Source of the DNA: Gallaecimonas mangrovi
GTDB taxonomy: Bacteria; Pseudomonadota; Gammaproteobacteria; Enterobacterales; Gallaecimonadaceae
DNA: 64,000 nucleotides
Direction: 5' to 3'
NCBI RefSeq assembly: GCF_003367375.1
Contig: NZ_CP031416.1
Coordinates: forward strand, 2,239,501-2,303,500
Positions 1 through 64,000 of this stretch are shown in pieces. The translations under genes and the position numbers were made by a program. The stretch's first letter is position 1, and every line of letters begins with the position of its first letter. The notes below the pieces were generated by a model. The model was given only the letters and a program-made list of their open reading frames with translations, ran no database searches and had not been told where the DNA came from.

Positions 1-919
1 ACAGGATGATTTTAAAGGCTTCAGAAACGCGTTCTTTGGTTGCGCCACCACCTACATCCAGGAAGTTAGCCGGTTGGCCACCGTGCAGTTTGACGATGTC
101 CATGGTACCCATGGCCAGGCCAGCACCGTTAACCATGCAGCCGATGTTACCTTCCAGGGCAACGTAGTTCAGTTCCCACTGTGCAGCGCGGGCTTCACGG
201 GCGTCTTCTTGAGACGGATCGTGCATTTCGCGGATCTTAGGCTGACGGTACAGCGCGTTGGAATCGATGTTGATCTTACAATCCAGGCAATGCAGGTTGC
301 CTTCTTTGGTGATCACCAGCGGGTTGATTTCCAACAGGGCCAGGTCGAAATCAGTGAACAGTTTGCCCAGACCAATGAAGATCTTGGTGAACTGTTTGAT
401 TTGGTCACCTTTCAGACCCAGTTTGAAAGCCAGCTCACGGCCTTGATAGGGTTGAGGGCCAACCAGCGGGTCGAGGGCCATTTTGAAGATTTTTTCAGGG
501 GTCTCGTGGGCAACGGTCTCGATGTCGACACCGCCTTCGGTAGAGGCCATGAATACAACGCGACGGCTAGCACGGTCCAGAACGGCACCCAGGTACAGTT
601 CTTTGTCGATGTCGGTGCAGGATTCAACCAGGATCTTGTTGATCGGCTGACCTTTTTCGTCAGTCTGATAGGTTACCAGGTTTTTACCCAGCCAGTTTTC
701 AGCAAACTCACGCACTTTGTCTTTTGAGTCTACTACCTTCACGCCGCCCGCTTTACCGCGGCCGCCAGCGTGAACCTGACATTTAACGACCCACTCGGAG
801 CCGCCGATAGAGGAAGCGGCTTCAACAGCGGCTTGAGGATTGTCAACGGCGAAGCCTTCGGATACGGGCAAACCGTACTCGGCGAGCAGTTGCTTAGCCT
901 GATACTCGTGCAAGTTCAT
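1..919 (-). CDS. sucC: Succinyl-CoA synthetase beta subunit, C-terminus cut off by window edge
   Basis: ADP-forming succinyl-CoA ligase beta subunit of the TCA cycle; it pairs with the SucD alpha subunit, which should lie just outside the window. Reading the minus strand from the ATG at 919 gives [20 protein letters not shown], the typical SucC N-terminus, followed by the ATP-grasp region with [15 protein letters not shown] (nucleotide-binding loop). About 306 residues are present and the frame stays open to base 1, so roughly the last 80 residues are missing from the window, not from the gene. It lies 114 nt downstream of sucB with a hairpin terminator between, so it may be read partly from its own promoter or by read-through. 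Confidence 0.97.
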
Positions 920-966
920 TATGCTCAGTCTCTTTGCGTGTGTGTGGCAGCTTGGGGCTACCATCC

Positions 967-990
967 CAAAAAAGGCCTTGCGGCCTTTCA
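967..990 (-). terminator. Rho-independent terminator between sucB and sucC
   Basis: AAAGGCC (971-977), loop TTGC, GGCCTTT (982-988); read on the minus strand the stem is followed by a T run. A second G/C hairpin (GGGGG 1002-1006, CCCCC 1015-1019) lies closer to the sucB stop. Together they suggest attenuation of transcription from sucAB into sucCD. Confidence 0.7.
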
Positions 991-1033
991 GTCCAGATTT
1001 AGGGGGACTGTTAGCCCCCCTTTGCCTGAAAGC

Positions 1034-2227
1034 TTAAACGTCCAGCAGAAGACGCGTCGGATCTTCCAGCAGTTCTTTAATGGCAACCAGATAGCCAACG
1101 GACTCACGGCCGTCAACGATGCGGTGATCATAAGACAGGGCCAGATACATCATCGGCAGGATCTCAACCTGACCGTTAACCGCCATGGGGCGATCCTTGA
1201 TGGCGTGCATGCCAAGGATAGCGCTTTGCGGCGGGTTGATGATCGGGGTAGACATCAAGGAACCGAACACACCACCGTTGGTGATGGTGAAGTTACCGCC
1301 AGTCATGTCTTCAATGGCCAGCTTACCGTCACGGGCTTTGATAGCCAGCTCACGGATGCCTTTTTCGATGTCGGCCAGACTCATTTGGTCGGCGTCACGC
1401 AGCACAGGGGTAACCAGACCTTTCGGGGTGGAAACCGCGATGCTGACATCGAAGTAGTTGTGATAAACGATGTCGTCGCCATCGATAGAAGCGTTCACGT
1501 CAGGGTAGCGTTTCAGCGCTTCCACTACCGCTTTAACGTAAAAGCCCATGAAGCCCAGTTTGATGTCGTGCTTCTTCTCAAAGATATCTTTGTATTGCTT
1601 ACGGATATCCATGATGGGCTTCATGTTGACTTCGTTAAAGGTAGTCAACATGGCGGTGCTGTTTTTCGCATCCAGCAAACGCTTGGCAATGGTTTTACGC
1701 AGACGGGTCATCGGCACACGCTTCTCAGAGCGGTCGGCCATGGCCGGTGCCGGGGCAGCCGCTTTGCTGCCAGCAGATTTGAGGTACTTGTCTACGTCTT
1801 CTTTGGTGATACGGCCACCGACGCCAGTGCCTTTGATACCTTCTGGGCTCAGGCCTTTTTCAGCCAGGGCGCGGCGCACTGAAGGGCTCAGTGCATCAGA
1901 GGTTTCTTCGCTGGCAGCGGGGGCAGCTTCTGCCTTGGGCGCGTCCGCTTTAGGGGCTTCGGCAGCCGCCGGCGCTGCAGCAGGAGCAGCACCCGGCTTG
2001 AGTTTGGCAATAATTTGCTCAGCAGTGACGGTTTCGCCTTCACCAAACAGAATTTCTTCCAGCACGCCGTCTTCAGGAGCGGGTACTTCAAGAACAACTT
2101 TGTCGGTTTCAATATCAACCAGGTTCTCGTCACGGGAGACAGCCTCGCCAGGCTGCTTATGCCAAGTGGCAATGGTAGCGTCTGCTACAGATTCCGGCAG
2201 GACGGGTACCTTGATTTCGATGCTCAT
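1034..2227 (-). CDS. sucB: 2-oxoglutarate dehydrogenase E2, dihydrolipoyl succinyltransferase
   Basis: E2 core of the 2-oxoglutarate dehydrogenase complex: it transfers succinyl from lipoyl-lysine to CoA. 397 residues, close to the usual 400. Domain order is visible: lipoyl domain (residues 1-77, lipoylated lysine in the ETDKV motif), an Ala/Pro-rich linker (about 80-105), the E1/E3-binding domain (about 110-146, [13 protein letters not shown]), another linker, then the catalytic domain ending with the DHRIVDGRE active-site motif. It starts 18 nt after the sucA stop, so sucA and sucB are translated from one message. Confidence 0.98.
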
Positions 2228-2245
2228 TACGTTATTCCTTTTGCC

Positions 2246-5062
2246 TTAATCTTTTACTTCGAGGTTAAGCGCATCAGCGACCAGCGCCTGCTGCTGCTTG
2301 GCATGCACAGAGGCGTAACCAACGGCGGGTGCGGCGGACGCTTTGCGACCGGCATAACCCAGGCTGGCACCTTTTGGCAGGGCCTCGCGAATGTCGTGCT
2401 GGATAAAGTACCAAGCACCCTGGTTCATTGGCTCTTCCTGACACCAAGCAAATTCAGTGACATGGCTGTATTGTGCCAGCACTTGTTGCACTTCTTCTGC
2501 CGGGAAAGGATAAAGCTGTTCGATACGGACGATGGCAATGTCCGAAATTTCGTTCTTGCGGCGTGCATCCAGCAAATCGTAATAAACCTTGCCGGCGCAG
2601 AACACCACTTTTTTCACCTTTTTCGGATCCAGGGCGTCGACTTCGCCGATGACGTTCTGGAAGCCTTCGGTAGCCAACTCATCCAGGCTGCTAACAGCCA
2701 GCGGATGACGCAGCAGCGACTTAGGTGACATCACAATCAGCGGGCGGCGTACCGGGCGCACTACCTGACGACGCAGCATATGGAATACCTGAGCCGGGGT
2801 AGAAGGTACACAAACCTGCATGTTGTTGTCAGCACACAGTTGCAAGAAACGCTCAAGACGGGCACTGGAGTGCTCTGGACCTTGGCCTTCGTAGCCGTGT
2901 GGCAGCAACATGGTTAAACCGCACAAACGGCCCCATTTCTGCTCACCGGAACTGAGGAACTGATCAATCACCACCTGGGCGCCGTTGACGAAGTCACCGA
3001 ACTGCGCTTCCCAGATAAACAGACCACGGGGCTCGGCAGAGCTGTAGCCGTATTCAAAAGCCAGAACCGCTTCTTCAGACAGCACTGAGTCGTAAATATC
3101 CAGCTTGCCTTGGTCTTGCTTGAGATGGGCAAGAGGCAAGTACTCGGAGGCATCCGTTTGGTTGTGCAGCACAGCATGGCGGTGGAAGAAGGTACCACGC
3201 CCCACGTCTTGGCCGGTGATGCGAACGTGATAGCCCTCATCCAACAAGCCTGCGTAAGCCAGCGTTTCACCCATACCCCAGTCCAGGGCTTTTTCACCTT
3301 TGGCCATCAGCAGGCGATCTTCATAGATCTTACCGACTTGACGCTGCAATTTTACATCGTCAGGGATGGTTGCCAGGGTAACGCCAAGTTCGGCCAACTT
3401 CTCGGTAGTAAGACCAGAGTTATATTGGGCATCGAACTCTTTGTTGACGTAGGGGTTCCAGTCAGAGCTGTGCTCGGTCATTGGACGCCATTCTTCTACC
3501 ACGCACTCGCCTTTATCCAGCTGGTCACGGTAGTTGTCAGACAGCGCTTTTGACTCTTCAGCAGAGACACTGCCTTCAGCAGCCAGACGGTCGGCATAGA
3601 TTGCGCGCGGCGTCGGGTGCTTTTTAATTTGCTGGTACATCAGCGGCTGAGTCGCGCTTGGCTCGTCTGCTTCGTTATGGCCATGGCGGCGATAACAAAC
3701 CAGGTCAATAACCACATCACGTTTGAAGGTGTTGCGATAATCCAGCGCCAGCTGAGAAACAAAGACCACGGCCTCCGGATCGTCACCGTTAACGTGGAAA
3801 ATCGGCGCCTGTACCATCTTGGCGATGTCAGTACAGTATTGGGTTGAACGGGCATCATCCTGGCGAGATGTGGTGAAACCAACTTGGTTGTTCACCACAA
3901 TGCGGATGGTACCGCCAACACCGTAAGCACGGGTTTGAGACATGTTAAAGGTCTCAGCCACCACGCCCTGCCCTGCGATCGCCGCGTCACCGTGTACGGT
4001 GATAGGCAACACTTTCGAACCGTCGGTATCACCACGGCGGTCCATACGGGCCCGTACCGAACCCATAACTACCGGGTTAACGATTTCCAGGTGCGACGGG
4101 TTAAAGGCCAGCGCCAGGTGCATATTGCCGCCTGGGGTTGCGAAGTCAGAGCTAAAGCCCATGTGATACTTCACGTCACCGCTGCCTAAGGTTTCTTTGT
4201 GCTTACCGGCAAACTCATCAAAGAGGTCTTGCGGCTTTTTACCCAGCACGTTAACCAGCATATTCAAACGGCCACGGTGGGCCATGCCAATGACGGTTTC
4301 TTTGATGCCGTGCTCACCGGCGCGGCGAATGATTTCCTTGACCATAGGTACAAGGGAATCGCCACCTTCCAAAGAGAAGCGCTTGGCACCGGGGAATTTA
4401 GCCCCTAAGTATTTTTCCAAGCCTTCGGCTGCGGTCAGGCTGTTTAAAATGCGGGTTTTATCTTCTTTGCTGAAGCTGCCTTTGCCAGCAACCGACTCCA
4501 AGCGCGATTGGATCCAACGCTTTTCCTCGGTATTAACAATGTGCATGTATTCAGCGCCGATGGAACCGCAATAAGTGGTTTTCAGCACCTCGGTCAAGGC
4601 GCCCAACTTCATGGTTTCATCTTTGACAGCAAAAGAGCCGACATGGAAGGTTTTGTCGTTATCGCTGCTGTCTAAGCTATGGAAAGCCGGGTCAAGTTCT
4701 GCAACACGTTCTTGTTGCCACAGGCCCAGGGGGTCGAGATTAGCGTGTTGATGACCGCGGAAGCGGTAGGCGTTGATCAGTTGCAGGACTTTAACCTGCT
4801 TGGCGTCGCCTTCGCCGGAGGAAGAGCTGGTGTAACGTCGGGGTTGAGATGCCATGATCCGGAATTGCTCGCGGATTTGGCTGAAATTGGCTTCTGGATA
4901 TCCATCCTTAACCTTGGGCAGTTTGTCGAACTCATTTTTCCATTCGACGGGTACTGAACCCGGGTCTTCCAGGTAGCTCTCATAGAGCTCCTCGATGTAG
5001 CTGGCATTGCCGCCCGCAAAGGGAGAGGATGCTAGCCACGCCTGCATTGTGCCTTCTTGCAT
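2246..5062 (-). CDS. sucA: 2-oxoglutarate dehydrogenase E1 component
   Basis: Thiamine-diphosphate-dependent decarboxylase of the 2-oxoglutarate dehydrogenase complex. 938 residues, like E. coli SucA (933), with near-identical blocks such as VLQLINAYRFRGHQHANLDP, GMAHRGRLNMLVNVLGKKPQ, HGDAAIAGQGVV and EFGYSSAEP-like regions. The ATG at 5062 has AAGGG 6 nt upstream; an in-frame ATG at 5047 gives a protein aligned equally well with E. coli, so the exact start is uncertain by five residues. A terminator separates it from sdhB upstream, so sucA should have its own promoter in 5063-5143; I see no strong hexamers there. Confidence 0.98.
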   Translation of the reverse strand: MQEGTMQAWLASSPFAGGNASYIEELYESYLEDPGSVPVEWKNEFDKLPKVKDGYPEANFSQIREQFRIMASQPRRYTSSSSGEGDAKQVKVLQLINAYRFRGHQHANLDPLGLWQQERVAELDPAFHSLDSSDNDKTFHVGSFAVKDETMKLGALTEVLKTTYCGSIGAEYMHIVNTEEKRWIQSRLESVAGKGSFSKEDKTRILNSLTAAEGLEKYLGAKFPGAKRFSLEGGDSLVPMVKEIIRRAGEHGIKETVIGMAHRGRLNMLVNVLGKKPQDLFDEFAGKHKETLGSGDVKYHMGFSSDFATPGGNMHLALAFNPSHLEIVNPVVMGSVRARMDRRGDTDGSKVLPITVHGDAAIAGQGVVAETFNMSQTRAYGVGGTIRIVVNNQVGFTTSRQDDARSTQYCTDIAKMVQAPIFHVNGDDPEAVVFVSQLALDYRNTFKRDVVIDLVCYRRHGHNEADEPSATQPLMYQQIKKHPTPRAIYADRLAAEGSVSAEESKALSDNYRDQLDKGECVVEEWRPMTEHSSDWNPYVNKEFDAQYNSGLTTEKLAELGVTLATIPDDVKLQRQVGKIYEDRLLMAKGEKALDWGMGETLAYAGLLDEGYHVRITGQDVGRGTFFHRHAVLHNQTDASEYLPLAHLKQDQGKLDIYDSVLSEEAVLAFEYGYSSAEPRGLFIWEAQFGDFVNGAQVVIDQFLSSGEQKWGRLCGLTMLLPHGYEGQGPEHSSARLERFLQLCADNNMQVCVPSTPAQVFHMLRRQVVRPVRRPLIVMSPKSLLRHPLAVSSLDELATEGFQNVIGEVDALDPKKVKKVVFCAGKVYYDLLDARRKNEISDIAIVRIEQLYPFPAEEVQQVLAQYSHVTEFAWCQEEPMNQGAWYFIQHDIREALPKGASLGYAGRKASAAPAVGYASVHAKQQQALVADALNLEVKD

Positions 5063-5143
5063 AATGATCCCTTAAACCTCGCGTGTTCTCGCAGTTGGGA
5101 TTGGCCTTTTAACGACTGCTCTCAATTGCAGCCACGTAACTTC

Positions 5144-5184
5144 AAAAAAATAGCCACCCCTCGGCAGAGGCGTGGCTATTTAGC
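5144..5184 (-). terminator. Terminator between sdhB and sucA
   Basis: Perfect 10-bp arms AAATAGCCAC (5148-5157) and GTGGCTATTT (5172-5181), with a small inner stem in the loop; on the minus strand the stem runs into a T-rich tract. It lies 40 nt past the sdhB stop and splits sdhCDAB from sucAB, which are often one transcript in enteric bacteria. Confidence 0.8.
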
Positions 5185-5223
5185 TAGCGCTCGGTCCCCA
5201 GTCGCAGCTGAGGAAGCACGAGA

Positions 5224-5931
5224 CTAAACAGCCCGCTTAAGCAGCATGGACTTGATATGACCGATAGCCTTAGTCGGGTTCAGACCCTTAGGACATACAT
5301 TCACACAGTTCATAATGCCGTGGCAACGGAATACGCTGAACGGGTCTTCCAAACCAGACAAACGCTCGTCGGTTGCGGTGTCGCGGCTGTCGGCCAACCA
5401 ACGATAGGCAGCCAGTAGGCCCGCAGGACCAACAAACTTGTCTGGGTTCCACCAGAAAGAAGGGCAAGAGGTGGAACAGCATGCGCAGAGAATACACTCG
5501 TACAAGCCGTCCAGTTTAGCCCGTTCTTCAGGAGACTGAAGATGCTCACGTGCCGGTGGCTGTTTGCTGTCGTTAAGCAAGAAAGGTTTGACCTTCTCCC
5601 ACTGGGTGTAGAACTGCCCCATATCGACGATAAGGTCGCGAATAACAGGCAGGCCCGGCAGCGGACGGATAACCACTTTGTTGCCTAAGGAAGACAACGG
5701 GGTAATACATGCCAAACCGTTTTTACCGTTCATGTTCACACCGTCGGAGCCACAGACCCCTTCACGGCAGGAACGGCGCAGAGACAGCGTCGGGTCTTGT
5801 TCTTTCAGACGCAGCAATGCATCCAGAACCATGATGTCGGAACCGTCTGGCACGTCCAGGCTGTAGTCCTGCATGCGCGGTTTGCTGTCGACGTCCGGAT
5901 TGTACCGGTAGATAGAAAATGCAACTTTCAT
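5224..5931 (-). CDS. sdhB: Succinate dehydrogenase iron-sulfur subunit
   Basis: Electron-transfer subunit of complex II at the cytoplasmic membrane face. 235 residues (E. coli 238). Three cluster ligating motifs are visible: CREGVCGSDG for [2Fe-2S] near residues 55-64, CILCACCSTSCP for [4Fe-4S] near 150, and CHGIMNCVNVCPKGLNP for [3Fe-4S] near 205. It follows sdhA after 10 nt in the sdhCDAB operon. Confidence 0.98.
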   Translation of the reverse strand: MKVAFSIYRYNPDVDSKPRMQDYSLDVPDGSDIMVLDALLRLKEQDPTLSLRRSCREGVCGSDGVNMNGKNGLACITPLSSLGNKVVIRPLPGLPVIRDLIVDMGQFYTQWEKVKPFLLNDSKQPPAREHLQSPEERAKLDGLYECILCACCSTSCPSFWWNPDKFVGPAGLLAAYRWLADSRDTATDERLSGLEDPFSVFRCHGIMNCVNVCPKGLNPTKAIGHIKSMLLKRAV

Positions 5932-5941
5932 CCCGTACTCC

Positions 5942-7720
5942 TTAGTAGGTCCGCGCCTTCGGCTTGAATTTCACCAACTCTTCTTCGGTCAACAAGGTAG
6001 GTGCACGGTTAACGTGGCGCTTACCAATACCTTCAGAGGTTGGGTCAAACAAGCTGTGGCACAACCACTCTTCGTCGTTACGATCCGGGAAGTCAAAGCG
6101 GGTATGGGCGCCGCGAGACTCGGTACGGAAGTTTGCAGCAACGGCAGTGGCATAAGCCGTTTCAACCAGGTTGTCCAACTCCAGACATTCAATACGCTGG
6201 GTGTTGAATTCTTTAGAGTTGTCATCCAGGCGGGCATTTTTAACACGCTCACGGATTTTCTTGAGTTCCTCAAGACCTTCCGCCATCGCTTTACCTTCAC
6301 GGAATACAGAGAAACTACGCTGCATACAGTTCTGCAGATCTTTTTTGATCTGTACCGGATCTTCGCCGTCTTTATTGCTTTCCCAGCGGTTGAGACGCTC
6401 AAGGGCTTTCTCAACGTCTTCTTCGGTTACATTCGGTGCAGGCAATTCTTCAAGTGCCTTGCCAAGGTGCAGACCCGCTGCACGGCCAAAGACCACCAAG
6501 TCAAGCAGGGAGTTACCACCCAAACGGTTAGCACCGTGTACGGATACACAGGCAATTTCACCTACCGCAAACAAGCCCACAACCGGCTCATCTTTGCCGT
6601 CAACTTGTTTCAGGGCCTGGCCATGAACGTTGGTGGGAATACCACCCATCATGTAGTGGCAGGTAGGGATAACCGGGATAGGTTCTTTAACCGGGTCAAC
6701 GTGCGCAAAAGTACGAGACAGTTCCAAAATGCCAGGCAAGCGGCTTTCCAGAACTTCTTTACCCAGGTGATCCAGTTTCAGCTTACAGTGAGGACCCATG
6801 TGAGGGTCTTCAAAACCGCGGCCTTCACGAATTTCGATCATCATGGAGCGGGCAACAACGTCACGGGACGCCAAGTCTTTGGCGTTAGGCGCATAACGTT
6901 CCATAAAGCGTTCACCGTCCTTGTTCAGGAGGTAACCACCTTCACCACGGCAACCTTCGGTTACCAGTACCCCGGCACCGGCGATACCAGTGGGGTGGAA
7001 CTGCCACATTTCCATGTCTTGTAAGGGGACGCCAGCACGGCTTGCCATACCAACGCCGTCACCGGTGTTGATGTGCGCGTTAGTGGTGGACTGGAAGATA
7101 CGACCAGCACCGCCGGTAGCCAGCACCACAGCCTTGGATTTGAAATAAACAACATCACCGGTTTCGATGTCGATAGCAGTACAGCCAACCACGTGGCCTT
7201 CGCTGTTCTTCACCAGATCCAGCGCATACCACTCAGAAAAAACGGTGGTGTTGTTTTTCACGTTCTGCTGATAAAGGGTGTGCAGCAAGGCATGACCGGT
7301 ACGGTCAGCTGCAGCAGCAGTACGAGCACCCTGTTCACCGCCAAAGTTTTTAGACTGGCCGCCAAAAGGACGCTGATAAATTTTGCCGTTTTCCAAACGG
7401 GAGAACGGCAGGCCCATGTGCTCAAGCTCAAGAATGGCTTCAGGGCCTACGTTACACATGTATTCGATAGCGTCTTGGTCACCGATGTAATCGGAACCTT
7501 TAACAGTGTCGTACATGTGCCATTTCCAGTTGTCTTCATGGGTGTTACCCAGCGCCACTGTAATACCACCTTGGGCGGAAACAGTATGAGAGCGGGTTGG
7601 GAAGACCTTGGACAGCAGAGCGCAGCTCTTACCTTCTTTAGAAATTTGCAGTGCAGCACGCATGCCGGCGCCACCAGCACCAACAACAACTGCATCGAAT
7701 TCATAAGTTGGAATGTTCAC
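5942..7720 (-). CDS. sdhA: Succinate dehydrogenase flavoprotein subunit
   Basis: Catalytic subunit of complex II, oxidising succinate to fumarate with covalent FAD. 592 residues (E. coli 588). It shows the dinucleotide motif [14 protein letters not shown] at the N-terminus, the covalent-FAD histidine in [12 protein letters not shown], the active-site block [20 protein letters not shown] and [15 protein letters not shown]. The start abuts the sdhD stop (7721), so translation is probably coupled. Confidence 0.98.
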
Positions 7721-8068
7721 TTACATACCCCACAGAATGACGAAGCCGCTGATCACATAACCGAACGCGATGATATTCAGAACAAACTGAAGCACGATGC
7801 GAAGGCCAGTCGGTTTGACGTAGTCCGTCAAAACCTGCCACAGGCCAATCCAGGCATGAGCAAGAAGGCTGATCAGGGTCAACAGAGTGAAGACCTTAAC
7901 ACCGAGGTGGCCGAAGAAAGCGGTCCACGAGGCGTAAGTCAGGTCGGGGGTAATAACGAGAAAACCAACCAAGAACAACACATACAGTGTCATTACTACA
8001 GCGGAAGCTCGTACGATTAAGAAATCATGGACGCCAGTGCGGCCCAGGGTGCCTGCGTTAGTTACCAT
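7721..8068 (-). CDS. sdhD: Succinate dehydrogenase membrane anchor subunit
   Basis: 115-residue membrane anchor of complex II with three transmembrane helices; with SdhC it binds heme b and ubiquinone. I take the ATG at 8068 (MVTNAGTLGRTGVHDF), which matches the E. coli start MVSNASALGRNGVHDF; a longer in-frame version from 8122 would run into sdhC and is not credible. The conserved HAWIGLWQVLTDYVKP segment is present. Its start codon overlaps the sdhC stop (ATGGTAA). Confidence 0.95.
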   Translation of the reverse strand: MVTNAGTLGRTGVHDFLIVRASAVVMTLYVLFLVGFLVITPDLTYASWTAFFGHLGVKVFTLLTLISLLAHAWIGLWQVLTDYVKPTGLRIVLQFVLNIIAFGYVISGFVILWGM

Positions 8069-8436
8069 AGCCACACTCCTGCGAGTACTGAAAGGATAAC
8101 GGTGATGATGATAGCTGCCCAAGCGGAGGACTTACCGCTTTCGAGCTCTTCCCAGTACCCCATATCCATAATTAAGTGACGGATGCCGCCAACCAAATGG
8201 TATGCCAAAGCAGTCAAAATACCCCAAACAATGAACTTGGCAAAAAAGCCAGTCATCATGCTTTGCACAGCAGCAAAGCCCGCTTCAGACGACAAGGACT
8301 TAGCCAGCATCCACATCAGGATGGCTACGGCAAAGAACATGATCACGCCAGAAACGCGGTGGAGAATAGACGCAATAGCAGCGATTGGAAAGCGGATGGT
8401 CTGCAATTCTAAATTGACAGGTCTTTGCTTTTTCAC
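8062..8436 (-). CDS. sdhC: Succinate dehydrogenase cytochrome b556 subunit
   Basis: First gene of sdhCDAB; a three-helix membrane subunit that holds heme b and the quinone site. Family homology begins at VKKQRPVNLELQTIRFP, so I choose the GTG at 8436, giving 124 residues (E. coli 129). The frame is open back to an ATG at 8547, but those extra 37 residues do not look like SdhC and would cross a palindrome. The heme-ligand region SILHRVSGV and ALAYHLVGGIRHLIMDMGYWE are conserved. Ribosome-binding sequence before the GTG is weak. Confidence 0.9.
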   Translation of the reverse strand: MKKQRPVNLELQTIRFPIAAIASILHRVSGVIMFFAVAILMWMLAKSLSSEAGFAAVQSMMTGFFAKFIVWGILTALAYHLVGGIRHLIMDMGYWEELESGKSSAWAAIIITVILSVLAGVWLW

Positions 8437-8878
8437 GATGTCTGCCCACTCGGCTCTTAAAGAGCCTTTGTTGTTGTATAACCAGCTAAACCGGATGGTG
8501 GTGCCCTTGGGCTTCACGGCGCATATTCTGTAGGGAGAATATGTCACTGGGTGACTGGGAAGTCAGACAGTTTTCGGAAGCCAGCAAGGCCAACCCGGGC
8601 CCAGTATAATGAGGCAAGATGTCAATTTCAACGACTTGAGCCCGATCACAAATTACTCTGTGTTTTGCGGTTTATCAGTACCTTGAAACCGAGTTTTGGC
8701 TCGTAATGCAGCCTTTCATAAATTGCAAATATGCTTATACCTATAAAAGCTGCCTGAAAGCTTATTCGACCTTTTCTACAATGAGCTTAAATTGACAAGT
8801 CCGACCATTTGCGATTAAAAAGGGCGGCTGTCTGCGACCGCAACATAGACGAATTCACGACCAAAGGAGACATGTTGT
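8437..8878. promoter_or_regulatory. Divergent sdhC/gltA control region
   Basis: About 440 nt without a gene. It holds a perfect 15-bp palindrome GGCTCTTAAAGAGCC (8452-8466) right before sdhC, an 8-bp-arm inverted repeat CATATTCT-N6-AGAATATG (8522-8543), a GAAAC-CGA-GTTTT element (8685-8697) that resembles a PsrA box with a 3-nt spacer, and a gltA promoter candidate. All are seen directly; which proteins bind them is inference. Confidence 0.5.
8792..8820 (+). promoter_or_regulatory. Candidate sigma-70 promoter of gltA
   Basis: TTGACA (8792-8797), 17-nt spacer, TTAAAA (8815-8820). The -35 is perfect and the -10 weak (3/6). It lies about 58 nt upstream of the gltA ATG. Confidence 0.45.
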
Positions 8879-10159
8879 ATGGCGGAAAAAATAGCCAAAC
8901 TAATGGTAGAAGGTAAGGAACCCATTGAGTTTCCAGTACTTTCTGGCACCGCCGGCCAGGACGTTATCGACGTCCGGACTTTGGGCAAACACGGTCTTTT
9001 CACTTTTGACCCAGGCTTCCTGGCCACGGCATCTTGCGAATCAGCCATTACTTTTATCGACGGTGGCAAAGGTGTGCTTCTGCACCGTGGCTATCCCATC
9101 GACCAACTGGCTGAAAAAGCGGAATATCTCGAAGTGTGCTACATCCTGCTCTACGGAGAAGCACCCAGCAAAGAACAATACGAAGAATTCCGTGAAACCG
9201 TTAAAACCCACACCATGCTAAACGAGCAGCTGCGTGCTTTCTTCCTGGGCTTCCGTCCGGATGCGCACCCCATGGCTGTTATGTGTGGTGTAACCGGTGC
9301 CCTCTCTGCTTTCTATCACGACTCACTGGACATCAGTAACCCACGCCACCGCGAAGTCGCGGCGTTCCGTCTGTTGTCTAAAATGCCAACCATTGCAGCC
9401 ATGTGCTACAAGCACAGTATCGGCCAGCCTTACATCTACCCACGCAACGACCTGAGCTATGCAGAAAACTTCCTGCATATGATGTTCGCCACGCCGTGTG
9501 AAGAGTATAAGGTGAACCCGATTATCGCTGACGCCATGGACAAGATTTTCATTCTGCACGCTGACCACGAACAGAATGCATCAACCTCCACCGTGCGTTT
9601 GGCCGGCTCTTCCGGTGCCAACCCCTTCGCGTGTATCGCGGCCGGTATTGCTTCTTTGTGGGGGCCGGCTCATGGCGGCGCCAACGAAGCTTGCCTGCGT
9701 ATGCTTGAAGAAATTGGTTCAGTTGACCGCATCCCTGAGTTTATTGGCCGCGCCAAAGACAAAGACGATCCGTTCCGTCTGATGGGCTTTGGTCACCGCG
9801 TTTATAAAAACTTTGACCCTCGTGCCAAAGTGATGCGTGAAACCTGCCACCAGGTGCTCAAAGAGCTGAACATTAACGACCCACTGCTTGATGTCGCGAT
9901 GGAGCTGGAGCGTATCGCCCTTTCCGATGACTACTTCGTTGAGAAAAAGCTTTACCCCAACGTCGATTTCTATTCCGGCATCATCCTCAAAGCCATCGGT
10001 ATCCCCACTTCCATGTTTACCGTGATCTTCGCCATGTCTCGTACCATTGGCTGGATCGCTCACTGGAACGAAATGCATTCTGACCCGACCGCCAAAATTG
10101 GCCGTCCGCGTCAATTGTACGTGGGTCATACCCTGCGCGATTTTGCTTCTGAAAAGTAA
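8879..10159 (+). CDS. gltA: Type II citrate synthase
   Basis: Condenses oxaloacetate and acetyl-CoA to citrate, the entry step of the TCA cycle. 426 residues (E. coli 427). Active-site motifs are present: [29 protein letters not shown] and [10 protein letters not shown] (catalytic Asp). The NADH-allosteric type II N-terminal domain is present. The ATG at 8879 has GGAG at 8866-8869. It is divergent from sdhC and followed by its own terminator, so it is a single-gene transcript. Confidence 0.98.
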
Positions 10160-10177
10160 GCAAGTTGTTAATGAAAT

Positions 10178-10207
10178 AAAAAGAGCGGTTTAACCGCTCT
10201 TTTTTTT
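10178..10207 (+). terminator. gltA terminator
   Basis: AGAGCGGTTTAACCGCTCT (10182-10200) is a perfect palindrome followed by T8 and preceded by an A-rich stretch. Confidence 0.9.
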
Positions 10208-10359
10208 CGGCAAAGCGTTAGTTTCCTGCTTTGAATTGCCCTGCCCTTCGGTTTTTTCCTGCCAATGAAAAGCGCATGCTGGTTAAGGATGTGTCGCTGT
10301 TTTTTTTATGCAGCCACCAGAGTGCTATCGGTTACTAATAAAATAAGTGAGATTTATCA

Positions 10360-11913
10360 ATGCAACTTGCCAAACACCTGATCATTGGTTGTCTTGCGCT
10401 GTCGCCTATTGCTGCCGCCATGGCCGCATCTGAAGCGCCGCAAGAACAAACCAAGGCCGCCGCACCCCAGGAAAAAACCGTTGTTACCAAACACGAAACC
10501 CGCATTGCCGGTGACAGCATTGACTATAAAGCTACCACCGGTAACTTGCTGATCCGTAACAGCAAAGGTGAAGTAGACGGCAGCGTGTTCTACGTTGCTT
10601 ATACCGTTAAGAGCAGCAAGCCACGCCCGGTAACCTTCTTGTATAACGGTGGTCCGGGTTCTTCTTCTATCTGGCTGCACATGGGTTCTTTTGGCCCGGT
10701 CATGGTAAAAACCGCTAACGGTAAGCCTACCGCTCCGGCCCCTTATGACATCATTAAAAACCCCTACAGCATCCTCAACAAAACCGACTTAGTGTTTGTT
10801 GACGCCATGGGCACCGGTTTTTCTACCGGTATTCCGACACCGGAAGAAAAAGAACAAAACAAAGGCAAGAAAGTTGACCCTTCCCAGAAATTCTGGGGTG
10901 TGGATGAAGACGTTAATGCCTTCGCGCATTTCATTGAGCGCTACGTGACCGTTAATAACCGTTGGAACGATCCGAAATTCCTGTACGGCGAGTCTTACGG
11001 CACTACCCGTTCTGCCGCATTGGTAAACCGCCTGCAAGAAGACGGCATGACCATGAACGGCGTGGTACTGCAATCGAGCATCCTAAACTACAACGAAGAG
11101 ATGCCAGGTCTGGATAACAGCTTTGTTAACAACCTGCCTACTTACGCCGCTATTGCTTGGTACCACAACAAACTGCCTAACAAGCCGAAAGAGCTGGCAC
11201 CTTTCCTTGAGAAAGTGCGCCACTTTGCCAGCACCGAGTACGCCCATGCATTGTCTCTTGGCCAAACCCTCAGCGACGCTGAAGAAAACGCCATTGCCGA
11301 ACAACTGCACCAGTACACCGGCCTGAGCATTAAGTACCTGAAAGAAACCAACTTGGAAATTGACCCAAGCCGTTTCCGTAAGGAACTGCTGCGTGACGAA
11401 CGCCTGACCGTAGGTCGCTACGATGGCCGCTTCATGAGTGTTGATAAAGATGCTGCCGGTGAAACCCCCGATACCGATGCCTCTGACACCGCTATTGGTG
11501 GCGCTTACACCGCTGCATTCAACTACTACCTGGCAAATGACCTGAAATACTCCAGCAAAACCCCTTACAAGGTAATGGCTGACGCCATCATGCATTGGGA
11601 CTGGAAACACGCTGCACCGCACAGCCACTGGCCAGTGCCGATGCCTTTCGTGGTAGACGATCTGGGTAACGCTATGCGTACCAATCCCTACCTGAAAGTG
11701 TTTAGCGCTAACGGTTACTTTGACCTGGCAACCCCGTTCTTCGAAACCGAGTACGATTTGGCCCATATGGACCTGCCGAAGAACCTGCAGAAGAACCTGA
11801 CCTTTGGTTACTATCCTTCTGGCCACATGATTTACCTGAACCCGGTCGCTCAAAAAGAACTTTGGAAAGATCTTGAGAAGTTCTACGACAGCGCCACTGT
11901 CAGCAAAAAATAA
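10360..11913 (+). CDS. Exported S10-family serine carboxypeptidase-like protein
   Basis: Probable secreted or periplasmic peptidase of the S10 (alpha/beta hydrolase) family. 517 residues with a signal peptide of about 23 residues ending AMAA. Family motifs: NGGPGSSS (96-103, oxyanion region), the nucleophile Ser212 in LYGESYGT, a C-terminal Asp in FSANGYFDLATPF and the His in YPSGHMIYL. S10 peptidases remove C-terminal residues at acidic pH in eukaryotes; substrates of bacterial members are mostly unknown. It has its own terminator and no operon partner. Substrate is not predictable here. Confidence 0.88.
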   Translation: MQLAKHLIIGCLALSPIAAAMAASEAPQEQTKAAAPQEKTVVTKHETRIAGDSIDYKATTGNLLIRNSKGEVDGSVFYVAYTVKSSKPRPVTFLYNGGPGSSSIWLHMGSFGPVMVKTANGKPTAPAPYDIIKNPYSILNKTDLVFVDAMGTGFSTGIPTPEEKEQNKGKKVDPSQKFWGVDEDVNAFAHFIERYVTVNNRWNDPKFLYGESYGTTRSAALVNRLQEDGMTMNGVVLQSSILNYNEEMPGLDNSFVNNLPTYAAIAWYHNKLPNKPKELAPFLEKVRHFASTEYAHALSLGQTLSDAEENAIAEQLHQYTGLSIKYLKETNLEIDPSRFRKELLRDERLTVGRYDGRFMSVDKDAAGETPDTDASDTAIGGAYTAAFNYYLANDLKYSSKTPYKVMADAIMHWDWKHAAPHSHWPVPMPFVVDDLGNAMRTNPYLKVFSANGYFDLATPFFETEYDLAHMDLPKNLQKNLTFGYYPSGHMIYLNPVAQKELWKDLEKFYDSATVSKK

Positions 11914-11914
11914 T

Positions 11915-11940
11915 AAAAAAGCGCCGCAAGGCGCTTTTTT
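11915..11940 (+). terminator. Terminator of the S10 peptidase gene
   Basis: AAAAAAGCGCC, loop GCAA, GGCGCTTTTTT; symmetrical, so it could work on both strands. Confidence 0.9.
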
Positions 11941-12080
11941 ATTGCCCAAACGCAATTGTGCAAAAAATAAAGAAATCGCTTTCTAACGCCCCACCGACAT
12001 CAGACTGTCAACTTTCTTAAGCAGGCTCAGCAGCTGCCAAGCCTTGTTGCCTTTATTCGCCTGCATTTAAGGAAAGCCCT

Positions 12081-13733
12081 ATGTACAGCCCTAGATTGTT
12101 CGCCTTTACCGTGTCCGCCCTGGCGTTAGCTGCGGCAAGCTGTTTTGCACAAACGCACCAACAAGATGCCGACCATCTAAAGACAGCGACACCCATTAAG
12201 CATTTGGTGGTTATCTACAGTGAAAACGTGTCTTTTGACCACTACTTTGCAACCTACCCTAAGGCAACCAATCCCAAGGGCGAACCGGCATTTCATACCA
12301 CGCGCAATACGCCAGCCGTTAACAATTTAGTCAGTGCGCACCTTTTAACGAACAACCCCAATTTTACCAACACTGAAAACGGTACAGATGCTGCGAACCC
12401 TTATCGCCTGGACCGCTCGCAAGCCGACACCGCCGACCAAAACCACGCCTACACAGCAGAACAGCAAGCCTATGACGGCGGCAAGGCCGATCTTTTCCCC
12501 AAATATACCGGTAACGGTAGCGCCGGTGGCGTAGGTGCTTTTGGCACCAGCGGCCAGGTAATGGGTTATTTTGACGGCAATACCGTCACTGCCCTCTGGC
12601 AATACGCCCAACGTTTTGCCATGAGTGATGCGGCTTATACCAACACCTATGGCCCCTCAACACCGGGCGCTTTAGAAGCGGTATCAGGCCAAACCAACGG
12701 CATGAAAATCATTAAATCATCGAAGTCATCTTATTACGTCGCCGATGGCCAAGGTGGCTATACCATGATCAACGACGTCGACCCGGCAACCGACCTTTGC
12801 TCCTCGGCAACCGACCAGGTTTGGATGACCGGCAAAAATATTGGCGACCTACTCAATAACGCCAACATTAGCTGGGGAAGCTTTATGGGCGGCTTTGATT
12901 TAAGTGCCAACAATGCCAATGGCACCACTGCCTGTAGCCGCAGCACCTATTCGACGGTCGTTAATAGCACCGTAACCGACTACATCCCTCACCACGCTTG
13001 GTTCCAGTATTATCAATCCACGGCCAACCCCAATCACACCCGGCCATCATCCGTTGCCGCCATTGGCTATTCCCTCGAGGCCGACGGTAAAACCCCGGAG
13101 CCTGCCAATCACGAATACGACTTACACGACTTTTATACCGCTGTTGCCGCCGGTAACTATCCAGCGGTTGCCTACCTTAAAGCCCCGGCTTATCAAGACG
13201 GTCACGCAGGCTATTCCGACCCGCTGGACGAGCAGCGCTTTATTACTCAGGTGGTGAATTTCTTAGAGCAGCAACCTGACTGGAAAAACACAGCAATTAT
13301 CGTTGCTTGGGATGACTCCGACGGCTGGTACGATCACGCCTTTGCCCAAACCCGCTTCTCGTCATTTGATGACAGTGCCGATCAACTCAATGGTTCAGGT
13401 GTTTGTGGCCATACCCAGGCACCAAACGGCGTGAAAGGAAAGCCTGTTAACGGCCGCTGTGGCCCGGGTACCCGCATCCCGTTTCTGGTGCTGTCACCCT
13501 TTGCTAAAGCTAACTTCGTCAGCCATAAGCTAATCTCGCAAGCCTCGATAGTGCGCTTTATTGAAGACAACTGGCTAAGTGGCAAACGCTTAGGGGGCGG
13601 CTCTTTTGATGCAACTGCGGGCAGTATTATGAACCTGTTTGACTTCAAACATGGCCACCAAAAGCCACTTTATCTTGACCCTGAAACCGGCTTGCCGGTA
13701 AAGGCCTCAAGCATCAACACACATAAAGCCTGA
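12081..13733 (+). CDS. Exported phosphoesterase (AcpA / phospholipase C superfamily)
   Basis: Predicted periplasmic acid phosphatase or phosphodiesterase of the phosphoesterase family that includes Francisella AcpA and PlcC-type phospholipases. 550 residues; signal peptide about 1-23 (ASCFAQ). The metal-binding N-terminal motif IKHLVVIYSENVSFDHYF is typical, with the further family blocks IIVAWDDSDGWYDHAF (metal-binding Asp/His) and GPGTRIPFLVLSPFAK. AAGGAAAG lies 6 nt before the ATG. The next gene encodes a di-heme peroxidase; such pairs of AcpA-like and cytochrome c peroxidase genes are familiar from other proteobacteria, but a shared role is inference. Substrate unknown. Confidence 0.85.
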   Translation: MYSPRLFAFTVSALALAAASCFAQTHQQDADHLKTATPIKHLVVIYSENVSFDHYFATYPKATNPKGEPAFHTTRNTPAVNNLVSAHLLTNNPNFTNTENGTDAANPYRLDRSQADTADQNHAYTAEQQAYDGGKADLFPKYTGNGSAGGVGAFGTSGQVMGYFDGNTVTALWQYAQRFAMSDAAYTNTYGPSTPGALEAVSGQTNGMKIIKSSKSSYYVADGQGGYTMINDVDPATDLCSSATDQVWMTGKNIGDLLNNANISWGSFMGGFDLSANNANGTTACSRSTYSTVVNSTVTDYIPHHAWFQYYQSTANPNHTRPSSVAAIGYSLEADGKTPEPANHEYDLHDFYTAVAAGNYPAVAYLKAPAYQDGHAGYSDPLDEQRFITQVVNFLEQQPDWKNTAIIVAWDDSDGWYDHAFAQTRFSSFDDSADQLNGSGVCGHTQAPNGVKGKPVNGRCGPGTRIPFLVLSPFAKANFVSHKLISQASIVRFIEDNWLSGKRLGGGSFDATAGSIMNLFDFKHGHQKPLYLDPETGLPVKASSINTHKA

Positions 13734-13741
13734 CAGACTTC

Positions 13742-13759
13742 GGGGCAGCTTGCTGCCCC
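13742..13759 (+). terminator. Hairpin after the phosphoesterase gene
   Basis: GGGGCAGC-TT-GCTGCCCC, a perfect 8-bp stem, but with no T run after it. It sits 8 nt after the upstream stop and about 10 nt before the peroxidase start, so it may be a processing or attenuation hairpin rather than a full terminator. Confidence 0.5.
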
Positions 13760-13768
13760 GTGGTTACC

Positions 13769-15178
13769 ATGATGAATGTGTTGTCCCCTTATTCGGTAAA
13801 GCGGTTTCGCCATGTTCTTATTCTGGTCAGCACCCTGGTGGTGCTGACGTTGATAGTAGTGTTGCTGCGGCTCAGCCCGGTACCACTCGAAGATTGGCGC
13901 AAGCACCCACTGGATGCCGCCAAGTTGAGTTTGGGTATCAACCCAGCGCCGGTGCAGCTGCTTATTCCCAAGGCCAAACCGCTGTCGGCCATGGCCATGC
14001 TGGGAGAAAAGCTGTTTTTTGATAAGCGCCTTTCTGGCTCTGGCCAATTATCTTGTGCCAGTTGTCACGCCCCAAGCCATGACTTCGGCCCCACCACCGC
14101 AACGCCCGTGGTGCAGGGTGGCCGGCTAATGCAGCAGCAGGGCTTTAGGGCTGTGCCATCGCTAAAGTACCTTTATCGCCAACCTCTTTTCTCAATAGGC
14201 CCGGATGCACCGGGCGATAACGACCAAATACCGACACTGCAACAACAAGTGGCCCTGGCCAAGGCCAGTAAAAAAGCCATTAAAAGCGCCAATTCCACCG
14301 CCCTTTCTGCCAGCAACTTAGTGCCGATGGGTGGGCTTTTTTGGGACGGCAGGGTTGATACCTTGCAGCAGCAAGCCAGCGGACCGCTCTTTAATCCAGT
14401 GGAGATGGCAGCACATTCAGACCAGGAAGTGGCGGCAAAACTGGCCAGTAGCCCTTACCGCAACGACTTTACCGCGCTCTTTGGGAGAAATATTTTTGAC
14501 AATCCTAAACTCGCTGTCAGCGAAGCGATGTTTGCGTTGTCGCGTTATCAAATTGAAGACCGGGCCTTTCATCCCTTTTCAAGCCAGTTTGATGCCTGGC
14601 TTCAGGGGAAAGCACGGCTAACCCGCGCCGAGGTTCGTGGTTACTTGGCGTTTAACGACCCTAAAGCGGGCAACTGCGCCGCCTGCCATATGGATAAAGT
14701 CGGTAAAGATGGCTTACCGCCACTGTTTACCGACTATCAATACGAAGCCTTGGGCGTGCCCCGCAACAGCGCCATTGCTGCCAATGGCGATCCGCACTGG
14801 CACGACTTGGGGTTGTGCGGGCCCTTTCGCCAAAACATGAAAGCGCAAACACAATATTGCGGCATGTTTTTAACGCCCAGCTTGCGCAATAGCGCCCGCC
14901 GCCCGGTGTACTTTCACAATGGGCTCTATCACTCACTAAAAGACGTGCTTGATTGGTACGTTTACCGCGACATAGCGCCTGGCCGCTTTTATCCAAAAGG
15001 CGCCAACGGCAAACCCGTTATCTATAACGATTTACCGCGCCGATACCTTAAAAACGTCGACACTACCGACGCGCCCTTAAACCGCCATCTGGGTGATGTG
15101 CCGGCGCTGACCGCCACGCAAATTAATGACATCATCGCTTTTCTTGGCACCTTGAACGACGGTTATAAAGGCGGATAA
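13769..15178 (+). CDS. Di-heme cytochrome c peroxidase family protein
   Basis: Membrane-anchored or exported c-type cytochrome of the CcpA/MauG family. About 469 residues from the ATG at 13769 (ATG 13772 and GTG 13760 are alternatives; none has a good ribosome site). An N-terminal hydrophobic segment (about 15-35) is followed by two heme-attachment motifs: CASCH near residue 100 and CAACH near 302. Family blocks LGEKLFFDKRLSGSGQLSCA and PSLRNSARRPVYFHNGLYH are present. Members reduce hydrogen peroxide or oxidise other substrates; which applies here is open. It directly follows the phosphoesterase gene. Confidence 0.88.
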   Translation: MMNVLSPYSVKRFRHVLILVSTLVVLTLIVVLLRLSPVPLEDWRKHPLDAAKLSLGINPAPVQLLIPKAKPLSAMAMLGEKLFFDKRLSGSGQLSCASCHAPSHDFGPTTATPVVQGGRLMQQQGFRAVPSLKYLYRQPLFSIGPDAPGDNDQIPTLQQQVALAKASKKAIKSANSTALSASNLVPMGGLFWDGRVDTLQQQASGPLFNPVEMAAHSDQEVAAKLASSPYRNDFTALFGRNIFDNPKLAVSEAMFALSRYQIEDRAFHPFSSQFDAWLQGKARLTRAEVRGYLAFNDPKAGNCAACHMDKVGKDGLPPLFTDYQYEALGVPRNSAIAANGDPHWHDLGLCGPFRQNMKAQTQYCGMFLTPSLRNSARRPVYFHNGLYHSLKDVLDWYVYRDIAPGRFYPKGANGKPVIYNDLPRRYLKNVDTTDAPLNRHLGDVPALTATQINDIIAFLGTLNDGYKGG

Positions 15179-15337
15179 AAGCTGCGCTTTGGCGCCCTTG
15201 CTAGGCATTGTTTTAAAGGCGCTCGCCTCGGTTAGCTCTTTTTTAAGTAATAAAGGAAAGACAAAATCAGCAGTAACTGATCCAAGGAAGGATCCCTTGC
15301 GTATCGCTCACGTCTGTTTCCAACAAGGATGTCCATC

Positions 15338-15508
15338 ATGCTTTTAGAAAATAACTCAACTCGCCAAATGACAAACGAAAAGAGCGCCTTATTTAGCCTC
15401 TCCTCAAACATGCATCTTTTACTGGTATTAGCCTCGGGTGGCCTTTGGCTGGTTCCGGTGGTACTTGGCCTACTGACCCGCTCACTTTTGGAACGCTTTT
15501 CCAGCTAA
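15338..15508 (+). CDS. Small membrane peptide, 56 residues
   Basis: An uncatalogued-looking short gene in the gap 15179-15602. From the ATG at 15338 (AAGGA 8 nt upstream; an in-frame ATG at 15329 would add three residues) it reads MLLENNSTRQ, a polar head, then a single hydrophobic span (MHLLLVLASGGLWLVPVVLG) and a short basic tail. The MHLLL...GGLWL pattern weakly recalls the small superinfection-immunity-like membrane family, but I would not assign it. The rest of the gap holds a 15-bp palindrome GATTTTTGAAAAATC at 15541-15555 and no other gene. Confidence 0.5.
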   Translation: MLLENNSTRQMTNEKSALFSLSSNMHLLLVLASGGLWLVPVVLGLLTRSLLERFSS

Positions 15509-15602
15509 AAACTGGGCCGTTGAATGATATTAGTGGCCTGGATTTTTGAAAAATCGCTAATCACTTCCATACTTTGGCTCATGTACAAAGGAATGGTTGG
15601 CG

Positions 15603-18119
15603 ATGGCAGGTCTTTTTCCTCATCTCATCACTCTCACCTGGAAGCCAGGAACGCATCAACTCACGCTAAGTGAAGATGGCACTCAGCAGCAGTTACCTCT
15701 GCGGGCTTTTTTGCATCAACATTTCGGTAAGTGGTCATTAGAAGCGATGAAAGCGCTGCGCTCGCAGCTGGATGAGCACCAACAAGCCATCGTAGAAACC
15801 GAAACCGCTGAAACCCATTACTGGCTATCGGCGGTGCGAGAAGATGACTGTGTACGGTTGCAAATTGTTAGCACCATGGCCGCCCGTGACAGCACCCTTT
15901 TAAAAATCGCTGATGAACTGTGCGGGCTGGGATATTGGCATTGGCACTTACCGGATAACCGCTTTTTTTGGTCGCCGCAGGTCTACCACATTCACGGCCT
16001 GCCAATGAGCTATCAGCCCAGCGTAGAAGACACCATTAGCCGCTATCACAGTGACGACCAAGAGATACTGCGCGCCCTGATGGTTGAGGCACAAAAGGCG
16101 CCGATAAAGCGTCAATTTAAAGCCCGGCTGTTAAGAGACGACGGCCAGTGGCGCCAAGTCAGTATTAAAGGCGTTTCCGTTACCGACCATCACGGCCAAA
16201 TCAGCGATATTTTTGGGGTTGTGCAAGACATGACCTTCCAGCAACAAAGTCAAACCCGCATGAATCGCCTGGCGCTGGTGGTGTCGCAAACCGGCAGTGG
16301 CGCCATGATTTGTGACAAAGAGCGCCGGGTGGAATGGTTAAACACCGCCTTTGAACGCATCACCGGCTACGGCCTTGATGATCTGATTGGCCAGCGCCCA
16401 GGGGATTTTCTTGCCGGTAAAGCCACCGACGCCAACACCCTGCACGAAGTTTATCGCTCCATGGAAAAACGCCAATACTTTCATGGTGATATTTTAAATT
16501 ATCGCAAAGATGGCTCGCCAGTTTGGCTGAACATGTCCATTACCCCCATCTACCATGAAATGCACCACGACGGCTTTGTGATCATTGTCTATGACGCCTC
16601 TACGCGGCGGGCCAGCGAGGAGCGTCTTCGCCTGTACGAACAAGCCTTTGAACAAGCCAATTTGGGATTGTTGTTTTTACATGAACAAAACGGCCAACCG
16701 GTTATCGATGAAGCCAACCAGGCAGCCAAACAACTGTTGGCCATTGGCGATGACAGCAAGGCATTAGCCTTTCCTGGCGACTTTTTCTCATCCAACCCTG
16801 AAGCGCTGCTTAGCAATGAAAGGAGCGGTGTAGACCTCACCCCTAAACATGCTCCAGACAACACCTTACTGGTACTGCATACGCCCCTTCATCGCCCCGA
16901 TGATGAGGCACCGTCACAGCTGGTTATTCTTCAAGACATTACCGAACACCGCCGCACTGAGGCGTTGTTGGCCCGTAACCAAAAAATGGAGTTAATAGGT
17001 CAGTTAGTGTCTGGAATAGCCCACGATTTCAATAACATCATTGGTATCATCCAAGGCAACTTAGAACTGTTGAACCTGAAACTGGAGCCAGAACATCCCG
17101 GCACCCGCAGTGTCGAAAAGGCATTAAAGGCTGCCAAAAGGGCATCTACCCTCACCCGCCGGCTTACCCAGTTCTCCCGCCAGGAACCGGTCAGTAATGA
17201 AGAGGTTCCGGCTTTCCAACTGCTGATTGACGCAGAAGATCTGTTGTCATCGAGCTTAGGCAAAAACATTGCGCTGGAAGTCGAGCTGGACACCCAATGT
17301 GGGTCGGTCAAAGTTGACCGCGGCGACTTTGTCGACGCCATTGTCAATCTGGCGGTTAATGCCCGGGATGCGATTGCAGACAAAGGCACCATTCGCTTAA
17401 CTTGCATGCCGGTGCTTTTGGGGCGGCAGATCCCCAAACTCAATATGGAGGTCAGACCCGGCCCCTATATTGAGTTTGTTGTCGCGGATACCGGTAGCGG
17501 CATTGCCCCTGAACATCTCGATAAAATTCTTGACCCATTCTTTACCACCAAGCCCATAGGCCAAGGTACAGGGCTTGGTCTTTCAATGGTATATGGCTTT
17601 GTAAAACGCTCTAAAGGCTACCTGCAGGTAAACAGCGAACTCGGTAAAGGTACCGACATGCATATCTGGCTGCCGCAATCGTCAGGGGGGGAGATCTTTA
17701 CCGCGCAAGAACGCCCGGCACTGCATCACCTGCAAGATAAAAGGTTATTACTGGTTGACGATGAAGCCGACCTTTTACAAGTGGTATCGGCACAGTTGAC
17801 ACAGCTCGGTTTGCAGGTAAGCGCCTTTGAAGACCCCCGTCAGGCGAGAGCCTCTCTTAAAAACACCGAATATGACATTCTGCTTTGCGATGTTGAAATG
17901 CCGAAAATGTCGGGCTTTGAGCTGGCCAAAGCGTTTCGCATGCAGTTTCCCGACAAGCCTATCTTATTGATGTCAGGGTTTGTTTTTTCAGTACCCGCAG
18001 AACTGGCCAATCTTCCTCGGCTCAACAAACCGGTGTCACGCACTGAGTTGATCCGTTATCTGGTTACTCTTCTTGATACACAGGAGCCTTATGGACAGCC
18101 ACATTCTCATCGTGGATGA
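15603..18119 (+). CDS. Cytoplasmic hybrid histidine kinase with PAS domains and a C-terminal receiver
   Basis: Sensor kinase without membrane segments, so it senses a cytoplasmic signal. About 838 residues from the ATG at 15603 (AAAGGA 10 nt upstream; the TTG at 15597 is too close to it). Numbered from that TTG: PAS-like domains at about 105-215, 225-337 and 345-450, HisKA with phospho-acceptor His476 in GIAHDFNN, HATPase with [19 protein letters not shown] and [12 protein letters not shown], and a receiver with Asp765 in LLCDVEMP. Its last codons overlap the response regulator gene by 29 nt, so the two are co-translated. The pair ends against cheB, suggesting a link to the neighbouring chemotaxis operon, but this is inference. 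Confidence 0.9.
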
Positions 18120-19236
18120 CGATTTGCAGTTTCAAGAGCTGATCGCTGACATGCTGGACGGCAGGGTCAAACAAGTGGGTACGGCCAGTAGCGCCCAAGA
18201 AGCCCTTGCCTATTGCCAGCAAAACAACCCAGATATTGTGTTGCTGGACGTCAACCTCCCTGACCAGGACGGGCTCAGTTTGGCCCCGCAGTTATTGGCT
18301 AACGACAGGGCCATTATGTTTGTCTCAGGGCACAATGACTTGGACAAAAGGGTACAGGCCTGGCAGGCAGGTGCCGCCGACTTCATCAGTAAACCTTTTG
18401 AAATGACTGAGTTTCTTGCCCGCATTGACCATTGCAGCCAATATCTTGCCAGCAAACAGCAGCTCAGTGAAAAAGAAGCCAAATCCCGAGCAATGGCCTT
18501 TGCTTCCATGAAGGAAGCATCGCAGTACGGCTTTATTACCCAGTTTCTAAAAAACCTGATGGCCTGCCAAACCGAGGAACAACTGGCTGACCTTTTCTTT
18601 GCCGCAGCCGATTTTTTTGAATTTAAAACCACCTTGTGTTTTCACAAGGACGGCACCCTGAGCTTTTATGGCCCAAACCAACAGCCAGTATCCCCCATCG
18701 AGCAAAATATTTATAACTTACTGATCAGTGAAGGCCGTCTCTATCCCTTCGGGACCCGGCTCATGGTGAACGACCACCACGTGTCTTTTTTGGTGAAAGA
18801 CATGCCAACCGACGATATTGAGGCGGGGAAACTGCGGGATGTCGTGGCGGTGTTAGTGGAAGGCATGGAGGCTAAATGGCGAGATTTACACCGCCAGCAC
18901 ACCATGGCCAGTATGGTTGATGCCCTGCAAGGCTCCATGACTGAACTGAGCGATACCATTCGCCAGTACGACCATCGCCTAGAGGCCTTAATTACCGACC
19001 TTAACAATGAAATTCGTTCCAGTTTTCATGTGCTTGAACTCAACGAAAAACAAGAAGCGTTTTTTTCTGATCTGATAGAGAAAGGCGCTGATACGCTGCG
19101 TGACACCGAAGGCGATCTGCGTGAATTGCAGGTTCGGCTCAAAAATATGCTCGACACTGCCCAAACCGCCATCCAGCTGGAACAAAGTGCCAGCGCCCCC
19201 CCACAAATTGAGGATGACGACGTCGAACTGTTCTAG
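18091..19236 (+). CDS. Response regulator with novel coiled-coil output and CheD-like tail
   Basis: 381 residues from the ATG at 18091 (AGGAG just upstream). Receiver domain at 1-120 with acidic pocket VDDD and phospho-acceptor Asp53 in LLDVNLPDQD. The rest is not a DNA-binding domain: a GAF-like stretch (about 150-270) and a long helical, probably coiled-coil region (about 275-360), then a flexible linker and the extreme C-terminus DDDVELF. CheD, encoded 1 kb away, ends DNVELFK. I infer a protein-interaction output tied to the chemosensory complex rather than transcription. The long helices plus C-terminal acidic-hydrophobic peptide also recall CheZ in layout, without clear sequence identity. 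Confidence 0.85.
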   Translation: MDSHILIVDDDLQFQELIADMLDGRVKQVGTASSAQEALAYCQQNNPDIVLLDVNLPDQDGLSLAPQLLANDRAIMFVSGHNDLDKRVQAWQAGAADFISKPFEMTEFLARIDHCSQYLASKQQLSEKEAKSRAMAFASMKEASQYGFITQFLKNLMACQTEEQLADLFFAAADFFEFKTTLCFHKDGTLSFYGPNQQPVSPIEQNIYNLLISEGRLYPFGTRLMVNDHHVSFLVKDMPTDDIEAGKLRDVVAVLVEGMEAKWRDLHRQHTMASMVDALQGSMTELSDTIRQYDHRLEALITDLNNEIRSSFHVLELNEKQEAFFSDLIEKGADTLRDTEGDLRELQVRLKNMLDTAQTAIQLEQSASAPPQIEDDDVELF

Positions 19237-20252
19237 TTTTTCAGCAGCGACAGCGTTTTGGCCGCCAGCTCATCAAGGTTCCCCTGATAACTGGCGGCGC
19301 CCAATTCCCAGGCCGCTCTTGGCATTCCCCAGACCACACAGCTGGCTTCATCTTGTACCCAGGTGGTGGCGCCGGTTTTAGACAATTGCAAAAGCCCATC
19401 TGCCCCGTCTTTACCCATGCCGGTAAGCAACATGGCCAGCATGCGCCCAGCCCCCGCTTCGGCTGCCGAGCGAAATAACACATCCACAGCCGGGCGATGG
19501 CGCCCGACCAAATCGTCATCAAACACCTGCGCGATTAAAGCACCATTTTTTCGTACCAGCCGCATATGGCGATCGCCAGGGGCCACCCACACCTCACCGG
19601 GGTGAATTTTGGTGTCTTTTTCCAGTTCACCCACTTTCAATTGGGTCAAACTGCCAAGGTGGCGGGTAAAAGCCGCTGAAAACAGTGGCCGAATATGTTG
19701 CACAATCAAGATAGGCGGCATATTGGCAGGCCACTGGCAAAGCACTCTTTTTACCGCCTCGGTGCCGCCGGTACTGGCACCGATTAAAATGGCTTCCAGT
19801 TTGCGGGGGTTAATATCGAAGGTGGCTCTATTGGGCAGACTGCGCTGCTGCTGCAAGTTGGCCGTTGCCGCCACCCTCACCTTTTCACGTAATAGCTCGC
19901 TGTAGGCCACCAATGCGGCGGTTGCCCCCGCTGAAGGTTTTGGTACGTAATCCACCGCCCCTAAATCAAGCGCTTCAAGGGTGGCATCGGCGCCATGCTG
20001 AGTGAGGGTTGACACCATCACCACCGGAATGGGGCGCAGCCGCATCAGGTTCTTCAGAAAAGTCAGGCCATTCATCTTGGGCATCTCAATGTCCAAGGTC
20101 AGCACATCGGGGTTGGTGGCTTTGATAACGTCTCTTGCTTCAAAAGGATCTTCAGCTTCCCCAACAACCTGCATCTGAGGGTCTTTTTCCAAAATGTCAG
20201 TGATAAGGGCCCGCATCAGCTGCGAATCGTCCACCACCACGACCTTGATCAT
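19233..20252 (-). CDS. cheB: Chemotaxis methylesterase/glutamine deamidase
   Basis: Removes methyl groups from receptor glutamates when phosphorylated by CheA, giving adaptation. 339 residues: receiver domain with Asp54 in LTLDIEMPKMNG, linker, then the esterase domain with Ser160 in LIGASTGGTEA, His186 in IVQHI and a C-terminal Asp in LLTGMGKDGADG. Last gene of the chemotaxis operon; its ATG overlaps the cheD stop (ATGA). Its stop codon overlaps the stop of the convergent response regulator gene, with no terminator between. Confidence 0.97.
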   Translation of the reverse strand: MIKVVVVDDSQLMRALITDILEKDPQMQVVGEAEDPFEARDVIKATNPDVLTLDIEMPKMNGLTFLKNLMRLRPIPVVMVSTLTQHGADATLEALDLGAVDYVPKPSAGATAALVAYSELLREKVRVAATANLQQQRSLPNRATFDINPRKLEAILIGASTGGTEAVKRVLCQWPANMPPILIVQHIRPLFSAAFTRHLGSLTQLKVGELEKDTKIHPGEVWVAPGDRHMRLVRKNGALIAQVFDDDLVGRHRPAVDVLFRSAAEAGAGRMLAMLLTGMGKDGADGLLQLSKTGATTWVQDEASCVVWGMPRAAWELGAASYQGNLDELAAKTLSLLKN

Positions 20253-20827
20253 TTAAAAAGCTCCACATTGTCGCCACTGCCCACATCCAGCTTTTTCGCC
20301 ATTTGATGTTCACGATTTTCGAGGGTGTTGTTGGCAAGATGGTTAAGGGTTTTGATCCAGGCCTTACCGATAGTGGGCTCAAATAACACCTTGCGGGGCA
20401 AGAAGCCCCCCAAGGATTCTGCCACCACTTGGTAGCCCTCACGTTCGACAAAGCGGCGTACAAACTCCATATTCATGTCGCCAATTTTGCCCTGGCCAAA
20501 TACCCGGGCTCCGCCGAACAGTTTGACCTTTAACCTTTCCCGCCGCGCCCCAAGCTTGATAAGACCATTGACCAGGCTTTCCATGGCATGGGTGCCATAG
20601 CGGTTGCTTTTCGATAAGGGTTCAAGGCCGCCTTTGTCTTCCGGCAGCATAAAATGGTTAAGCCCGCCGACCATGGCAACCGGATCCCAGATACAGGCGC
20701 AAACACATGAGCCCAAGGTTGTTGCAATAAGCTCATCACCACCGGTCACAAAATATTCGCCAGGCAATACCTTGACCATTTGTCGCTCACGAGACGGGTC
20801 AAAAAAACGTTTCACAGCAAGACTCAC
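20249..20827 (-). CDS. cheD: Chemoreceptor glutamine deamidase
   Basis: Deamidates receptor glutamines. 192 residues with the catalytic Cys in TLGSCVCACIWDP, the His in NHFMLP and the typical KLFGGARVFG block. The C-terminus is DNVELFK. Overlaps cheR upstream and cheB downstream by ATGA in each case, which points to tight translational coupling. Confidence 0.96.
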   Translation of the reverse strand: MSLAVKRFFDPSRERQMVKVLPGEYFVTGGDELIATTLGSCVCACIWDPVAMVGGLNHFMLPEDKGGLEPLSKSNRYGTHAMESLVNGLIKLGARRERLKVKLFGGARVFGQGKIGDMNMEFVRRFVEREGYQVVAESLGGFLPRKVLFEPTIGKAWIKTLNHLANNTLENREHQMAKKLDVGSGDNVELFK

Positions 20828-21639
20828 AGCGCTACCTTCTGATAAATCGTTTTACCTATAGAGCAAAAACCACGCTGGTCTTTCTCCAATCCTTCGGCAT
20901 GGCCGAGCAGCAGATACCCACCCATTTTTAGATGCTGAGAAAAACGCTCTACCAGCTTCTTCTGGGTCGGTCTGTCGAAATAAATCATCACGTTTCGACA
21001 AAAAATCACGTCAAAGTCCTGCTTAAAAGGCCAAGGGCCAATCAAGTTCAGTTGCCTAAAGGTAATGCGTTCGCGAAGGGCACTGCGGGGCTGCATTAAC
21101 CCCTTTGAACGGCCTTTGCCCTTTAAAAAAGTGTGCTTAAGAATGGCGTTTGGAATACTGCTGGCTTCGTTTACGTCATAAAGTCCGCTTTCGGCACTCG
21201 CCAGCACCTGGGTGTTAAGATCCGTTGCCAAAATACGGTCATTGAGCCTGCCCATACTCACTAGCTGCGCCGCAATAGAGTAAGGCTCTTCCCCGGTTGA
21301 ACAGGCTGATGACCAAATTCGCAGTGGCCCTGGGTGTTCCATTGCCAGCTCGGCCAAAAACTCAAAATGATGGCCCTCGCGGAAAAACTGCGTTTTATTG
21401 GTGGTTAGGGCATTAATAAACAGCACCTGTTCGCCCTTATCACCATCCAAGTGCAGTAAATACTGGGAAAAATCTTTCAGCCCCAGCTCACGGATACGCC
21501 GGCTAAGGCGGCTGTAGACCATTTTGTCTTTTTGCTCTGAAAGCCGGATGCCAGCCAAAGCAAAAATACGTTCACGGATAAAGGCAAAATCCGTTGGCGT
21601 AAAGACAAACCCGTCCGTCGGATTTAGAAGGCTTCCCAT
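20824..21639 (-). CDS. cheR: Chemoreceptor glutamate methyltransferase
   Basis: SAM-dependent methylation of receptor glutamates. 271 residues: N-terminal helical CheR domain (about 10-70) and methyltransferase domain with WSSACSTGEEPYSIA (SAM loop) and DVIFCRNVMIYFD. Its start codon lies inside the last codons of the receptor gene (16-nt overlap). Confidence 0.97.
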   Translation of the reverse strand: MGSLLNPTDGFVFTPTDFAFIRERIFALAGIRLSEQKDKMVYSRLSRRIRELGLKDFSQYLLHLDGDKGEQVLFINALTTNKTQFFREGHHFEFLAELAMEHPGPLRIWSSACSTGEEPYSIAAQLVSMGRLNDRILATDLNTQVLASAESGLYDVNEASSIPNAILKHTFLKGKGRSKGLMQPRSALRERITFRQLNLIGPWPFKQDFDVIFCRNVMIYFDRPTQKKLVERFSQHLKMGGYLLLGHAEGLEKDQRGFCSIGKTIYQKVAL

Positions 21640-24035
21640 TCCTCACCCTCATCGGCCAATTTCCCTTTACCCGCTTTGGCTTTTGGTGCGGCCGCTTTGG
21701 GGGCCGGTGCTCTGGTGGGTTTAGCAACGGTTGCTGCCACCGGCTTTTTCGCGGCCTGTTGTGGCGCCGTTTGCTCGAGCATTTCACCGTTAAAGAATGC
21801 CATTAACTGCACCAGTTGCCGCGCTTCATCCAGCAACGATTCAGACGAGGCTGCCGCTTCTTCGACTAAGGCTGCATTTTGTTGTGTCATCTCATCCATT
21901 TGGGTAACGGCGCGGCTGACCTCATCAATGCCCGTTGCCTGTTCTTGGCTGGCAATATCGATTTCTTTCATCAGCTTGGTGACTTCTTCAACGGCAGTCA
22001 CAATCTCGGTTAGCCGGTGCCCGGAATCCCCCACCAGCTTCGAACCTTGAGACACTTTTGCCACAGAGTCTTGAATTAAGGCTTTGATTTCTTTAGCGGC
22101 ACCGGCACTACGCTGGGCAAGGTTACGTACCTCTGAGGCCACGACAGCAAAACCGCGACCCTGCTCGCCGGCGCGGGCCGCTTCAACCGCTGCATTAAGG
22201 GCCAGCAAGTTGGTTTGAAAGGCAATTTCATCAATCACACCGATAATATCGGCGATTTTACGGCTGGCACTTTCTATCTCGGTCATGGCGCCTACCGCTT
22301 GCGTTACCACCTCGCCGCCTTCACGGGCGCGAACCATGGCGTCTTGCGCTTGGTGATTCGCTTGGCGAGCATTATCGGCACTGCTTTTCACCTGCGCCGA
22401 CAGCTCTTCCATACTGGCGGCTGTTTCTTCAAGGCTTGATGCTTGTTCTTCGGTACGCTGCGATAAATCGTTATTGCCCTGGGCTATTTCGGTTGAGGCA
22501 TTGGTGACTTTGGCAGCGGCGGTGTTGATCTGCGACACCATGTCACGCAGGTTCTCAATGGTGGTATTGACCGCGGTTGCTAAACGCCCAAATTCCCCTT
22601 CAAACTCGGTAGACATATTTTGGTTCAGGTCACCCTGCGCCATCGCGCTCATCACCTGAATGCTGTCACTTATAGGCATCACAATGGCTTCAAGCAAACT
22701 GTTGATGCCCTCGCCTAAGTTTTTCATAAACCCTTGATACTGGCTGACATTAATGCGCTCGGTCAGCTCACCTTCGGTGGCTTTCGCGATAAGCGAGCCA
22801 ATTTGTCGCTGCGCATCCTGCACCTCGGTAATGTCCATCCACTGCACCGCAGTACCGATGTGTTTGCCGACCGAGTCACGCATGGCGATAACGGTTAGCT
22901 GGAACTCCAGATCCCCAACTTTAATGGATGCGGTATGCGGCAGTTGCTCAGGGTCATTGATAATGCCGCGTTGGTGTTTGGGGTTCTTATGGAAGCGGTC
23001 AATATTTTCGCCAATCAGCTTACTTACTGAAAAGCCTGGGAAAATTTGCGAAAGCGCGGCTTCGCGAGATTCCAGCAGCGCCACCAGTGACGGATTCATA
23101 AAGACAATTCGGCCATTAAGGTCGGCCATCATCAGGTTGGTGGTCATGCCCATCACTGCCGATGTCAGGCGGCCAACCTCTAATTGCCGTGCCCTTTCAT
23201 CGGTGACATCTCGCCATTCTAAGGTATTGCCGATATAGGCACTTTTGCCATCCATGATGGTGGAGACATTGAGTTCAATAATCACATCATCAATGGTGAT
23301 ATCGGTGCGGTAGGGTAAGTTATTGGGGTTGGCCAATAGTTTACGCTGGTGTTCTGGCCGCTGGTGAAACTCGTCAATGCAGCGCCCCATCAGCCAATCG
23401 AGTTCGGCGCGAAAATCCGGCCATACCTGGCGAAACTTCAATTCTTGGGCGGCAAACAAATCCAATGAGGCTTGGTTGACATAGGTAATTAAAAAGTCGC
23501 GGTCGATAGTGACAATAGCGGTTTGCACCTGATCAACCGTTGAGCGCAAACGGGCAATATCACTTTCTTGCTGGCGAAGCCCCGTGACATCCGCCCATTC
23601 CAGGCTGGACCCTACGTATTGGCCGCCGCCATCCATAATGGCGCCAACCGTCAGTTCAAGCTTCAAAGGACCAATGGTGATGTCGGTTTGGTAGGGCAAG
23701 TTGCTCGGGTCACCCAACAACTTGCGTTGATGGCTGGGATCTTTATGAAAACCATCAATACAGCGCCCCATCATAAAGTCACTGGACGCTTTAAAATCTG
23801 GCCAAATCGACTGGAAAATCTTTTCGTTTTTCTTGAAAAGCTCAAGGCTTTGCCGATTGATGTAGGTAATACGAAGCTCCCTGTCGACAATCATCATTGC
23901 CGTTTGAGTTGAATCAAGCGCCGCTTTAAGGTGGGCTTTACTGATGCCCTTATCATCATCCTTGTGAACGCCAAGGCGGCCACTTTGGCGAGAGAAGAGT
24001 TGGCCAAGCTTTTTCATTGATGAGGTTACGGACAT
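21624..24035 (-). CDS. Cytoplasmic methyl-accepting chemotaxis protein with three tandem PAS domains
   Basis: Soluble chemoreceptor, 803 residues with no membrane segment or signal peptide. Three PAS repeats of about 120 residues (35-155, 162-280, 290-408) share IWPDF/VWPDF and MGRCIDxFHxxPxHQRKLL motifs, so they arose by internal duplication; the third is more diverged. A HAMP-like region (about 410-505) leads to the signalling hairpin tip EIAFQTNLLALNAAVEAARA. The very C-terminus EWEAF is of the xWxxF type that tethers CheR/CheB (NWETF in E. coli). The ligand is unknown; PAS and cytoplasmic location suggest redox, oxygen or a metabolite. Position in the operon is like the receptor of Vibrio cholerae cluster III. 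Confidence 0.93.
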   Translation of the reverse strand: MSVTSSMKKLGQLFSRQSGRLGVHKDDDKGISKAHLKAALDSTQTAMMIVDRELRITYINRQSLELFKKNEKIFQSIWPDFKASSDFMMGRCIDGFHKDPSHQRKLLGDPSNLPYQTDITIGPLKLELTVGAIMDGGGQYVGSSLEWADVTGLRQQESDIARLRSTVDQVQTAIVTIDRDFLITYVNQASLDLFAAQELKFRQVWPDFRAELDWLMGRCIDEFHQRPEHQRKLLANPNNLPYRTDITIDDVIIELNVSTIMDGKSAYIGNTLEWRDVTDERARQLEVGRLTSAVMGMTTNLMMADLNGRIVFMNPSLVALLESREAALSQIFPGFSVSKLIGENIDRFHKNPKHQRGIINDPEQLPHTASIKVGDLEFQLTVIAMRDSVGKHIGTAVQWMDITEVQDAQRQIGSLIAKATEGELTERINVSQYQGFMKNLGEGINSLLEAIVMPISDSIQVMSAMAQGDLNQNMSTEFEGEFGRLATAVNTTIENLRDMVSQINTAAAKVTNASTEIAQGNNDLSQRTEEQASSLEETAASMEELSAQVKSSADNARQANHQAQDAMVRAREGGEVVTQAVGAMTEIESASRKIADIIGVIDEIAFQTNLLALNAAVEAARAGEQGRGFAVVASEVRNLAQRSAGAAKEIKALIQDSVAKVSQGSKLVGDSGHRLTEIVTAVEEVTKLMKEIDIASQEQATGIDEVSRAVTQMDEMTQQNAALVEEAAASSESLLDEARQLVQLMAFFNGEMLEQTAPQQAAKKPVAATVAKPTRAPAPKAAAPKAKAGKGKLADEGEEWEAF

Positions 24036-24508
24036 GAGGGACTCTCCTCTTTGGCTAGAGCGCTATCTACAATTGAAAAAATTTCATCAAGATCAAAAAG
24101 ATGCTCAACATCTAACATCAACAGCAGATCGTCATTTACCGCCATCACCCCTTTTACTGCGCCCATGGCAAGACGTTTGCCCATGGGGGGCGGTGGCTTA
24201 AGCTGGCTATCGGAGGGCTGGACAACGTCAGCCACAGCATCCACCACTAGCCCCAGCATTGGCCCGTCGCCTTGCTGCACCACAATCACAACGGTGGTGA
24301 CATCAATGGCAGTACGACCAAGCCCTAAACGCCAGCCCAAATCAATGACCGGCATCGGGCTTTCTCGCAACATCACCAACCCCAATAAATGCTTGGGGGC
24401 ATCTGGCATCTTGCGTGGCTTTTGCCAGCCACGAATTTCCCTGACCACATTAATGGGCAATGCAAAAAGCTCCTCGCCACACTGGAAGGTTAAGAGTTCA
24501 GGCTGCAT
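24026..24508 (-). CDS. cheW: Chemotaxis coupling protein CheW (second copy)
   Basis: Adapter between receptors and CheA. About 160 residues from the ATG at 24508, which has GGAG 8-10 nt upstream; an upstream ATG at 24529 is less likely. CheW blocks: LLTFQCGEELFALPINVVREIRGW, LGLVMLRESPMPVIDLGWRL, and GLVVDAVADVV. Overlaps the first cheW by 11 nt and the receptor gene by 10 nt. Confidence 0.93.
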   Translation of the reverse strand: MQPELLTFQCGEELFALPINVVREIRGWQKPRKMPDAPKHLLGLVMLRESPMPVIDLGWRLGLGRTAIDVTTVVIVVQQGDGPMLGLVVDAVADVVQPSDSQLKPPPPMGKRLAMGAVKGVMAVNDDLLLMLDVEHLFDLDEIFSIVDSALAKEESPSCP

Positions 24509-24947
24509 GGTCACCCTCTCCTTGCGCAACGGTATGAAGATCCATCAAGGCATCGACATCCAGCACCGCAACCACTTGCCGTTGATGGCGCACCAGCGTT
24601 TGTAAAAACGGCAGCACCGCACTGTGGCCCAACTTGCTGGTAACGGCATCTTGTTCACTGAGCACCAGCACATCAGCAACCGCATCAACAACCAGCCCCA
24701 TTAACCGCTCTTCGCCATTGCCCAAAATTAAGGTAACGGTGTTCATATCGACATTGGCGTCACCAATGCCAAACCGCAGCCGTAAATCGACAATGGGTAC
24801 TATCATGCCGCGCAGGTTAATGACTCCGGTGACGTAGTCGGCCACCGCCGGTAGCCGCGTTGGTGCGGCCCAAACCCTTATTTCCCGCACCCGCAGGATG
24901 TCTACGGCAAAACGCTCATTGCCCAGTAAAAACGTCAGACATTCCAT
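24498..24947 (-). CDS. cheW: Chemotaxis coupling protein CheW (first copy)
   Basis: 149 residues: LTFLLGNERFAVDILRVREI, VTGVINLRGMIVPIVDLRLRFG and GLVVDAVADVL are canonical. GGAGGG precedes the start. It is closer to classical CheW (the NLRG motif is kept) than the second copy (MLRE), so the two adapters are diverged and may occupy different places in the array. Confidence 0.95.
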   Translation of the reverse strand: MECLTFLLGNERFAVDILRVREIRVWAAPTRLPAVADYVTGVINLRGMIVPIVDLRLRFGIGDANVDMNTVTLILGNGEERLMGLVVDAVADVLVLSEQDAVTSKLGHSAVLPFLQTLVRHQRQVVAVLDVDALMDLHTVAQGEGDHAA

Positions 24948-24957
24948 GGTCGCCCTC

Positions 24958-26994
24958 CTATGCCGCCGTTACCGCGTCGGCTTTACCGCCTTGGGCCATA
25001 CGCCGCGCCACCAAGCCTGGCACATCCAAAATCAAACAGACTTGGCCGTCACCCAAAATGGTGGCGCCAGAGATACCTGGCAGCCGCCGAAAGTTCTGTT
25101 CTAACGACTTAATAACTACCTGCTGCTGCGCCAATAAGGCATCCACCACTAAACCTAACTTGCGCCCGGCCGCTTCCACCACGCACAGCAAAGGTATTGG
25201 CCCGGGCTCGCCGCGGGTGCCTAATAATTCGGATAACCACACCACCGGTAATGTTTGCTGGCGTAGTTGGTAAAACACCACACCGCCGCCGGCTTTGATA
25301 AGGCAGTCGGTGTCGAGCTTTAACGACTCAACGATATTGATAAGGGGAATAACGAAAAGCTCTTCACCAACCGCTACCAGTTGGCCGTCAAGAATGGCCA
25401 TGGTTAACGGCAGGCGAATACGAAAACGGGTGCCTTTGCCAAGCTTTGAGGTGATTTCAACGCTGCCGCCAAGGTCGCTGATATTGCGCTTGACCACATC
25501 CATACCCACCCCGCGGCCAGAAAGGTCAGACACGGCTGCGGCCGTAGAAAAACCCGGGGCAAAAATCAGGTCGTAAATTTGGGCGTCACTGAATTCGTCG
25601 ATGCGCCGGTCGCGGGTGATGGCAAGGTCTTTTTCGACGGCTTTATTCCAAAGCTTTTGCTTATCAAGGCCGGCACCGTCATCTTCAATATCAATCACCA
25701 CATTCCCCCCTTCATGACAGGCCGAAAGGGTTAAGGTGCCGCCAGCGTCCTTGCCGTTATTGCGCCTGGCGTCAGGCATTTCAATGCCATGGTCCAAAGC
25801 GTTTCTGACCATATGCACCAAAGGGTCGCCAATACGCTCCAAGACGGTTTTATCCAGCTCGGTGTGCTCACCGACCATTTTTAGGGTGACGTCCTTGCCA
25901 AGCTGTTGGCTGATATCGCGAACCAAGCGGGGAAAACGGTTAAAGGCAAAACTGATAGGCAGCATGCGAATACCCAGTACGCTTTCTTGCAAGGCCTTGG
26001 TGTTGCTTTTAAGCAGGGAAAGCCCACGCGCCAAGCGCTCTTGGGTGTCCTCGCCGTCGGTACCTTCCAACGACGCCAGCATCGACTGGGTTATGACCAG
26101 CTCACCCACCAGATTAATAAGCTGGTCGATTTTGCGAATATCGATACGAATACTTTGTTCAGGCGCGCTGCGCGCGGGCGCCGCCGCTTTCGGCGGTTCG
26201 CTTGCGACTGGTTGAGGCTGTGCGGATGAAACGGCGGCGGTTACAGCCAATGGCTCGGCGTCGGTGAGCACCGGCGCGGGCGACGCTGTGGTTTGGCGGC
26301 TTAGGTTAACGTCGCACTCGCCCTCAACCCAATCAAAGATCTCTAAAATCTCAGACTCATCAATGTCGCCAGGCCCGGTAAGAGACCAACTTAAATAGCA
26401 AAGCTGCGGATCGTAGTCGGCGTCATAAAGGCGGCCAAAATTGCACTGCTTTACCTGCATGCCAAGCTCTGCCAGTTCGCGCAGCAACCGCACCGGATCG
26501 TTACCGCTGGCCAGCATATCGGCATGGGGCACAAACTCGAGCTGCCAGTCGGCGCCTTCGGTGGTCGCCGTGGTGGCAACTGCCGTGTCAGGTAGCGCCG
26601 CCTCGCCTTTACCTAAGGCCGCTTGGAGCTGCTGGCTAATGTCTTCGGCATTGGGGCTACTGCCATTACCACCCGCTTCAGCGTCGCTTCGCATCTGCGC
26701 AATAACATCGGTAGCTTTAAGCATCAATGCCACCAATGCCGGGGTGGATTGGCGCTGACCGCTTCGCAGCTCATCAAGCAAGGTTTCCAAATGGTGAGTA
26801 AAACGGCTCATTTCACTCAACCCAAAGGTACCAGCCCCGCCTTTTATGGAATGGGCAGCCCTGAACACCTTATTGATGGAGTCATCGTCAGCAAGGCCGG
26901 CTTCCAAGGCGAGCAATTCGGCTTCCAACACCTCAAGGTTTTCGGCGCACTCTTGCAAAAAGATCTGGCGAAAGCGATCCATGTCCAGTTCCAT
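24958..26994 (-). CDS. cheA: Chemotaxis histidine kinase
   Basis: 678 residues with the standard order: HPt domain with His48 in FRAAHSIKGGAGTFG, a spacer region (about 140-270, Ala/Pro-rich part included), dimerisation domain (about 280-340), ATP-binding domain with MVRNALDHGIE and SGRGVGMDVVKRNI, and a CheW-like domain at the C-terminus. It phosphorylates CheY and CheB. The spacer holds a segment (about 150-240) with the look of a P2 or small regulatory domain. Start 8 nt after cheY. Confidence 0.97.
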   Translation of the reverse strand: MELDMDRFRQIFLQECAENLEVLEAELLALEAGLADDDSINKVFRAAHSIKGGAGTFGLSEMSRFTHHLETLLDELRSGQRQSTPALVALMLKATDVIAQMRSDAEAGGNGSSPNAEDISQQLQAALGKGEAALPDTAVATTATTEGADWQLEFVPHADMLASGNDPVRLLRELAELGMQVKQCNFGRLYDADYDPQLCYLSWSLTGPGDIDESEILEIFDWVEGECDVNLSRQTTASPAPVLTDAEPLAVTAAVSSAQPQPVASEPPKAAAPARSAPEQSIRIDIRKIDQLINLVGELVITQSMLASLEGTDGEDTQERLARGLSLLKSNTKALQESVLGIRMLPISFAFNRFPRLVRDISQQLGKDVTLKMVGEHTELDKTVLERIGDPLVHMVRNALDHGIEMPDARRNNGKDAGGTLTLSACHEGGNVVIDIEDDGAGLDKQKLWNKAVEKDLAITRDRRIDEFSDAQIYDLIFAPGFSTAAAVSDLSGRGVGMDVVKRNISDLGGSVEITSKLGKGTRFRIRLPLTMAILDGQLVAVGEELFVIPLINIVESLKLDTDCLIKAGGGVVFYQLRQQTLPVVWLSELLGTRGEPGPIPLLCVVEAAGRKLGLVVDALLAQQQVVIKSLEQNFRRLPGISGATILGDGQVCLILDVPGLVARRMAQGGKADAVTAA

Positions 26995-27002
26995 GACGAC
27001 CT

Positions 27003-27362
27003 CTATCGCACTTTATTGACGGTTTTTAATAAGGTGTCAGGATTAAACGGCTTGATTATCCATCCGGTGGCACCCGCCCCTTTGCCTTCAGCTTTTTTCT
27101 CGGGCGAGCTTTCTGTGGTCAGGATCAAGATAGGGGTAAATTGATAGCCCGGCAGTGCCCTAAGGGCTTTGGTCAGGCCAATACCGTCAAGGTTTGGCAT
27201 ATTCACGTCAGAGATCACCAAATCAAACTGGCGAGTTTGGGCGATCGCCAATGCTTTAGCGCCGTCTTCGGCACATTGCACGTCAAAACCGGCACTTTCG
27301 AGCGTAAATTGCACCATTTCGCGGATAGACGCAGAGTCATCCGCCGCAAGAATACTGGTCAT
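27003..27362 (-). CDS. cheY: CheY-type single-domain response regulator
   Basis: 119 residues; receiver only. Asp52 in VISDVNMPNLDG, the acidic pair in AADDS, Thr in LTTES and the Lys in WIIKPF are in place. Its stop/start region touches the upstream STAS gene at 27362, so it belongs to the operon. Whether it acts on a flagellar motor is unknown. Confidence 0.95.
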   Translation of the reverse strand: MTSILAADDSASIREMVQFTLESAGFDVQCAEDGAKALAIAQTRQFDLVISDVNMPNLDGIGLTKALRALPGYQFTPILILTTESSPEKKAEGKGAGATGWIIKPFNPDTLLKTVNKVR

Positions 27363-27628
27363 CAGGCTCCCTCTTGGACGCTGGGCAAAGAAAGTAAAGA
27401 ATCGACCCCTGCCAGGGCCGCAGCTTGGGTCAGCGCCTCGGAAGGCGATTCCCAGCTAAGGTGGTTGGCCAGTTTGAGTTTCAGCAGTAATTGCAGTCCG
27501 GCAACATCCACTTGGTGCACATCCTGCGCTTGAAGAGTCACTTCCTGTTTTTCATAACCTTTCCACTGCTCCCAGAGCTCGGCAATTTGGGCAACAGTCA
27601 GGCGTTGGGGTAAGCTAAGCTTTTCCAT
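27362..27628 (-). CDS. STAS-domain protein heading the chemotaxis operon
   Basis: About 88 residues from the ATG at 27628 (TTG at 27634 also possible). One STAS domain, recognised from VDVAGLQLLLKLK, where anti-anti-sigma factors have a phosphorylatable Ser: here that position is Val, so a serine-phosphorylation switch is unlikely. Small STAS genes next to cheY are known in cluster III/F7-type chemosensory operons. Upstream 27635-27748 should hold the operon promoter; I see TATAAC but no convincing -35. Confidence 0.8.
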   Translation of the reverse strand: MEKLSLPQRLTVAQIAELWEQWKGYEKQEVTLQAQDVHQVDVAGLQLLLKLKLANHLSWESPSEALTQAAALAGVDSLLSLPSVQEGA

Positions 27629-27748
27629 GTTCAACTTTCGTTAAAATTCCCCACTAGTTATAGCAAGGCATTAAAACTTTGCTGGCAATGAACGTAAAAA
27701 TGCTCAGCAGCGCAAATTGCTGCGCTAACCGTCAGTGGAAATAACACC

Positions 27749-28540
27749 GTGAGCCAACCCCGTATTCAGCGTCCCTTTTTTCGCCGAGGTCCCGATTACC
27801 GTTTTGGTGAAAATCAAAGCTTTGCCGATGTGCGCAATCAATTTGCACTGGCGGGAGTCAAGGTGGGGGCTTGGGTTACGAAAGAGGAGCAATACACGGC
27901 GGCGAACTTGGTGTTTGATGCACTGGCCGACCTGGCTTGGGTGATGAAGGTACCGCCGCAAACCCTCGGTTTACGCGGCCAATTGCAACTGGCATTCGGC
28001 ACCCGTGGCCAGCGCCATGCCCAGGCTCACTATGAACCGGCTACCCGCATTTTAGCCTTGGCAAAAAATGCCGGGGCTGGCGCCTTAGCCCATGAGTTTT
28101 GGCATGCCTTTGACCACCATATTGCCGGTAAGCTCTACCTCGACGCTGGCCCTTGGCAGTTGGCCTCCCATCTTTGGCTAGAACGCGATTGTTACCAGCC
28201 GCATCCGCTGAATGACAAGCTCACCCGTCTCTTTGCTACCGTGCTGTTAAGCGCCGATAGCAACAAGCCCAGCGACTATATGTATCGCGCCATGGCATTG
28301 GATGAGCAGCGGCAAAGCCTCTATTTCAGCCAGCCCACGGAATTGATGGCCCGGGCCTTCGAAGCTTGGGTACAAGATAATGGTGAAGTGACAAACCACT
28401 ACCTGGTTAGCGGCACCAAGCAAAGTGAGGCGGCGCGCCAAGGCGCCTTTCCCGAAGGAGCGCATCGCCGGCAATGTGCCAGTGCCTTTGCCAGCTACTT
28501 TACCGCCTTAGGCCAGGCCCTCAGCGGCGCATCAATATAA
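27749..28540 (+). CDS. CLCA_X-family protein with HEFWHAFDHH metallopeptidase-like motif
   Basis: 263 residues, GTG start at 27749. It matches my recollection of the gammaproteobacterial CLCA_X family (N-terminal FFRRGPDYRFG) and shares the LPD1-like core of polyvalent proteins: residues LAHEFWHAFDHH form an HExxH-type variant (HEFWH) typical of zinc peptidases. Function is unknown; no signal peptide or membrane segment. Its 3' end overlaps the convergent benE gene by 20 nt. Confidence 0.7.
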   Translation: MSQPRIQRPFFRRGPDYRFGENQSFADVRNQFALAGVKVGAWVTKEEQYTAANLVFDALADLAWVMKVPPQTLGLRGQLQLAFGTRGQRHAQAHYEPATRILALAKNAGAGALAHEFWHAFDHHIAGKLYLDAGPWQLASHLWLERDCYQPHPLNDKLTRLFATVLLSADSNKPSDYMYRAMALDEQRQSLYFSQPTELMARAFEAWVQDNGEVTNHYLVSGTKQSEAARQGAFPEGAHRRQCASAFASYFTALGQALSGASI

Positions 28541-29675
28541 GACTCAAGGCACCAATCACTAATCCCCAAAAAGCGCTGCCAATTCCCCAAAGACTCATGC
28601 CAGAAGCGGTAACCAGAAAGGTAATAAGGGCAGGCTCTGCGGTTTTAACGTCAGCCAGAGCGCCCTTTAAACTGCTGCCGATGGTGGCGATTAATGCCAG
28701 GCCCGCCAGGCTCATCACCAGCGCCTTTGGCATCGCCGCAAAAAGCGCGACGATGCTGGCCCCAAAGATCCCCGCCAAAAGATAAAAGCCGCCCGCAGCC
28801 ACCGCCGCTTTATAACGACTGGCACGCTGGCTACCCGCGTCCTCGCCCATGCAAATAGCCGCGGTAATGGCCGCCAGGTTAAAGGCAAAGCCACCGAAAG
28901 GTGCCAGCAGTAAATTAACCAAACCGGTACCGGTTAACACCTTGGAAATGGGCACATCAAACTGGTGGCTGCGCAGTACCGCCACCCCGGGCAGATTTTG
29001 GGACGCCATGGTAACCACAAAAAGCGGCAAGGCTACGCCAAGGGCACTAGCCCAAGAAAAGCGTGGCGTTAGCCAATGCGGCACCGCCAAAGACCAGTGC
29101 AAATTGGCGTGATCAAACAGCCCCAGCCCAAACGCCAACGCGGTGCCAGCCAGCAACACCAATAGCATCGAAAAACGCGGTAAAAACCGTTTGGCGAGCA
29201 AGTAAACCAGTAACATAACCCCCACCAGCAAAGGGCTTAGCGCCAGTTCTGTAAAAACGCCGATACCAAACTGCACCAAAATGCCCGCCAACATGGCGTT
29301 GGCAAGCGGCATGGGAATACGGTCCATGATCTTTTCAAACCAACCGGTCAAGCCACTGATTAAGATCAACAGCGCCGAAATAACAAAGGCGCCATAAGCC
29401 TCGGCCAGGCTATGCCCTGCCAACGCTGTTACCAGTAGCGCCGCACCGGGTGTTGACCAAGCGGTGAGTACCGGCACTTTATAACGAAGGGAGAACCCGG
29501 CGGAGGTGATGGCCATACCGAGCCCGAGCGCCAAGATCCAGGAGCCAATTTGCCCGTCACTGGCACCGGCAGCTTTGGCCGCCTGAAAAATGATGGCAAC
29601 CGAGCTGGTAAAGCCGACCAATACCGCCACAAAGCCGGTTGTTATATGGCTTAACTCAAAACCTTTGCGGCTCAT
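28521..29675 (-). CDS. BenE-family benzoate/H+ symporter-like transporter
   Basis: Inner-membrane permease of about 12 segments, 384 residues from the ATG at 29675 (CAAGGAGAGG just upstream). Typical blocks: GFTSSVAIIFQAA, AWSTPGAALLV, and LAAITAAICMGEDA. It is divergent from a SutR-like regulator, the same pair as ydcO/sutR(ydcN) in E. coli. The E. coli link to sulfur use suggests the substrate need not be benzoate. The operator pair in the shared promoter supports control by the neighbour. Confidence 0.9.
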   Translation of the reverse strand: MSRKGFELSHITTGFVAVLVGFTSSVAIIFQAAKAAGASDGQIGSWILALGLGMAITSAGFSLRYKVPVLTAWSTPGAALLVTALAGHSLAEAYGAFVISALLILISGLTGWFEKIMDRIPMPLANAMLAGILVQFGIGVFTELALSPLLVGVMLLVYLLAKRFLPRFSMLLVLLAGTALAFGLGLFDHANLHWSLAVPHWLTPRFSWASALGVALPLFVVTMASQNLPGVAVLRSHQFDVPISKVLTGTGLVNLLLAPFGGFAFNLAAITAAICMGEDAGSQRASRYKAAVAAGGFYLLAGIFGASIVALFAAMPKALVMSLAGLALIATIGSSLKGALADVKTAEPALITFLVTASGMSLWGIGSAFWGLVIGALSLILMRR

Positions 29676-29686
29676 GGCCTCTCCTT

Positions 29687-29731
29687 GTACGCTATAACGC
29701 ACAGACGGTATCACCGTGCGCTATAACGCAC
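29687..29731. promoter_or_regulatory. Duplicated operator in the benE-sutR intergenic region
   Basis: Two copies of a near-palindrome 29 bp apart: GTACG-CTATAA-CGCAC (29687-29702) and GTGCG-CTATAA-CGCAC (29716-29731). The second is a perfect 5-bp inverted repeat around CTATAA, which also offers a -10-like TATAAC. This is a strong candidate site for the adjacent helix-turn-helix regulator. Confidence 0.7.
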
Positions 29732-29740
29732 AAGCGGCAA

Positions 29741-30274
29741 ATGAATCCACTAACACAACAAATTCAAGCGGTGCTCAAATCCGCTCGGGCCGATAAGGGC
29801 TGGAGCCTGAGCGTGGCGGCAGAAAAGACCGGCGTATCAAAAGCCATGCTTGGGCAAATTGAAAGGGGCGAGTCGAGCCCTACGGTGGCCACCCTTTGGA
29901 AACTCGCCACCGGCTTTGGCCTGTCCTTTTCGTCTTTTTTGCTGACTGGTTGCCCTTCGCCTTTACCCGACATCGACAAGATGAAGGTGGTGACCTTGTT
30001 CCCCTATAACCCACAGCTGGGTTTTGAGATGTTCGCCATCACGTTAGCCCCAGGCTTTCGTCGCCAGTCAGAGCCCCATGAGGCCGGGGTGGTGGAACAT
30101 GTGATTGCCCTTGATGGGCCAATGGAAGTGCTACAAGCCGGCCAATGGCAAGCCCTAGAGGCAGGGGCCGGTTTACGTTTTGATGCCAGCCTTGAACATG
30201 GCTACGGTAACCCGGGGCCATTACCGGTGACCTTTCATAACGTGATTTGTTACCCTGGAAAAAACCCGGCCTAA
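29741..30274 (+). CDS. sutR: HTH-cupin regulator, SutR (YdcN) type
   Basis: 177 residues from the ATG at 29741 (E. coli SutR has 178); longer frames from 29639 run through the operator and are rejected. N-terminal XRE helix-turn-helix (about 8-62) with KGWSLSVAAEKTGVSKAMLG and QIERGESSPTVATLWKLATG, then a cupin domain (about 90-175) with EPHEAGVVEHVIALDG. In E. coli SutR regulates sulfur-utilisation genes and neighbours a BenE homologue, as here. Confidence 0.88.
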   Translation: MNPLTQQIQAVLKSARADKGWSLSVAAEKTGVSKAMLGQIERGESSPTVATLWKLATGFGLSFSSFLLTGCPSPLPDIDKMKVVTLFPYNPQLGFEMFAITLAPGFRRQSEPHEAGVVEHVIALDGPMEVLQAGQWQALEAGAGLRFDASLEHGYGNPGPLPVTFHNVICYPGKNPA

Positions 30275-30285
30275 GCCGGGTTTTT
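30261..30285. terminator. Bidirectional terminator between sutR and the GH43 gene
   Basis: AAAACCCGGC-CTAA-GCCGGGTTTTT. It overlaps the last codons of sutR and serves both convergent genes. Confidence 0.88.
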
Positions 30286-30287
30286 AG

Positions 30288-31670
30288 TTAATAACGGGGC
30301 CAGCCACTGGCATCCCAATTGAGGTTACTTATCAGTAACTTGGCGTTACCGCTGTCGGTGGCATCATAGGCATGGCGTACGATCACGCTGTTGCCAACAA
30401 TGTCTTCACCGCCGGGCCCAACCCAGCGGTCATTACCGCCGTCTAACAAGCTGCCGCCGCCGTCCAGCATGTCAACCCCGTCTTTATCGACATAAGGCCC
30501 GGTAATACTGGTGCTGCGGCCGTAGCGAATTTGATAGGTGCTATCAACGCCCGCGCAGCAAATCCCGGTGGAGACAAAAAGGTAATAGTAACCATTTCGA
30601 TAAGTGATTGATGGCGCTTCAATACCACCGGAACGGGTGGCAAGGCTATAAAGGCTACCGGTGGGTTTCATGGTGCCGCTGTTAAGGCGCGTTAACTTAA
30701 TACCGGTATTCCAGGAGCCAAACACTAACCAGGGTTTGTTGTCTCGGTCGATCACCAAATCCGGGTCAATGGCGTTGTAGTCGTTACTGTCGGTGGTGTT
30801 AATCACCAAGCCTTCATCGGTCCAACTGTCGCTGGCCAGACTGGCGGCTGACAGCAGGCCAATAGCAGAGACTTTTGAGCCAAACGTAGACACCGCATAA
30901 TAAAGCCACACTTTGCCGTTGTAGGCCTTCACATCCGGTGCCCAAACGTCAGTGCCACTTTGCTCTGGCACATAGTTGGCCCACCAACTTAAGCCACTGG
31001 GTAATACCGACGCCAGCGGATCCCAGGTCAGGCCGCCGTCATAAGAGACTTTACGGTAAATACCCGGCCCGGTTTGAAACTCGTACCAAATGCCGTTTTC
31101 TTCCATGGCGGTGGGGTCATGGGTGCCTAAATCGCCCGACAAAGGCCAATGGTAGGCAGCGCCCGTATCCAATGACTCGAAAGCCCAATGCTGAATATCA
31201 AGGCCGTTGTCGGTCCACTGCGACACATTGGCACCATCACTGGTATCCCAGTTATACACTTCCATCGCTTTGCCGGTGTAAGTGTTAAGCACCTTAAAAG
31301 TGCCATCACCTTGGTCGGTTAGCTGCCACTGCTGCAAGGTGGTGCCGTTAGCGGTCCACTGGCTGATATTGGCGCCATCGCTGGTATCCCAGTTATACAC
31401 TTCCATGGCGCCGCCACCGGCAACGTTGGTAATGCGGTAGTTGCCGCTACCTAAGTAAGTCACGTTCCAGTGCTGGTTATCGGCGCCGGTGTCGCTGTAT
31501 TGCAAAATATTGGTGCCGTCATCAGCGCTGCCGTAAAGGAGATCCAATACCTTACCGGTATATTTATTACGAATAACATAGGTGCCGTTATCCACTTGCT
31601 GCACCGCCACAGCGGCGCCAGCCAGGGGCACCAATAATAGCCAAAGTGCTTGGCGTTTTTTGCTGAACAT
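30288..31670 (-). CDS. Secreted GH43 arabinan endo-1,5-alpha-L-arabinosidase with ricin-type lectin domain
   Basis: Exported glycoside hydrolase, 460 residues. Signal peptide about 1-22; RICIN/CBM13-like domain about 23-165 with three repeats (the twice-occurring block AMEVYNWDTSDGANxSQW, QHW/QQW motifs); catalytic five-bladed propeller from about 170. Candidate catalytic residues: Asp in GTHDPTAME (base), Asp in NAIDPDLVIDRD (pKa modulator) and Glu in GGIEAPSITY (acid). It should cut plant arabinan. It stands alone among unrelated genes with no transporter or arabinose pathway nearby, which hints at acquisition. The gap 31671-31825 should hold its promoter. Confidence 0.88.
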   Translation of the reverse strand: MFSKKRQALWLLLVPLAGAAVAVQQVDNGTYVIRNKYTGKVLDLLYGSADDGTNILQYSDTGADNQHWNVTYLGSGNYRITNVAGGGAMEVYNWDTSDGANISQWTANGTTLQQWQLTDQGDGTFKVLNTYTGKAMEVYNWDTSDGANVSQWTDNGLDIQHWAFESLDTGAAYHWPLSGDLGTHDPTAMEENGIWYEFQTGPGIYRKVSYDGGLTWDPLASVLPSGLSWWANYVPEQSGTDVWAPDVKAYNGKVWLYYAVSTFGSKVSAIGLLSAASLASDSWTDEGLVINTTDSNDYNAIDPDLVIDRDNKPWLVFGSWNTGIKLTRLNSGTMKPTGSLYSLATRSGGIEAPSITYRNGYYYLFVSTGICCAGVDSTYQIRYGRSTSITGPYVDKDGVDMLDGGGSLLDGGNDRWVGPGGEDIVGNSVIVRHAYDATDSGNAKLLISNLNWDASGWPRY

Positions 31671-31825
31671 AACCTTGGTTCCTTTCTCTGTTTTATCACT
31701 GCCTCATTGCAGTTCTGCACGCTAACCGGCGGTACTGCTCCCCCAACCGCACGGCTAACATTTATCAATATCGTAATACAAAATTAACAATTGGAGACTG
31801 GCGAATAAGACAGGGAAGGAACAAC

Positions 31826-31852
31826 AAAAAAGCCGCTTTAAGCGGCTTTTTT
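31826..31852 (-). terminator. Terminator of the msbA-kdsB operon
   Basis: AAAAAAGCCGCTT-TAAGCGGCTTTTTT, near-perfect; its edge overlaps the kdsB stop codon. Confidence 0.88.
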
Positions 31853-32606
31853 AACTCAGCAGGGCATTAACTCTGGCAAGGTCTTGCGGCGTGTCGATGC
31901 CAGCCGGCGGTAGCTCACAGGCATCGGCAACAATAATTCGCTCACCGTGCCAAAGCACCCGCAGCTGCTCTAGCGCCTCTAACTTTTCCAAAGGACTGGC
32001 AGCGAGGCTGGCATAACGTGCTAAAAAGCCGGCGCGGTAGGCATAAATGCCAAGGTGGCGGCGCAGGAGACTGTCAGCCAGCTCTGGGCCCTTTCCGGCC
32101 AGCACTTTATCGCGCTGGGCAGGAATAGATGCCCGGCTAAAGTACAATGCAAAACCGGCTTTATCGGTAACCACTTTTACCGCATTGGGGTTCACCGCTT
32201 CTTCTTGGTCGCTGATAGGGGTGGCAAGGGTTGCCATCGCTGCTTGCGGATGGTCAGCCAGCAATTTGGCGACCTGGCGCACCACTGCCGTTGGGATAAG
32301 CGGCTCATCGCCTTGAATATTAACGATAATGGTATCGTCACTGAGCTTTAGGCGCCGGGCAACTTCCGCTAATCGGTCAGTACCAGACTCATGGTCCTTG
32401 GCGGTCATCATTACCTGGCCGCCAGCTTGGCTGACAGCGGCTTCAATACGCTCGTCGTCGGTTGCAACCCATACATCGTCAGCGCCAGCGGCGTTGGCTT
32501 TATCCAGCACATGCAGCACCATCGGCTTACCGGCAATATCCAGCAGCGGCTTGCCTGGCAAGCGGCTAGAGGCATAGCGGGCCGGAATAACGACGGTAAA
32601 GCTCAA
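31851..32606 (-). CDS. kdsB: CMP-KDO synthetase
   Basis: 3-deoxy-manno-octulosonate cytidylyltransferase; activates KDO for lipopolysaccharide core. 251 residues (E. coli 248). N-terminal [20 protein letters not shown] is diagnostic, also NIQGDEPLI and [11 protein letters not shown]. Its ATG overlaps the stop of the ycaR-like gene (ATGA), so it is the last gene of the comEC-msbA-lpxK-ycaR-kdsB series, in the E. coli order. Confidence 0.97.
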
Positions 32607-32791
32607 GGCAGCACCTCATCTAAATCCATTTTGCGCGCTTCATCGGGCAGCATAACCGGAATGTCGCCGCGAATAGGGTATGCCAGCTTATCGAAGTGGC
32701 AGCACAGTTCTTGTTTTTCTTCGTCCAGTTTCAGTTTGCCCTTGCAAAGGGGGCAAGCAACAACATCGAGTAAGCGTTTATCAAAGGCCAT
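32603..32791 (-). CDS. ycaR: Trm112-family/UPF0434 small protein, YcaR-like
   Basis: 62 residues; [20 protein letters not shown] and [17 protein letters not shown] are the family marks. It has the CPLC pair plus CC further on, which may bind zinc. Role in bacteria unknown; always near lpxK and kdsB. It overlaps lpxK by 11 nt. Confidence 0.93.
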
Positions 32792-33749
32792 GACGGCTCC
32801 TTAGGGTGTCCACTACCGCTTGACATAAATCCGGCCCGAAGGCGGCATCAACCGGCACATAATACCAATGGTCTTGCGCAAAGGCCTGACATTTGACCGC
32901 ATCTTTCTCGGTCATCAGCAAGGGCCCTTGCAGGTGCTGAAAATCGTGTTCGCTAAACTGGTGGTGGTCGGCAAAGGCTAAGGTATTTTCAAGGGTAAGG
33001 TGGCGCTGGCGCAAACTGTTAAAAAAGCGCTCCGGGTTACCAATACCCGCCGCCGCTGTTACTGGCTGTGTTAAAGCGTCCCAGCTCACCACGGCGTCGT
33101 CTTTTACCCGCCGTGGCAGGCTTTGATTTAAGGTCATGGTAAATTGGCCGGCGCTGGCGTCGTTGCCATTAATCACAATAAAATCAGCATCATCGAGGCG
33201 CCAGGTGCCTTCGCGCAAAGGCCCTGACGGCATCAGATAGCCGTTACCGAATTGGCGCTGGCCATCAACCACCACAATCTCAATGTCCCTGTCTAAGGCG
33301 TAATGCTGAAGGCCGTCGTCACTGATAATAACGTCGAGTTCATGGTGGTTAAGCAACAGCTCAATGGCGGCGCGGCGATCGCCGCCAACCGCCATCGGCA
33401 GGCCGCTGCGTTTGGTGAGTAACCGGGCTTCGTCCCCTACCCGCTCGGCCTTTGCATCAGCGGTTACCAAGGCCGGGAACGGCCCTTTGGCGCCATAGCC
33501 ACGGGCCAGTAGCGCCGGCTTTAAACCGGCCGCTTTTAAGCTTTCAGCCAGCGCCAACACCACCGGCGTTTTACCGTTACCGCCTACCGATAAGTTGCCA
33601 ACCACAATCACCGGCACCGGTGCCCGGTAAACCTTTTTAATGCCGAGCCGAAACAATTGGCGGCGCAAGCTACTGACCAGCCAAAACAAGCCGGTAAGCG
33701 GTAGCAACGCAAAGGCCTGCCAGCCGGCGGGCCGATACCAAAAGTTCAT
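32781..33749 (-). CDS. lpxK: Tetraacyldisaccharide 4'-kinase
   Basis: Phosphorylates lipid A disaccharide at the 4' position, on the cytoplasmic face of the inner membrane. 322 residues with an N-terminal hydrophobic helix and Walker A in [15 protein letters not shown], plus [11 protein letters not shown] and MTEKDAVKC. It starts 1 nt after the msbA stop. Confidence 0.96.
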
Positions 33750-35534
33750 TTAGCTTCCAAACTGCATTTTATAAAGGTTGGCGTAGGCGCCGTCTTTTGC
33801 CAACAGTTCACGGTGGGTGCCCTGCTCAATAATAACGCCGTTATCCATTACCAAAATCTGGTCGGCGTTTTCAATGGTGGACAGGCGGTGAGCAATCACC
33901 AAAGAGGTGCGATCCTTTTGCAAGGCTTCAAGCCCGGCCTGAATATGCCGTTCTGACTCGGTATCGAGCGCCGATGTTGCTTCGTCAAGGATCAGCAGCG
34001 GCGAATTACGCAATAGCGCCCTGGCAATGGCAATACGCTGGCGCTGGCCGCCGGAAAGCATCACCCCATTTTCGCCGATGACGGTATCAAGGCCTTCTGG
34101 CAGGCGCTCGATAAACTCCATGGCATGGGCGGTTTGCGCGGCGTTAATGATGTCTTCGCGGCTAACGTTTTCATCGTTGCCGTAAGCAATATTAGCGGCA
34201 ACAGAATCGTTAAAGAGGTACACCTGCTGGCTGACCACCGCAAACTGGCGGCGCAGATCGCTAAGCTTATAATCGCGCAGGTCATGGCCATCAAGGCGAA
34301 TATGGCCGCTGTCAATATCGTAAAAACGGGTTAGGAGCGAACTGACCGTGGTTTTACCAGACCCAGAGCGGCCAACCAAGGCCACGGTTTGCCCAGCGGG
34401 CACCGTAAAGCTGATGTTTTTAAGGGCCGGGTCGTCTTTGGACGGATAACGGAAGGTGACATCATCAAAGCTGATTTCGCCAGCGGGGCGCTGCTCTATG
34501 GTTAAGGTACCGTTGTCTACCTCAATGTCTTTATCTAAAACGCTGAAAATAGACTCAGCAGCAGCAATGCCCCGTTGCAATTCACCATTGACGTTGGTTA
34601 AGCGTTTTATAGGCCGCATCATCATCAGCATGGTGGTGATAAGACCTACGAAAGCGCCGACGGTCAGTGAACCTGATTCCGCTAAGGTGCCAGCGATATA
34701 CAGCACCGCCGCCAAGCCAATACCGGCCATCAGCTGAATAAGCGCGTCAGAGCTTCCCTGGGTTGCCAATACCTTCATATTTTGCTGACGGTTGTTGTTG
34801 TTAATATCGTAAAACTGTTTTGATTCAGCATCTTCCGAGCCAAACAGTTTCATGACCTTGTTACCGCTCACCATTTGCTCAGATTTGGCGGTCACCCGGC
34901 CCATGGCGGTCTGGATCTTAAGGCCCAATTTACGAAACCGCGCCGACACCCGTTTCACCGAGAAGGCAATAGGCGGAATAACCAAGAAGAAAACCAATGA
35001 CAACTGCCAGCTGTAGCTGAACATGGTGAACAGCAAAAACAGCACATAAGCACTTTCCCGCACCAGCACCAAAATGGCCTGGGTAACGGAATTGGCAACC
35101 AATTCAACATCAAAGGTAATTTTTGAGATCAAACTACCAGCCGTTGCCCTATCAAATTCTTTGATAGGAAAGCGTATGATTTTCTCAAACAGCTCTTGGC
35201 GCAACGAACGCACCACATGGCGCCCTACCCAAGCCAGGCCATAACTGGCCATAAAGGAGCTGGCTCCACGGGCAATAAACAGCACAATCACCACGATGGG
35301 CGCGATCACAAACATGTCGCTTTGCGGGTTGCTCATGCCGCTTTGGCCAGATGCAGCAACGTGAGTACCGAAGGACTTGTCCAAAAACGGCCCCATCAAA
35401 CGCGCGAACAGGGCTTCAAAGCCGGCGTTAGATATCATCCCCACGATAGCCATCACCAAGCCCATACGGAATGGAACGGCATACTTAAGCAGGCGTTTGT
35501 ATGTCCCTAAGCGAGACGACTGATTTTCAGACAT
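33750..35534 (-). CDS. msbA: Lipid A export ATP-binding/permease protein
   Basis: Homodimeric ABC exporter that flips lipid A-core across the inner membrane. 594 residues (E. coli 582): six-helix domain to about residue 330, then the nucleotide-binding domain with Walker A GRSGSGKTT, signature LSGGQRQRIAIARALL and Walker B LLILDEATSALD. Thirty-eight nt after comEC. Confidence 0.97.
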   Translation of the reverse strand: MSENQSSRLGTYKRLLKYAVPFRMGLVMAIVGMISNAGFEALFARLMGPFLDKSFGTHVAASGQSGMSNPQSDMFVIAPIVVIVLFIARGASSFMASYGLAWVGRHVVRSLRQELFEKIIRFPIKEFDRATAGSLISKITFDVELVANSVTQAILVLVRESAYVLFLLFTMFSYSWQLSLVFFLVIPPIAFSVKRVSARFRKLGLKIQTAMGRVTAKSEQMVSGNKVMKLFGSEDAESKQFYDINNNNRQQNMKVLATQGSSDALIQLMAGIGLAAVLYIAGTLAESGSLTVGAFVGLITTMLMMMRPIKRLTNVNGELQRGIAAAESIFSVLDKDIEVDNGTLTIEQRPAGEISFDDVTFRYPSKDDPALKNISFTVPAGQTVALVGRSGSGKTTVSSLLTRFYDIDSGHIRLDGHDLRDYKLSDLRRQFAVVSQQVYLFNDSVAANIAYGNDENVSREDIINAAQTAHAMEFIERLPEGLDTVIGENGVMLSGGQRQRIAIARALLRNSPLLILDEATSALDTESERHIQAGLEALQKDRTSLVIAHRLSTIENADQILVMDNGVIIEQGTHRELLAKDGAYANLYKMQFGS

Positions 35535-35572
35535 GCTGTCAGCTCTTTGAATTCGAGGCCGCTAGTGTAGCC

Positions 35573-37627
35573 TTAGCGTCTGGCTACGCCAACCGCTGAC
35601 CTCTCCCACCAAAAGCGCTTTAGGCCCTGGCAGTGATGATTTGAACAAAAAAGCGCCCCTTGGCGGCCAGTATCCCAAACTTCGGCGCCAACACTTCGAT
35701 AGCGTGCCACCACCTCGGCCGCCGGAAAACCAAAGGCATTGGCGTAACCGGTGGAAAACACCGCTACCGCTGGCCTCACCTCGGCAACAAAACGCGAAGA
35801 CGATGACGTTTTTGAGCCATGGTGCGGCACGGCTAGCCAATCTACCAGGGGCCAGTGGCGTTGTAATTCAACCGTTTGGCTGATATCCCCTGGCAGTAAA
35901 AACCGGTTTTTTCCTACCGTACCCCAAAGCACACAGGACTGGTCATTGTCACTCCCTTGCGCGGTGGGAGGCGGCCACAAGGTGGTAAGGGCACCACCCG
36001 CCCAAGCCCAGTGTTGCTGCCAAACACAATGCTGCTGGCCAGGTGTTGGCTGGCCGGCTAGCACTGGCGCCGCAAAGGCGGCCGCGCCGCCAACATGGTC
36101 TTTGTCTGCGTGGGATAACACCAGCAAGGCCAGGTTTTTATTTGCCGCTAAGGCTTTGGCTCCATCGGTTGCCCAAAGCCCCGGCCCGGTATCAACCAGC
36201 AGCATTTGCCCGCCGCTAATCAGCGCCGTGCTGGTGCCCTGCCCGACATCCAGAAACCATACCCCTTGCGGCATCGGCCTTATCCACCCAACCACTAACC
36301 AGGTAGCGGCTAACGCGGCACGGCTTTGGCGCCCCAAAGGTAAGGCGACCAGAACCGGCAGTAGCAATAGCCCTACCCAGGTACCCGGCAGTGCACCTTG
36401 CAATAGCCCCAGCCAGGCCATTAATAGCGTCAACAGGTGATTGGCAAGCCACCAAGGACCGGGCAGCAATAACCCCGCCAACAGCAGCGGCATCACCAGC
36501 AGACTCACCAAGGGCACCGCCAGCACATTGGCCAATAAACTAAAGGCCGGTAATTGGCCAAACAGCCACAACTGCAGTGGCCACATCAGCAAACTAAACC
36601 CCAGCTGCAAAACCCAAAGTGCCCGCAAACCGCGGCTGGGAAAGCGCCAAAGCACCAGTAAAATAAGTGCTACCGCCATAAAAGACAGCCACAGCCGGCT
36701 ATCGAGTAACACCAGCGGATTAAGCGTTGCAAAGAGCGCCAATAACCCAAGCCAAAGCCGCCAGCCTTGCAGCGGTTGGCGCCAACCAAGCCACAGTACC
36801 CAGGCGCTTAATGCCACCAAGGCTCTAAGTGCAGGCGGTGCTAGCCCTGACTGCCAAGCATAAAGGCCAGCCATCACCAACCCGAGAAACCAGCCCCAGC
36901 GCCGGCCATTACCGGGCAACAAATGCCCCAGCCACAAGCCAAGGCTTGCGACCAGCGCCACATGTAAACCGGAGATAGCCAGTAAATGCGCGGTTCCTGT
37001 TTGCATTAATTGCTGGTTTTGCTCGCGGCTTATAAGGTGCCTGTCACCGGTGAGTAGCGCCAGCATCAAGCCTTGCTGGGAAAAAGGGGCAAGTTGTGTT
37101 TGTAAGTAATGATGCCAGCGGCTTTGCCAGTTCGCCGAACCGCTGACAGCCGCCACTGATTTCACGTAACCGACCGCCACCAGACCGGTGGCCGCATCAC
37201 GCCGGGCATAACTGCGGCTGCCCGGATTGCGTCTATGCTCTAGGGGTTTGAGTTTGGCAACGGCATTAATGGTTTGGCCTGGCACCGGTTTAGGTGACGC
37301 GAGGTACCAGCCAAGGCGGGCAATAAATGGAGTGACCTTTTGTCCATCCACTTGTTTAATTTGAACATAAAGCGTTGTACCTGCTGCCAGCACCTGGCCG
37401 TTTATGCTATGGTCTTGTGCAGGCAGCGGCGGCCTTGGCACAGAAAGGCCCGACAGGCTGGAATAGCATATCCCTACCAGAAAAACCGCCAGGCAAAGCC
37501 TTTTCAAGTACAGCAATATCAAGGCCAGGCAACACAGCATGACCAAAATGAAGGCACTTGGAAGCTGCTCCCAGAACAATGGGGTTATCAGGCCCAGCAG
37601 CCAGCTCAGCAGAGGCAAGACTTTCAT
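35573..37627 (-). CDS. comEC: DNA internalization-related competence protein ComEC/Rec2
   Basis: Inner-membrane channel for single-stranded DNA in natural transformation. 684 residues from the ATG at 37627 (MKVLPLLSWLLG); a frame back to 37723 would enter the DUF2062 gene. N-terminal DUF4131-like part, competence helices with LLAISGLHVALVASLG, and a C-terminal metallo-beta-lactamase-like domain with LVLSHADKDHVGGA and VPHHGSKTSSS. Adjacent to msbA as ycaI is in E. coli. Whether the strain is competent cannot be told here. Confidence 0.93.
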   Translation of the reverse strand: MKVLPLLSWLLGLITPLFWEQLPSAFILVMLCCLALILLYLKRLCLAVFLVGICYSSLSGLSVPRPPLPAQDHSINGQVLAAGTTLYVQIKQVDGQKVTPFIARLGWYLASPKPVPGQTINAVAKLKPLEHRRNPGSRSYARRDAATGLVAVGYVKSVAAVSGSANWQSRWHHYLQTQLAPFSQQGLMLALLTGDRHLISREQNQQLMQTGTAHLLAISGLHVALVASLGLWLGHLLPGNGRRWGWFLGLVMAGLYAWQSGLAPPALRALVALSAWVLWLGWRQPLQGWRLWLGLLALFATLNPLVLLDSRLWLSFMAVALILLVLWRFPSRGLRALWVLQLGFSLLMWPLQLWLFGQLPAFSLLANVLAVPLVSLLVMPLLLAGLLLPGPWWLANHLLTLLMAWLGLLQGALPGTWVGLLLLPVLVALPLGRQSRAALAATWLVVGWIRPMPQGVWFLDVGQGTSTALISGGQMLLVDTGPGLWATDGAKALAANKNLALLVLSHADKDHVGGAAAFAAPVLAGQPTPGQQHCVWQQHWAWAGGALTTLWPPPTAQGSDNDQSCVLWGTVGKNRFLLPGDISQTVELQRHWPLVDWLAVPHHGSKTSSSSRFVAEVRPAVAVFSTGYANAFGFPAAEVVARYRSVGAEVWDTGRQGALFCSNHHCQGLKRFWWERSAVGVARR

Positions 37628-37660
37628 CCTTACGTGGTTTCCTGGAGTGAATAGACGTTC

Positions 37661-38182
37661 ATGCCTAAGAAGACAATAAAGCGGTTTATGCCGGATCACG
37701 CCAAGATCCGTAACCATAAGCATTTGAAGATTTTTGGCAGTTTGGTCAATGAACCAAACTTGTGGTGCCTTAATCGCCGCAGCGCGGCAGGCGCATTCGC
37801 GGTAGGGTTGTTTTTCGCTTTTATTCCGGTGCCGTTTCAGATGTTGCTGGCTGCCGGAGGCGCCATCTTATTTAGGGTCAACCTGCCGTTATCCGTCGCC
37901 CTGGTTTGGCTGACGAACCCGGTGACGATGCCGCCAATTTTTTATGGCGTCTACAAGGTCGGTTCACTGATATTAGGACGTCACGGCGATAAGTTTCATT
38001 TTGAGCCAACCTGGGAATGGTTTACCCGCAGTATTGAAACCGTCGGCCCGGCTTTTATGCTTGGCTGTTTGGTCTGCGCCACAGTGGCAGCCATTATTGG
38101 CTACTTTGGTATTTTTTGGCTGTGGCGCTATTCGGTGGCCAGAAGCTGGCAAAAGCGCAAAGAAAAACGCCAGCACGATTAA
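37661..38182 (+). CDS. DUF2062 membrane protein
   Basis: 173 residues with three or so membrane spans. NLWCLNRRSAAGAFAVGLF, PFQMLLAAGGAILFRVNLP and WLTNPVTMPPIFY are the family hallmarks. Function unknown; some members are fused to glycosyltransferases. It is divergent from comEC with only 33 nt between start codons, so the promoters must overlap the neighbouring 5' ends. Confidence 0.88.
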   Translation: MPKKTIKRFMPDHAKIRNHKHLKIFGSLVNEPNLWCLNRRSAAGAFAVGLFFAFIPVPFQMLLAAGGAILFRVNLPLSVALVWLTNPVTMPPIFYGVYKVGSLILGRHGDKFHFEPTWEWFTRSIETVGPAFMLGCLVCATVAAIIGYFGIFWLWRYSVARSWQKRKEKRQHD

Positions 38183-38184
38183 CG

Positions 38185-38212
38185 AAAAAAGCCCCGCTAA
38201 GCGGGGCTTTTT
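38185..38212. terminator. Bidirectional terminator, DUF2062 gene / lolE
   Basis: AAAAAAGCCCCGC-TAA-GCGGGGCTTTTTT between two convergent genes. Confidence 0.9.
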
Positions 38213-39444
38213 TACATGCCGGACAGCACTCTTGCTGGCTGCAGCCGCCCGGCCTTAAAGGCCGGATAAAGCGTGGCGACCAAGGCAATGGCCAGCGCCA
38301 AGGCGGCGGTGATTAGCACATCACCCACTTTGATTTGGGTGGGAATGGTGTCGGTAAAGTAAATGTCGCCTGGCAATACCGTTTTGCCGGTCAAATGCTG
38401 CCACCCCGATAAAATATCCGGCAGCGTCCAGGCTAACAGCAGCCCCAGCCCGATACCAATAAGCACCCCAACGCCGCCAAGAAAGCCGCCGCGCCACAAG
38501 AAAATGGCACTAATGGTTTTTTGCCGGCAACCAATGGAGCGCAGCATGGCAATTTGCGGCGCTTCTTCGCGCACCGTCACCATCAATAGCGAAATAATAT
38601 TAAAGCTCGCCACCAGCATAATAAGCCCCACCACCAGGTAGATGATCACCCTCACCATTTGAATGTCTTGGTAAAGGTGACCTTGGGTGCGGGTCCAGTT
38701 ATCCATATACAGCGCTTCATGGGCCTGAAAGCCAACGGTACGTGCCACGGTGTCAGCGGCAAAAACATCACGAATTTTTAGGCGTAGCCCTTGCGGCTGC
38801 TGGTTATCGTTCCATTGATTAGCAGTACTGAGCGGCATATAGGCCAGGCTGTAATCAAGCTGGCCGCCGATATTCAAAACGCCCACCAGGGTTAACTGGT
38901 GCCGCCTCGGCGTTGATAAGCCACCGCTACCGGGCGGCGCTACCAAAATACTGACCGAGTCCCCCACCTTGGCACCGAGCTTTTTAGCCAAGGCCTGCCC
39001 TAAAATCAGGCTGTTGCTTTTGGCTTCAAAGGCCTTGGTCATGGCCGGCGAAATAAACTGGCTTAGCCCCGACACCGCCTTTTCTTTTTTCAGACTAATG
39101 CCGCGCAGTACCAGCGCGTTTAAATGCGCACCGCTAACGGCTAAGGCATTGATGGTGCGAAAAGGCGCCACCGCTTCAACTTGCGGGTCTGATTTCGCCA
39201 GGGTTGCCAAGCTTTGTGGCCTTTTGAGCTCGCCGTCCATGGCAATAAGTTCAACCTGCGGTACTAACGACAAAAAGCGCTCGGTTAGCACTTTTTGAAA
39301 ACCGTTCATCACACTTAGCACCAGCACTAAAACCAGGCAGCCAAGGGCAACACCGCTAACCGCAGCGATGCGCAAAAAACGTTGCAGACGATTAAAATGG
39401 CCCTGGCGAAACTGCCGCCAAGCCAGTTGCAAACTGAGCATCAT
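38212..39444 (-). CDS. lolE: Lipoprotein-releasing ABC permease, LolE
   Basis: Permease of LolCDE, which releases outer-membrane lipoproteins to LolA. 410 residues: cytoplasmic lead LQLAWRQFRQGHFNRLQRFL, one helix, a large periplasmic domain (about 45-265) and three C-terminal helices with MLRSIGCRQKTI. Assigned LolE rather than LolC by position (after lolD) and by sequence. Start overlaps the lolD stop (ATGA). Confidence 0.95.
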   Translation of the reverse strand: MMLSLQLAWRQFRQGHFNRLQRFLRIAAVSGVALGCLVLVLVLSVMNGFQKVLTERFLSLVPQVELIAMDGELKRPQSLATLAKSDPQVEAVAPFRTINALAVSGAHLNALVLRGISLKKEKAVSGLSQFISPAMTKAFEAKSNSLILGQALAKKLGAKVGDSVSILVAPPGSGGLSTPRRHQLTLVGVLNIGGQLDYSLAYMPLSTANQWNDNQQPQGLRLKIRDVFAADTVARTVGFQAHEALYMDNWTRTQGHLYQDIQMVRVIIYLVVGLIMLVASFNIISLLMVTVREEAPQIAMLRSIGCRQKTISAIFLWRGGFLGGVGVLIGIGLGLLLAWTLPDILSGWQHLTGKTVLPGDIYFTDTIPTQIKVGDVLITAALALAIALVATLYPAFKAGRLQPARVLSGM

Positions 39445-40115
39445 GGTGTCTCCAGCACGCCCTTTTTAAGGGCCAGCACCCGGCTCATTTTCGCCGCTAA
39501 GGCGCGGTCGTGGGTGACCACCACAAAGGCAATGCCAAACTCTTGATTAAGCTCATTAATAAGTTGGTAAACCTGTTCGCCGCTGGTTTCATCAAGGTTG
39601 CCGGTGGGCTCATCGGCCAGCACCAGCCTTGGCGAATTCATCAGTGCCCTGGCAATGGCAACCCGCTGGCGCTCGCCCCCGGACAGGGCCGAAGGCCGGT
39701 GGTTTAGGCGGTGGCTAAGGCCAACTCGGTCCAGTAACATTTTGGCGCGCTCGCGTGCCTTGGCCGGGCTGTCGCCGAGAATAAGCCCCGGCATAGCGGC
39801 GTTTTCCAGTGCTGAAAATTCCGGCAACAGGTGGTGAAACTGGTAAACAAATCCCAAGTGCTGGTTACGGAACCGGCAGCGATGTTCTTCGTCCCAGGTC
39901 AGCATGTCTTCGCCATCAAAATGCAACTGGCCACTAGAGGGTTTATCCAAGGTTCCCATCAAATGCAGCAGTGTGCTTTTCCCCGAGCCTGACGAGCCGA
40001 CAATGGCCAGGGTCTCTGCCGGTTCAACGGTTAAATTGACACCGCCAAGCACGGCCGTATCCATACCATCGTCGTGATAGATCTTGGTCAGTTGTTGACA
40101 ACGAAGCACATTCAA
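39441..40115 (-). CDS. lolD: Lipoprotein-releasing ABC ATPase, LolD
   Basis: 224 residues. Walker A GSSGSGKST, the LolD-specific QFHHLLPEFSALEN Q-loop region, signature LSGGERQRVAIARAL and Walker B LVLADEPTGNLD. It powers LolC/LolE. Confidence 0.97.
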   Translation of the reverse strand: MNVLRCQQLTKIYHDDGMDTAVLGGVNLTVEPAETLAIVGSSGSGKSTLLHLMGTLDKPSSGQLHFDGEDMLTWDEEHRCRFRNQHLGFVYQFHHLLPEFSALENAAMPGLILGDSPAKARERAKMLLDRVGLSHRLNHRPSALSGGERQRVAIARALMNSPRLVLADEPTGNLDETSGEQVYQLINELNQEFGIAFVVVTHDRALAAKMSRVLALKKGVLETP

Positions 40116-40126
40116 TCCTCTTCAAC

Positions 40127-40149
40127 GGCCAGCCATGCTGGCCTTTTTT
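40127..40149. other. Intercistronic hairpin between lolC and lolD
   Basis: GGCCAGC-CAT-GCTGGCC. The T run lies on the plus strand side, so as a terminator it points against the operon; on the lol message it is more likely a stability or processing hairpin. Confidence 0.5.
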
Positions 40150-41341
40150 AATCGCGTTCTGATAGCACCACAGCCGGGTCAACCCTTGCTGCCCGGTGCG
40201 CTGGTGCCAAGGTAGCCAGGGCGCAAATGATCACCACAAAAAGCGCAATAAGGCCCATTTGCAGCGGGTCACGAATAACAGGCAGGCCATCGGGGCCGTA
40301 CCCAAAAGCCATGCCACCAAGGCCAACCAAGTCCAGGAAGAAATTCAGATGCTCGGTAATAAAAAAGCCAAGGCTCAAACCCAGCACCGAGCCGACTAAA
40401 CCGGTGCCAACCCCTTGGGCAACAAAAATGCGTTTTAAGGAGCGCGGCGTCATCCCAAGGCCGGCAAGTACCGCGATATCGCGGCGTTTATCCGACACCA
40501 GCATCGCCAAGGCCGCCAAAATATTAAATGCGGCCACCGCGATAATCAGCACTAGCAACAACGACATGGTGCGTTTTTCCTGGGCCACAGCAGCAAAAAA
40601 GTCGCCATAGCGAGCACGCCAGTCCCACAGCTGCTCGCCTTTTTTGGCTAAATGGCCAATATGGTCAATGGCAAAGGGGTCTTTTAAGGTCACTTTCAGT
40701 TTATCGACGCCCTGCGGGCTTTTGCCAAACAGGCGGCGCAGGTCTTGATAGTTGGTGATAGCTAAAACGTCGTTGAGTTCAGAGGCTAAGTCCACCACCG
40801 CAATCACCGTAAATTGGCGTTGGGCCGGTAAGCGGCCAAGGGGGGTGTAAAGGCTACGGCCAGGTAAATATACCCGCACCTTATCACCAACAAGTAAGCC
40901 CAACTTACGGGCCAGCCCAACCCCCAGTATCAGTTGATAATCACCTGCTTTGGGCACCAAGGCGTGGTCGGGCATCGTTTCGGTGGGCCAAAGGCCTTGT
41001 AGCCAGCCCCCTTGCAGGCCGCCTCGGCTTTGCAGCATGACTTCGCCGTCGATATAAGGGGCAACGCCGGTAACCTCTTTATTGGCTTTAAGTTGCTGGG
41101 CCCGCTGCTGCCAGTTGGCAAAGTCGCTGTCGGTGCTAACCAGCACATGGGGTACCCGGTCTAACAGGCGGCTTTTAAGTTGGTCTTGAAAGCCATTCAT
41201 CACGCTTAGCACCACCATTAGCACCATCACCCCAAGGGTGACGCCAAAGAGTGCAAACAGATTAACGAAATTGGCAAAACCGCCCCGTTGACCGCGGAGC
41301 AGGTAGCGTGTGGCTATAAACAGTGAGGCAGGTCGGAACAT
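40148..41341 (-). CDS. lolC: Lipoprotein-releasing ABC permease, LolC
   Basis: 397 residues, start MFRPASLFIATRYLLRGQRG. One N-terminal helix, periplasmic domain with the hook-type loop region near DLASELNDVLAIT, and three C-terminal helices. First gene of lolCDE; divergent from the PilZ-like gene. The region 41342-41419 should carry both promoters. Confidence 0.95.
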   Translation of the reverse strand: MFRPASLFIATRYLLRGQRGGFANFVNLFALFGVTLGVMVLMVVLSVMNGFQDQLKSRLLDRVPHVLVSTDSDFANWQQRAQQLKANKEVTGVAPYIDGEVMLQSRGGLQGGWLQGLWPTETMPDHALVPKAGDYQLILGVGLARKLGLLVGDKVRVYLPGRSLYTPLGRLPAQRQFTVIAVVDLASELNDVLAITNYQDLRRLFGKSPQGVDKLKVTLKDPFAIDHIGHLAKKGEQLWDWRARYGDFFAAVAQEKRTMSLLLVLIIAVAAFNILAALAMLVSDKRRDIAVLAGLGMTPRSLKRIFVAQGVGTGLVGSVLGLSLGFFITEHLNFFLDLVGLGGMAFGYGPDGLPVIRDPLQMGLIALFVVIICALATLAPAHRAARVDPAVVLSERD

Positions 41342-41419
41342 CCCGTTATTAGAGGTTTTATTTGCGAAGGAAGTTACGGGATAATACGGGACTTATTTCA
41401 ATATGAACAGCAACCTGCC

Positions 41420-41968
41420 ATGGCCGACCGTCTTTTCGATGACTACTTCAGTGTCCGTTTGGCTTGCGAGGTCCACCTGGACTGGTTAAGCGATGATGCT
41501 GCCATACCCGATGCCAAGCAGCTGGCTGACGAATTGCCGCCACTGCGCCGCCAATTGGACTTAATCGCCGAGCAAGAACAAATGCTGTGGGCCGAGCTTA
41601 AAGACGAGCGCCAGTCACCGCAGGCACGCTTGCTGGACATCTACCGCCAGAAACTGGATTTGCTCGCGGACCAAGTCCTCACCCATAGTTTGGGCGAGCA
41701 GCAATGGCATAAAACCGTGCATTTCAGTGCCGGCGGCTTTTCAATTAATAAAGAAGCGGCGCAAGGCCAGATAGCCAGAGTAGTGTTAAGAATGCCTATC
41801 GGCCAAATTCAAGGCTACGTTAGCCTGGCTGGCCAGGATGAAGAACTAGCTTACTTTCAATATGTTACTTTGTTAGAGCCGGACCGGGAACGCTTGGTAA
41901 GGCTGGCTCTACAAACCCAAAGCGATCAATTACGCGCTCGGCGCGAGCGTCACGAGGAGAAGTCATAA
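41420..41968 (+). CDS. Probable PilZ-domain protein (PlzB-like), degenerate
   Basis: 182 residues, no signal or membrane segment. Position between lolC and mfd matches Vibrio cholerae plzB (VC1885, from memory), and HFSAGGFSI in the middle looks like the PilZ [DN]xSxxG motif, with His replacing Asp/Asn. No RxxxR precedes it, so c-di-GMP binding by the usual contacts is doubtful. The N-terminal half is helical and the C-terminus charged (RARRERHEEKS). The downstream aguA GTG directly follows its stop, so it heads an operon with aguAB. Confidence 0.6.
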   Translation: MADRLFDDYFSVRLACEVHLDWLSDDAAIPDAKQLADELPPLRRQLDLIAEQEQMLWAELKDERQSPQARLLDIYRQKLDLLADQVLTHSLGEQQWHKTVHFSAGGFSINKEAAQGQIARVVLRMPIGQIQGYVSLAGQDEELAYFQYVTLLEPDRERLVRLALQTQSDQLRARRERHEEKS

Positions 41969-43018
41969 GTGCAACGTCTGCTTGCTGAATGGGAAGGTCT
42001 GGACGGGGTTTTACTGACCTGGCCCCACAAAAACACCGACTGGGACTACATGCTTGACGAAGTCACGCCGCTGTATGAGGCCCTGGCCTATGTGATCAGC
42101 GACTACGCCGACGTGCTTATCGCCGCCCCCGAAGACGAGGTTGAGTCGATTAAAGAACGGCTATTGGCCCTTGGCATCAGCGATGATGCCTTTATGGTTT
42201 ATGGCGTACCCAGCAACGACACCTGGGCCCGCGACCACGGCCCACTGACGGTGGAAACCCCAGAAGGGTTAAAGCTGCTTGATTACACCTTTACCGGCTG
42301 GGGCAATAAGTTCGACGCCAGCCTCGATAACCAAATTACCCAGCGCCTAAATCAACAAGGCGCCTTTGCGGTACCGGTGGAGAAAAAATCACTGGTACTG
42401 GAAGGCGGCGCTATCGAATTCGACGGTGACCGTACCTTGCTGGCCACCAGCGAGTGTCTTTTGAACCCCAACCGCAACCCGCAGTTTTCAAAAGCAGAAA
42501 TAGAAGCGCAGCTGAAAGCCGACTTTGGCGCCGAGAAAATCAACTGGCTTAACCACGGTTACTTAGCCGGTGACGACACCGACAGCCACATCGACACCCT
42601 GGCGCGGCTTTGCCCTAATAACGTCATTGCCTACGTAAAATGCGATGACGAGCAAGACGAGCACTTCGAGGCGTTTCAAAAAATGGAAGCCGAGCTCGAA
42701 GCCATGACCGACGCCGACGGTAAACCTTACAAGCTGGTGCCACTGCCCTGGCCCTTTGAAGTGTACGACGACGAAGGCCAGCGCCTGCCCGCCACCTACG
42801 CCAACTTTTTGATTTGTAACGGCGCGGTGTTGGTTCCTGTCTACAATGACGACCGCGACGAAGAAGCCCTTGCCGCCATTAACGAAGCCTTCCCCGGCTT
42901 TGACATCGTCGGGCTTAACTGCCTGCCACTGATTAAACAACACGGCAGCCTGCATTGTGTCACCATGCAAATGCCGCAAGGCACCCTCAGCCTGCTGCCG
43001 CCGGGAGTAGAACTATGA
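41969..43018 (+). CDS. aguA: Agmatine deiminase
   Basis: Converts agmatine to N-carbamoylputrescine, the first step of a polyamine pathway. 349 residues, GTG start. Family motifs: LLTWPHKNTDW near the N-terminus, NDTWARDHGP, LEGGAIEFDG, DDTDSHIDTLARL and the nucleophilic Cys in HGSLHCVTMQMP. It overlaps aguB (ATGA). Confidence 0.92.
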   Translation: MQRLLAEWEGLDGVLLTWPHKNTDWDYMLDEVTPLYEALAYVISDYADVLIAAPEDEVESIKERLLALGISDDAFMVYGVPSNDTWARDHGPLTVETPEGLKLLDYTFTGWGNKFDASLDNQITQRLNQQGAFAVPVEKKSLVLEGGAIEFDGDRTLLATSECLLNPNRNPQFSKAEIEAQLKADFGAEKINWLNHGYLAGDDTDSHIDTLARLCPNNVIAYVKCDDEQDEHFEAFQKMEAELEAMTDADGKPYKLVPLPWPFEVYDDEGQRLPATYANFLICNGAVLVPVYNDDRDEEALAAINEAFPGFDIVGLNCLPLIKQHGSLHCVTMQMPQGTLSLLPPGVEL

Positions 43019-43896
43019 GCACCCTGAATGTGGGCTTGGTGCAACACGCTTGCAGCGGCGATTTGCAACAAAACCTGGCCAAATCCATTGAAGGCATTAC
43101 GGATGCCGCCGAGAACGGCGCCAAGCTGGTGGTGCTGCAAGAGCTGCACCGCAGCCTCTATTTTTGCCAGGTAGAAAGCACCGACCTTTTTGATTTGGCT
43201 GAACCCATTCCCGGCCCCAGCACCGAACTGTTCGGCGCCCTGGCCAAAGAACTGGGCATTGTGATTGTCACCAGCCTCTTTGAAAAACGTGCCCCCGGCC
43301 TTTATCACAATACCGCCGTGGTGCTGGAAAGCGATGGTTCTATTGCCGGAAAATACCGCAAGATGCATATCCCTGACGACCCGGGTTTTTACGAGAAGTT
43401 TTACTTTACGCCCGGTGATATGGGTTTTGAGCCTATTCAAACGTCAGTGGGTAAACTGGGCATTTTAGTGTGCTGGGATCAGTGGTTCCCGGAAGCAGCA
43501 AGGCTGATGGCCATGAGCGGCGCCGAACTGCTGATTTACCCCACCGCCATAGGCTGGAACCCGGACGACGACGAAGCCGAGCAAAACCGTCAGCGCGATG
43601 CCTGGGTCACCATTCAGCGCAGCCACGCCATTGCTAATGGCCTGCCGGTGGTCGCGGTCAACCGGGTTGGCCACGAGGCAGATCCGGCCGGTGGCCCTGG
43701 CACCGAATTTTGGGGCACCAGCTTTGTCGCAGGGCCGCAAGGTGAGTTTTTGTTTGAAGCCGACACCGAGTCTGAACTCAGTGTGGTGGTGCCAGTTGAT
43801 TTAGCGCGTAGCGAGTCGGTGCGGCGTTGGTGGCCCTACCTTCGCGACCGCCGGGTTGACCATTACGGCGATTTGCTGAAACTTTACCGCGATTGA
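43015..43896 (+). CDS. aguB: N-carbamoylputrescine amidase
   Basis: Nitrilase-superfamily amidase that frees putrescine, CO2 and ammonia from N-carbamoylputrescine. 293 residues from the ATG at 43015, which overlaps the aguA stop. Catalytic triad: Glu in LQELHRSLYF, Lys in GKYRKMHIPDDPGFYEK and Cys in LVCWDQWFPEAAR. The substrate assignment rests on coupling with aguA. Confidence 0.93.
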   Translation: MSTLNVGLVQHACSGDLQQNLAKSIEGITDAAENGAKLVVLQELHRSLYFCQVESTDLFDLAEPIPGPSTELFGALAKELGIVIVTSLFEKRAPGLYHNTAVVLESDGSIAGKYRKMHIPDDPGFYEKFYFTPGDMGFEPIQTSVGKLGILVCWDQWFPEAARLMAMSGAELLIYPTAIGWNPDDDEAEQNRQRDAWVTIQRSHAIANGLPVVAVNRVGHEADPAGGPGTEFWGTSFVAGPQGEFLFEADTESELSVVVPVDLARSESVRRWWPYLRDRRVDHYGDLLKLYRD

Positions 43897-43899
43897 TAA

Positions 43900-43923
43900 A
43901 CCGGGGCTCATAGCGGCCCCGGT
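43900..43923 (+). terminator. Hairpin between aguB and mfd
   Basis: ACCGGGGC-N8-GCCCCGGT (43900-43907/43916-43923), strong stem but no clean T run; possible terminator or attenuator before mfd. Confidence 0.45.
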
Positions 43924-43958
43924 CTGCATAATTAAGTGATTGAACAAGACAGGACGTA

Positions 43959-46900
43959 ATGAAGGCACTGGATCTACTGGCACTGCCAGAGCGTAGCGGC
44001 GACCGTCAACATTGGCTGAACCTGGCTGGCGACGCGCAAATACTGGCCATTTTAGACGCGGCAAAACGTCACCGGGGTTTTACCCTGCTGGTGACCAGCG
44101 ACAGCCCCAGTGCCAACCGTTTGGTCGAAGCATTAAGCACCTTTAATGACGATGTGCAGCTGTTCCCCGACTGGGAAACCCTGCCCTACGACAACTTCTC
44201 GCCACACCAAGACATTATTTCCGCGCGCTTAACCGCCCTTTACCAGCTGCCCCGCAAGCAAAGTGGCATCATGGTGTTGCCGGTCACAACCTTGCTTGGC
44301 CGCATTGCCCCGCGTGGTTATGTGGATGGCGCAACCTTGCTCCTTAAAAAAGGTGATATCCGGCCACTGGAAACCCTGCGCGACCAATTGGTTGGCGCCG
44401 GTTATCGCCTGGTTGAACAGGTAATGGAACACGGCGAGTTCGCCGTACGCGGCGGCCTGATTGACCTCTACCCCATGGGTGAGTCCAGCCCTTATCGGGT
44501 CGATTTTTTTGACGACGAAGTCGACAGCCTGCGCCGCTTTGACCCCGAATCGCAACGCTCCACCGGCGAAGTCGATGACATTCGCCTGTTGCCTGGTCAC
44601 GAGTTTCCGTTAACCGATATTGGCATTGAGCGATTTCGCAAAAATTTTCGGGCGCGTTTTGATGCGCCGATGGCGCCAGAGTCCTTATATCAGCAAGTGT
44701 CCAAGGGCCAGCAACCACCAGGCATTGAATATTACCTGCCGCTCTTTTTCGACGACACCGCCACCCTGTTTGATTACCTGCCAGACGCCAGCCAAGTGCT
44801 GACCATTGGCGACCTAGAAAGCGCCATGGCCGCCTTCTGGGCCGATTTAGAATACCGTTTCGAGGAGCGCCGCCATGACCGGCTGCGGCCCATTCTTGCC
44901 CCGAAAACGCTCTATTTAGAGCCGGCAGCTTGTTTTAGCGAACTCAACCACTACCCGCGGCTGGCGCTGCATCAAGGGGACAAAGTGGAAGGCAAAGGCG
45001 GCCAGCATGATGCCGGCGCCCTGCCCTTGCCAGAACTGGCCATTGATGCCAAAAGTGAAAAGCCACTGCACAAGCTCACTGACTGGCTAGCAAGCGATGC
45101 CAGAGCGGTGCTGTTTGTGGCGGAATCAGAGGGCCGCCGTGAGGCCTTGGCGGTGCTACTGGCCAAAGCCGGTATTCAGCCGTTACGTATTAAAAAGCTC
45201 GATGACTGGCTTGGCGGCCCCCAAACACAACACGGTATTTTGGTGGCACCACTCGAGGCAGGCTGTATTGTCCTCTATCAGGGCCACACCTTAAAACTGG
45301 TGCCCGAAGCGGTGCTAACCGGCCCAAGGGTGGTGCAGCGCAAACGCCGCAAAAAAAGTGAAGATGGCATCAACACCGACGCCATTATTCGTAACCTTGC
45401 CGAGCTTTCCATTGGCCAAAGCGTGGTGCACCGCCAACACGGTGTCGGCCTTTATATGGGCCTTGAAACCTTAAGCGCAGGCGGCATTGATACCGAATTT
45501 CTCATGCTCGAATACGCCAAGGGCGACAAGCTTTATGTGCCGGTGTCCTCCCTTAACCTTATTAGCCGTTACGCCGGCGCCGAAGAGCCGCCGCTGCACC
45601 GGTTAGGGGGTGAAACCTGGGAAAAAGCCCGCCGCAAAGCCGCCGAAAAAGTGCGGGATGTAGCGGCCGAGCTGCTGGATGTTTACGCCCGGCGTGAAGC
45701 CAAACCCGGCTTTGCCTTTCACTACGACGAAGAAGGTTACAGCGCCTTTGCCGCCGGTTTCCCGTTTGAAGAAACCGACGACCAGCAAGATGCTATTGAT
45801 GCTGTTATTCGCGACATGACCAGCAAAAAAGCCATGGACCGCCTGGTTTGTGGCGATGTTGGCTTTGGCAAAACCGAAGTGGCGATGCGTGCGGCCTATA
45901 TTGCGGTATCGAACAATCGCCAGGTGGCGGTATTGGTGCCCACCACCTTGCTGGCGCAGCAGCATTTTGAAAACTTTCGCGATCGCTTCGCCGATGTGCC
46001 GGTGCGTATTGAAGCCATATCCCGCTTCCAAAGCGCCGCCGAGCAAAAGGCCATTTTAAAAGACGCCGCCGAAGGTAAGGTTGATATTCTGATTGGCACC
46101 CATAAGCTGCTGCAAAAAGACGTTAGCTTTAAGCAGCTGGGGCTGCTGATTGTCGATGAAGAACACCGCTTTGGGGTACGCCAAAAAGACAGCATTAAAA
46201 AGCTGCGCGCCGAAGTGGATATTCTTACCCTTACCGCCACCCCTATTCCTCGCACCCTTAATATGGCGATGTCGGGCATGCGTGATTTATCGATTATTGC
46301 CACAGCGCCGGCACGGCGTTTGGCCATTAAAACCTTTGTGCGCGAGTTCGACAAAGCCCTGGTACGCGAAGCGGTGCTGAGGGAAATTCGCCGCGGCGGC
46401 CAGGTGTATTTCCTGCACAACGAAGTCGATACCATTGAAGACACCGCCAAGATGCTCGAAGAGCTGGTGCCTGAAGCACGGATCTCCATTGCCCACGGCC
46501 AAATGCGTGAGCGCGAACTGGAAAAAGTCATGGCAGACTTTTACCACCAGCGCCATAACCTCTTGGTCTGTACCACCATTATTGAAACCGGTATCGATGT
46601 GCCCACCGCCAACACCATTATTATGGACAGGGCCGATAACCTGGGCTTGGCGCAGCTGCACCAGTTGCGGGGCCGGGTGGGCCGTTCCCATCACCAGGCT
46701 TATGCCTACCTGATGACCCCTAACCCCAAACGCATGACCAAAGACGCCGTTAAGCGCCTGGACGCCATTTCGTCGCTGGAAGCCTTGGGCGCGGGCTTTT
46801 TACTGGCCACCCAGGATTTGGAAATTCGCGGCGCCGGGGAACTGCTGGGCGACGAGCAAAGTGGCCAAATTGCCGCCATTGGCTTTGATCTTTACATGGA

Positions 46901-47423
46901 TATGCTCGATGAGGCCGTTGAGGCCTTAAAAGCCGGTAAAGAGCCAAGCCTTACCGGCGTGCTGGCTAACCAGTGTGAAGTTGACCTGCGCCTGCCAGCG
47001 CTGCTGCCGGCCGACTACATTGCCGATGTGGGTACCCGCCTGCAGCTTTATAAGCGCATTGCTTCGGCCCAAGACAGTGACGAGCTAAGAGAGCTAAACG
47101 TCGAACTGATTGACCGCTTTGGTCTGTTGCCTGATGCCGCCAAAAACCTGCTGGCGGTTACCGAACTGCGCCTGCAGGCCAACCGCCTTGGCCTAAGCCG
47201 GGTAGAAGCCTCAGCCAAAAGCGGTATCAGTATCGACTTTTCTGAACAAACCTCGGTTGACCCGGGTTATCTGATTAGCCTTTTACAACAAAAACCGTCA
47301 CTCTATCGCCTCGATGGCCCCAGCCGATTTAAGGTTATGAAACAATTGGATGAACCGGCTAAACGCCTGGGTGACGTGCAGCAACTTCTGGAGGATCTGG
47401 CACAACATGCAAAAGCTGCTTAA
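43959..47423 (+). CDS. mfd: Transcription-repair coupling factor
   Basis: Removes stalled RNA polymerase and recruits UvrA. 1154 residues (E. coli 1148). N-terminal UvrB-homology module, CarD-like RNA-polymerase interaction domain (SIGQSVVHRQHGVGLYMGL, about residue 485), then helicase motifs GDVGFGKTEVAMRAA, IVDEEHRFGVRQK, TATPIPRTLNMAM, and QLRGRVGRSHHQAYAY, and a C-terminal regulatory domain. AGGACG precedes the ATG. Confidence 0.98.
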   Translation: MKALDLLALPERSGDRQHWLNLAGDAQILAILDAAKRHRGFTLLVTSDSPSANRLVEALSTFNDDVQLFPDWETLPYDNFSPHQDIISARLTALYQLPRKQSGIMVLPVTTLLGRIAPRGYVDGATLLLKKGDIRPLETLRDQLVGAGYRLVEQVMEHGEFAVRGGLIDLYPMGESSPYRVDFFDDEVDSLRRFDPESQRSTGEVDDIRLLPGHEFPLTDIGIERFRKNFRARFDAPMAPESLYQQVSKGQQPPGIEYYLPLFFDDTATLFDYLPDASQVLTIGDLESAMAAFWADLEYRFEERRHDRLRPILAPKTLYLEPAACFSELNHYPRLALHQGDKVEGKGGQHDAGALPLPELAIDAKSEKPLHKLTDWLASDARAVLFVAESEGRREALAVLLAKAGIQPLRIKKLDDWLGGPQTQHGILVAPLEAGCIVLYQGHTLKLVPEAVLTGPRVVQRKRRKKSEDGINTDAIIRNLAELSIGQSVVHRQHGVGLYMGLETLSAGGIDTEFLMLEYAKGDKLYVPVSSLNLISRYAGAEEPPLHRLGGETWEKARRKAAEKVRDVAAELLDVYARREAKPGFAFHYDEEGYSAFAAGFPFEETDDQQDAIDAVIRDMTSKKAMDRLVCGDVGFGKTEVAMRAAYIAVSNNRQVAVLVPTTLLAQQHFENFRDRFADVPVRIEAISRFQSAAEQKAILKDAAEGKVDILIGTHKLLQKDVSFKQLGLLIVDEEHRFGVRQKDSIKKLRAEVDILTLTATPIPRTLNMAMSGMRDLSIIATAPARRLAIKTFVREFDKALVREAVLREIRRGGQVYFLHNEVDTIEDTAKMLEELVPEARISIAHGQMRERELEKVMADFYHQRHNLLVCTTIIETGIDVPTANTIIMDRADNLGLAQLHQLRGRVGRSHHQAYAYLMTPNPKRMTKDAVKRLDAISSLEALGAGFLLATQDLEIRGAGELLGDEQSGQIAAIGFDLYMDMLDEAVEALKAGKEPSLTGVLANQCEVDLRLPALLPADYIADVGTRLQLYKRIASAQDSDELRELNVELIDRFGLLPDAAKNLLAVTELRLQANRLGLSRVEASAKSGISIDFSEQTSVDPGYLISLLQQKPSLYRLDGPSRFKVMKQLDEPAKRLGDVQQLLEDLAQHAKAA

Positions 47424-48201
47424 GGGAGCGCTGCTACTGGCAGCGATGGTCGTTTCCACCCAAGTATTGGCTGCCGCGTCAGTATTTGACGTTGAAGTGG
47501 TGATCATCGCCCGCCAGGACAACAGTACCGAAACCTGGCCGCCACGGCCGCTGCCCACCGACAAAACCAACCCGCTGCTGGTTAATGCCATTAGCGCGCA
47601 GTGCCCGCCGCCTTGCAGCCAGATCCCAACCACCATTGTGGGCACCAGCAGCGATGACACCAGCCTGCCGCGCCTTCTCACCAGCGACGAGCTCAAACTC
47701 GACGATGCCGCCAGCAAATTAGCCAATTTGCCCGGCGGGCGGGTGCTGCTGCATACCGGTTGGCGCCTAGCCCCCAAACAGCCGCTTTATACTCAGCCGA
47801 TGGCCATTGAAGCGGGCCGAGATTTGGGCGGTTATGTGCTGTCAGCGCCGGTGTCGTCAAGCACCTTACAGCAAGCCACGTCCCCGGTTGTAACGGATGC
47901 TGCCAGCCAAAACGTGGCGGCGCCAGCCGAGCCTGAAGGCCAGGTAAGCGGCGATATGCCTGCCAATACCCAAACCCTTAACGTACCCGCCATGGTGCCG
48001 GAGCTTAGCGGTGAAATTCAGGTGGCGTTAGATCACTACCTGTTGGTGGACATGGCCCTTGATTTAAAAACCGTGCAGGGCGATGGCAAACCGCTTTTGG
48101 TGAAAACCCTTCGCCAAAAGCGCCGCCTTAAAAGTGGCGAATGGCATTACTTTGACCACCCCGCCATGGGTGTGTTGATGCAAATAAGACCGGTCAAATA
48201 G
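47407..48201 (+). CDS. csiV: CsiV-like envelope protein
   Basis: 264 residues from the ATG at 47407, overlapping mfd by 17 nt. Signal peptide about 1-22 (VLAAAS), then SVFDVEVVIIARQ, the family entry motif, a low-complexity middle (Ala/Pro/Gln, about 150-200) and C-terminal VALDHYLLVDMALDLKT and FDHPAMGVLMQIRP. In Vibrio cholerae CsiV activates a peptidoglycan synthetic enzyme and binds peptidoglycan; role here follows by family and by the shared position after mfd. Confidence 0.78.
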   Translation: MQKLLKGALLLAAMVVSTQVLAAASVFDVEVVIIARQDNSTETWPPRPLPTDKTNPLLVNAISAQCPPPCSQIPTTIVGTSSDDTSLPRLLTSDELKLDDAASKLANLPGGRVLLHTGWRLAPKQPLYTQPMAIEAGRDLGGYVLSAPVSSSTLQQATSPVVTDAASQNVAAPAEPEGQVSGDMPANTQTLNVPAMVPELSGEIQVALDHYLLVDMALDLKTVQGDGKPLLVKTLRQKRRLKSGEWHYFDHPAMGVLMQIRPVK

Positions 48202-48213
48202 TCACGATTCAAG

Positions 48214-48242
48214 AAAAGCGCCTCTCGAGGCGCTTTTTTTAA
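48214..48242 (+). terminator. csiV terminator
   Basis: AAAAGCGCCTC-TC-GAGGCGCTTTTTTT. Confidence 0.9.
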
Positions 48243-48334
48243 ACAAAGGTAAAATCATTCTGAATAAACAAAGGAATGGCGCTTTTAGCGGCGAGGCATG
48301 TATGTAAAATGCCTGTAAATAAAAAAGGGTTGCC

Positions 48335-49405
48335 ATGGCGCGGTTTGTTCTTGTTTTCATCCTCTTTAGCATTTCTCTGGGTGCACATGCGGTAACCCGG
48401 GTGGCGTTTTTGAGCCCCGGTTATGCCAACGAGCCTTATTGGGAAAATGTCGACAGCTTTCTGATTGCAGCCGCCAGCGATCTGGATGTGCAGGTTGAAA
48501 TTGTACATTGCGACCGTGATGAGAAAAAAATGCTCGACCTCGCCGATTGGCTCATCCAGCGGCCCAACCCGCCCGATTACGTGTTAGCCGTTAACGAGAA
48601 TGGCCTTGGGGTTGAGCTGGTTAAAAAATTCAATGCCGCCAAGATCCCCATTATGCTGGTGTTGAACGACTTAGATCAGCGCCAGCAGCAAAAGCTGGGC
48701 GTACCACGCCAGCGCTACCCTTATTGGCTAGGCATCTTGGTGCCAGACAACCTGCAAGCCGGGCAGCAATTAACCAGCGCCCTCTCTGGTATGCTCCCCG
48801 ATAAAAAAACGGTGCCCTTGGTTGCCATCGCCGGTGACCGCTCAACCCCGGCGGGCCTTAATCGCCAAGCCGGTTTGTTATGGGCCACCCGAACCCACCA
48901 CAAACTAAAACTCATGGCGCTGCGCTATGGCTTTTGGCAACAAGCCAGAGCTAACCGGCAAATGATGCAGCTGTTGGGCCTTTACCCTGATCTGCGCGTG
49001 GTCTGGACCGCGGATGACAACATGGCCTTTGGGGCTATCGATGCCCTACGCCAAGCCGGCCTTGAACCGGGCAAAGACGTTTTAGTCGGTACCTTTGCCA
49101 GCTCGGCAAAAGCGTTAAGGCTGCGCCGCTCCGGCGAGATCTCGGCCTTGGCCGGCGGCGCCTTTATGGCACCGGGTTTAGCACTGGCCTTATTGGTTGA
49201 TTACCAAAATGGCTTTGACTTTGCCAACGACGATGGCCTCGTGCTCCACCTGCCGCTTTATCATTTACTGATCCCCGGCACACCGCTTTTTAACATGGTG
49301 GCATCACAGGATTGGTCAAAGGTAAACTTCCGAGCCATGAGTAAAGTGCATACCCCCTACCAAGGTCCTCACCACTTTGAATTGCAACTGAGAGCCACAC
49401 CATGA
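48335..49405 (+). CDS. Periplasmic substrate-binding protein paired with a membrane sensor
   Basis: 356 residues with a signal peptide about 1-19 (GAHA) and a type I periplasmic-binding fold of the sugar/LuxP kind (VAFLSPGYANEPYW, TADDNMAFGAIDALRQAGL, DVLVGTFASS). No ABC permease or ATPase is nearby. Instead its stop overlaps the start of a membrane sensor gene (ATGA), so I infer it delivers a ligand signal to that sensor, as NspS does for MbaA or LuxP for LuxQ. Ligand unknown. Confidence 0.85.
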   Translation: MARFVLVFILFSISLGAHAVTRVAFLSPGYANEPYWENVDSFLIAAASDLDVQVEIVHCDRDEKKMLDLADWLIQRPNPPDYVLAVNENGLGVELVKKFNAAKIPIMLVLNDLDQRQQQKLGVPRQRYPYWLGILVPDNLQAGQQLTSALSGMLPDKKTVPLVAIAGDRSTPAGLNRQAGLLWATRTHHKLKLMALRYGFWQQARANRQMMQLLGLYPDLRVVWTADDNMAFGAIDALRQAGLEPGKDVLVGTFASSAKALRLRRSGEISALAGGAFMAPGLALALLVDYQNGFDFANDDGLVLHLPLYHLLIPGTPLFNMVASQDWSKVNFRAMSKVHTPYQGPHHFELQLRATP

Positions 49406-51015
49406 GCCTAAAGCGCGTTCCGCTGGGTACCCGTTTTTTGTGGACAGTCATGCTCTACTCTTCGGTGCTGACACTGCTGTTTGTGCTGGTTAATCTCTAT
49501 GCCCGCTATGACCAGGAAATGTCAGAACTACAGCAACGGGTAAAACGTGTAGAAACCACCGTCATGCCCGCCCTTCAACAGGCAGTATGGGACCTTGACC
49601 AACCGCAGCTTGAGCTGCAGCTTTTGGGTATCACCCGCATTCCGGATGTGGTGTCGGCACGCCTGGTAACCAGCGAAGGCTCCATTACCACCATCGGCCA
49701 TCCCAACACCCGTGATAACAGCATTGTGATCCCGGTGCGCCGCGGCGGCCAGGAGCTTGGGCAACTGGATATTGGCGTGAGCTACCAGCGTATCTATGAC
49801 GAACTGTGGCAACACGCCGAGGTGTTGGTACTCTCGCAGGGGGTGAGAACCTTTTTGGTATCGATGCTGTTGGTGGTGTTGGTTAACCGCATGATAACCC
49901 GTCACCTTGAAGATATTTCCGGGCAAATAAAAGACCATAAAAGCCGCTTTACCCTGGCCCGTAAACCGCAGCGAAATGACGAGCTCAGCACCCTGATTAA
50001 CGCCCTTAATCAGTTATCAGCCGAGCGTGAGCAGCAGCTGTCAGCACTGGCTGAGTCAAAAGCGCAGCTCGATAACCAGCACCAGCTGCTAGAAAAAGAG
50101 GTGGCAGAACAAACCCAGGCGCTGCGCCAGGAAAACGACCTGGCGATTATGATGGGCGAGTTGGCCGCCAACCTGCTGGAGCAGCCTTATGAAAAGCTCG
50201 ACCGCGGCCTGCAGCAAGCCGTTACCCTGATTGGCCGCCAGCTTGGGGTAAAGAGCGTTACCTTGTTTGAGCAGGTGTTAGTAAAAGCCCATTGGCCCAC
50301 GTCCGAGCAGGTTTGGCCGCTTTGGAGCACGCTGCAAGCACAACAAGTGCTGCGTGATGGCCAACATTTTTACGACCAAGAGGCTGGCGTTTTGGCACTG
50401 CCGCTAAAAGATCAGGGCCTTAATCGCGGCGCGTTAATGGTGACGGGCAACATAGACAAAGTGTGGATGGAAAAATACTTCACCCATCTGCACCGCTTTA
50501 CCTCTTTTGTTGCCGCGCTACTGGTGCGCCAACAGGCCACACAGCTGTTTACCCCCATTGAGTGGCAGCGCAAAAAACACAGCCTTTGGCAGGACGAAAA
50601 ACGCGGCAAAACCGCCCTTGCTGCTATGGCGGACCAGCAGGCCCAGGCCGGTAGCTATTTAACGGTGTTGTTATGGGAATTTTCGGGCCAGGAGCCTATC
50701 ACCGAACCGCAGTTAGCCGAGCTGCGCGCCACTATCAGCCATGGCATGCCGGATACGCTTTTTGTGCAGCTTTCAACCCGGTTATTGATGGTGGCCGTGG
50801 CGGGCACCGGCCCCCAAGCCATTAACACCTTGGTCAGCGCCTTGATGACTGACCTAAAAGTCGCCGCAGCCCCGCTTAAGGTCCGCGTTGGCGGCTTTTG
50901 TTTAAAATTTAAAGAGGCGCTGCCATACGACAAGCTGATAGACATGGCCGATGGCGCGCTGTTTCAAGCCCGCAATCAAGCAACTGGCTTAGTAATAGAA
51001 ACCAACAATGACTGA
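49402..51015 (+). CDS. Membrane sensor with HAMP, GAF-like and degenerate GGDEF domains
   Basis: 537 residues: membrane helix about 13-33, periplasmic sensor about 34-140 (QQAVWDLDQPQLELQLLG is typical of GGDEF-linked sensors), second helix about 143-162, HAMP about 163-210, coiled coil about 205-245, a GAF-like part about 250-365, and a C-terminal domain about 385-532. That last domain aligns with GGDEF by its end (DMADGALFQARNQATGLV, compare AD.ALY.AK..GRN), but the active-site stretch reads LFVQLSTRLLMVAVAG where RxGGDEF is expected, so it should not make c-di-GMP. Output may be protein-protein signalling. Its 3' end overlaps convergent nagZ by 40 nt. Confidence 0.8.
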   Translation: MSLKRVPLGTRFLWTVMLYSSVLTLLFVLVNLYARYDQEMSELQQRVKRVETTVMPALQQAVWDLDQPQLELQLLGITRIPDVVSARLVTSEGSITTIGHPNTRDNSIVIPVRRGGQELGQLDIGVSYQRIYDELWQHAEVLVLSQGVRTFLVSMLLVVLVNRMITRHLEDISGQIKDHKSRFTLARKPQRNDELSTLINALNQLSAEREQQLSALAESKAQLDNQHQLLEKEVAEQTQALRQENDLAIMMGELAANLLEQPYEKLDRGLQQAVTLIGRQLGVKSVTLFEQVLVKAHWPTSEQVWPLWSTLQAQQVLRDGQHFYDQEAGVLALPLKDQGLNRGALMVTGNIDKVWMEKYFTHLHRFTSFVAALLVRQQATQLFTPIEWQRKKHSLWQDEKRGKTALAAMADQQAQAGSYLTVLLWEFSGQEPITEPQLAELRATISHGMPDTLFVQLSTRLLMVAVAGTGPQAINTLVSALMTDLKVAAAPLKVRVGGFCLKFKEALPYDKLIDMADGALFQARNQATGLVIETNND

Positions 51016-51974
51016 GCCCGGGCCAAAGTCTGGGCGCTAACCTGCATCGCCCCTGCCCTTAAGGCATTAAACTCAACCGCCCCTTGCCCGGCCAAGGCCT
51101 GTAAAATAGCGGGATGATTGGCCGGTTCGTTACAACACAATAAAAGATCGCAGCCTGCATCACTGGCCGCTAACGCCCTTTCGGCAGGGCTACCCAGACT
51201 GTGGGCACCTTTCATGCTCAAATCATCGGAAAACAGCAAGCCACTGAAGGCAAGCTCACCTTTTAAGCGGTATTTTAACCACTTGGCCGAAGACGACGCC
51301 GGCTTATTGTCTAGCGCCGGGTAAATTACATGCGCTGGCATAACAGCATCGAGAATCCCTTCTTTGATGAGTATTTTAAAGGGTTGTTCGTCAAGGGCTG
51401 CAATGTCTGCCAACGGCCTTGGGTCAACAGCTTGGTGCAGGTGGGTGTCTTCTTTTACCTGGCCGTGGCCCGGGTAATGCTTGGCGCAGCTGGCCATCCC
51501 CGCCGCTTCCATGCCTTTAGCGTAGGCCCGTGCCAATTGGGTAACGGTAGCAATGTCAGCGCCGAAGGCTCTGTCACCAATAACACTTTGGTTTACGCCC
51601 AAATCCAGCACTGGCGCAAAACTCAAATCGACACCGACCTCGATAAGCTCTGCTGCCATCACCAGGCCGCAGCACCACGCCAAGTATTGGGCAACCACCT
51701 GGTTGTTGCCGGCCAGGGCAAGCAAGCTACCGGCGGCGGGCAAGCGGCTAAAGCCGCGGCGAAAGCGTTGTACCCGGCCACCTTCGTGGTCAACGGTCAC
51801 TAAGATTGGCTTACCGGCGGCGGTGCGGCAGTCCAAGATCAGTTGTTTAAGCTGCTCAGGGTTGTCGTAATTTCGGCTAAATAAAATCAGGCCCGCGCAG
51901 GCAGGGTCTGCCAACCATTGGCGTTCGTCATGGCTAAGAGTGGTGGAGCGCAGATCAATTAACAGCTGGGCCAT
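50976..51974 (-). CDS. nagZ: Beta-N-acetylglucosaminidase of peptidoglycan recycling
   Basis: Cytoplasmic GH3 enzyme releasing GlcNAc from muropeptides. 332 residues (E. coli 341). Motifs: DHEGGRVQRFR, KHYPGHGQVKEDTHLH (catalytic His and specificity loop) and LLFSDDLSMKGA (nucleophile Asp). No terminator separates it from the convergent sensor gene. Confidence 0.96.
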   Translation of the reverse strand: MAQLLIDLRSTTLSHDERQWLADPACAGLILFSRNYDNPEQLKQLILDCRTAAGKPILVTVDHEGGRVQRFRRGFSRLPAAGSLLALAGNNQVVAQYLAWCCGLVMAAELIEVGVDLSFAPVLDLGVNQSVIGDRAFGADIATVTQLARAYAKGMEAAGMASCAKHYPGHGQVKEDTHLHQAVDPRPLADIAALDEQPFKILIKEGILDAVMPAHVIYPALDNKPASSSAKWLKYRLKGELAFSGLLFSDDLSMKGAHSLGSPAERALAASDAGCDLLLCCNEPANHPAILQALAGQGAVEFNALRAGAMQVSAQTLARAQSLLVSITKPVA

Positions 51975-52035
51975 CCGGGCCTCCTGAACAAACTTTTCGC
52001 CAGTATACCAAGGCTTTGCTTAAACACAGGGCAAC

Positions 52036-52062
52036 AAAAAGGCCGCCCGTAGGCGGCCTTTT
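52036..52062 (-). terminator. fadE terminator
   Basis: GGCCGCC-CGTA-GGCGGCC with T runs on both sides; serves the psrA-fadE transcript. Confidence 0.88.
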
Positions 52063-52076
52063 AACAACAAGTGGCG

Positions 52077-54407
52077 TTACGCCGCACTAGACGGGCTTGC
52101 CCCCTCGGAGGACACACCCTGGCCTTCCAACACGCCAGGGGCGAAATGGTCAACCTGAATAGCTTGGTAGCGCAGTGCTTCGGCGTGGCGAATTTGCTCA
52201 GCTTCTTCCTGGCTAATGACCGCCGCTTCCAGGGCCAGTTCAATGGCTTGGTTGAAGGGAATACGCTTGGCAATGGTGCCGGCGCGCTGGGCCTTGATGA
52301 TTTTTTTCTCAATGCCGGCAGCCCCTACCATCGCCAGGAAGGCACGTTCCATTACGCCCATGGCGTCGTTCTCTTCATCGGGAATGAACACCAAATGGGT
52401 CAAACGGTCACGGGCCACACCCGGTTGCATCAGCGCCGCGGCAATTTGCTCGCCAATCTTGTCGGACGGCATTTTGTAGTGATTACCGAACGGGAAGATA
52501 GCGCGTTTAAGTACTGCCGCCATAAAGCGACTGTCGAAGTTGGCAAAGAAGCCGTCAAAGGCAACGCCAATTTCATGCAGCAGCTTTTGCAGGCTGTAAT
52601 GCACGTAAGGCAAATCGGCAACCTGGCGGCCTTCGTCTTCATAGCGTTTAAGCACGGCTGACGCCAAATAAAGGCTGGAAAGCACATCGCCTAACCGCGC
52701 TGACAAACGCTCGCGACGTTTCAGATCGCCGCCCAGCATCAGCATGGAGATATCCGCGCACAGTGCCAGGCCTTTCGACATCCGTGACAGCTGCTTGTAG
52801 TAACGCGCTGTTTCGCCAGAGACAGGCGCTTTATTAAAGGCAGCGCCGGTAAGGCCTTGGAACAAGGAGCCAAAGAAGTTGCCCATGCCAAAGCCGATAT
52901 GTTTAACCAGCAGTTTATCGAAGGCTTTCAAACCTTCACTGGCATCGGGGTTAGCCGCCGCTTCCATTTCAGCAAAAACGTAAGGGTGGCAACGGGTCGC
53001 ACCCTGACCAAAGATCATCAAGTTACGGGTCAGGATATTGGCGCCTTCAACAGTGATTGCCACCGGAATACCCAAATAGCCGTGGCCAAGGTAGTTTTGC
53101 GGGCCGAACTGAATACCTTTACCGGCATGAATGTCCATGGCGTGGTCCAGCACCTTACGGGCCCGCTCGGTCATGTGGTACTTGGCAATGGCGGTGATAA
53201 CCGACGGGCTGAGGCCCATATCCAAGGCCGTTACCGTCAGGCGGCGGCTCGATTCCAGCACATAGGTGTCGGCACCAATCTCGGCCATGGCTTCTTGAAT
53301 ACCTTCGAAGCGACCAATAGACAGGCCAAACTGACGGCGTACATAGGCATAAGCCCCGGTCATACGCGCTGATACATGGCCAGTAGCGGTGCCAAGGGCC
53401 GGCAGGGAAATACCCCGGCCTGCTGATAAACATTCCACCAGCATCCGCCAGCCACGGCCAGCAAAGTCAGGGCCGCCAATGATCCAGTCGATAGGAATAA
53501 AGACATTCTCACCAAAGGTGGGGCCATTCATAAACGCCAAGCCCAGCGGGAAGTGACGGTCGCCAACACGCACCCCGGGGTGACTGGTCGGAATAAGGGC
53601 GCAGGTAATACCCAGCTCTTTTTTATCACCCAACAGGCCTTCAGGATCTTTGAGCTTAAAGGCCAGCCCCAGCACGGTGGCAACCGGCGCCAGAGTAATG
53701 TAGCGCTTGTTCCAGTTAAGGCGGATGCCAAGCACTTCTTTGCCTTCAAATTCGCCTTTGCAAACAATACCTTCGTCAGGAATTGCCCCAGCATCAGACC
53801 CCGCTTCCGGGCCAGTCAGGGCAAAACAGGGCACTTCGGTACCGTTAGCCAAACCCGGTAACCAGCGGTCTTTTTGCTCGTCGGTACCGTAGTGCATCAA
53901 CAGCTCACCCGGGCCCAGAGAGTTAGGCACCATAACGGTGACCGCACAAGACAGCGAGCGAGTGGCAATACGCGAGACGATGGTCGAGTTGGCCACCGCC
54001 GAAAATTCACGGCCCCCAAAGGATTTGGGGATGATCATGGCAAAGAAGCCTTCTTTTTTCAGGAAGTCCCACACTTCCTTAGGCATGTCTTTGGTTTCAT
54101 GAACAATTTTGTAATCATCCAGCATCTTAAGCAGTGTCTCAACTTGGTTGTCCAAGAAGGCCTGCTCATCGCTGGTGAGTTCGGAACGTTTGGTGTCCAG
54201 TAGCTTTTTCCAGTCAGGTTTGCCACGGAACAAGTCGCCATCCCACCAAACATCCCCCGCTTCCATCGCTTCCCTTTCGGTTTGCGATAATGGCGGCAAG
54301 ATCTTTTTGAAGATGCCAAAGATGGGTTTAGTGATGAGATTGCGGCGGATATCCGGGACCCCGAGGATCACGGCAAGCGCCACCAGGATCAGCAACAGGA
54401 ATACCAT
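52077..54407 (-). CDS. fadE: Acyl-CoA dehydrogenase FadE
   Basis: First oxidation step of fatty acid beta-oxidation, membrane-associated. 776 residues (E. coli 814; shorter at the hydrophobic N-terminus, which here is about 20 residues). Characteristic blocks: WWDGDLFRGKPDWKKLL, VPNSLGPGELLMHYGTDEQK, CFALTGPEAGSDAGAIPDEG and ITVEGANILTRNLMIFGQGA. It lies 20 nt after the TetR-family regulator gene, so both form one operon under the PsrA-type operator. Confidence 0.96.
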   Translation of the reverse strand: MVFLLLILVALAVILGVPDIRRNLITKPIFGIFKKILPPLSQTEREAMEAGDVWWDGDLFRGKPDWKKLLDTKRSELTSDEQAFLDNQVETLLKMLDDYKIVHETKDMPKEVWDFLKKEGFFAMIIPKSFGGREFSAVANSTIVSRIATRSLSCAVTVMVPNSLGPGELLMHYGTDEQKDRWLPGLANGTEVPCFALTGPEAGSDAGAIPDEGIVCKGEFEGKEVLGIRLNWNKRYITLAPVATVLGLAFKLKDPEGLLGDKKELGITCALIPTSHPGVRVGDRHFPLGLAFMNGPTFGENVFIPIDWIIGGPDFAGRGWRMLVECLSAGRGISLPALGTATGHVSARMTGAYAYVRRQFGLSIGRFEGIQEAMAEIGADTYVLESSRRLTVTALDMGLSPSVITAIAKYHMTERARKVLDHAMDIHAGKGIQFGPQNYLGHGYLGIPVAITVEGANILTRNLMIFGQGATRCHPYVFAEMEAAANPDASEGLKAFDKLLVKHIGFGMGNFFGSLFQGLTGAAFNKAPVSGETARYYKQLSRMSKGLALCADISMLMLGGDLKRRERLSARLGDVLSSLYLASAVLKRYEDEGRQVADLPYVHYSLQKLLHEIGVAFDGFFANFDSRFMAAVLKRAIFPFGNHYKMPSDKIGEQIAAALMQPGVARDRLTHLVFIPDEENDAMGVMERAFLAMVGAAGIEKKIIKAQRAGTIAKRIPFNQAIELALEAAVISQEEAEQIRHAEALRYQAIQVDHFAPGVLEGQGVSSEGASPSSAA

Positions 54408-54427
54408 TTTCCTTTCCTCTTTATTGG

Positions 54428-55090
54428 TTAAGCTGCATCTTGTGAATTACCCACAGCCGCGGGCAATGGCGCTGTCATTGCTGAAGCAAGGTACGGCACC
54501 AGCCTGTGGATGAGGCTTTCAATACTGTTTTGCTCACCAAAATCGCTTTCGGCAATTTCAGTCAGCGCCATACTGGACGCCATGGTGAACACCACGGTGC
54601 CCAGGGTAAAATGCAACCGCCAGAACACCTCGTTGTCGGGGATGCCTGGTGTCGCTTTTTTTACAACCGCCATAAAAGCCCCCAACGCCTCACCGTATTG
54701 ACTGGTGATAAAACGGCGAAGGTGCCCCTGTTTCTCTGTGTAGCCACGGCCCAACAGCTGCATAAAAGTGCCGGTACCGCCGGGCCGAAACTCCCCCAAC
54801 GCCAACAGCGGTCCGATAAAAGCGCCAAACACCTCTTGCATCTGCACCTGCTCTTTAGCGAATTGCCCGTCCATTTCTGCCTTTAAGGCCGGCATAAAGG
54901 CATCCAAATAGCGAGCGATCACCGCCTGGATCAGGGCCTTTTTTGAACCAAAATGGTAGTTCACGGAGGCCAAATTGACTTCCGCTTCAGAGGTAATAAG
55001 ACGCAAGGAGGTGTCGTTAAAGCCATGCTCGGCAAACAGCTGCTCAGCTACATCAAGGATCCGGGTTTTGGTATCGGGGCGACGGGTCAT
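54428..55090 (-). CDS. psrA: TetR-family fatty-acid-responsive regulator, PsrA-like
   Basis: 220 residues from the ATG at 55090. N-terminal HTH (TKTRILDVAEQLFAEHGFND, SEAEVNLASVNYHFGSKKAL) and a ligand domain as in the PsrA/CerR group. A PsrA-type palindrome lies in its own promoter and fadE follows, so I infer autoregulation and fatty-acid (acyl-CoA or oleate) derepression. The symbol rests on context and box as much as on sequence. Confidence 0.8.
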   Translation of the reverse strand: MTRRPDTKTRILDVAEQLFAEHGFNDTSLRLITSEAEVNLASVNYHFGSKKALIQAVIARYLDAFMPALKAEMDGQFAKEQVQMQEVFGAFIGPLLALGEFRPGGTGTFMQLLGRGYTEKQGHLRRFITSQYGEALGAFMAVVKKATPGIPDNEVFWRLHFTLGTVVFTMASSMALTEIAESDFGEQNSIESLIHRLVPYLASAMTAPLPAAVGNSQDAA

Positions 55091-55106
55091 GGCAAACACC
55101 AGTATC

Positions 55107-55149
55107 AAACAGGTGTTTAAAATTTATGTTTACTCATCGGACTTGTCAA
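55107..55149 (-). promoter_or_regulatory. psrA-fadE promoter and PsrA-type operator
   Basis: On the minus strand: TTGACA (55149-55144), 17-nt spacer, TAAATT (55126-55121), then AAAC-N4-GTTT (55118-55107) over the expected transcription start. The box is CAAACAGGTGTTTA on the plus strand and fits the published PsrA consensus [GC]AAAC-N2-4-GTTT[GC] except for the last base. Confidence 0.75.
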
Positions 55150-55230
55150 GAAGCTTATCTAACCGGCTAAAAAACAAACACAAAAGTTTTGATGTCAATA
55201 AATGAACTTATTAACGATGCTCCGGTCATA

Positions 55231-55324
55231 AAAAATGCACGGCAAGCGATACCCGTGCATTTTTAAGTTCTCTCCCTGGACCCGGTAAGCCCCAACCGTC
55301 AATAAGGCTTGCCGGTCTTTTTTT
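55231..55324. other. Two strong hairpin terminators with no gene between; possible small RNA locus
   Basis: Stem 1: AAAAATGCACGG (55231-55242) with CCGTGCATTTTT (55253-55264), perfect 12 bp and T/A tails on both strands. Stem 2: CCGGTAAGCC (55282-55291) with GGCTTGCCGG (55306-55315), one G-U pair, followed by TCTTTTTTT on the plus strand. No credible gene ends here on either strand. A 20-codon frame on the minus strand (start MTMAFNQGQV, 55389-55327) has no ribosome site. Confidence 0.4.
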
Positions 55325-55431
55325 ATGGGTTCTGGCTTCCACCTTTAAGCAAAGTTACTTGACCCTGATTAAACGCCATGGTCATTTATGCAGAGTTAAT
55401 CTCTAAGTAGTTTGTTTAATAAGGAGAACCT

Positions 55432-55854
55432 ATGCGTGCCAGTTGCTTGTTTCTGGTAGCCCTTTTCAGCCTGGCTGCCCAGGCCGCTACCTTAAATGAC
55501 CAGTTTGATCGCAAAACTCAGGTTCCTGGGGATGCCAAAGCCATTTATTTCGCCGCCGACATGGACGCCAACGACCTCATCAAAGAGGCCTTTGGCAAAG
55601 ATAAAGCGGACACCATGGCCAAAGCCGGTGTGCTCTATGTCGCCGATATATCGAAGATGCCCGGTTTGGTTTACAAACTCTTTGCCAAGCCAAAGATGAA
55701 AAAATACCCGTTTAGGATAGTGGTTGACCAAGAAGGTGATGTCACCAAAGACTGGCCCCGTGAAGAAGGTGCCGTAACGGTGATTAAAGGAAAAGAACAT
55801 CAGTTTTGTAAGGATGTCACCTGTTTAAAAGACGCTCTACCTAACCACCCATAG
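55432..55854 (+). CDS. Small exported protein, possible thioredoxin-fold (YtfJ-like)
   Basis: 140 residues, AAGGAG 7 nt before the ATG, signal peptide about 1-18 (AAQA). The C-terminal half (YPFRIVVDQEGDVTKDWPRE) recalls the periplasmic YtfJ family, a thioredoxin-fold group without the CxxC site. Two cysteines near the end (FCKDVTC) could form a disulfide. Not firmly assignable; own terminator, single gene. Confidence 0.6.
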   Translation: MRASCLFLVALFSLAAQAATLNDQFDRKTQVPGDAKAIYFAADMDANDLIKEAFGKDKADTMAKAGVLYVADISKMPGLVYKLFAKPKMKKYPFRIVVDQEGDVTKDWPREEGAVTVIKGKEHQFCKDVTCLKDALPNHP

Positions 55855-55856
55855 TT

Positions 55857-55886
55857 AAAAAAGGGTGCCATTGGCACCCTTTTTTA
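55857..55886 (+). terminator. Terminator after the small exported protein gene
   Basis: AAGGGTGCC-ATT-GGCACCCTTTTTT. Confidence 0.9.
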
Positions 55887-55966
55887 TTCCCTCTCTAGGC
55901 CGTTGTCATTCCCGGCAAAGACCGCCATGATGTTACCTCGCCTCTCATTACAGGCCTTTCTATACC

Positions 55967-56419
55967 GTGACCTTAGTCCTTTCTTCACTCCTTGCCAGCC
56001 CTTCGTTGTGCCGCACTCTGGAAAGCTGGCTGCAAGGCCCGCAAGCCTTGGAACGCTGGGCCGGCCCAAACCTTAAGGCGGGGTTTGAACTGGCCGATTT
56101 AGGCTTTAAGGAAGGGCAAAGCTATGCTGGTTTTGTGAACGAGCAATGGGTCGCCTTTGGGCAAATCGCCCCTCGCCATGGCCGCTTGCACCTGTCCAGG
56201 TTAATTATCCGCCCCGACTTTCGCGGTTATGGTTTGGGTAACCAATGGGTGCGGGCACTGCTCAGTACCGCCCCCACCACGGCCTTTGGCCTTAATGTTT
56301 ACCCAGGCAACCAAGCCGCCGTGCGCTGCTATCAGCGCTTAGGCTTTATAAAAGACAACCGTTACGCCCAACACGCCGGGGTTGATTACTACTGGCTTAA
56401 CCAGGCAGCACCTAGCTAA
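55967..56419 (+). CDS. GNAT-family acetyltransferase
   Basis: 150 residues with GTG start at 55967. Acetyl-CoA-binding motif A is LIIRPDFRGYGLGNQWV; motif B LNVYPGNQAAVRCYQRLGF. Substrate unknown. No upstream ATG in frame and no clear ribosome site, so the start is the least certain point. Confidence 0.82.
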   Translation: MTLVLSSLLASPSLCRTLESWLQGPQALERWAGPNLKAGFELADLGFKEGQSYAGFVNEQWVAFGQIAPRHGRLHLSRLIIRPDFRGYGLGNQWVRALLSTAPTTAFGLNVYPGNQAAVRCYQRLGFIKDNRYAQHAGVDYYWLNQAAPS

Positions 56420-56500
56420 GTAAGCACTGTTATGACAAGGCGAGATATTGTGTCGCTCTGATACCCTGTCAATGCTGATTTTGTCTTTGCCGAGGACCCG

Positions 56501-58435
56501 ATGCGGCCTGCCCTTCACTTCCTTTTTTGCCTACTGCTGTTGCTGAGCGGTGCCAGCCAGGCAGAGCCAATCAACCGCCCGCATACCACTGTTGCTCTCA
56601 AAGCCAACCTAAGCACCTTTGTCCCCGGTAAATCCTTTTGGGTTGCGGTGCATTTTCGTCCTGATGCGCACTGGTACACCCATTGGCAAAACCCTGGCAA
56701 CTGGGGCTTTGCTCCGCATCTTGATTGGCAGCTGCCTGATGGTTGGAAAGCGGGTGCTATCCATTGGCAAGTGCCGAAAACCATTACCATAGCGGGCAAA
56801 ACACATTTCGGTTTCGAGGGTCCATCAAGCCTGCTGGTGCAACTTACGCCCCCCGAAAACGCCAGCAATCTAACCCTAAAAGCCAAGCTGTCTTGGCTGG
56901 TCTGCCAAGAAACCTGCCTGCCAGAAAAGGCGCTATTAACCCTGCCGCTTACCGCTGGCAGCGCTATTCAAAGCGCCAACAGCGGCTTTTTTGCCGAGGC
57001 ATTGGCAAAGCTGCCGTCGCCTTTGCCTGGCAGGGGCAAAATGCAAATCGAAAAAGACGTGGTGTCCTTTTCGCTAAAGGTGCCTGAGCTGGCAGGCCAA
57101 CCCACGCAAGTCTTTGTTACCAGCAACAACTTGGTGGATAACAACGCCCAACCACAACAAATATGGCAAGGCGATACCTTGCTGATATCCTTACCCAAAA
57201 GCCCCTATTTCAACCAACTGCCTACCGCTCCCAAGGTGCTGCTGACTACCCCCGACCAAGCCTTACTGGTTACCATGGCCGCATCCGACACTGCCGCCCG
57301 TTACCCAAGCCTTTGGCTTATCTGCCTTATGGCTTTTGCTGGCGGGCTTGTGCTTAACCTTGTGCCTTGGGTATTGCCGGTACTGGTTATTAAGGCGCTG
57401 AAATGTAAAAGAGACCCGGGCTTTGGCTATCTTGCCGGGGTACTGATTAGCCTGTGGGCTCTTACCCTTACGCTGTGGTTACTACACCAAGGCAGCGAAG
57501 CGCCAGACTGGGGTTTTAACTGGCGATCCCCGGTATGGGTCGCTTTGCAGGCCAGTATTTTTGCCATCCTCGGGTTGGGGCTTATCGGTAAAGTAGGCCG
57601 GAACGCCTTTAAAGGCGTTAGCCAGCGGCTACTGCGCCAGCAACCGCTGGCGTCGTTTTTAACCGGCTTGCTGGCCGTTGTCGTGGCAAGCCCCAGCACG
57701 GCTTTACTGCCCAACCCAGGCATTGATCTCACCCAAAGTCTGTGGCCACTGCTAGCGGTGTGCAGCGCACTTGGGGTCGGCTTTGCATTGCCAATGCTGC
57801 TACTTAATAAGCTGCCCGCTCTTCATAGCCGGCTACCCAAACCGGGGCCGTGGATAACAAAAGCCTATGTGGTGTTGGCCTTGCCATTGCTACTGAGTGC
57901 CATTTGGCTACTTTGGGTACTCAACAACCTCAATGGCCAAGCCTTTGGTCTTCTGGCAACCTGGGTAGTGGGTGTTGCTATTTGGCTGCTGCCATGGCGG
58001 CTTTGTCGGTGGCTGGCGTGGCTACCGATGCTGGTTGTCGCGCTTTTGCCACTTTGGCACCAGGCCTCACCGCCACAGTCGCTAGCCTTTGATGAATCGA
58101 CCTTGAAAACGCGCTTAAGCCAGCACCGGCCGGTACTGGTCAACATCACCGCCGATTGGTGCATTAGCTGCAAAGTGAACGAAAGTACCACCTTATCAAG
58201 TGAAGAAACCCGCGCCCTTTTCGCGCTGTATGATGTGACTTACCTTAAAGGTGACGGGACTAGTCAGAGCCCGGTGATTCGCCGTTTTTTGGCCGGGTTT
58301 CACCGCACCACGGTGCCACTTTATGTGCTCTACGACCAGCAAGGTGCGCCACATATTTTGCCGCAGCTGTTAAGCCCACAAATACTTGCCGCCGCGCTAA
58401 AACGCCACCTTGAAGCCAGCGCAAAAAATAAATAG
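56501..58435 (+). CDS. DsbD/ScsB-like protein lacking both intramembrane redox cysteines
   Basis: 644 residues. Signal peptide about 1-21; periplasmic DsbD N-domain (about 30-150) with C135-x3-C139 in WLVCQETCLPE; membrane region about 270-520; C-terminal thioredoxin-like domain with C554-x2-C557 in ADWCISCKV. In DsbD and ScsB the membrane domain carries a Cys in LNLMPCVLPV and another in VASPCTAP. Here these read LNLVPWVLPV (W290) and VASPSTALL (S399), so thiol electrons cannot cross the membrane by the known mechanism. The rest of each motif is intact and the frame is open, so this looks like change of function rather than decay. A SecF-like gene follows 15 nt later. Confidence 0.85.
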   Translation: MRPALHFLFCLLLLLSGASQAEPINRPHTTVALKANLSTFVPGKSFWVAVHFRPDAHWYTHWQNPGNWGFAPHLDWQLPDGWKAGAIHWQVPKTITIAGKTHFGFEGPSSLLVQLTPPENASNLTLKAKLSWLVCQETCLPEKALLTLPLTAGSAIQSANSGFFAEALAKLPSPLPGRGKMQIEKDVVSFSLKVPELAGQPTQVFVTSNNLVDNNAQPQQIWQGDTLLISLPKSPYFNQLPTAPKVLLTTPDQALLVTMAASDTAARYPSLWLICLMAFAGGLVLNLVPWVLPVLVIKALKCKRDPGFGYLAGVLISLWALTLTLWLLHQGSEAPDWGFNWRSPVWVALQASIFAILGLGLIGKVGRNAFKGVSQRLLRQQPLASFLTGLLAVVVASPSTALLPNPGIDLTQSLWPLLAVCSALGVGFALPMLLLNKLPALHSRLPKPGPWITKAYVVLALPLLLSAIWLLWVLNNLNGQAFGLLATWVVGVAIWLLPWRLCRWLAWLPMLVVALLPLWHQASPPQSLAFDESTLKTRLSQHRPVLVNITADWCISCKVNESTTLSSEETRALFALYDVTYLKGDGTSQSPVIRRFLAGFHRTTVPLYVLYDQQGAPHILPQLLSPQILAAALKRHLEASAKNK

Positions 58436-58450
58436 CGAAGATTTAAGGCG

Positions 58451-58990
58451 ATGCAGCCCCTGCCACCGCGCGCCCTTGGCATTCTCGCCTACCTTGCCTT
58501 GCGCTTTGAATGGCGGCTGGCAACCGGGGCCTTACTGGCACTGCTGCACGATATTATCTTGGTACTCGGGGTGTTTTCGCTATGTGGTTTTAGCTTTGAC
58601 TTAACGGTACTGGCCGCCCTGTTGGCGGTGATGGGCTATTCGGTGAACGACTCTATTGTGGTGGCCGACAGGCTGCGTGAATACCTGGGCCGCCGCCAAA
58701 AAATGCCGGTGGCGCGCTGCGTTGATAACGCTATCCGTTCTACCTTTTCCCGTACCTTGGTTACCTCTGGTACCACGCTTTTTACGGCTGGCGCCATTTT
58801 ACTGCTCGGCGGCCCGCCGCTTTTTGGCTTCGCCCTCACCCTGTTTGTGGGAATAATGGTCGGCACTTGGTCGTCTATCTTTGTCGCCGCCACCCTCGGT
58901 GAGCTGTTTGGCGTAAAACCCCAGCATTACCGCAAAAAAGCCAGGTTACCCAAAGAAGGTGAACCGCTAACGGCAGCGCAGCGTCAATAA
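58451..58990 (+). CDS. SecF homologue reduced to membrane helices 2-6
   Basis: 179 residues. The sequence enters SecF at helix 2 (YLALRFEWRLATGALLALLHD, shown in part) and keeps DLTVLAALLAVMGYSVNDSI, VADRLREYLG, RTLVTSGTTLFTAGAILLLGG and a C-terminal KPQHYRKK-like end. The first transmembrane helix and the periplasmic domain of full SecF (about 140 residues) are absent, and no remnant lies upstream in any frame because the DsbD-like gene occupies that space. No SecD is nearby. Likely co-transcribed with the DsbD-like gene. It may be a specialised paralogue or a relic. Confidence 0.82.
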   Translation: MQPLPPRALGILAYLALRFEWRLATGALLALLHDIILVLGVFSLCGFSFDLTVLAALLAVMGYSVNDSIVVADRLREYLGRRQKMPVARCVDNAIRSTFSRTLVTSGTTLFTAGAILLLGGPPLFGFALTLFVGIMVGTWSSIFVAATLGELFGVKPQHYRKKARLPKEGEPLTAAQRQ

Positions 58991-58995
58991 CCCCT

Positions 58996-59022
58996 GCCCG
59001 GCCAATAGCCGGGCTTTTTTTT
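58996..59022 (+). terminator. Terminator after the SecF-like gene
   Basis: GCCCGGC-CAATA-GCCGGGC followed by T8. The same stem-loop recurs at 59737-59755. Confidence 0.92.
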
Positions 59023-59186
59023 GTGCCAACTTTTCGCTGAAAGCCGTTTTTTGTGTGCTCGCTTCAAACTAAAACAAAAAAACTGGCGTCATGCAGGAAC
59101 AACCCTCAAATTCCCCTACTGTTATCTGAGTGCGAAAAATCAGAGTCAGGCAATGGACATGCCCAACACACATCAAGGAGCGATTT

Positions 59187-59723
59187 ATGTATAACAACTT
59201 TGCACAATTTTTTGTGGATATTTTACCCCGGCTGCCAGCCGCTAATCAGTTTGTTCATGCAAACCGATGCTGGCAGGTATATCAAAACGCCAGAGACGCC
59301 GACCTCAATATGCTCGCCATGGGCCGGCTCAATGCCCTTGGCAATGCTGAAATAAACAACCTTGGCGCCACCAATACCACAGGCAGGGGAAGCATCCTCC
59401 GGGATGCAAACTGGAGTATCCAGATGAATGATGCCTGGGTATTAGGCGGTATACACGGCCTGCGTGAATTCCACCTCGCGTCAGCTACAACAGATGGCAA
59501 CATCATCAATATGAATTACCAACTTCACCAAGATCCGGAAATGATCTTCACGGTGACCGGCCGAGAACTTTTTGGCCTGACCACCTGTGGCTACAGTATC
59601 TACCATGAGTCAGATACTTTCGGTACGGTGCTGACCTGCACCCAACCAAACGTTGCCAACCGTGCTCGCTTCCAAGATTACTGGGACGAAGTCAGAGCAG
59701 CAGCCATAGCGATGACGAACTAA
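59187..59723 (+). CDS. Unrecognised 178-residue protein
   Basis: Start ATG at 59187 with AAGGAG 8 nt upstream; an extension to 59130 is less likely. No signal peptide, membrane span or motif that I know. Composition is Asn- and Ala-rich with two Cys (residue 28 and TTCGY near 132); the middle reads ILRDANWSIQMNDAWVLGGI and GGIHGLREFHLAS. It stands alone between two terminators. It could be an effector-like or sensory small protein, but nothing in the sequence proves this. Confidence 0.65.
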   Translation: MYNNFAQFFVDILPRLPAANQFVHANRCWQVYQNARDADLNMLAMGRLNALGNAEINNLGATNTTGRGSILRDANWSIQMNDAWVLGGIHGLREFHLASATTDGNIINMNYQLHQDPEMIFTVTGRELFGLTTCGYSIYHESDTFGTVLTCTQPNVANRARFQDYWDEVRAAAIAMTN

Positions 59724-59727
59724 GTCA

Positions 59728-59764
59728 TAAAAAAACGCCCGGCCAATAGCCGGGCTTTTTTTAT
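59728..59764. terminator. Bidirectional terminator, unknown gene / mtgA
   Basis: A-rich tract, GCCCGGC-CAATA-GCCGGGC (59737-59755), T run; identical stem-loop to the one at 58996. Confidence 0.9.
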
Positions 59765-60438
59765 TGCAATATCGCTTTTAAATAGCCGCCGCCGAGCTGG
59801 CGCATTTGCCGCTCTACCCAGCTCACCCGCTGGCGAAGGTAAGGGGTTAAATGGTTAGGGTCGCGGCTACGCGGGCTTGGCAGTAACACCGCTAATCTGG
59901 CGGCTTCATCCGTGGTTAAATAACGGGCCGATTTGCCAAAGTAGTGGCGGCTGGCCGCTTCCACGCCATAGATGCCTTTACCAAATTCAGCGACGTTTAA
60001 ATACACCTCTAAAATGCGCTTTTTACCCCAGATAGCTTCCAGACTCACCGCCAAGGCGGCTTCCAGGCCCTTGCGGATAAAGCTGCGCCCTGGCCACAGC
60101 AATAAGTTTTTCGCGGTTTGCTGGGTAATGGTACTGGCGCCGCGCAGGCCATCGCCGTCATCAAACTGGTCAATGGCTTTACTGATGGCGGTAAAATCAA
60201 TACCGAAATGGTTGGGAAAGCGCTGATCTTCAGATGCCACTACCGCCAGCGGCATTTGTGGCGGCAGGCTGTCGATGCTGACCCAATGCTGGGTTACCGG
60301 GTAAGGGCTTTGCAGCATAAAGGCGGTGGTCGGTGGCGGGACAAAGCGCAATAACAACAGCAGCAACGCCAGCACAACCAGCAAGCGCCAAAACACAAAC
60401 CAAACCCAACCGAAAAAACCACGCCTGCTTTTTGCCAT
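59761..60438 (-). CDS. mtgA: Monofunctional peptidoglycan glycosyltransferase
   Basis: GT51 enzyme polymerising lipid II. 225 residues with an N-terminal membrane helix (about 10-33). Motifs: EDQRFPNHFGID (catalytic Glu), RGASTITQQTAKNL and KKRILEVYLNVAEFGKGIYG. No transpeptidase domain, as expected for MtgA. Confidence 0.96.
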   Translation of the reverse strand: MAKSRRGFFGWVWFVFWRLLVVLALLLLLLRFVPPPTTAFMLQSPYPVTQHWVSIDSLPPQMPLAVVASEDQRFPNHFGIDFTAISKAIDQFDDGDGLRGASTITQQTAKNLLLWPGRSFIRKGLEAALAVSLEAIWGKKRILEVYLNVAEFGKGIYGVEAASRHYFGKSARYLTTDEAARLAVLLPSPRSRDPNHLTPYLRQRVSWVERQMRQLGGGYLKAILQ

Positions 60439-60493
60439 TCACTGATCCCAGGATTTATGCTGAGAGCCAATTGTAAACGCTGGAGGTAAGGCT

Positions 60494-60529
60494 ATGAAAA
60501 TCAATTATCTCGGTGTTCAGCCATGGTGA
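60494..60529 (+). CDS. Eleven-residue leader ORF overlapping the nitrilase-family gene
   Basis: MKINYLGVQPW, preceded by GGAGGTAAGG, the best ribosome site in the area. Its TGA (60527-60529) lies in ATGGTGA with the start of the next gene, which itself has no good ribosome site. The layout suggests translational coupling: ribosomes finishing the leader restart at the nitrilase ATG. Confidence 0.5.
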   Translation: MKINYLGVQPW

Positions 60530-61380
60530 GTATTGCCAGTTGTCAGTACCGGGTTGAAAAGCCAAGCACCCTTGCCGATTGGGCCAACAAGCAAGCGCAG
60601 TTAGTGGCAAAAGCGGACGGCGACTTATTACTGTTCCCCGAATATGCCAGCCTTGAAATGCTGGCTTGGCAACCGGGCCGCATCGCCAAAAGCTTAAGCC
60701 GCTGCCTGAATGCCATGCAGCAGCAGCGAGGGCTTTTTGTGGAAACCTACCGCGCCCTGTCGGGGGGCTTTAATAAAGGCATTATTGCCCCCAGTTTTCC
60801 GTGGCAATTAGACGATGGCCGCGTGGTTAATCGCGCCTGGTACCTGGAAGGCGGCGAGGTAAAAGGCTATAGCGACAAGCAAATAATGACCCGCTTTGAA
60901 CACGAGCGCTGGCAGATAAGCCCTGGCGAGCCGCCCTCGGTGCTGGATTTTCGCGGCCTGAAATTTGCCGTACAGATTTGTTATGACGTGGAGTTTCCGA
61001 TGCTGTCGCGCCACCTTATCGACCACGGCGCCGAGCTCATATTGGTGCCTTCTTGCACCGATACCCTAGCAGGCTTTCACCGGGTACGTATTGGCTGCCA
61101 GGCCCGCGCCCTTGAAAACCAAACTCTGGTGGTGCAAAGCCCGATTGTTGGTGAAGCGCCTTATGCCCCCGCCATCTTTAAAAATCAGGGCAAAGCCGGC
61201 TTTTTTACCGCCCCTGACTATGGCTTGCCCGACAACGGCATTTTGGCCGAATCCCAGGAGCTGATCCCCGCCAGTAGCCAGTGGCTAACCCAGCAACTGG
61301 ATATCACCGCCTTGGCGAAGGTAAAAGAAGAAGGCCAAGTGCTCAATGCTGCAGATTGGCCAAAACAGTTTGAAAGGTAA
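60523..61380 (+). CDS. Carbon-nitrogen hydrolase (nitrilase superfamily)
   Basis: 285 residues, no signal peptide. Triad: Glu in LLFPEYASLE, Lys in YSDKQIMTRFE and Cys in VQICYDVEFPM. This is a branch with aliphatic-amidase-like features; the exact substrate is not predictable. Family members hydrolyse amides or nitriles, some in metabolite repair. The start overlaps the leader stop. Confidence 0.88.
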   Translation: MVSIASCQYRVEKPSTLADWANKQAQLVAKADGDLLLFPEYASLEMLAWQPGRIAKSLSRCLNAMQQQRGLFVETYRALSGGFNKGIIAPSFPWQLDDGRVVNRAWYLEGGEVKGYSDKQIMTRFEHERWQISPGEPPSVLDFRGLKFAVQICYDVEFPMLSRHLIDHGAELILVPSCTDTLAGFHRVRIGCQARALENQTLVVQSPIVGEAPYAPAIFKNQGKAGFFTAPDYGLPDNGILAESQELIPASSQWLTQQLDITALAKVKEEGQVLNAADWPKQFER

Positions 61381-61383
61381 AAG

Positions 61384-61408
61384 AAAACCGGGCCTAGGCC
61401 CGGTTTAA
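61384..61408. terminator. Bidirectional terminator, nitrilase / cstA
   Basis: AAACCGGGCC-TA-GGCCCGGTTT between two convergent genes. Confidence 0.85.
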
Positions 61409-61410
61409 CA

Positions 61411-62865
61411 TCAAGCGTTATCGGGTAGCGCTTGACTGGTTGGGGATTCCGGTTCGTCGTCGTCCACCAGCTCTGGCTTTTTGCGCAACAGCAGCCACGC
61501 CAGTACCACCAAGGATGAGGCAATACCAATAGGGCCCGCTATCGACAGTGGCAGATGGAAACCAATATCAGCAGAGAACAGGTAGGCGTTCACCACCCCG
61601 GTCATAAAGACCGCCGGAATGGTGCACACCCAGTGGAATTTACCCTGGCGATGCAACCAGGCGGCTGCGGCCCACAGCATCATCACCGCTGTCATTTGGT
61701 TGGCCCAACCGAAGTAGCGCCAAATAACGTTAAAATCCATTTTGCTGATAATAAAGCCCACTGCGAACAAAGGCAGTGCGATCAGCAAGCGCTTGATGAT
61801 GGGCTTTTGGTCAAAGTTTAAGAAATCAGACAAAATTAACCGGGCAGCGCGAAAAGAGGTGTCACCCGAGGTAATAGGCAGCACCACCACACCCAAAATG
61901 GCCAGTACGCCGCCCACCGAACCCAGCAGGGAGGTAGACACTTGGTTTACCACCGCCGAAGGGCCGCCAGAGGCCAAGGTAGCCTGCAACTCTTCAGGGC
62001 TGTGATAGAAAGACATGCCAAGGGTTGCCCAAATCATGGCAATAACCCCTTCACCAATCATGGCGCCGTAGAACACAAAGCGGCCATTGCTTTCGTTTTC
62101 AACGCAGCGCGCCATCAGTGGCGACTGGGTAGCGTGGAAGCCTGACAAGGCGCCACAAGCGATGGTAATAAACAGCAGCGGCCAGATAGGCAGGCCTTTG
62201 GGGTGCATATTCTCAAGGCTCACGCCGGAAGAATAGAAGCTGTGGCCACTGACAATAAGCCCAATCAGCAGACCAAAAGACATGAACACCAGCAGCGCCC
62301 CGAAGATGGGGTAAAAGCGGCCGATGATTTTATCAATGGGCACAATGGTGGCCAGCATGTAGTAGCCGAAGATAATCGCCACCCACACCGGTACTGATGT
62401 ATCTGACAAGTTACCCAGCAGCTTGGCTGGCCCCAAGGTGAATACCACCCCGACAAGCAGCAGCAGGATAACGGCAAAACCGTTCATAAAATGCTTGGCA
62501 CCTTTGCCAAGCTCGCGGCCTACCACCGTTGGCACCGAGGCACCGCCAGCACGAACCGACATCATGCCTGAGAAGTAGTCATGCACGGCGCCCGCGAAAA
62601 TGGACCCAAGCACAATCCACAACAAAGCAACGGGACCGTAAAGGGCACCCAAGATGGGACCGAAGATAGGGCCAAGGCCAGCAATATTAAGAAGCTGCAC
62701 CAGGTACACCTTCTTGGTAGACATCGGCACATAGTCCACACCGTCATTATTCGCAATGGCGGGGGTTGGCCGTGCAGGCCGAATGCCGAAGATACGCTCG
62801 ATGATTTTTCCGTAGATGAAGTATCCGGCGATGAGGGTAACAACGCCGAGAAGGAACCAAAGCAT
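61411..62865 (-). CDS. CstA-family peptide/pyruvate transporter
   Basis: Inner-membrane carrier, 484 residues with about 12 helices; the short type of CstA family (E. coli CstA and BtsT exceed 700). Conserved: LLNIAGLGPIFGPILGALYG, AGAVHDYFSGMMS, HATQSPLMARCVEN and SGDTSFRAARLILSDF. E. coli BtsT imports pyruvate with H+. Here the BtsS/BtsR-like genes lie directly upstream and the promoter has the BtsR direct repeat, so pyruvate is the best substrate guess. AGGAG precedes the ATG. Confidence 0.88.
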   Translation of the reverse strand: MLWFLLGVVTLIAGYFIYGKIIERIFGIRPARPTPAIANNDGVDYVPMSTKKVYLVQLLNIAGLGPIFGPILGALYGPVALLWIVLGSIFAGAVHDYFSGMMSVRAGGASVPTVVGRELGKGAKHFMNGFAVILLLLVGVVFTLGPAKLLGNLSDTSVPVWVAIIFGYYMLATIVPIDKIIGRFYPIFGALLVFMSFGLLIGLIVSGHSFYSSGVSLENMHPKGLPIWPLLFITIACGALSGFHATQSPLMARCVENESNGRFVFYGAMIGEGVIAMIWATLGMSFYHSPEELQATLASGGPSAVVNQVSTSLLGSVGGVLAILGVVVLPITSGDTSFRAARLILSDFLNFDQKPIIKRLLIALPLFAVGFIISKMDFNVIWRYFGWANQMTAVMMLWAAAAWLHRQGKFHWVCTIPAVFMTGVVNAYLFSADIGFHLPLSIAGPIGIASSLVVLAWLLLRKKPELVDDDEPESPTSQALPDNA

Positions 62866-62934
62866 AAGGTTCTCCTATTTTTTGTTTGAGAAGAACCTAT
62901 ATTCCGTTGACGCTTACGTCACCTTTAATATTCC

Positions 62935-62963
62935 TGAGCGGTCGTAAACGGAAGCTGAGTGGT
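62935..62963 (-). promoter_or_regulatory. BtsR-type direct-repeat operator upstream of the CstA-family gene
   Basis: On the minus strand: ACCACTCA (62963-62956), 13 nt, ACCGCTCA (62942-62935). This fits, base for base, the BtsR (YehT) site reported for E. coli btsT, ACC[GA]CT[CT]A twice with a 13-bp spacer. It lies 70-98 nt before the transporter start and just after the regulator stop codon. Confidence 0.85.
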
Positions 62964-62968
62964 CACGG

Positions 62969-63667
62969 TTAAATTGGCAACAGGTATTTTTCTTTTAACA
63001 GCTTCAAGTAACGGCGAGACACGGGCACCTTGGTGGCAAAGTGGGTTTCAATTTCGGCGCCGCTGTCTTTAATGGCAATAGCTTTAATGGCGTCGGGGTT
63101 AACCAGGTACTGGCGATGCACTCGCAGTAGCGGCAACCTGGCTTCAAGGGTTTTAAGGGGCAGTTGGCAGTGCAGCAATTCCCCTTGCGACACCACTTGG
63201 GTACCGGTCAAATCAACATAGGCACAATCGATGTCTTTCGGCGCCACCAGCCGCACCGTACTGCCTTGATAACAGGCAAGCCGCTCAAGGGGGCTGTCAT
63301 CACTTTGCGCCTGAATAACATTATCCAAGCGTTTGATGGTTTTGGTGAGCCGTTCCGGGTCAACGGGTTTGAGCAGGTAATCAAGGGCGGCTTCGTCAAA
63401 GGCGTCCAGCGCATATTGCTGGTGGGCGGTCACAAACACCAAGGCCGGACGCGGCTCAGGCAGTAAACTGGAGACTTCCACCCCCGAAAGCCCGGGCATG
63501 TCCACATCTAAAAACACCACATCAGGGGCCAACTCGCGGGCTTTTAACAGGCCATCTTTACCATTGCCCGCTTCGCCAACAACCTTCACACCACCCACTT
63601 CTTCTAACAGTGCGGCCAGCTCTTCACGCGCCAGCGGTTCGTCATCGACTAACAATGCCCGGATCAT
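62969..63667 (-). CDS. btsR: LytTR response regulator, BtsR-like
   Basis: 232 residues from the ATG at 63667, overlapping the kinase stop (ATGA). Receiver: VDDEPLAREELAAL, phospho-acceptor Asp in VFLDVDMPG, KPVDPERL. LytTR DNA-binding domain at the C-terminus with LLRVHRQYLVNPDAIKA and VPVSRRYLKLLKE, near-identical to E. coli BtsR. Controls the adjacent transporter in the model. Confidence 0.9.
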   Translation of the reverse strand: MIRALLVDDEPLAREELAALLEEVGGVKVVGEAGNGKDGLLKARELAPDVVFLDVDMPGLSGVEVSSLLPEPRPALVFVTAHQQYALDAFDEAALDYLLKPVDPERLTKTIKRLDNVIQAQSDDSPLERLACYQGSTVRLVAPKDIDCAYVDLTGTQVVSQGELLHCQLPLKTLEARLPLLRVHRQYLVNPDAIKAIAIKDSGAEIETHFATKVPVSRRYLKLLKEKYLLPI

Positions 63668-64000
63668 GGCAACACCCCTTTTGGCCAACTCAGTTCTGCC
63701 CGGGTGTATTGCCCCGGTTCGTGGTGGAGCTGAAGTGTACAGGATACCCCCAAGGCGGCAAAGCGCTCACGCACCAGTGTTAAGCCAAGGCCGTCGTTCT
63801 TCACCGGCGCTCTGGCGGCGCTGTCTTCAATGAAAATTCGCACCTCTCGGCCGACAAGCTCGGCGACCAATTTGACACTACCGCCCTCCTCGGCCTGGCT
63901 AATGCCATGCTTAATGGCGTTCTCTACCAGTGTTTGCACCGCAAGTGCTGGCACCTTTTCACCTTCAAGGTCTACCGCCAGTTCGGCGCTGTAACTAAGC
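63664..64000 (-). CDS. btsS: LytS-type sensor kinase, BtsS-like, N-terminus outside the window
   Basis: Only the last about 111 residues are visible: LEGEKVPALAVQTLVENAIK (N box of the ATPase domain), then NDGLGLTLVRERFAALG (G box) and the end of the domain. The part with the membrane region lies beyond 64000. Stop overlaps the regulator start. In E. coli BtsS is a high-affinity pyruvate receptor. Confidence 0.85.
   Translation of the reverse strand, partial: LSYSAELAVDLEGEKVPALAVQTLVENAIKHGISQAEEGGSVKLVAELVGREVRIFIEDSAARAPVKNDGLGLTLVRERFAALGVSCTLQLHHEPGQYTRAELSWPKGVLP

Follow-up and report, generated by a model that had tools for sequence, protein, structure and literature searches.

A ScsB/DsbD-type protein of Gallaecimonas mangrovi that has lost both membrane relay cysteines from an intact reading frame, in what is very probably an eroding operon

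We describe a ScsB/DsbD-type protein of Gallaecimonas mangrovi in which both cysteines of the membrane relay have been lost from an intact reading frame, with the cysteine pairs of the two periplasmic domains kept. DsbD and ScsB are the textbook wires across the membrane, and the relay very probably stands severed here within an operon that is itself eroding. The gene lies in a stretch of 64,000 nucleotides (hereafter the window), to which all positions below refer unless a locus is named. It was compared within a genus set of five genomes, namely that of the window (G000) and four congeners (G001, G002, G003 and G004). The gene and its diagnostic residues are as follows:

56501..58435, plus strand: scsB/dsbD-type gene, 644 codons from the ATG, frame open throughout
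56903..56917, plus strand: alpha-domain cysteine pair C135/C139, kept, motif LVCQETC
57368..57370, plus strand: W290 at the place of the first membrane cysteine, codon TGG, motif VPWVLP
57695..57697, plus strand: S399 at the place of the second membrane cysteine, codon AGC, motif SPSTALL
58160..58171, plus strand: gamma-domain CxxC C554/C557, kept, motif ADWCISC

With borders drawn by eye, the protein consists of a signal peptide, an alpha domain (residues ~22-262), a membrane domain (~263-525) and a gamma thioredoxin domain (~526-644). The initial annotation, which had put W290 and S399 in place of the membrane cysteines and had reported C135/C139 and C554/C557 as kept, was right in every residue. 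It had also described the motif surroundings as intact, which is true of LVCQETC and ADWCISC; those of the two lost cysteines have changed, as the MPCVFP and SPCTAP of relatives read VPWVLP and SPSTALL in the window protein, with a two-residue gap after SPSTA. The codon equivalent to that of W290 is TGC in G001 and G004 and TTC in G003, and that equivalent to S399 is TGC in G001 and G004 and GGG in G003. The broken frame by which a pseudogene is recognised is absent from the window scsB. Its membrane domain contains four other cysteines (C275, C302, C421 and C502), none of them at a conserved place and the last three without a counterpart in G001. The G003 protein has four cysteines in total, all of them periplasmic, and its membrane domain holds none. 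Some wear is also visible in the gamma domain, where WCxxC has become GCxxC in G003 and AGVP has become TTVP in the window protein.

Profile searches recovered the two periplasmic domains of the window protein: DsbD_N (PF11412) at residues 40-146 with 60.8 bits (cut-off 25) and Thioredoxin_7 (PF13899) at 540-612 with 47.6 bits (cut-off 27). DsbD_TM (PF02683, cut-off 27.1 bits) was not reported in the window or G003 protein at an E limit of 10, a setting at which the HMMER filters still remove most matches with E above about 0.1. Among cysteine-bearing relatives, the five that were scanned gave 48.9-69.6 bits. For DsbD_N the G003 protein scored 52.8 bits and the relatives 59.2-68.8, and for Thioredoxin_7 the corresponding values were 44.8 and 48.0-58.8. 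Hydrophobic segments are still present in the window membrane domain, for which no other Pfam family was reported. The NCBIfam DsbD model NF001419 matched the window protein over a C-terminal stretch only, with 38.5 against a cut-off of 330 bits. An AlphaFold2 model built with 40 sequences had a mean pLDDT of 86.3 and a pTM of 0.73, both periplasmic domains being the most confidently predicted and some stretches of the membrane domain less so. In Foldseek searches with this model the best match was the N-terminus of Proteus mirabilis ScsB (6c29; E 2.5e-12, TM 0.75 by target length, 17% identity), so that by predicted fold ScsB would be the nearest relative of the N-terminal domain, and the gamma domain matched cDsbD structures (2fwh at E 1.5e-5).

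To place the loss among homologues we searched 59 genomes of relatives including the window's own (32 with a match), a GTDB contig collection from which the best 80 of 239 relatives were kept (the genus itself not being among these 80), and 394 genomes of the order, at least 148 of which had a match at E<=1e-50; from the order search we used 30 loci among the matches listed and fetched 80 further places. In a first alignment of 105 rows, comprising the window and 104 homologues with one sequence per locus, columns 290 and 399 are both cysteine in 103 rows, the exceptions being the window (W, S) and L004, the locus of G003 (F, G). A wider alignment of 214 loci, reduced to 205 sequences by removal of duplicates and all distinct in the membrane domain, gave the same picture: 203 have cysteine at both columns, and the window and G003 proteins have neither. 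The initial annotation had allowed that an alignment might show the true cysteines at other positions, which these columns and the cysteine-free membrane domain of G003 speak against. Loss of a single membrane cysteine was seen in none of the 205; in both exceptions the two go together. The gamma CxxC is kept in all 205, and the alpha pair in 200, that is, in every homologue having an alpha domain in frame, the remaining five being without one in the same frame. The annotation had further suggested looking for a clade sharing W and S at these sites; a second species with the loss does exist, but its residues are F and G, and just two of the 205 are affected. Homologues on plasmids (247 records) were all below 60% identity.

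We also asked how far the loss stands out from general change. Of 98 columns invariant across two congeners and five outgroups, 14 have changed in the window protein and 31 in that of G003. The chance that both membrane cysteines fall among the changed columns is 0.019 and 0.098, respectively, or 0.0019 jointly on the assumption of independent lineages, a post hoc figure because the cysteines had drawn attention first. That the periplasmic cysteines were kept does not reach significance alone (joint p 0.113).

Within the genus, the residues at the two relay positions are W/S in the window genome, F/G in G003 and C/C in G001 and G004, and G002 has no scsB. The scsB proteins of G001, G004 and G003 are 62%, 59% and 55% identical to that of the window. 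All five genomes encode a canonical DsbD with all six catalytic cysteines, separate from scsB. Additional DsbD-type matches occur beside it in the congeners: a second full-length one in G001 (L036), one covering profile positions 148-572 in G002 (L037), and matches to the N-terminal domain only in G003 (L038) and G004 (L039); the DsbD search of the genus genomes found no such extra match in the window genome.

A species tree built on a concatenation of 14 genes (8108 columns) gave the topology (((G000,G001),G003),G004),G002 with full support, and the window genome groups with G001 in 100/100; these 14 came from 20 candidates, six having been dropped by eye for low identity, no outgroup match or suspected spurious frames. 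As this tree places the window with G001, the window genome and G003, both cysteine-less, are not sister to each other. The gene tree of scsB favours joining them (UFBoot 86), but does not lead to rejection of the species topology (p-AU 0.159). Ten of the 98 strictest columns have changed in both the window and G003 proteins (4.4 expected, p 0.0012), five of them with identical replacements, where a rough BLOSUM estimate predicts 0.8. The reverse control on 95 outgroup-conserved columns found one change in G001 and three in G004, none shared; without the outgroups the split has no direction, and 18 identical columns occur in both counts. At columns conserved in at least four of the five outgroups, the window and G003 proteins share seven identical changes. 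The alpha domain holds four of these (H59Y, N102H, I140L and G142E), two of them beside the cysteine pair. A single shared loss by simple descent is conceivable, one of these trees separating the window from G003 and the other joining them. Both cysteines may have been lost once, with gene exchange, or twice, with parallel change, and the same-residue replacements might likewise reflect shared ancestry, gene exchange or parallel change.

We then examined the gene contexts of scsB, using G001 as the reference. There scsB overlaps by 4 bases with a gene for an AhpC/TSA redoxin (P0008, by Pfam), followed by a gene for a small secreted protein, secD2 and secF2. The corresponding elements around the window gene are as follows:

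55432..55854, plus strand: putative secreted protein of 140 aa with C126/C131, found in the four genus genomes with scsB
55967..56419, plus strand: GNAT acetyltransferase upstream of scsB; one that is 54% identical lies upstream of the G001 scsB
58378..58470, plus strand: deletion junction; in blastn against G001 (L042) homology stops at L042:10902 and resumes at L042:14210
58451..58990, plus strand: 3' remnant of the accessory secF2, 179 aa, covering only SecF profile positions 135-275 of 279

Homology to G001 thus ends at window position 58377 and restarts at 58471, skipping L042:10903-14209, which holds the end of scsB, the redoxin gene, the small secreted protein gene, secD2 and the 5' part of secF2. 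A whole-genome search for secD2 in the window genome returned only the main secD (43% identical); secD2 was not found in G002 either. The main secF of the window genome is complete, and the main secDF is located elsewhere. The SecF-like neighbour mentioned in the initial annotation is what a deletion has left of an accessory secF, namely its 3' half, and we rejected SecF as a functional partner of the protein. The 140-aa protein, which has no Pfam match and was not found in G002, the genus genome without scsB, was considered as a candidate client; a four-sequence AlphaFold2 model reached a pLDDT of 54, too low for any conclusion. Past the secF stump and before the next gene there is a 197-aa frame (window 59130-59723) with no Pfam match and no match among the frames of the compared G001 and G004 regions.

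A search of ten genomes, nine of them with scsB, placed a redoxin gene directly downstream of scsB in six of the nine (G001, G023, G046, G010, G018 and G054), and recovered no credible redoxin orthologue anywhere in G000, G003 and G004, which carry scsB, or in G002, which does not; the best match in the window genome had an E of 1.6e-5 over 34 residues and lay away from scsB. Among 80 named loci, 55 have a redoxin gene on the strand of scsB and at a distance of -84 to +646 bases from its end, a count from which a weak opposite-strand match at L101 was excluded; five of the other 24 loci have less than 600 bases downstream of scsB. Twenty of the 80 have no credible redoxin despite at least 1.1 kb downstream and keep the membrane cysteines. 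In G004, too, the redoxin is absent and both cysteines are kept. These cases show that loss of the redoxin is not sufficient for loss of the relay. The cluster is breaking up in several ways, since it is disrupted differently in four members of the genus: by the deletion in the window genome; in G002 by the lack of scsB, redoxin, secD2 and accessory secF, none of which was found; in G003 by an Rhs-repeat gene that stands between scsB and the small protein gene, where G001 carries the redoxin; and in G004 by absence of the redoxin alone, scsB being followed directly by the small protein gene, which is 55% identical to its G001 counterpart. In G003 the Rhs-repeat gene, of 1492 aa, is accompanied by two small frames, and the three occupy L044:2755-8890, between scsB and the secD2 side of the operon.

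Branch lengths on the species tree, listed in the order G000, G001, G003 and G004, were 0.61, 0.19, 0.93 and 0.24 for the membrane domain, 0.39, 0.22, 0.40 and 0.20 for alpha, 0.29, 0.12, 0.27 and 0.14 for gamma, and 0.080, 0.036, 0.038 and 0.038 for core genes. On these values the window lineage is fast genome-wide, with a speed-up of alpha and gamma about equal to that of the genome and one of the membrane domain exceeding it. In G003 alpha and gamma evolve at about twice the G004 rate although the core genes show no such effect. The contrast of membrane to periplasmic domains over 100 bootstraps was 2.38 (1.29-6.63) for G003/G004 and 1.67 (0.88-3.18) for G000/G001, against 0.41 (0.08-1.20) and 1.39 (0.72-3.28) in the canonical DsbD as control. 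Thus, the membrane-domain acceleration is clear in G003 and suggestive, not firm, in the window lineage. A count of private changes pooled over both lineages agrees with this contrast (p 0.031; separately 0.14 and 0.10). At columns conserved in at least four of five outgroups, the numbers changed in the window, G003, G001 and G004 proteins were 21, 25, 15 and 16 of 56 in alpha, 34, 39, 20 and 22 of 97 in the membrane domain, and 17, 19, 10 and 12 of 47 in gamma.

Codon models rejected omega=1 for every domain on both cysteine-less branches, the window values being 0.18 for alpha (p 8.1e-7), 0.27 for the membrane domain (p 2.1e-12) and 0.16 for gamma (p 2.8e-5). These estimates average the time before and after loss of the relay, and the synonymous sites are saturated, branch lengths having reached the bound of 3 and a looser bound having taken an internal omega to its limit. 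Membrane-domain omega does not differ from the background in the window (p 0.76) and does in G003 (p 0.0043). The secF stump, which is presumably dead, likewise rejects omega=1 (omega 0.156, p 2.9e-5), so that the test on scsB reports past selection. The omega of the stump is raised relative to the congeners (0.156 against 0.069, p 0.013). The best reading of these comparisons is that scsB was constrained for most of its history and that the membrane relay was specifically abandoned.

We consider that the window genome very probably encodes, beside its canonical DsbD, a thiol reductase of ScsB type with a severed transmembrane wire. Judging by comparison among the genomes, the ancestral operon would have begun with scsB and an AhpC/TSA redoxin as its likely client; in the genus the gene for the small secreted protein and an accessory pair, secD2 and secF2, would have come next. 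A deletion in the window genome has removed everything from the redoxin through the middle of secF2, and the membrane domain has lost both relay cysteines and drifted past recognition by Pfam, the two periplasmic domains keeping their predicted folds and cysteines. Since the relay pair is missing, the protein should not draw electrons from the cytoplasm, its own membrane domain presumably offering no passage to those of cytoplasmic thioredoxin. What is left in the membrane would now be an anchor, leaving only thiol exchange between gamma, alpha and an outside partner, which would be driven, if at all, in trans by the canonical DsbD or another periplasmic thiol. Feeding in trans by the canonical DsbD is conceivable because, as Katzen and Beckwith reportedly found, separately expressed DsbD domains can work together. 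We would further guess that the cysteine loss was useful in halting leakage of electrons through a conduit lacking its client, as a clientless conduit may be costly; the joint chance calculated above, post hoc and dependent on independent lineages, leans towards a useful loss over drift. Taken as a whole, a cut-wire ScsB-type reductase with its periplasmic thiol domains retained is an explanation that we accept with slightly more belief than doubt. Such a protein would either be maintained as a periplasmic thiol protein anchored in the membrane or be in the course of disappearing. Whether the protein still has a periplasmic function is a question on which we lean narrowly towards doubt, and we rate this no higher because the secF stump passes the same selection test. 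The more specific proposal, a membrane anchor with a fixed periplasmic alpha/gamma module for thiol exchange, fed in trans by DsbD or another donor and bearing the shared alpha-domain changes, appears unlikely.

Ordinary gene decay, by which a useless second reductase would have no function left and its frame would be open through recent or slow loss, is a tenable if less probable account. The differing breakage of the operon in four genus members speaks for it, the window and G003 proteins exceed those of G001 and G004 in the number of changed conserved columns in each of the three domains, the stump shows that a broken gene can still reject neutrality in the codon test, and the complete canonical DsbD could make scsB redundant. 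Set against this are the 644 intact codons at 55-62% identity to the congeners, synonymous sites being saturated; omega values far under 1 in every domain; alpha and gamma scores still well above the Pfam cut-offs; and recurrence of the pattern in two species.

It is improbable that electrons now take another route through the membrane domain, by a cofactor or by C302, C421 and C502 as relocated cysteines, or that this domain has gained a new transport function. The three cysteines private to the window protein with respect to G001 and the seven identical changes shared with G003 could be read in its favour, but the membrane domain is the most changed part of the protein and matches no other Pfam family, and relocated relay cysteines were rejected on the ground that G003 has none there. 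For the other electron source or transport role that the initial annotation had offered we found no evidence. It is scarcely credible that the missing cysteines reflect a sequencing error, a misassembly or a recent mutation private to this genome. The annotation had regarded sister homologues with both cysteines as the sign of a recent mutant, and G001 and G004 do keep both; G003, however, has lost both, which makes a recent mutant or an artefact unlikely. That the relay residues are gone from an intact frame, as the annotation had claimed, was borne out, and their loss is not confined to the window genome. The G003 loss, the altered motif surroundings and the unreported DsbD_TM together argue against a trivial recent mutation, and the assembly of the window genome consists of one contig of 4,071,977 bases scored as 100% complete.

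The window protein resembles ScsB of P. mirabilis and Caulobacter crescentus, members of the DsbD superfamily, in its large N-terminal periplasmic domain, membrane middle and C-terminal thioredoxin domain, and its relatives resemble them in the neighbouring redoxin; it differs in lacking both membrane cysteines, and its locus in lacking the redoxin. Caulobacter ScsB is described as handing electrons to TlpA and a periplasmic peroxiredoxin (PMC5403849; original work by Cho et al. 2012), and because a peroxiredoxin system is the client there, the redoxin is a likely candidate, by analogy, for the natural client of the scsB protein. With DsbD, for which the electron route is outlined as thioredoxin to membrane domain to cDsbD to nDsbD (PMC3961690, PMC7347389), the protein shares the three-part architecture and a gamma domain matching solved cDsbD; it differs in falling under the NCBIfam cut-off, in lacking the membrane relay cysteines and in standing beside a separate full DsbD in the genome. 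Among the features of a ScsB/DsbD transporter it has DsbD_N with its cysteine pair and the C-terminal thioredoxin domain with its CxxC, and lacks a recognisable DsbD_TM, the two relay cysteines and an adjoining redoxin, the last being common in its sub-lineage and not universal. By descent it is ScsB-like; lacking two defining features, it is not counted as a working electron transporter. The case is real, uncommon and coherent, yet we view the protein above all as belonging to a known family, with its relay severed and its operon eroding. No description of a DsbD or ScsB naturally without its membrane cysteines was found in the titles and opening abstract lines of the papers listed in literature searches.

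A wire-less version kept in frame offers a natural test of whether the periplasmic halves act alone, and allows one to ask whether one reductase feeds another in trans and whether a clientless conduit is harmful. The genus presents side by side the redoxin-bearing G001, the redoxin-less G004, the cysteine-less window and G003 genomes, and G002 without the gene. The homologues lacking alpha (L221, L240, L261, L266 and L269) are also a natural partial relay, the reverse of the window protein in that they keep the membrane and gamma cysteines with no alpha in frame. They are frames of 410-421 aa consisting of membrane and gamma domains, and in L221 a stop lies inside the match.
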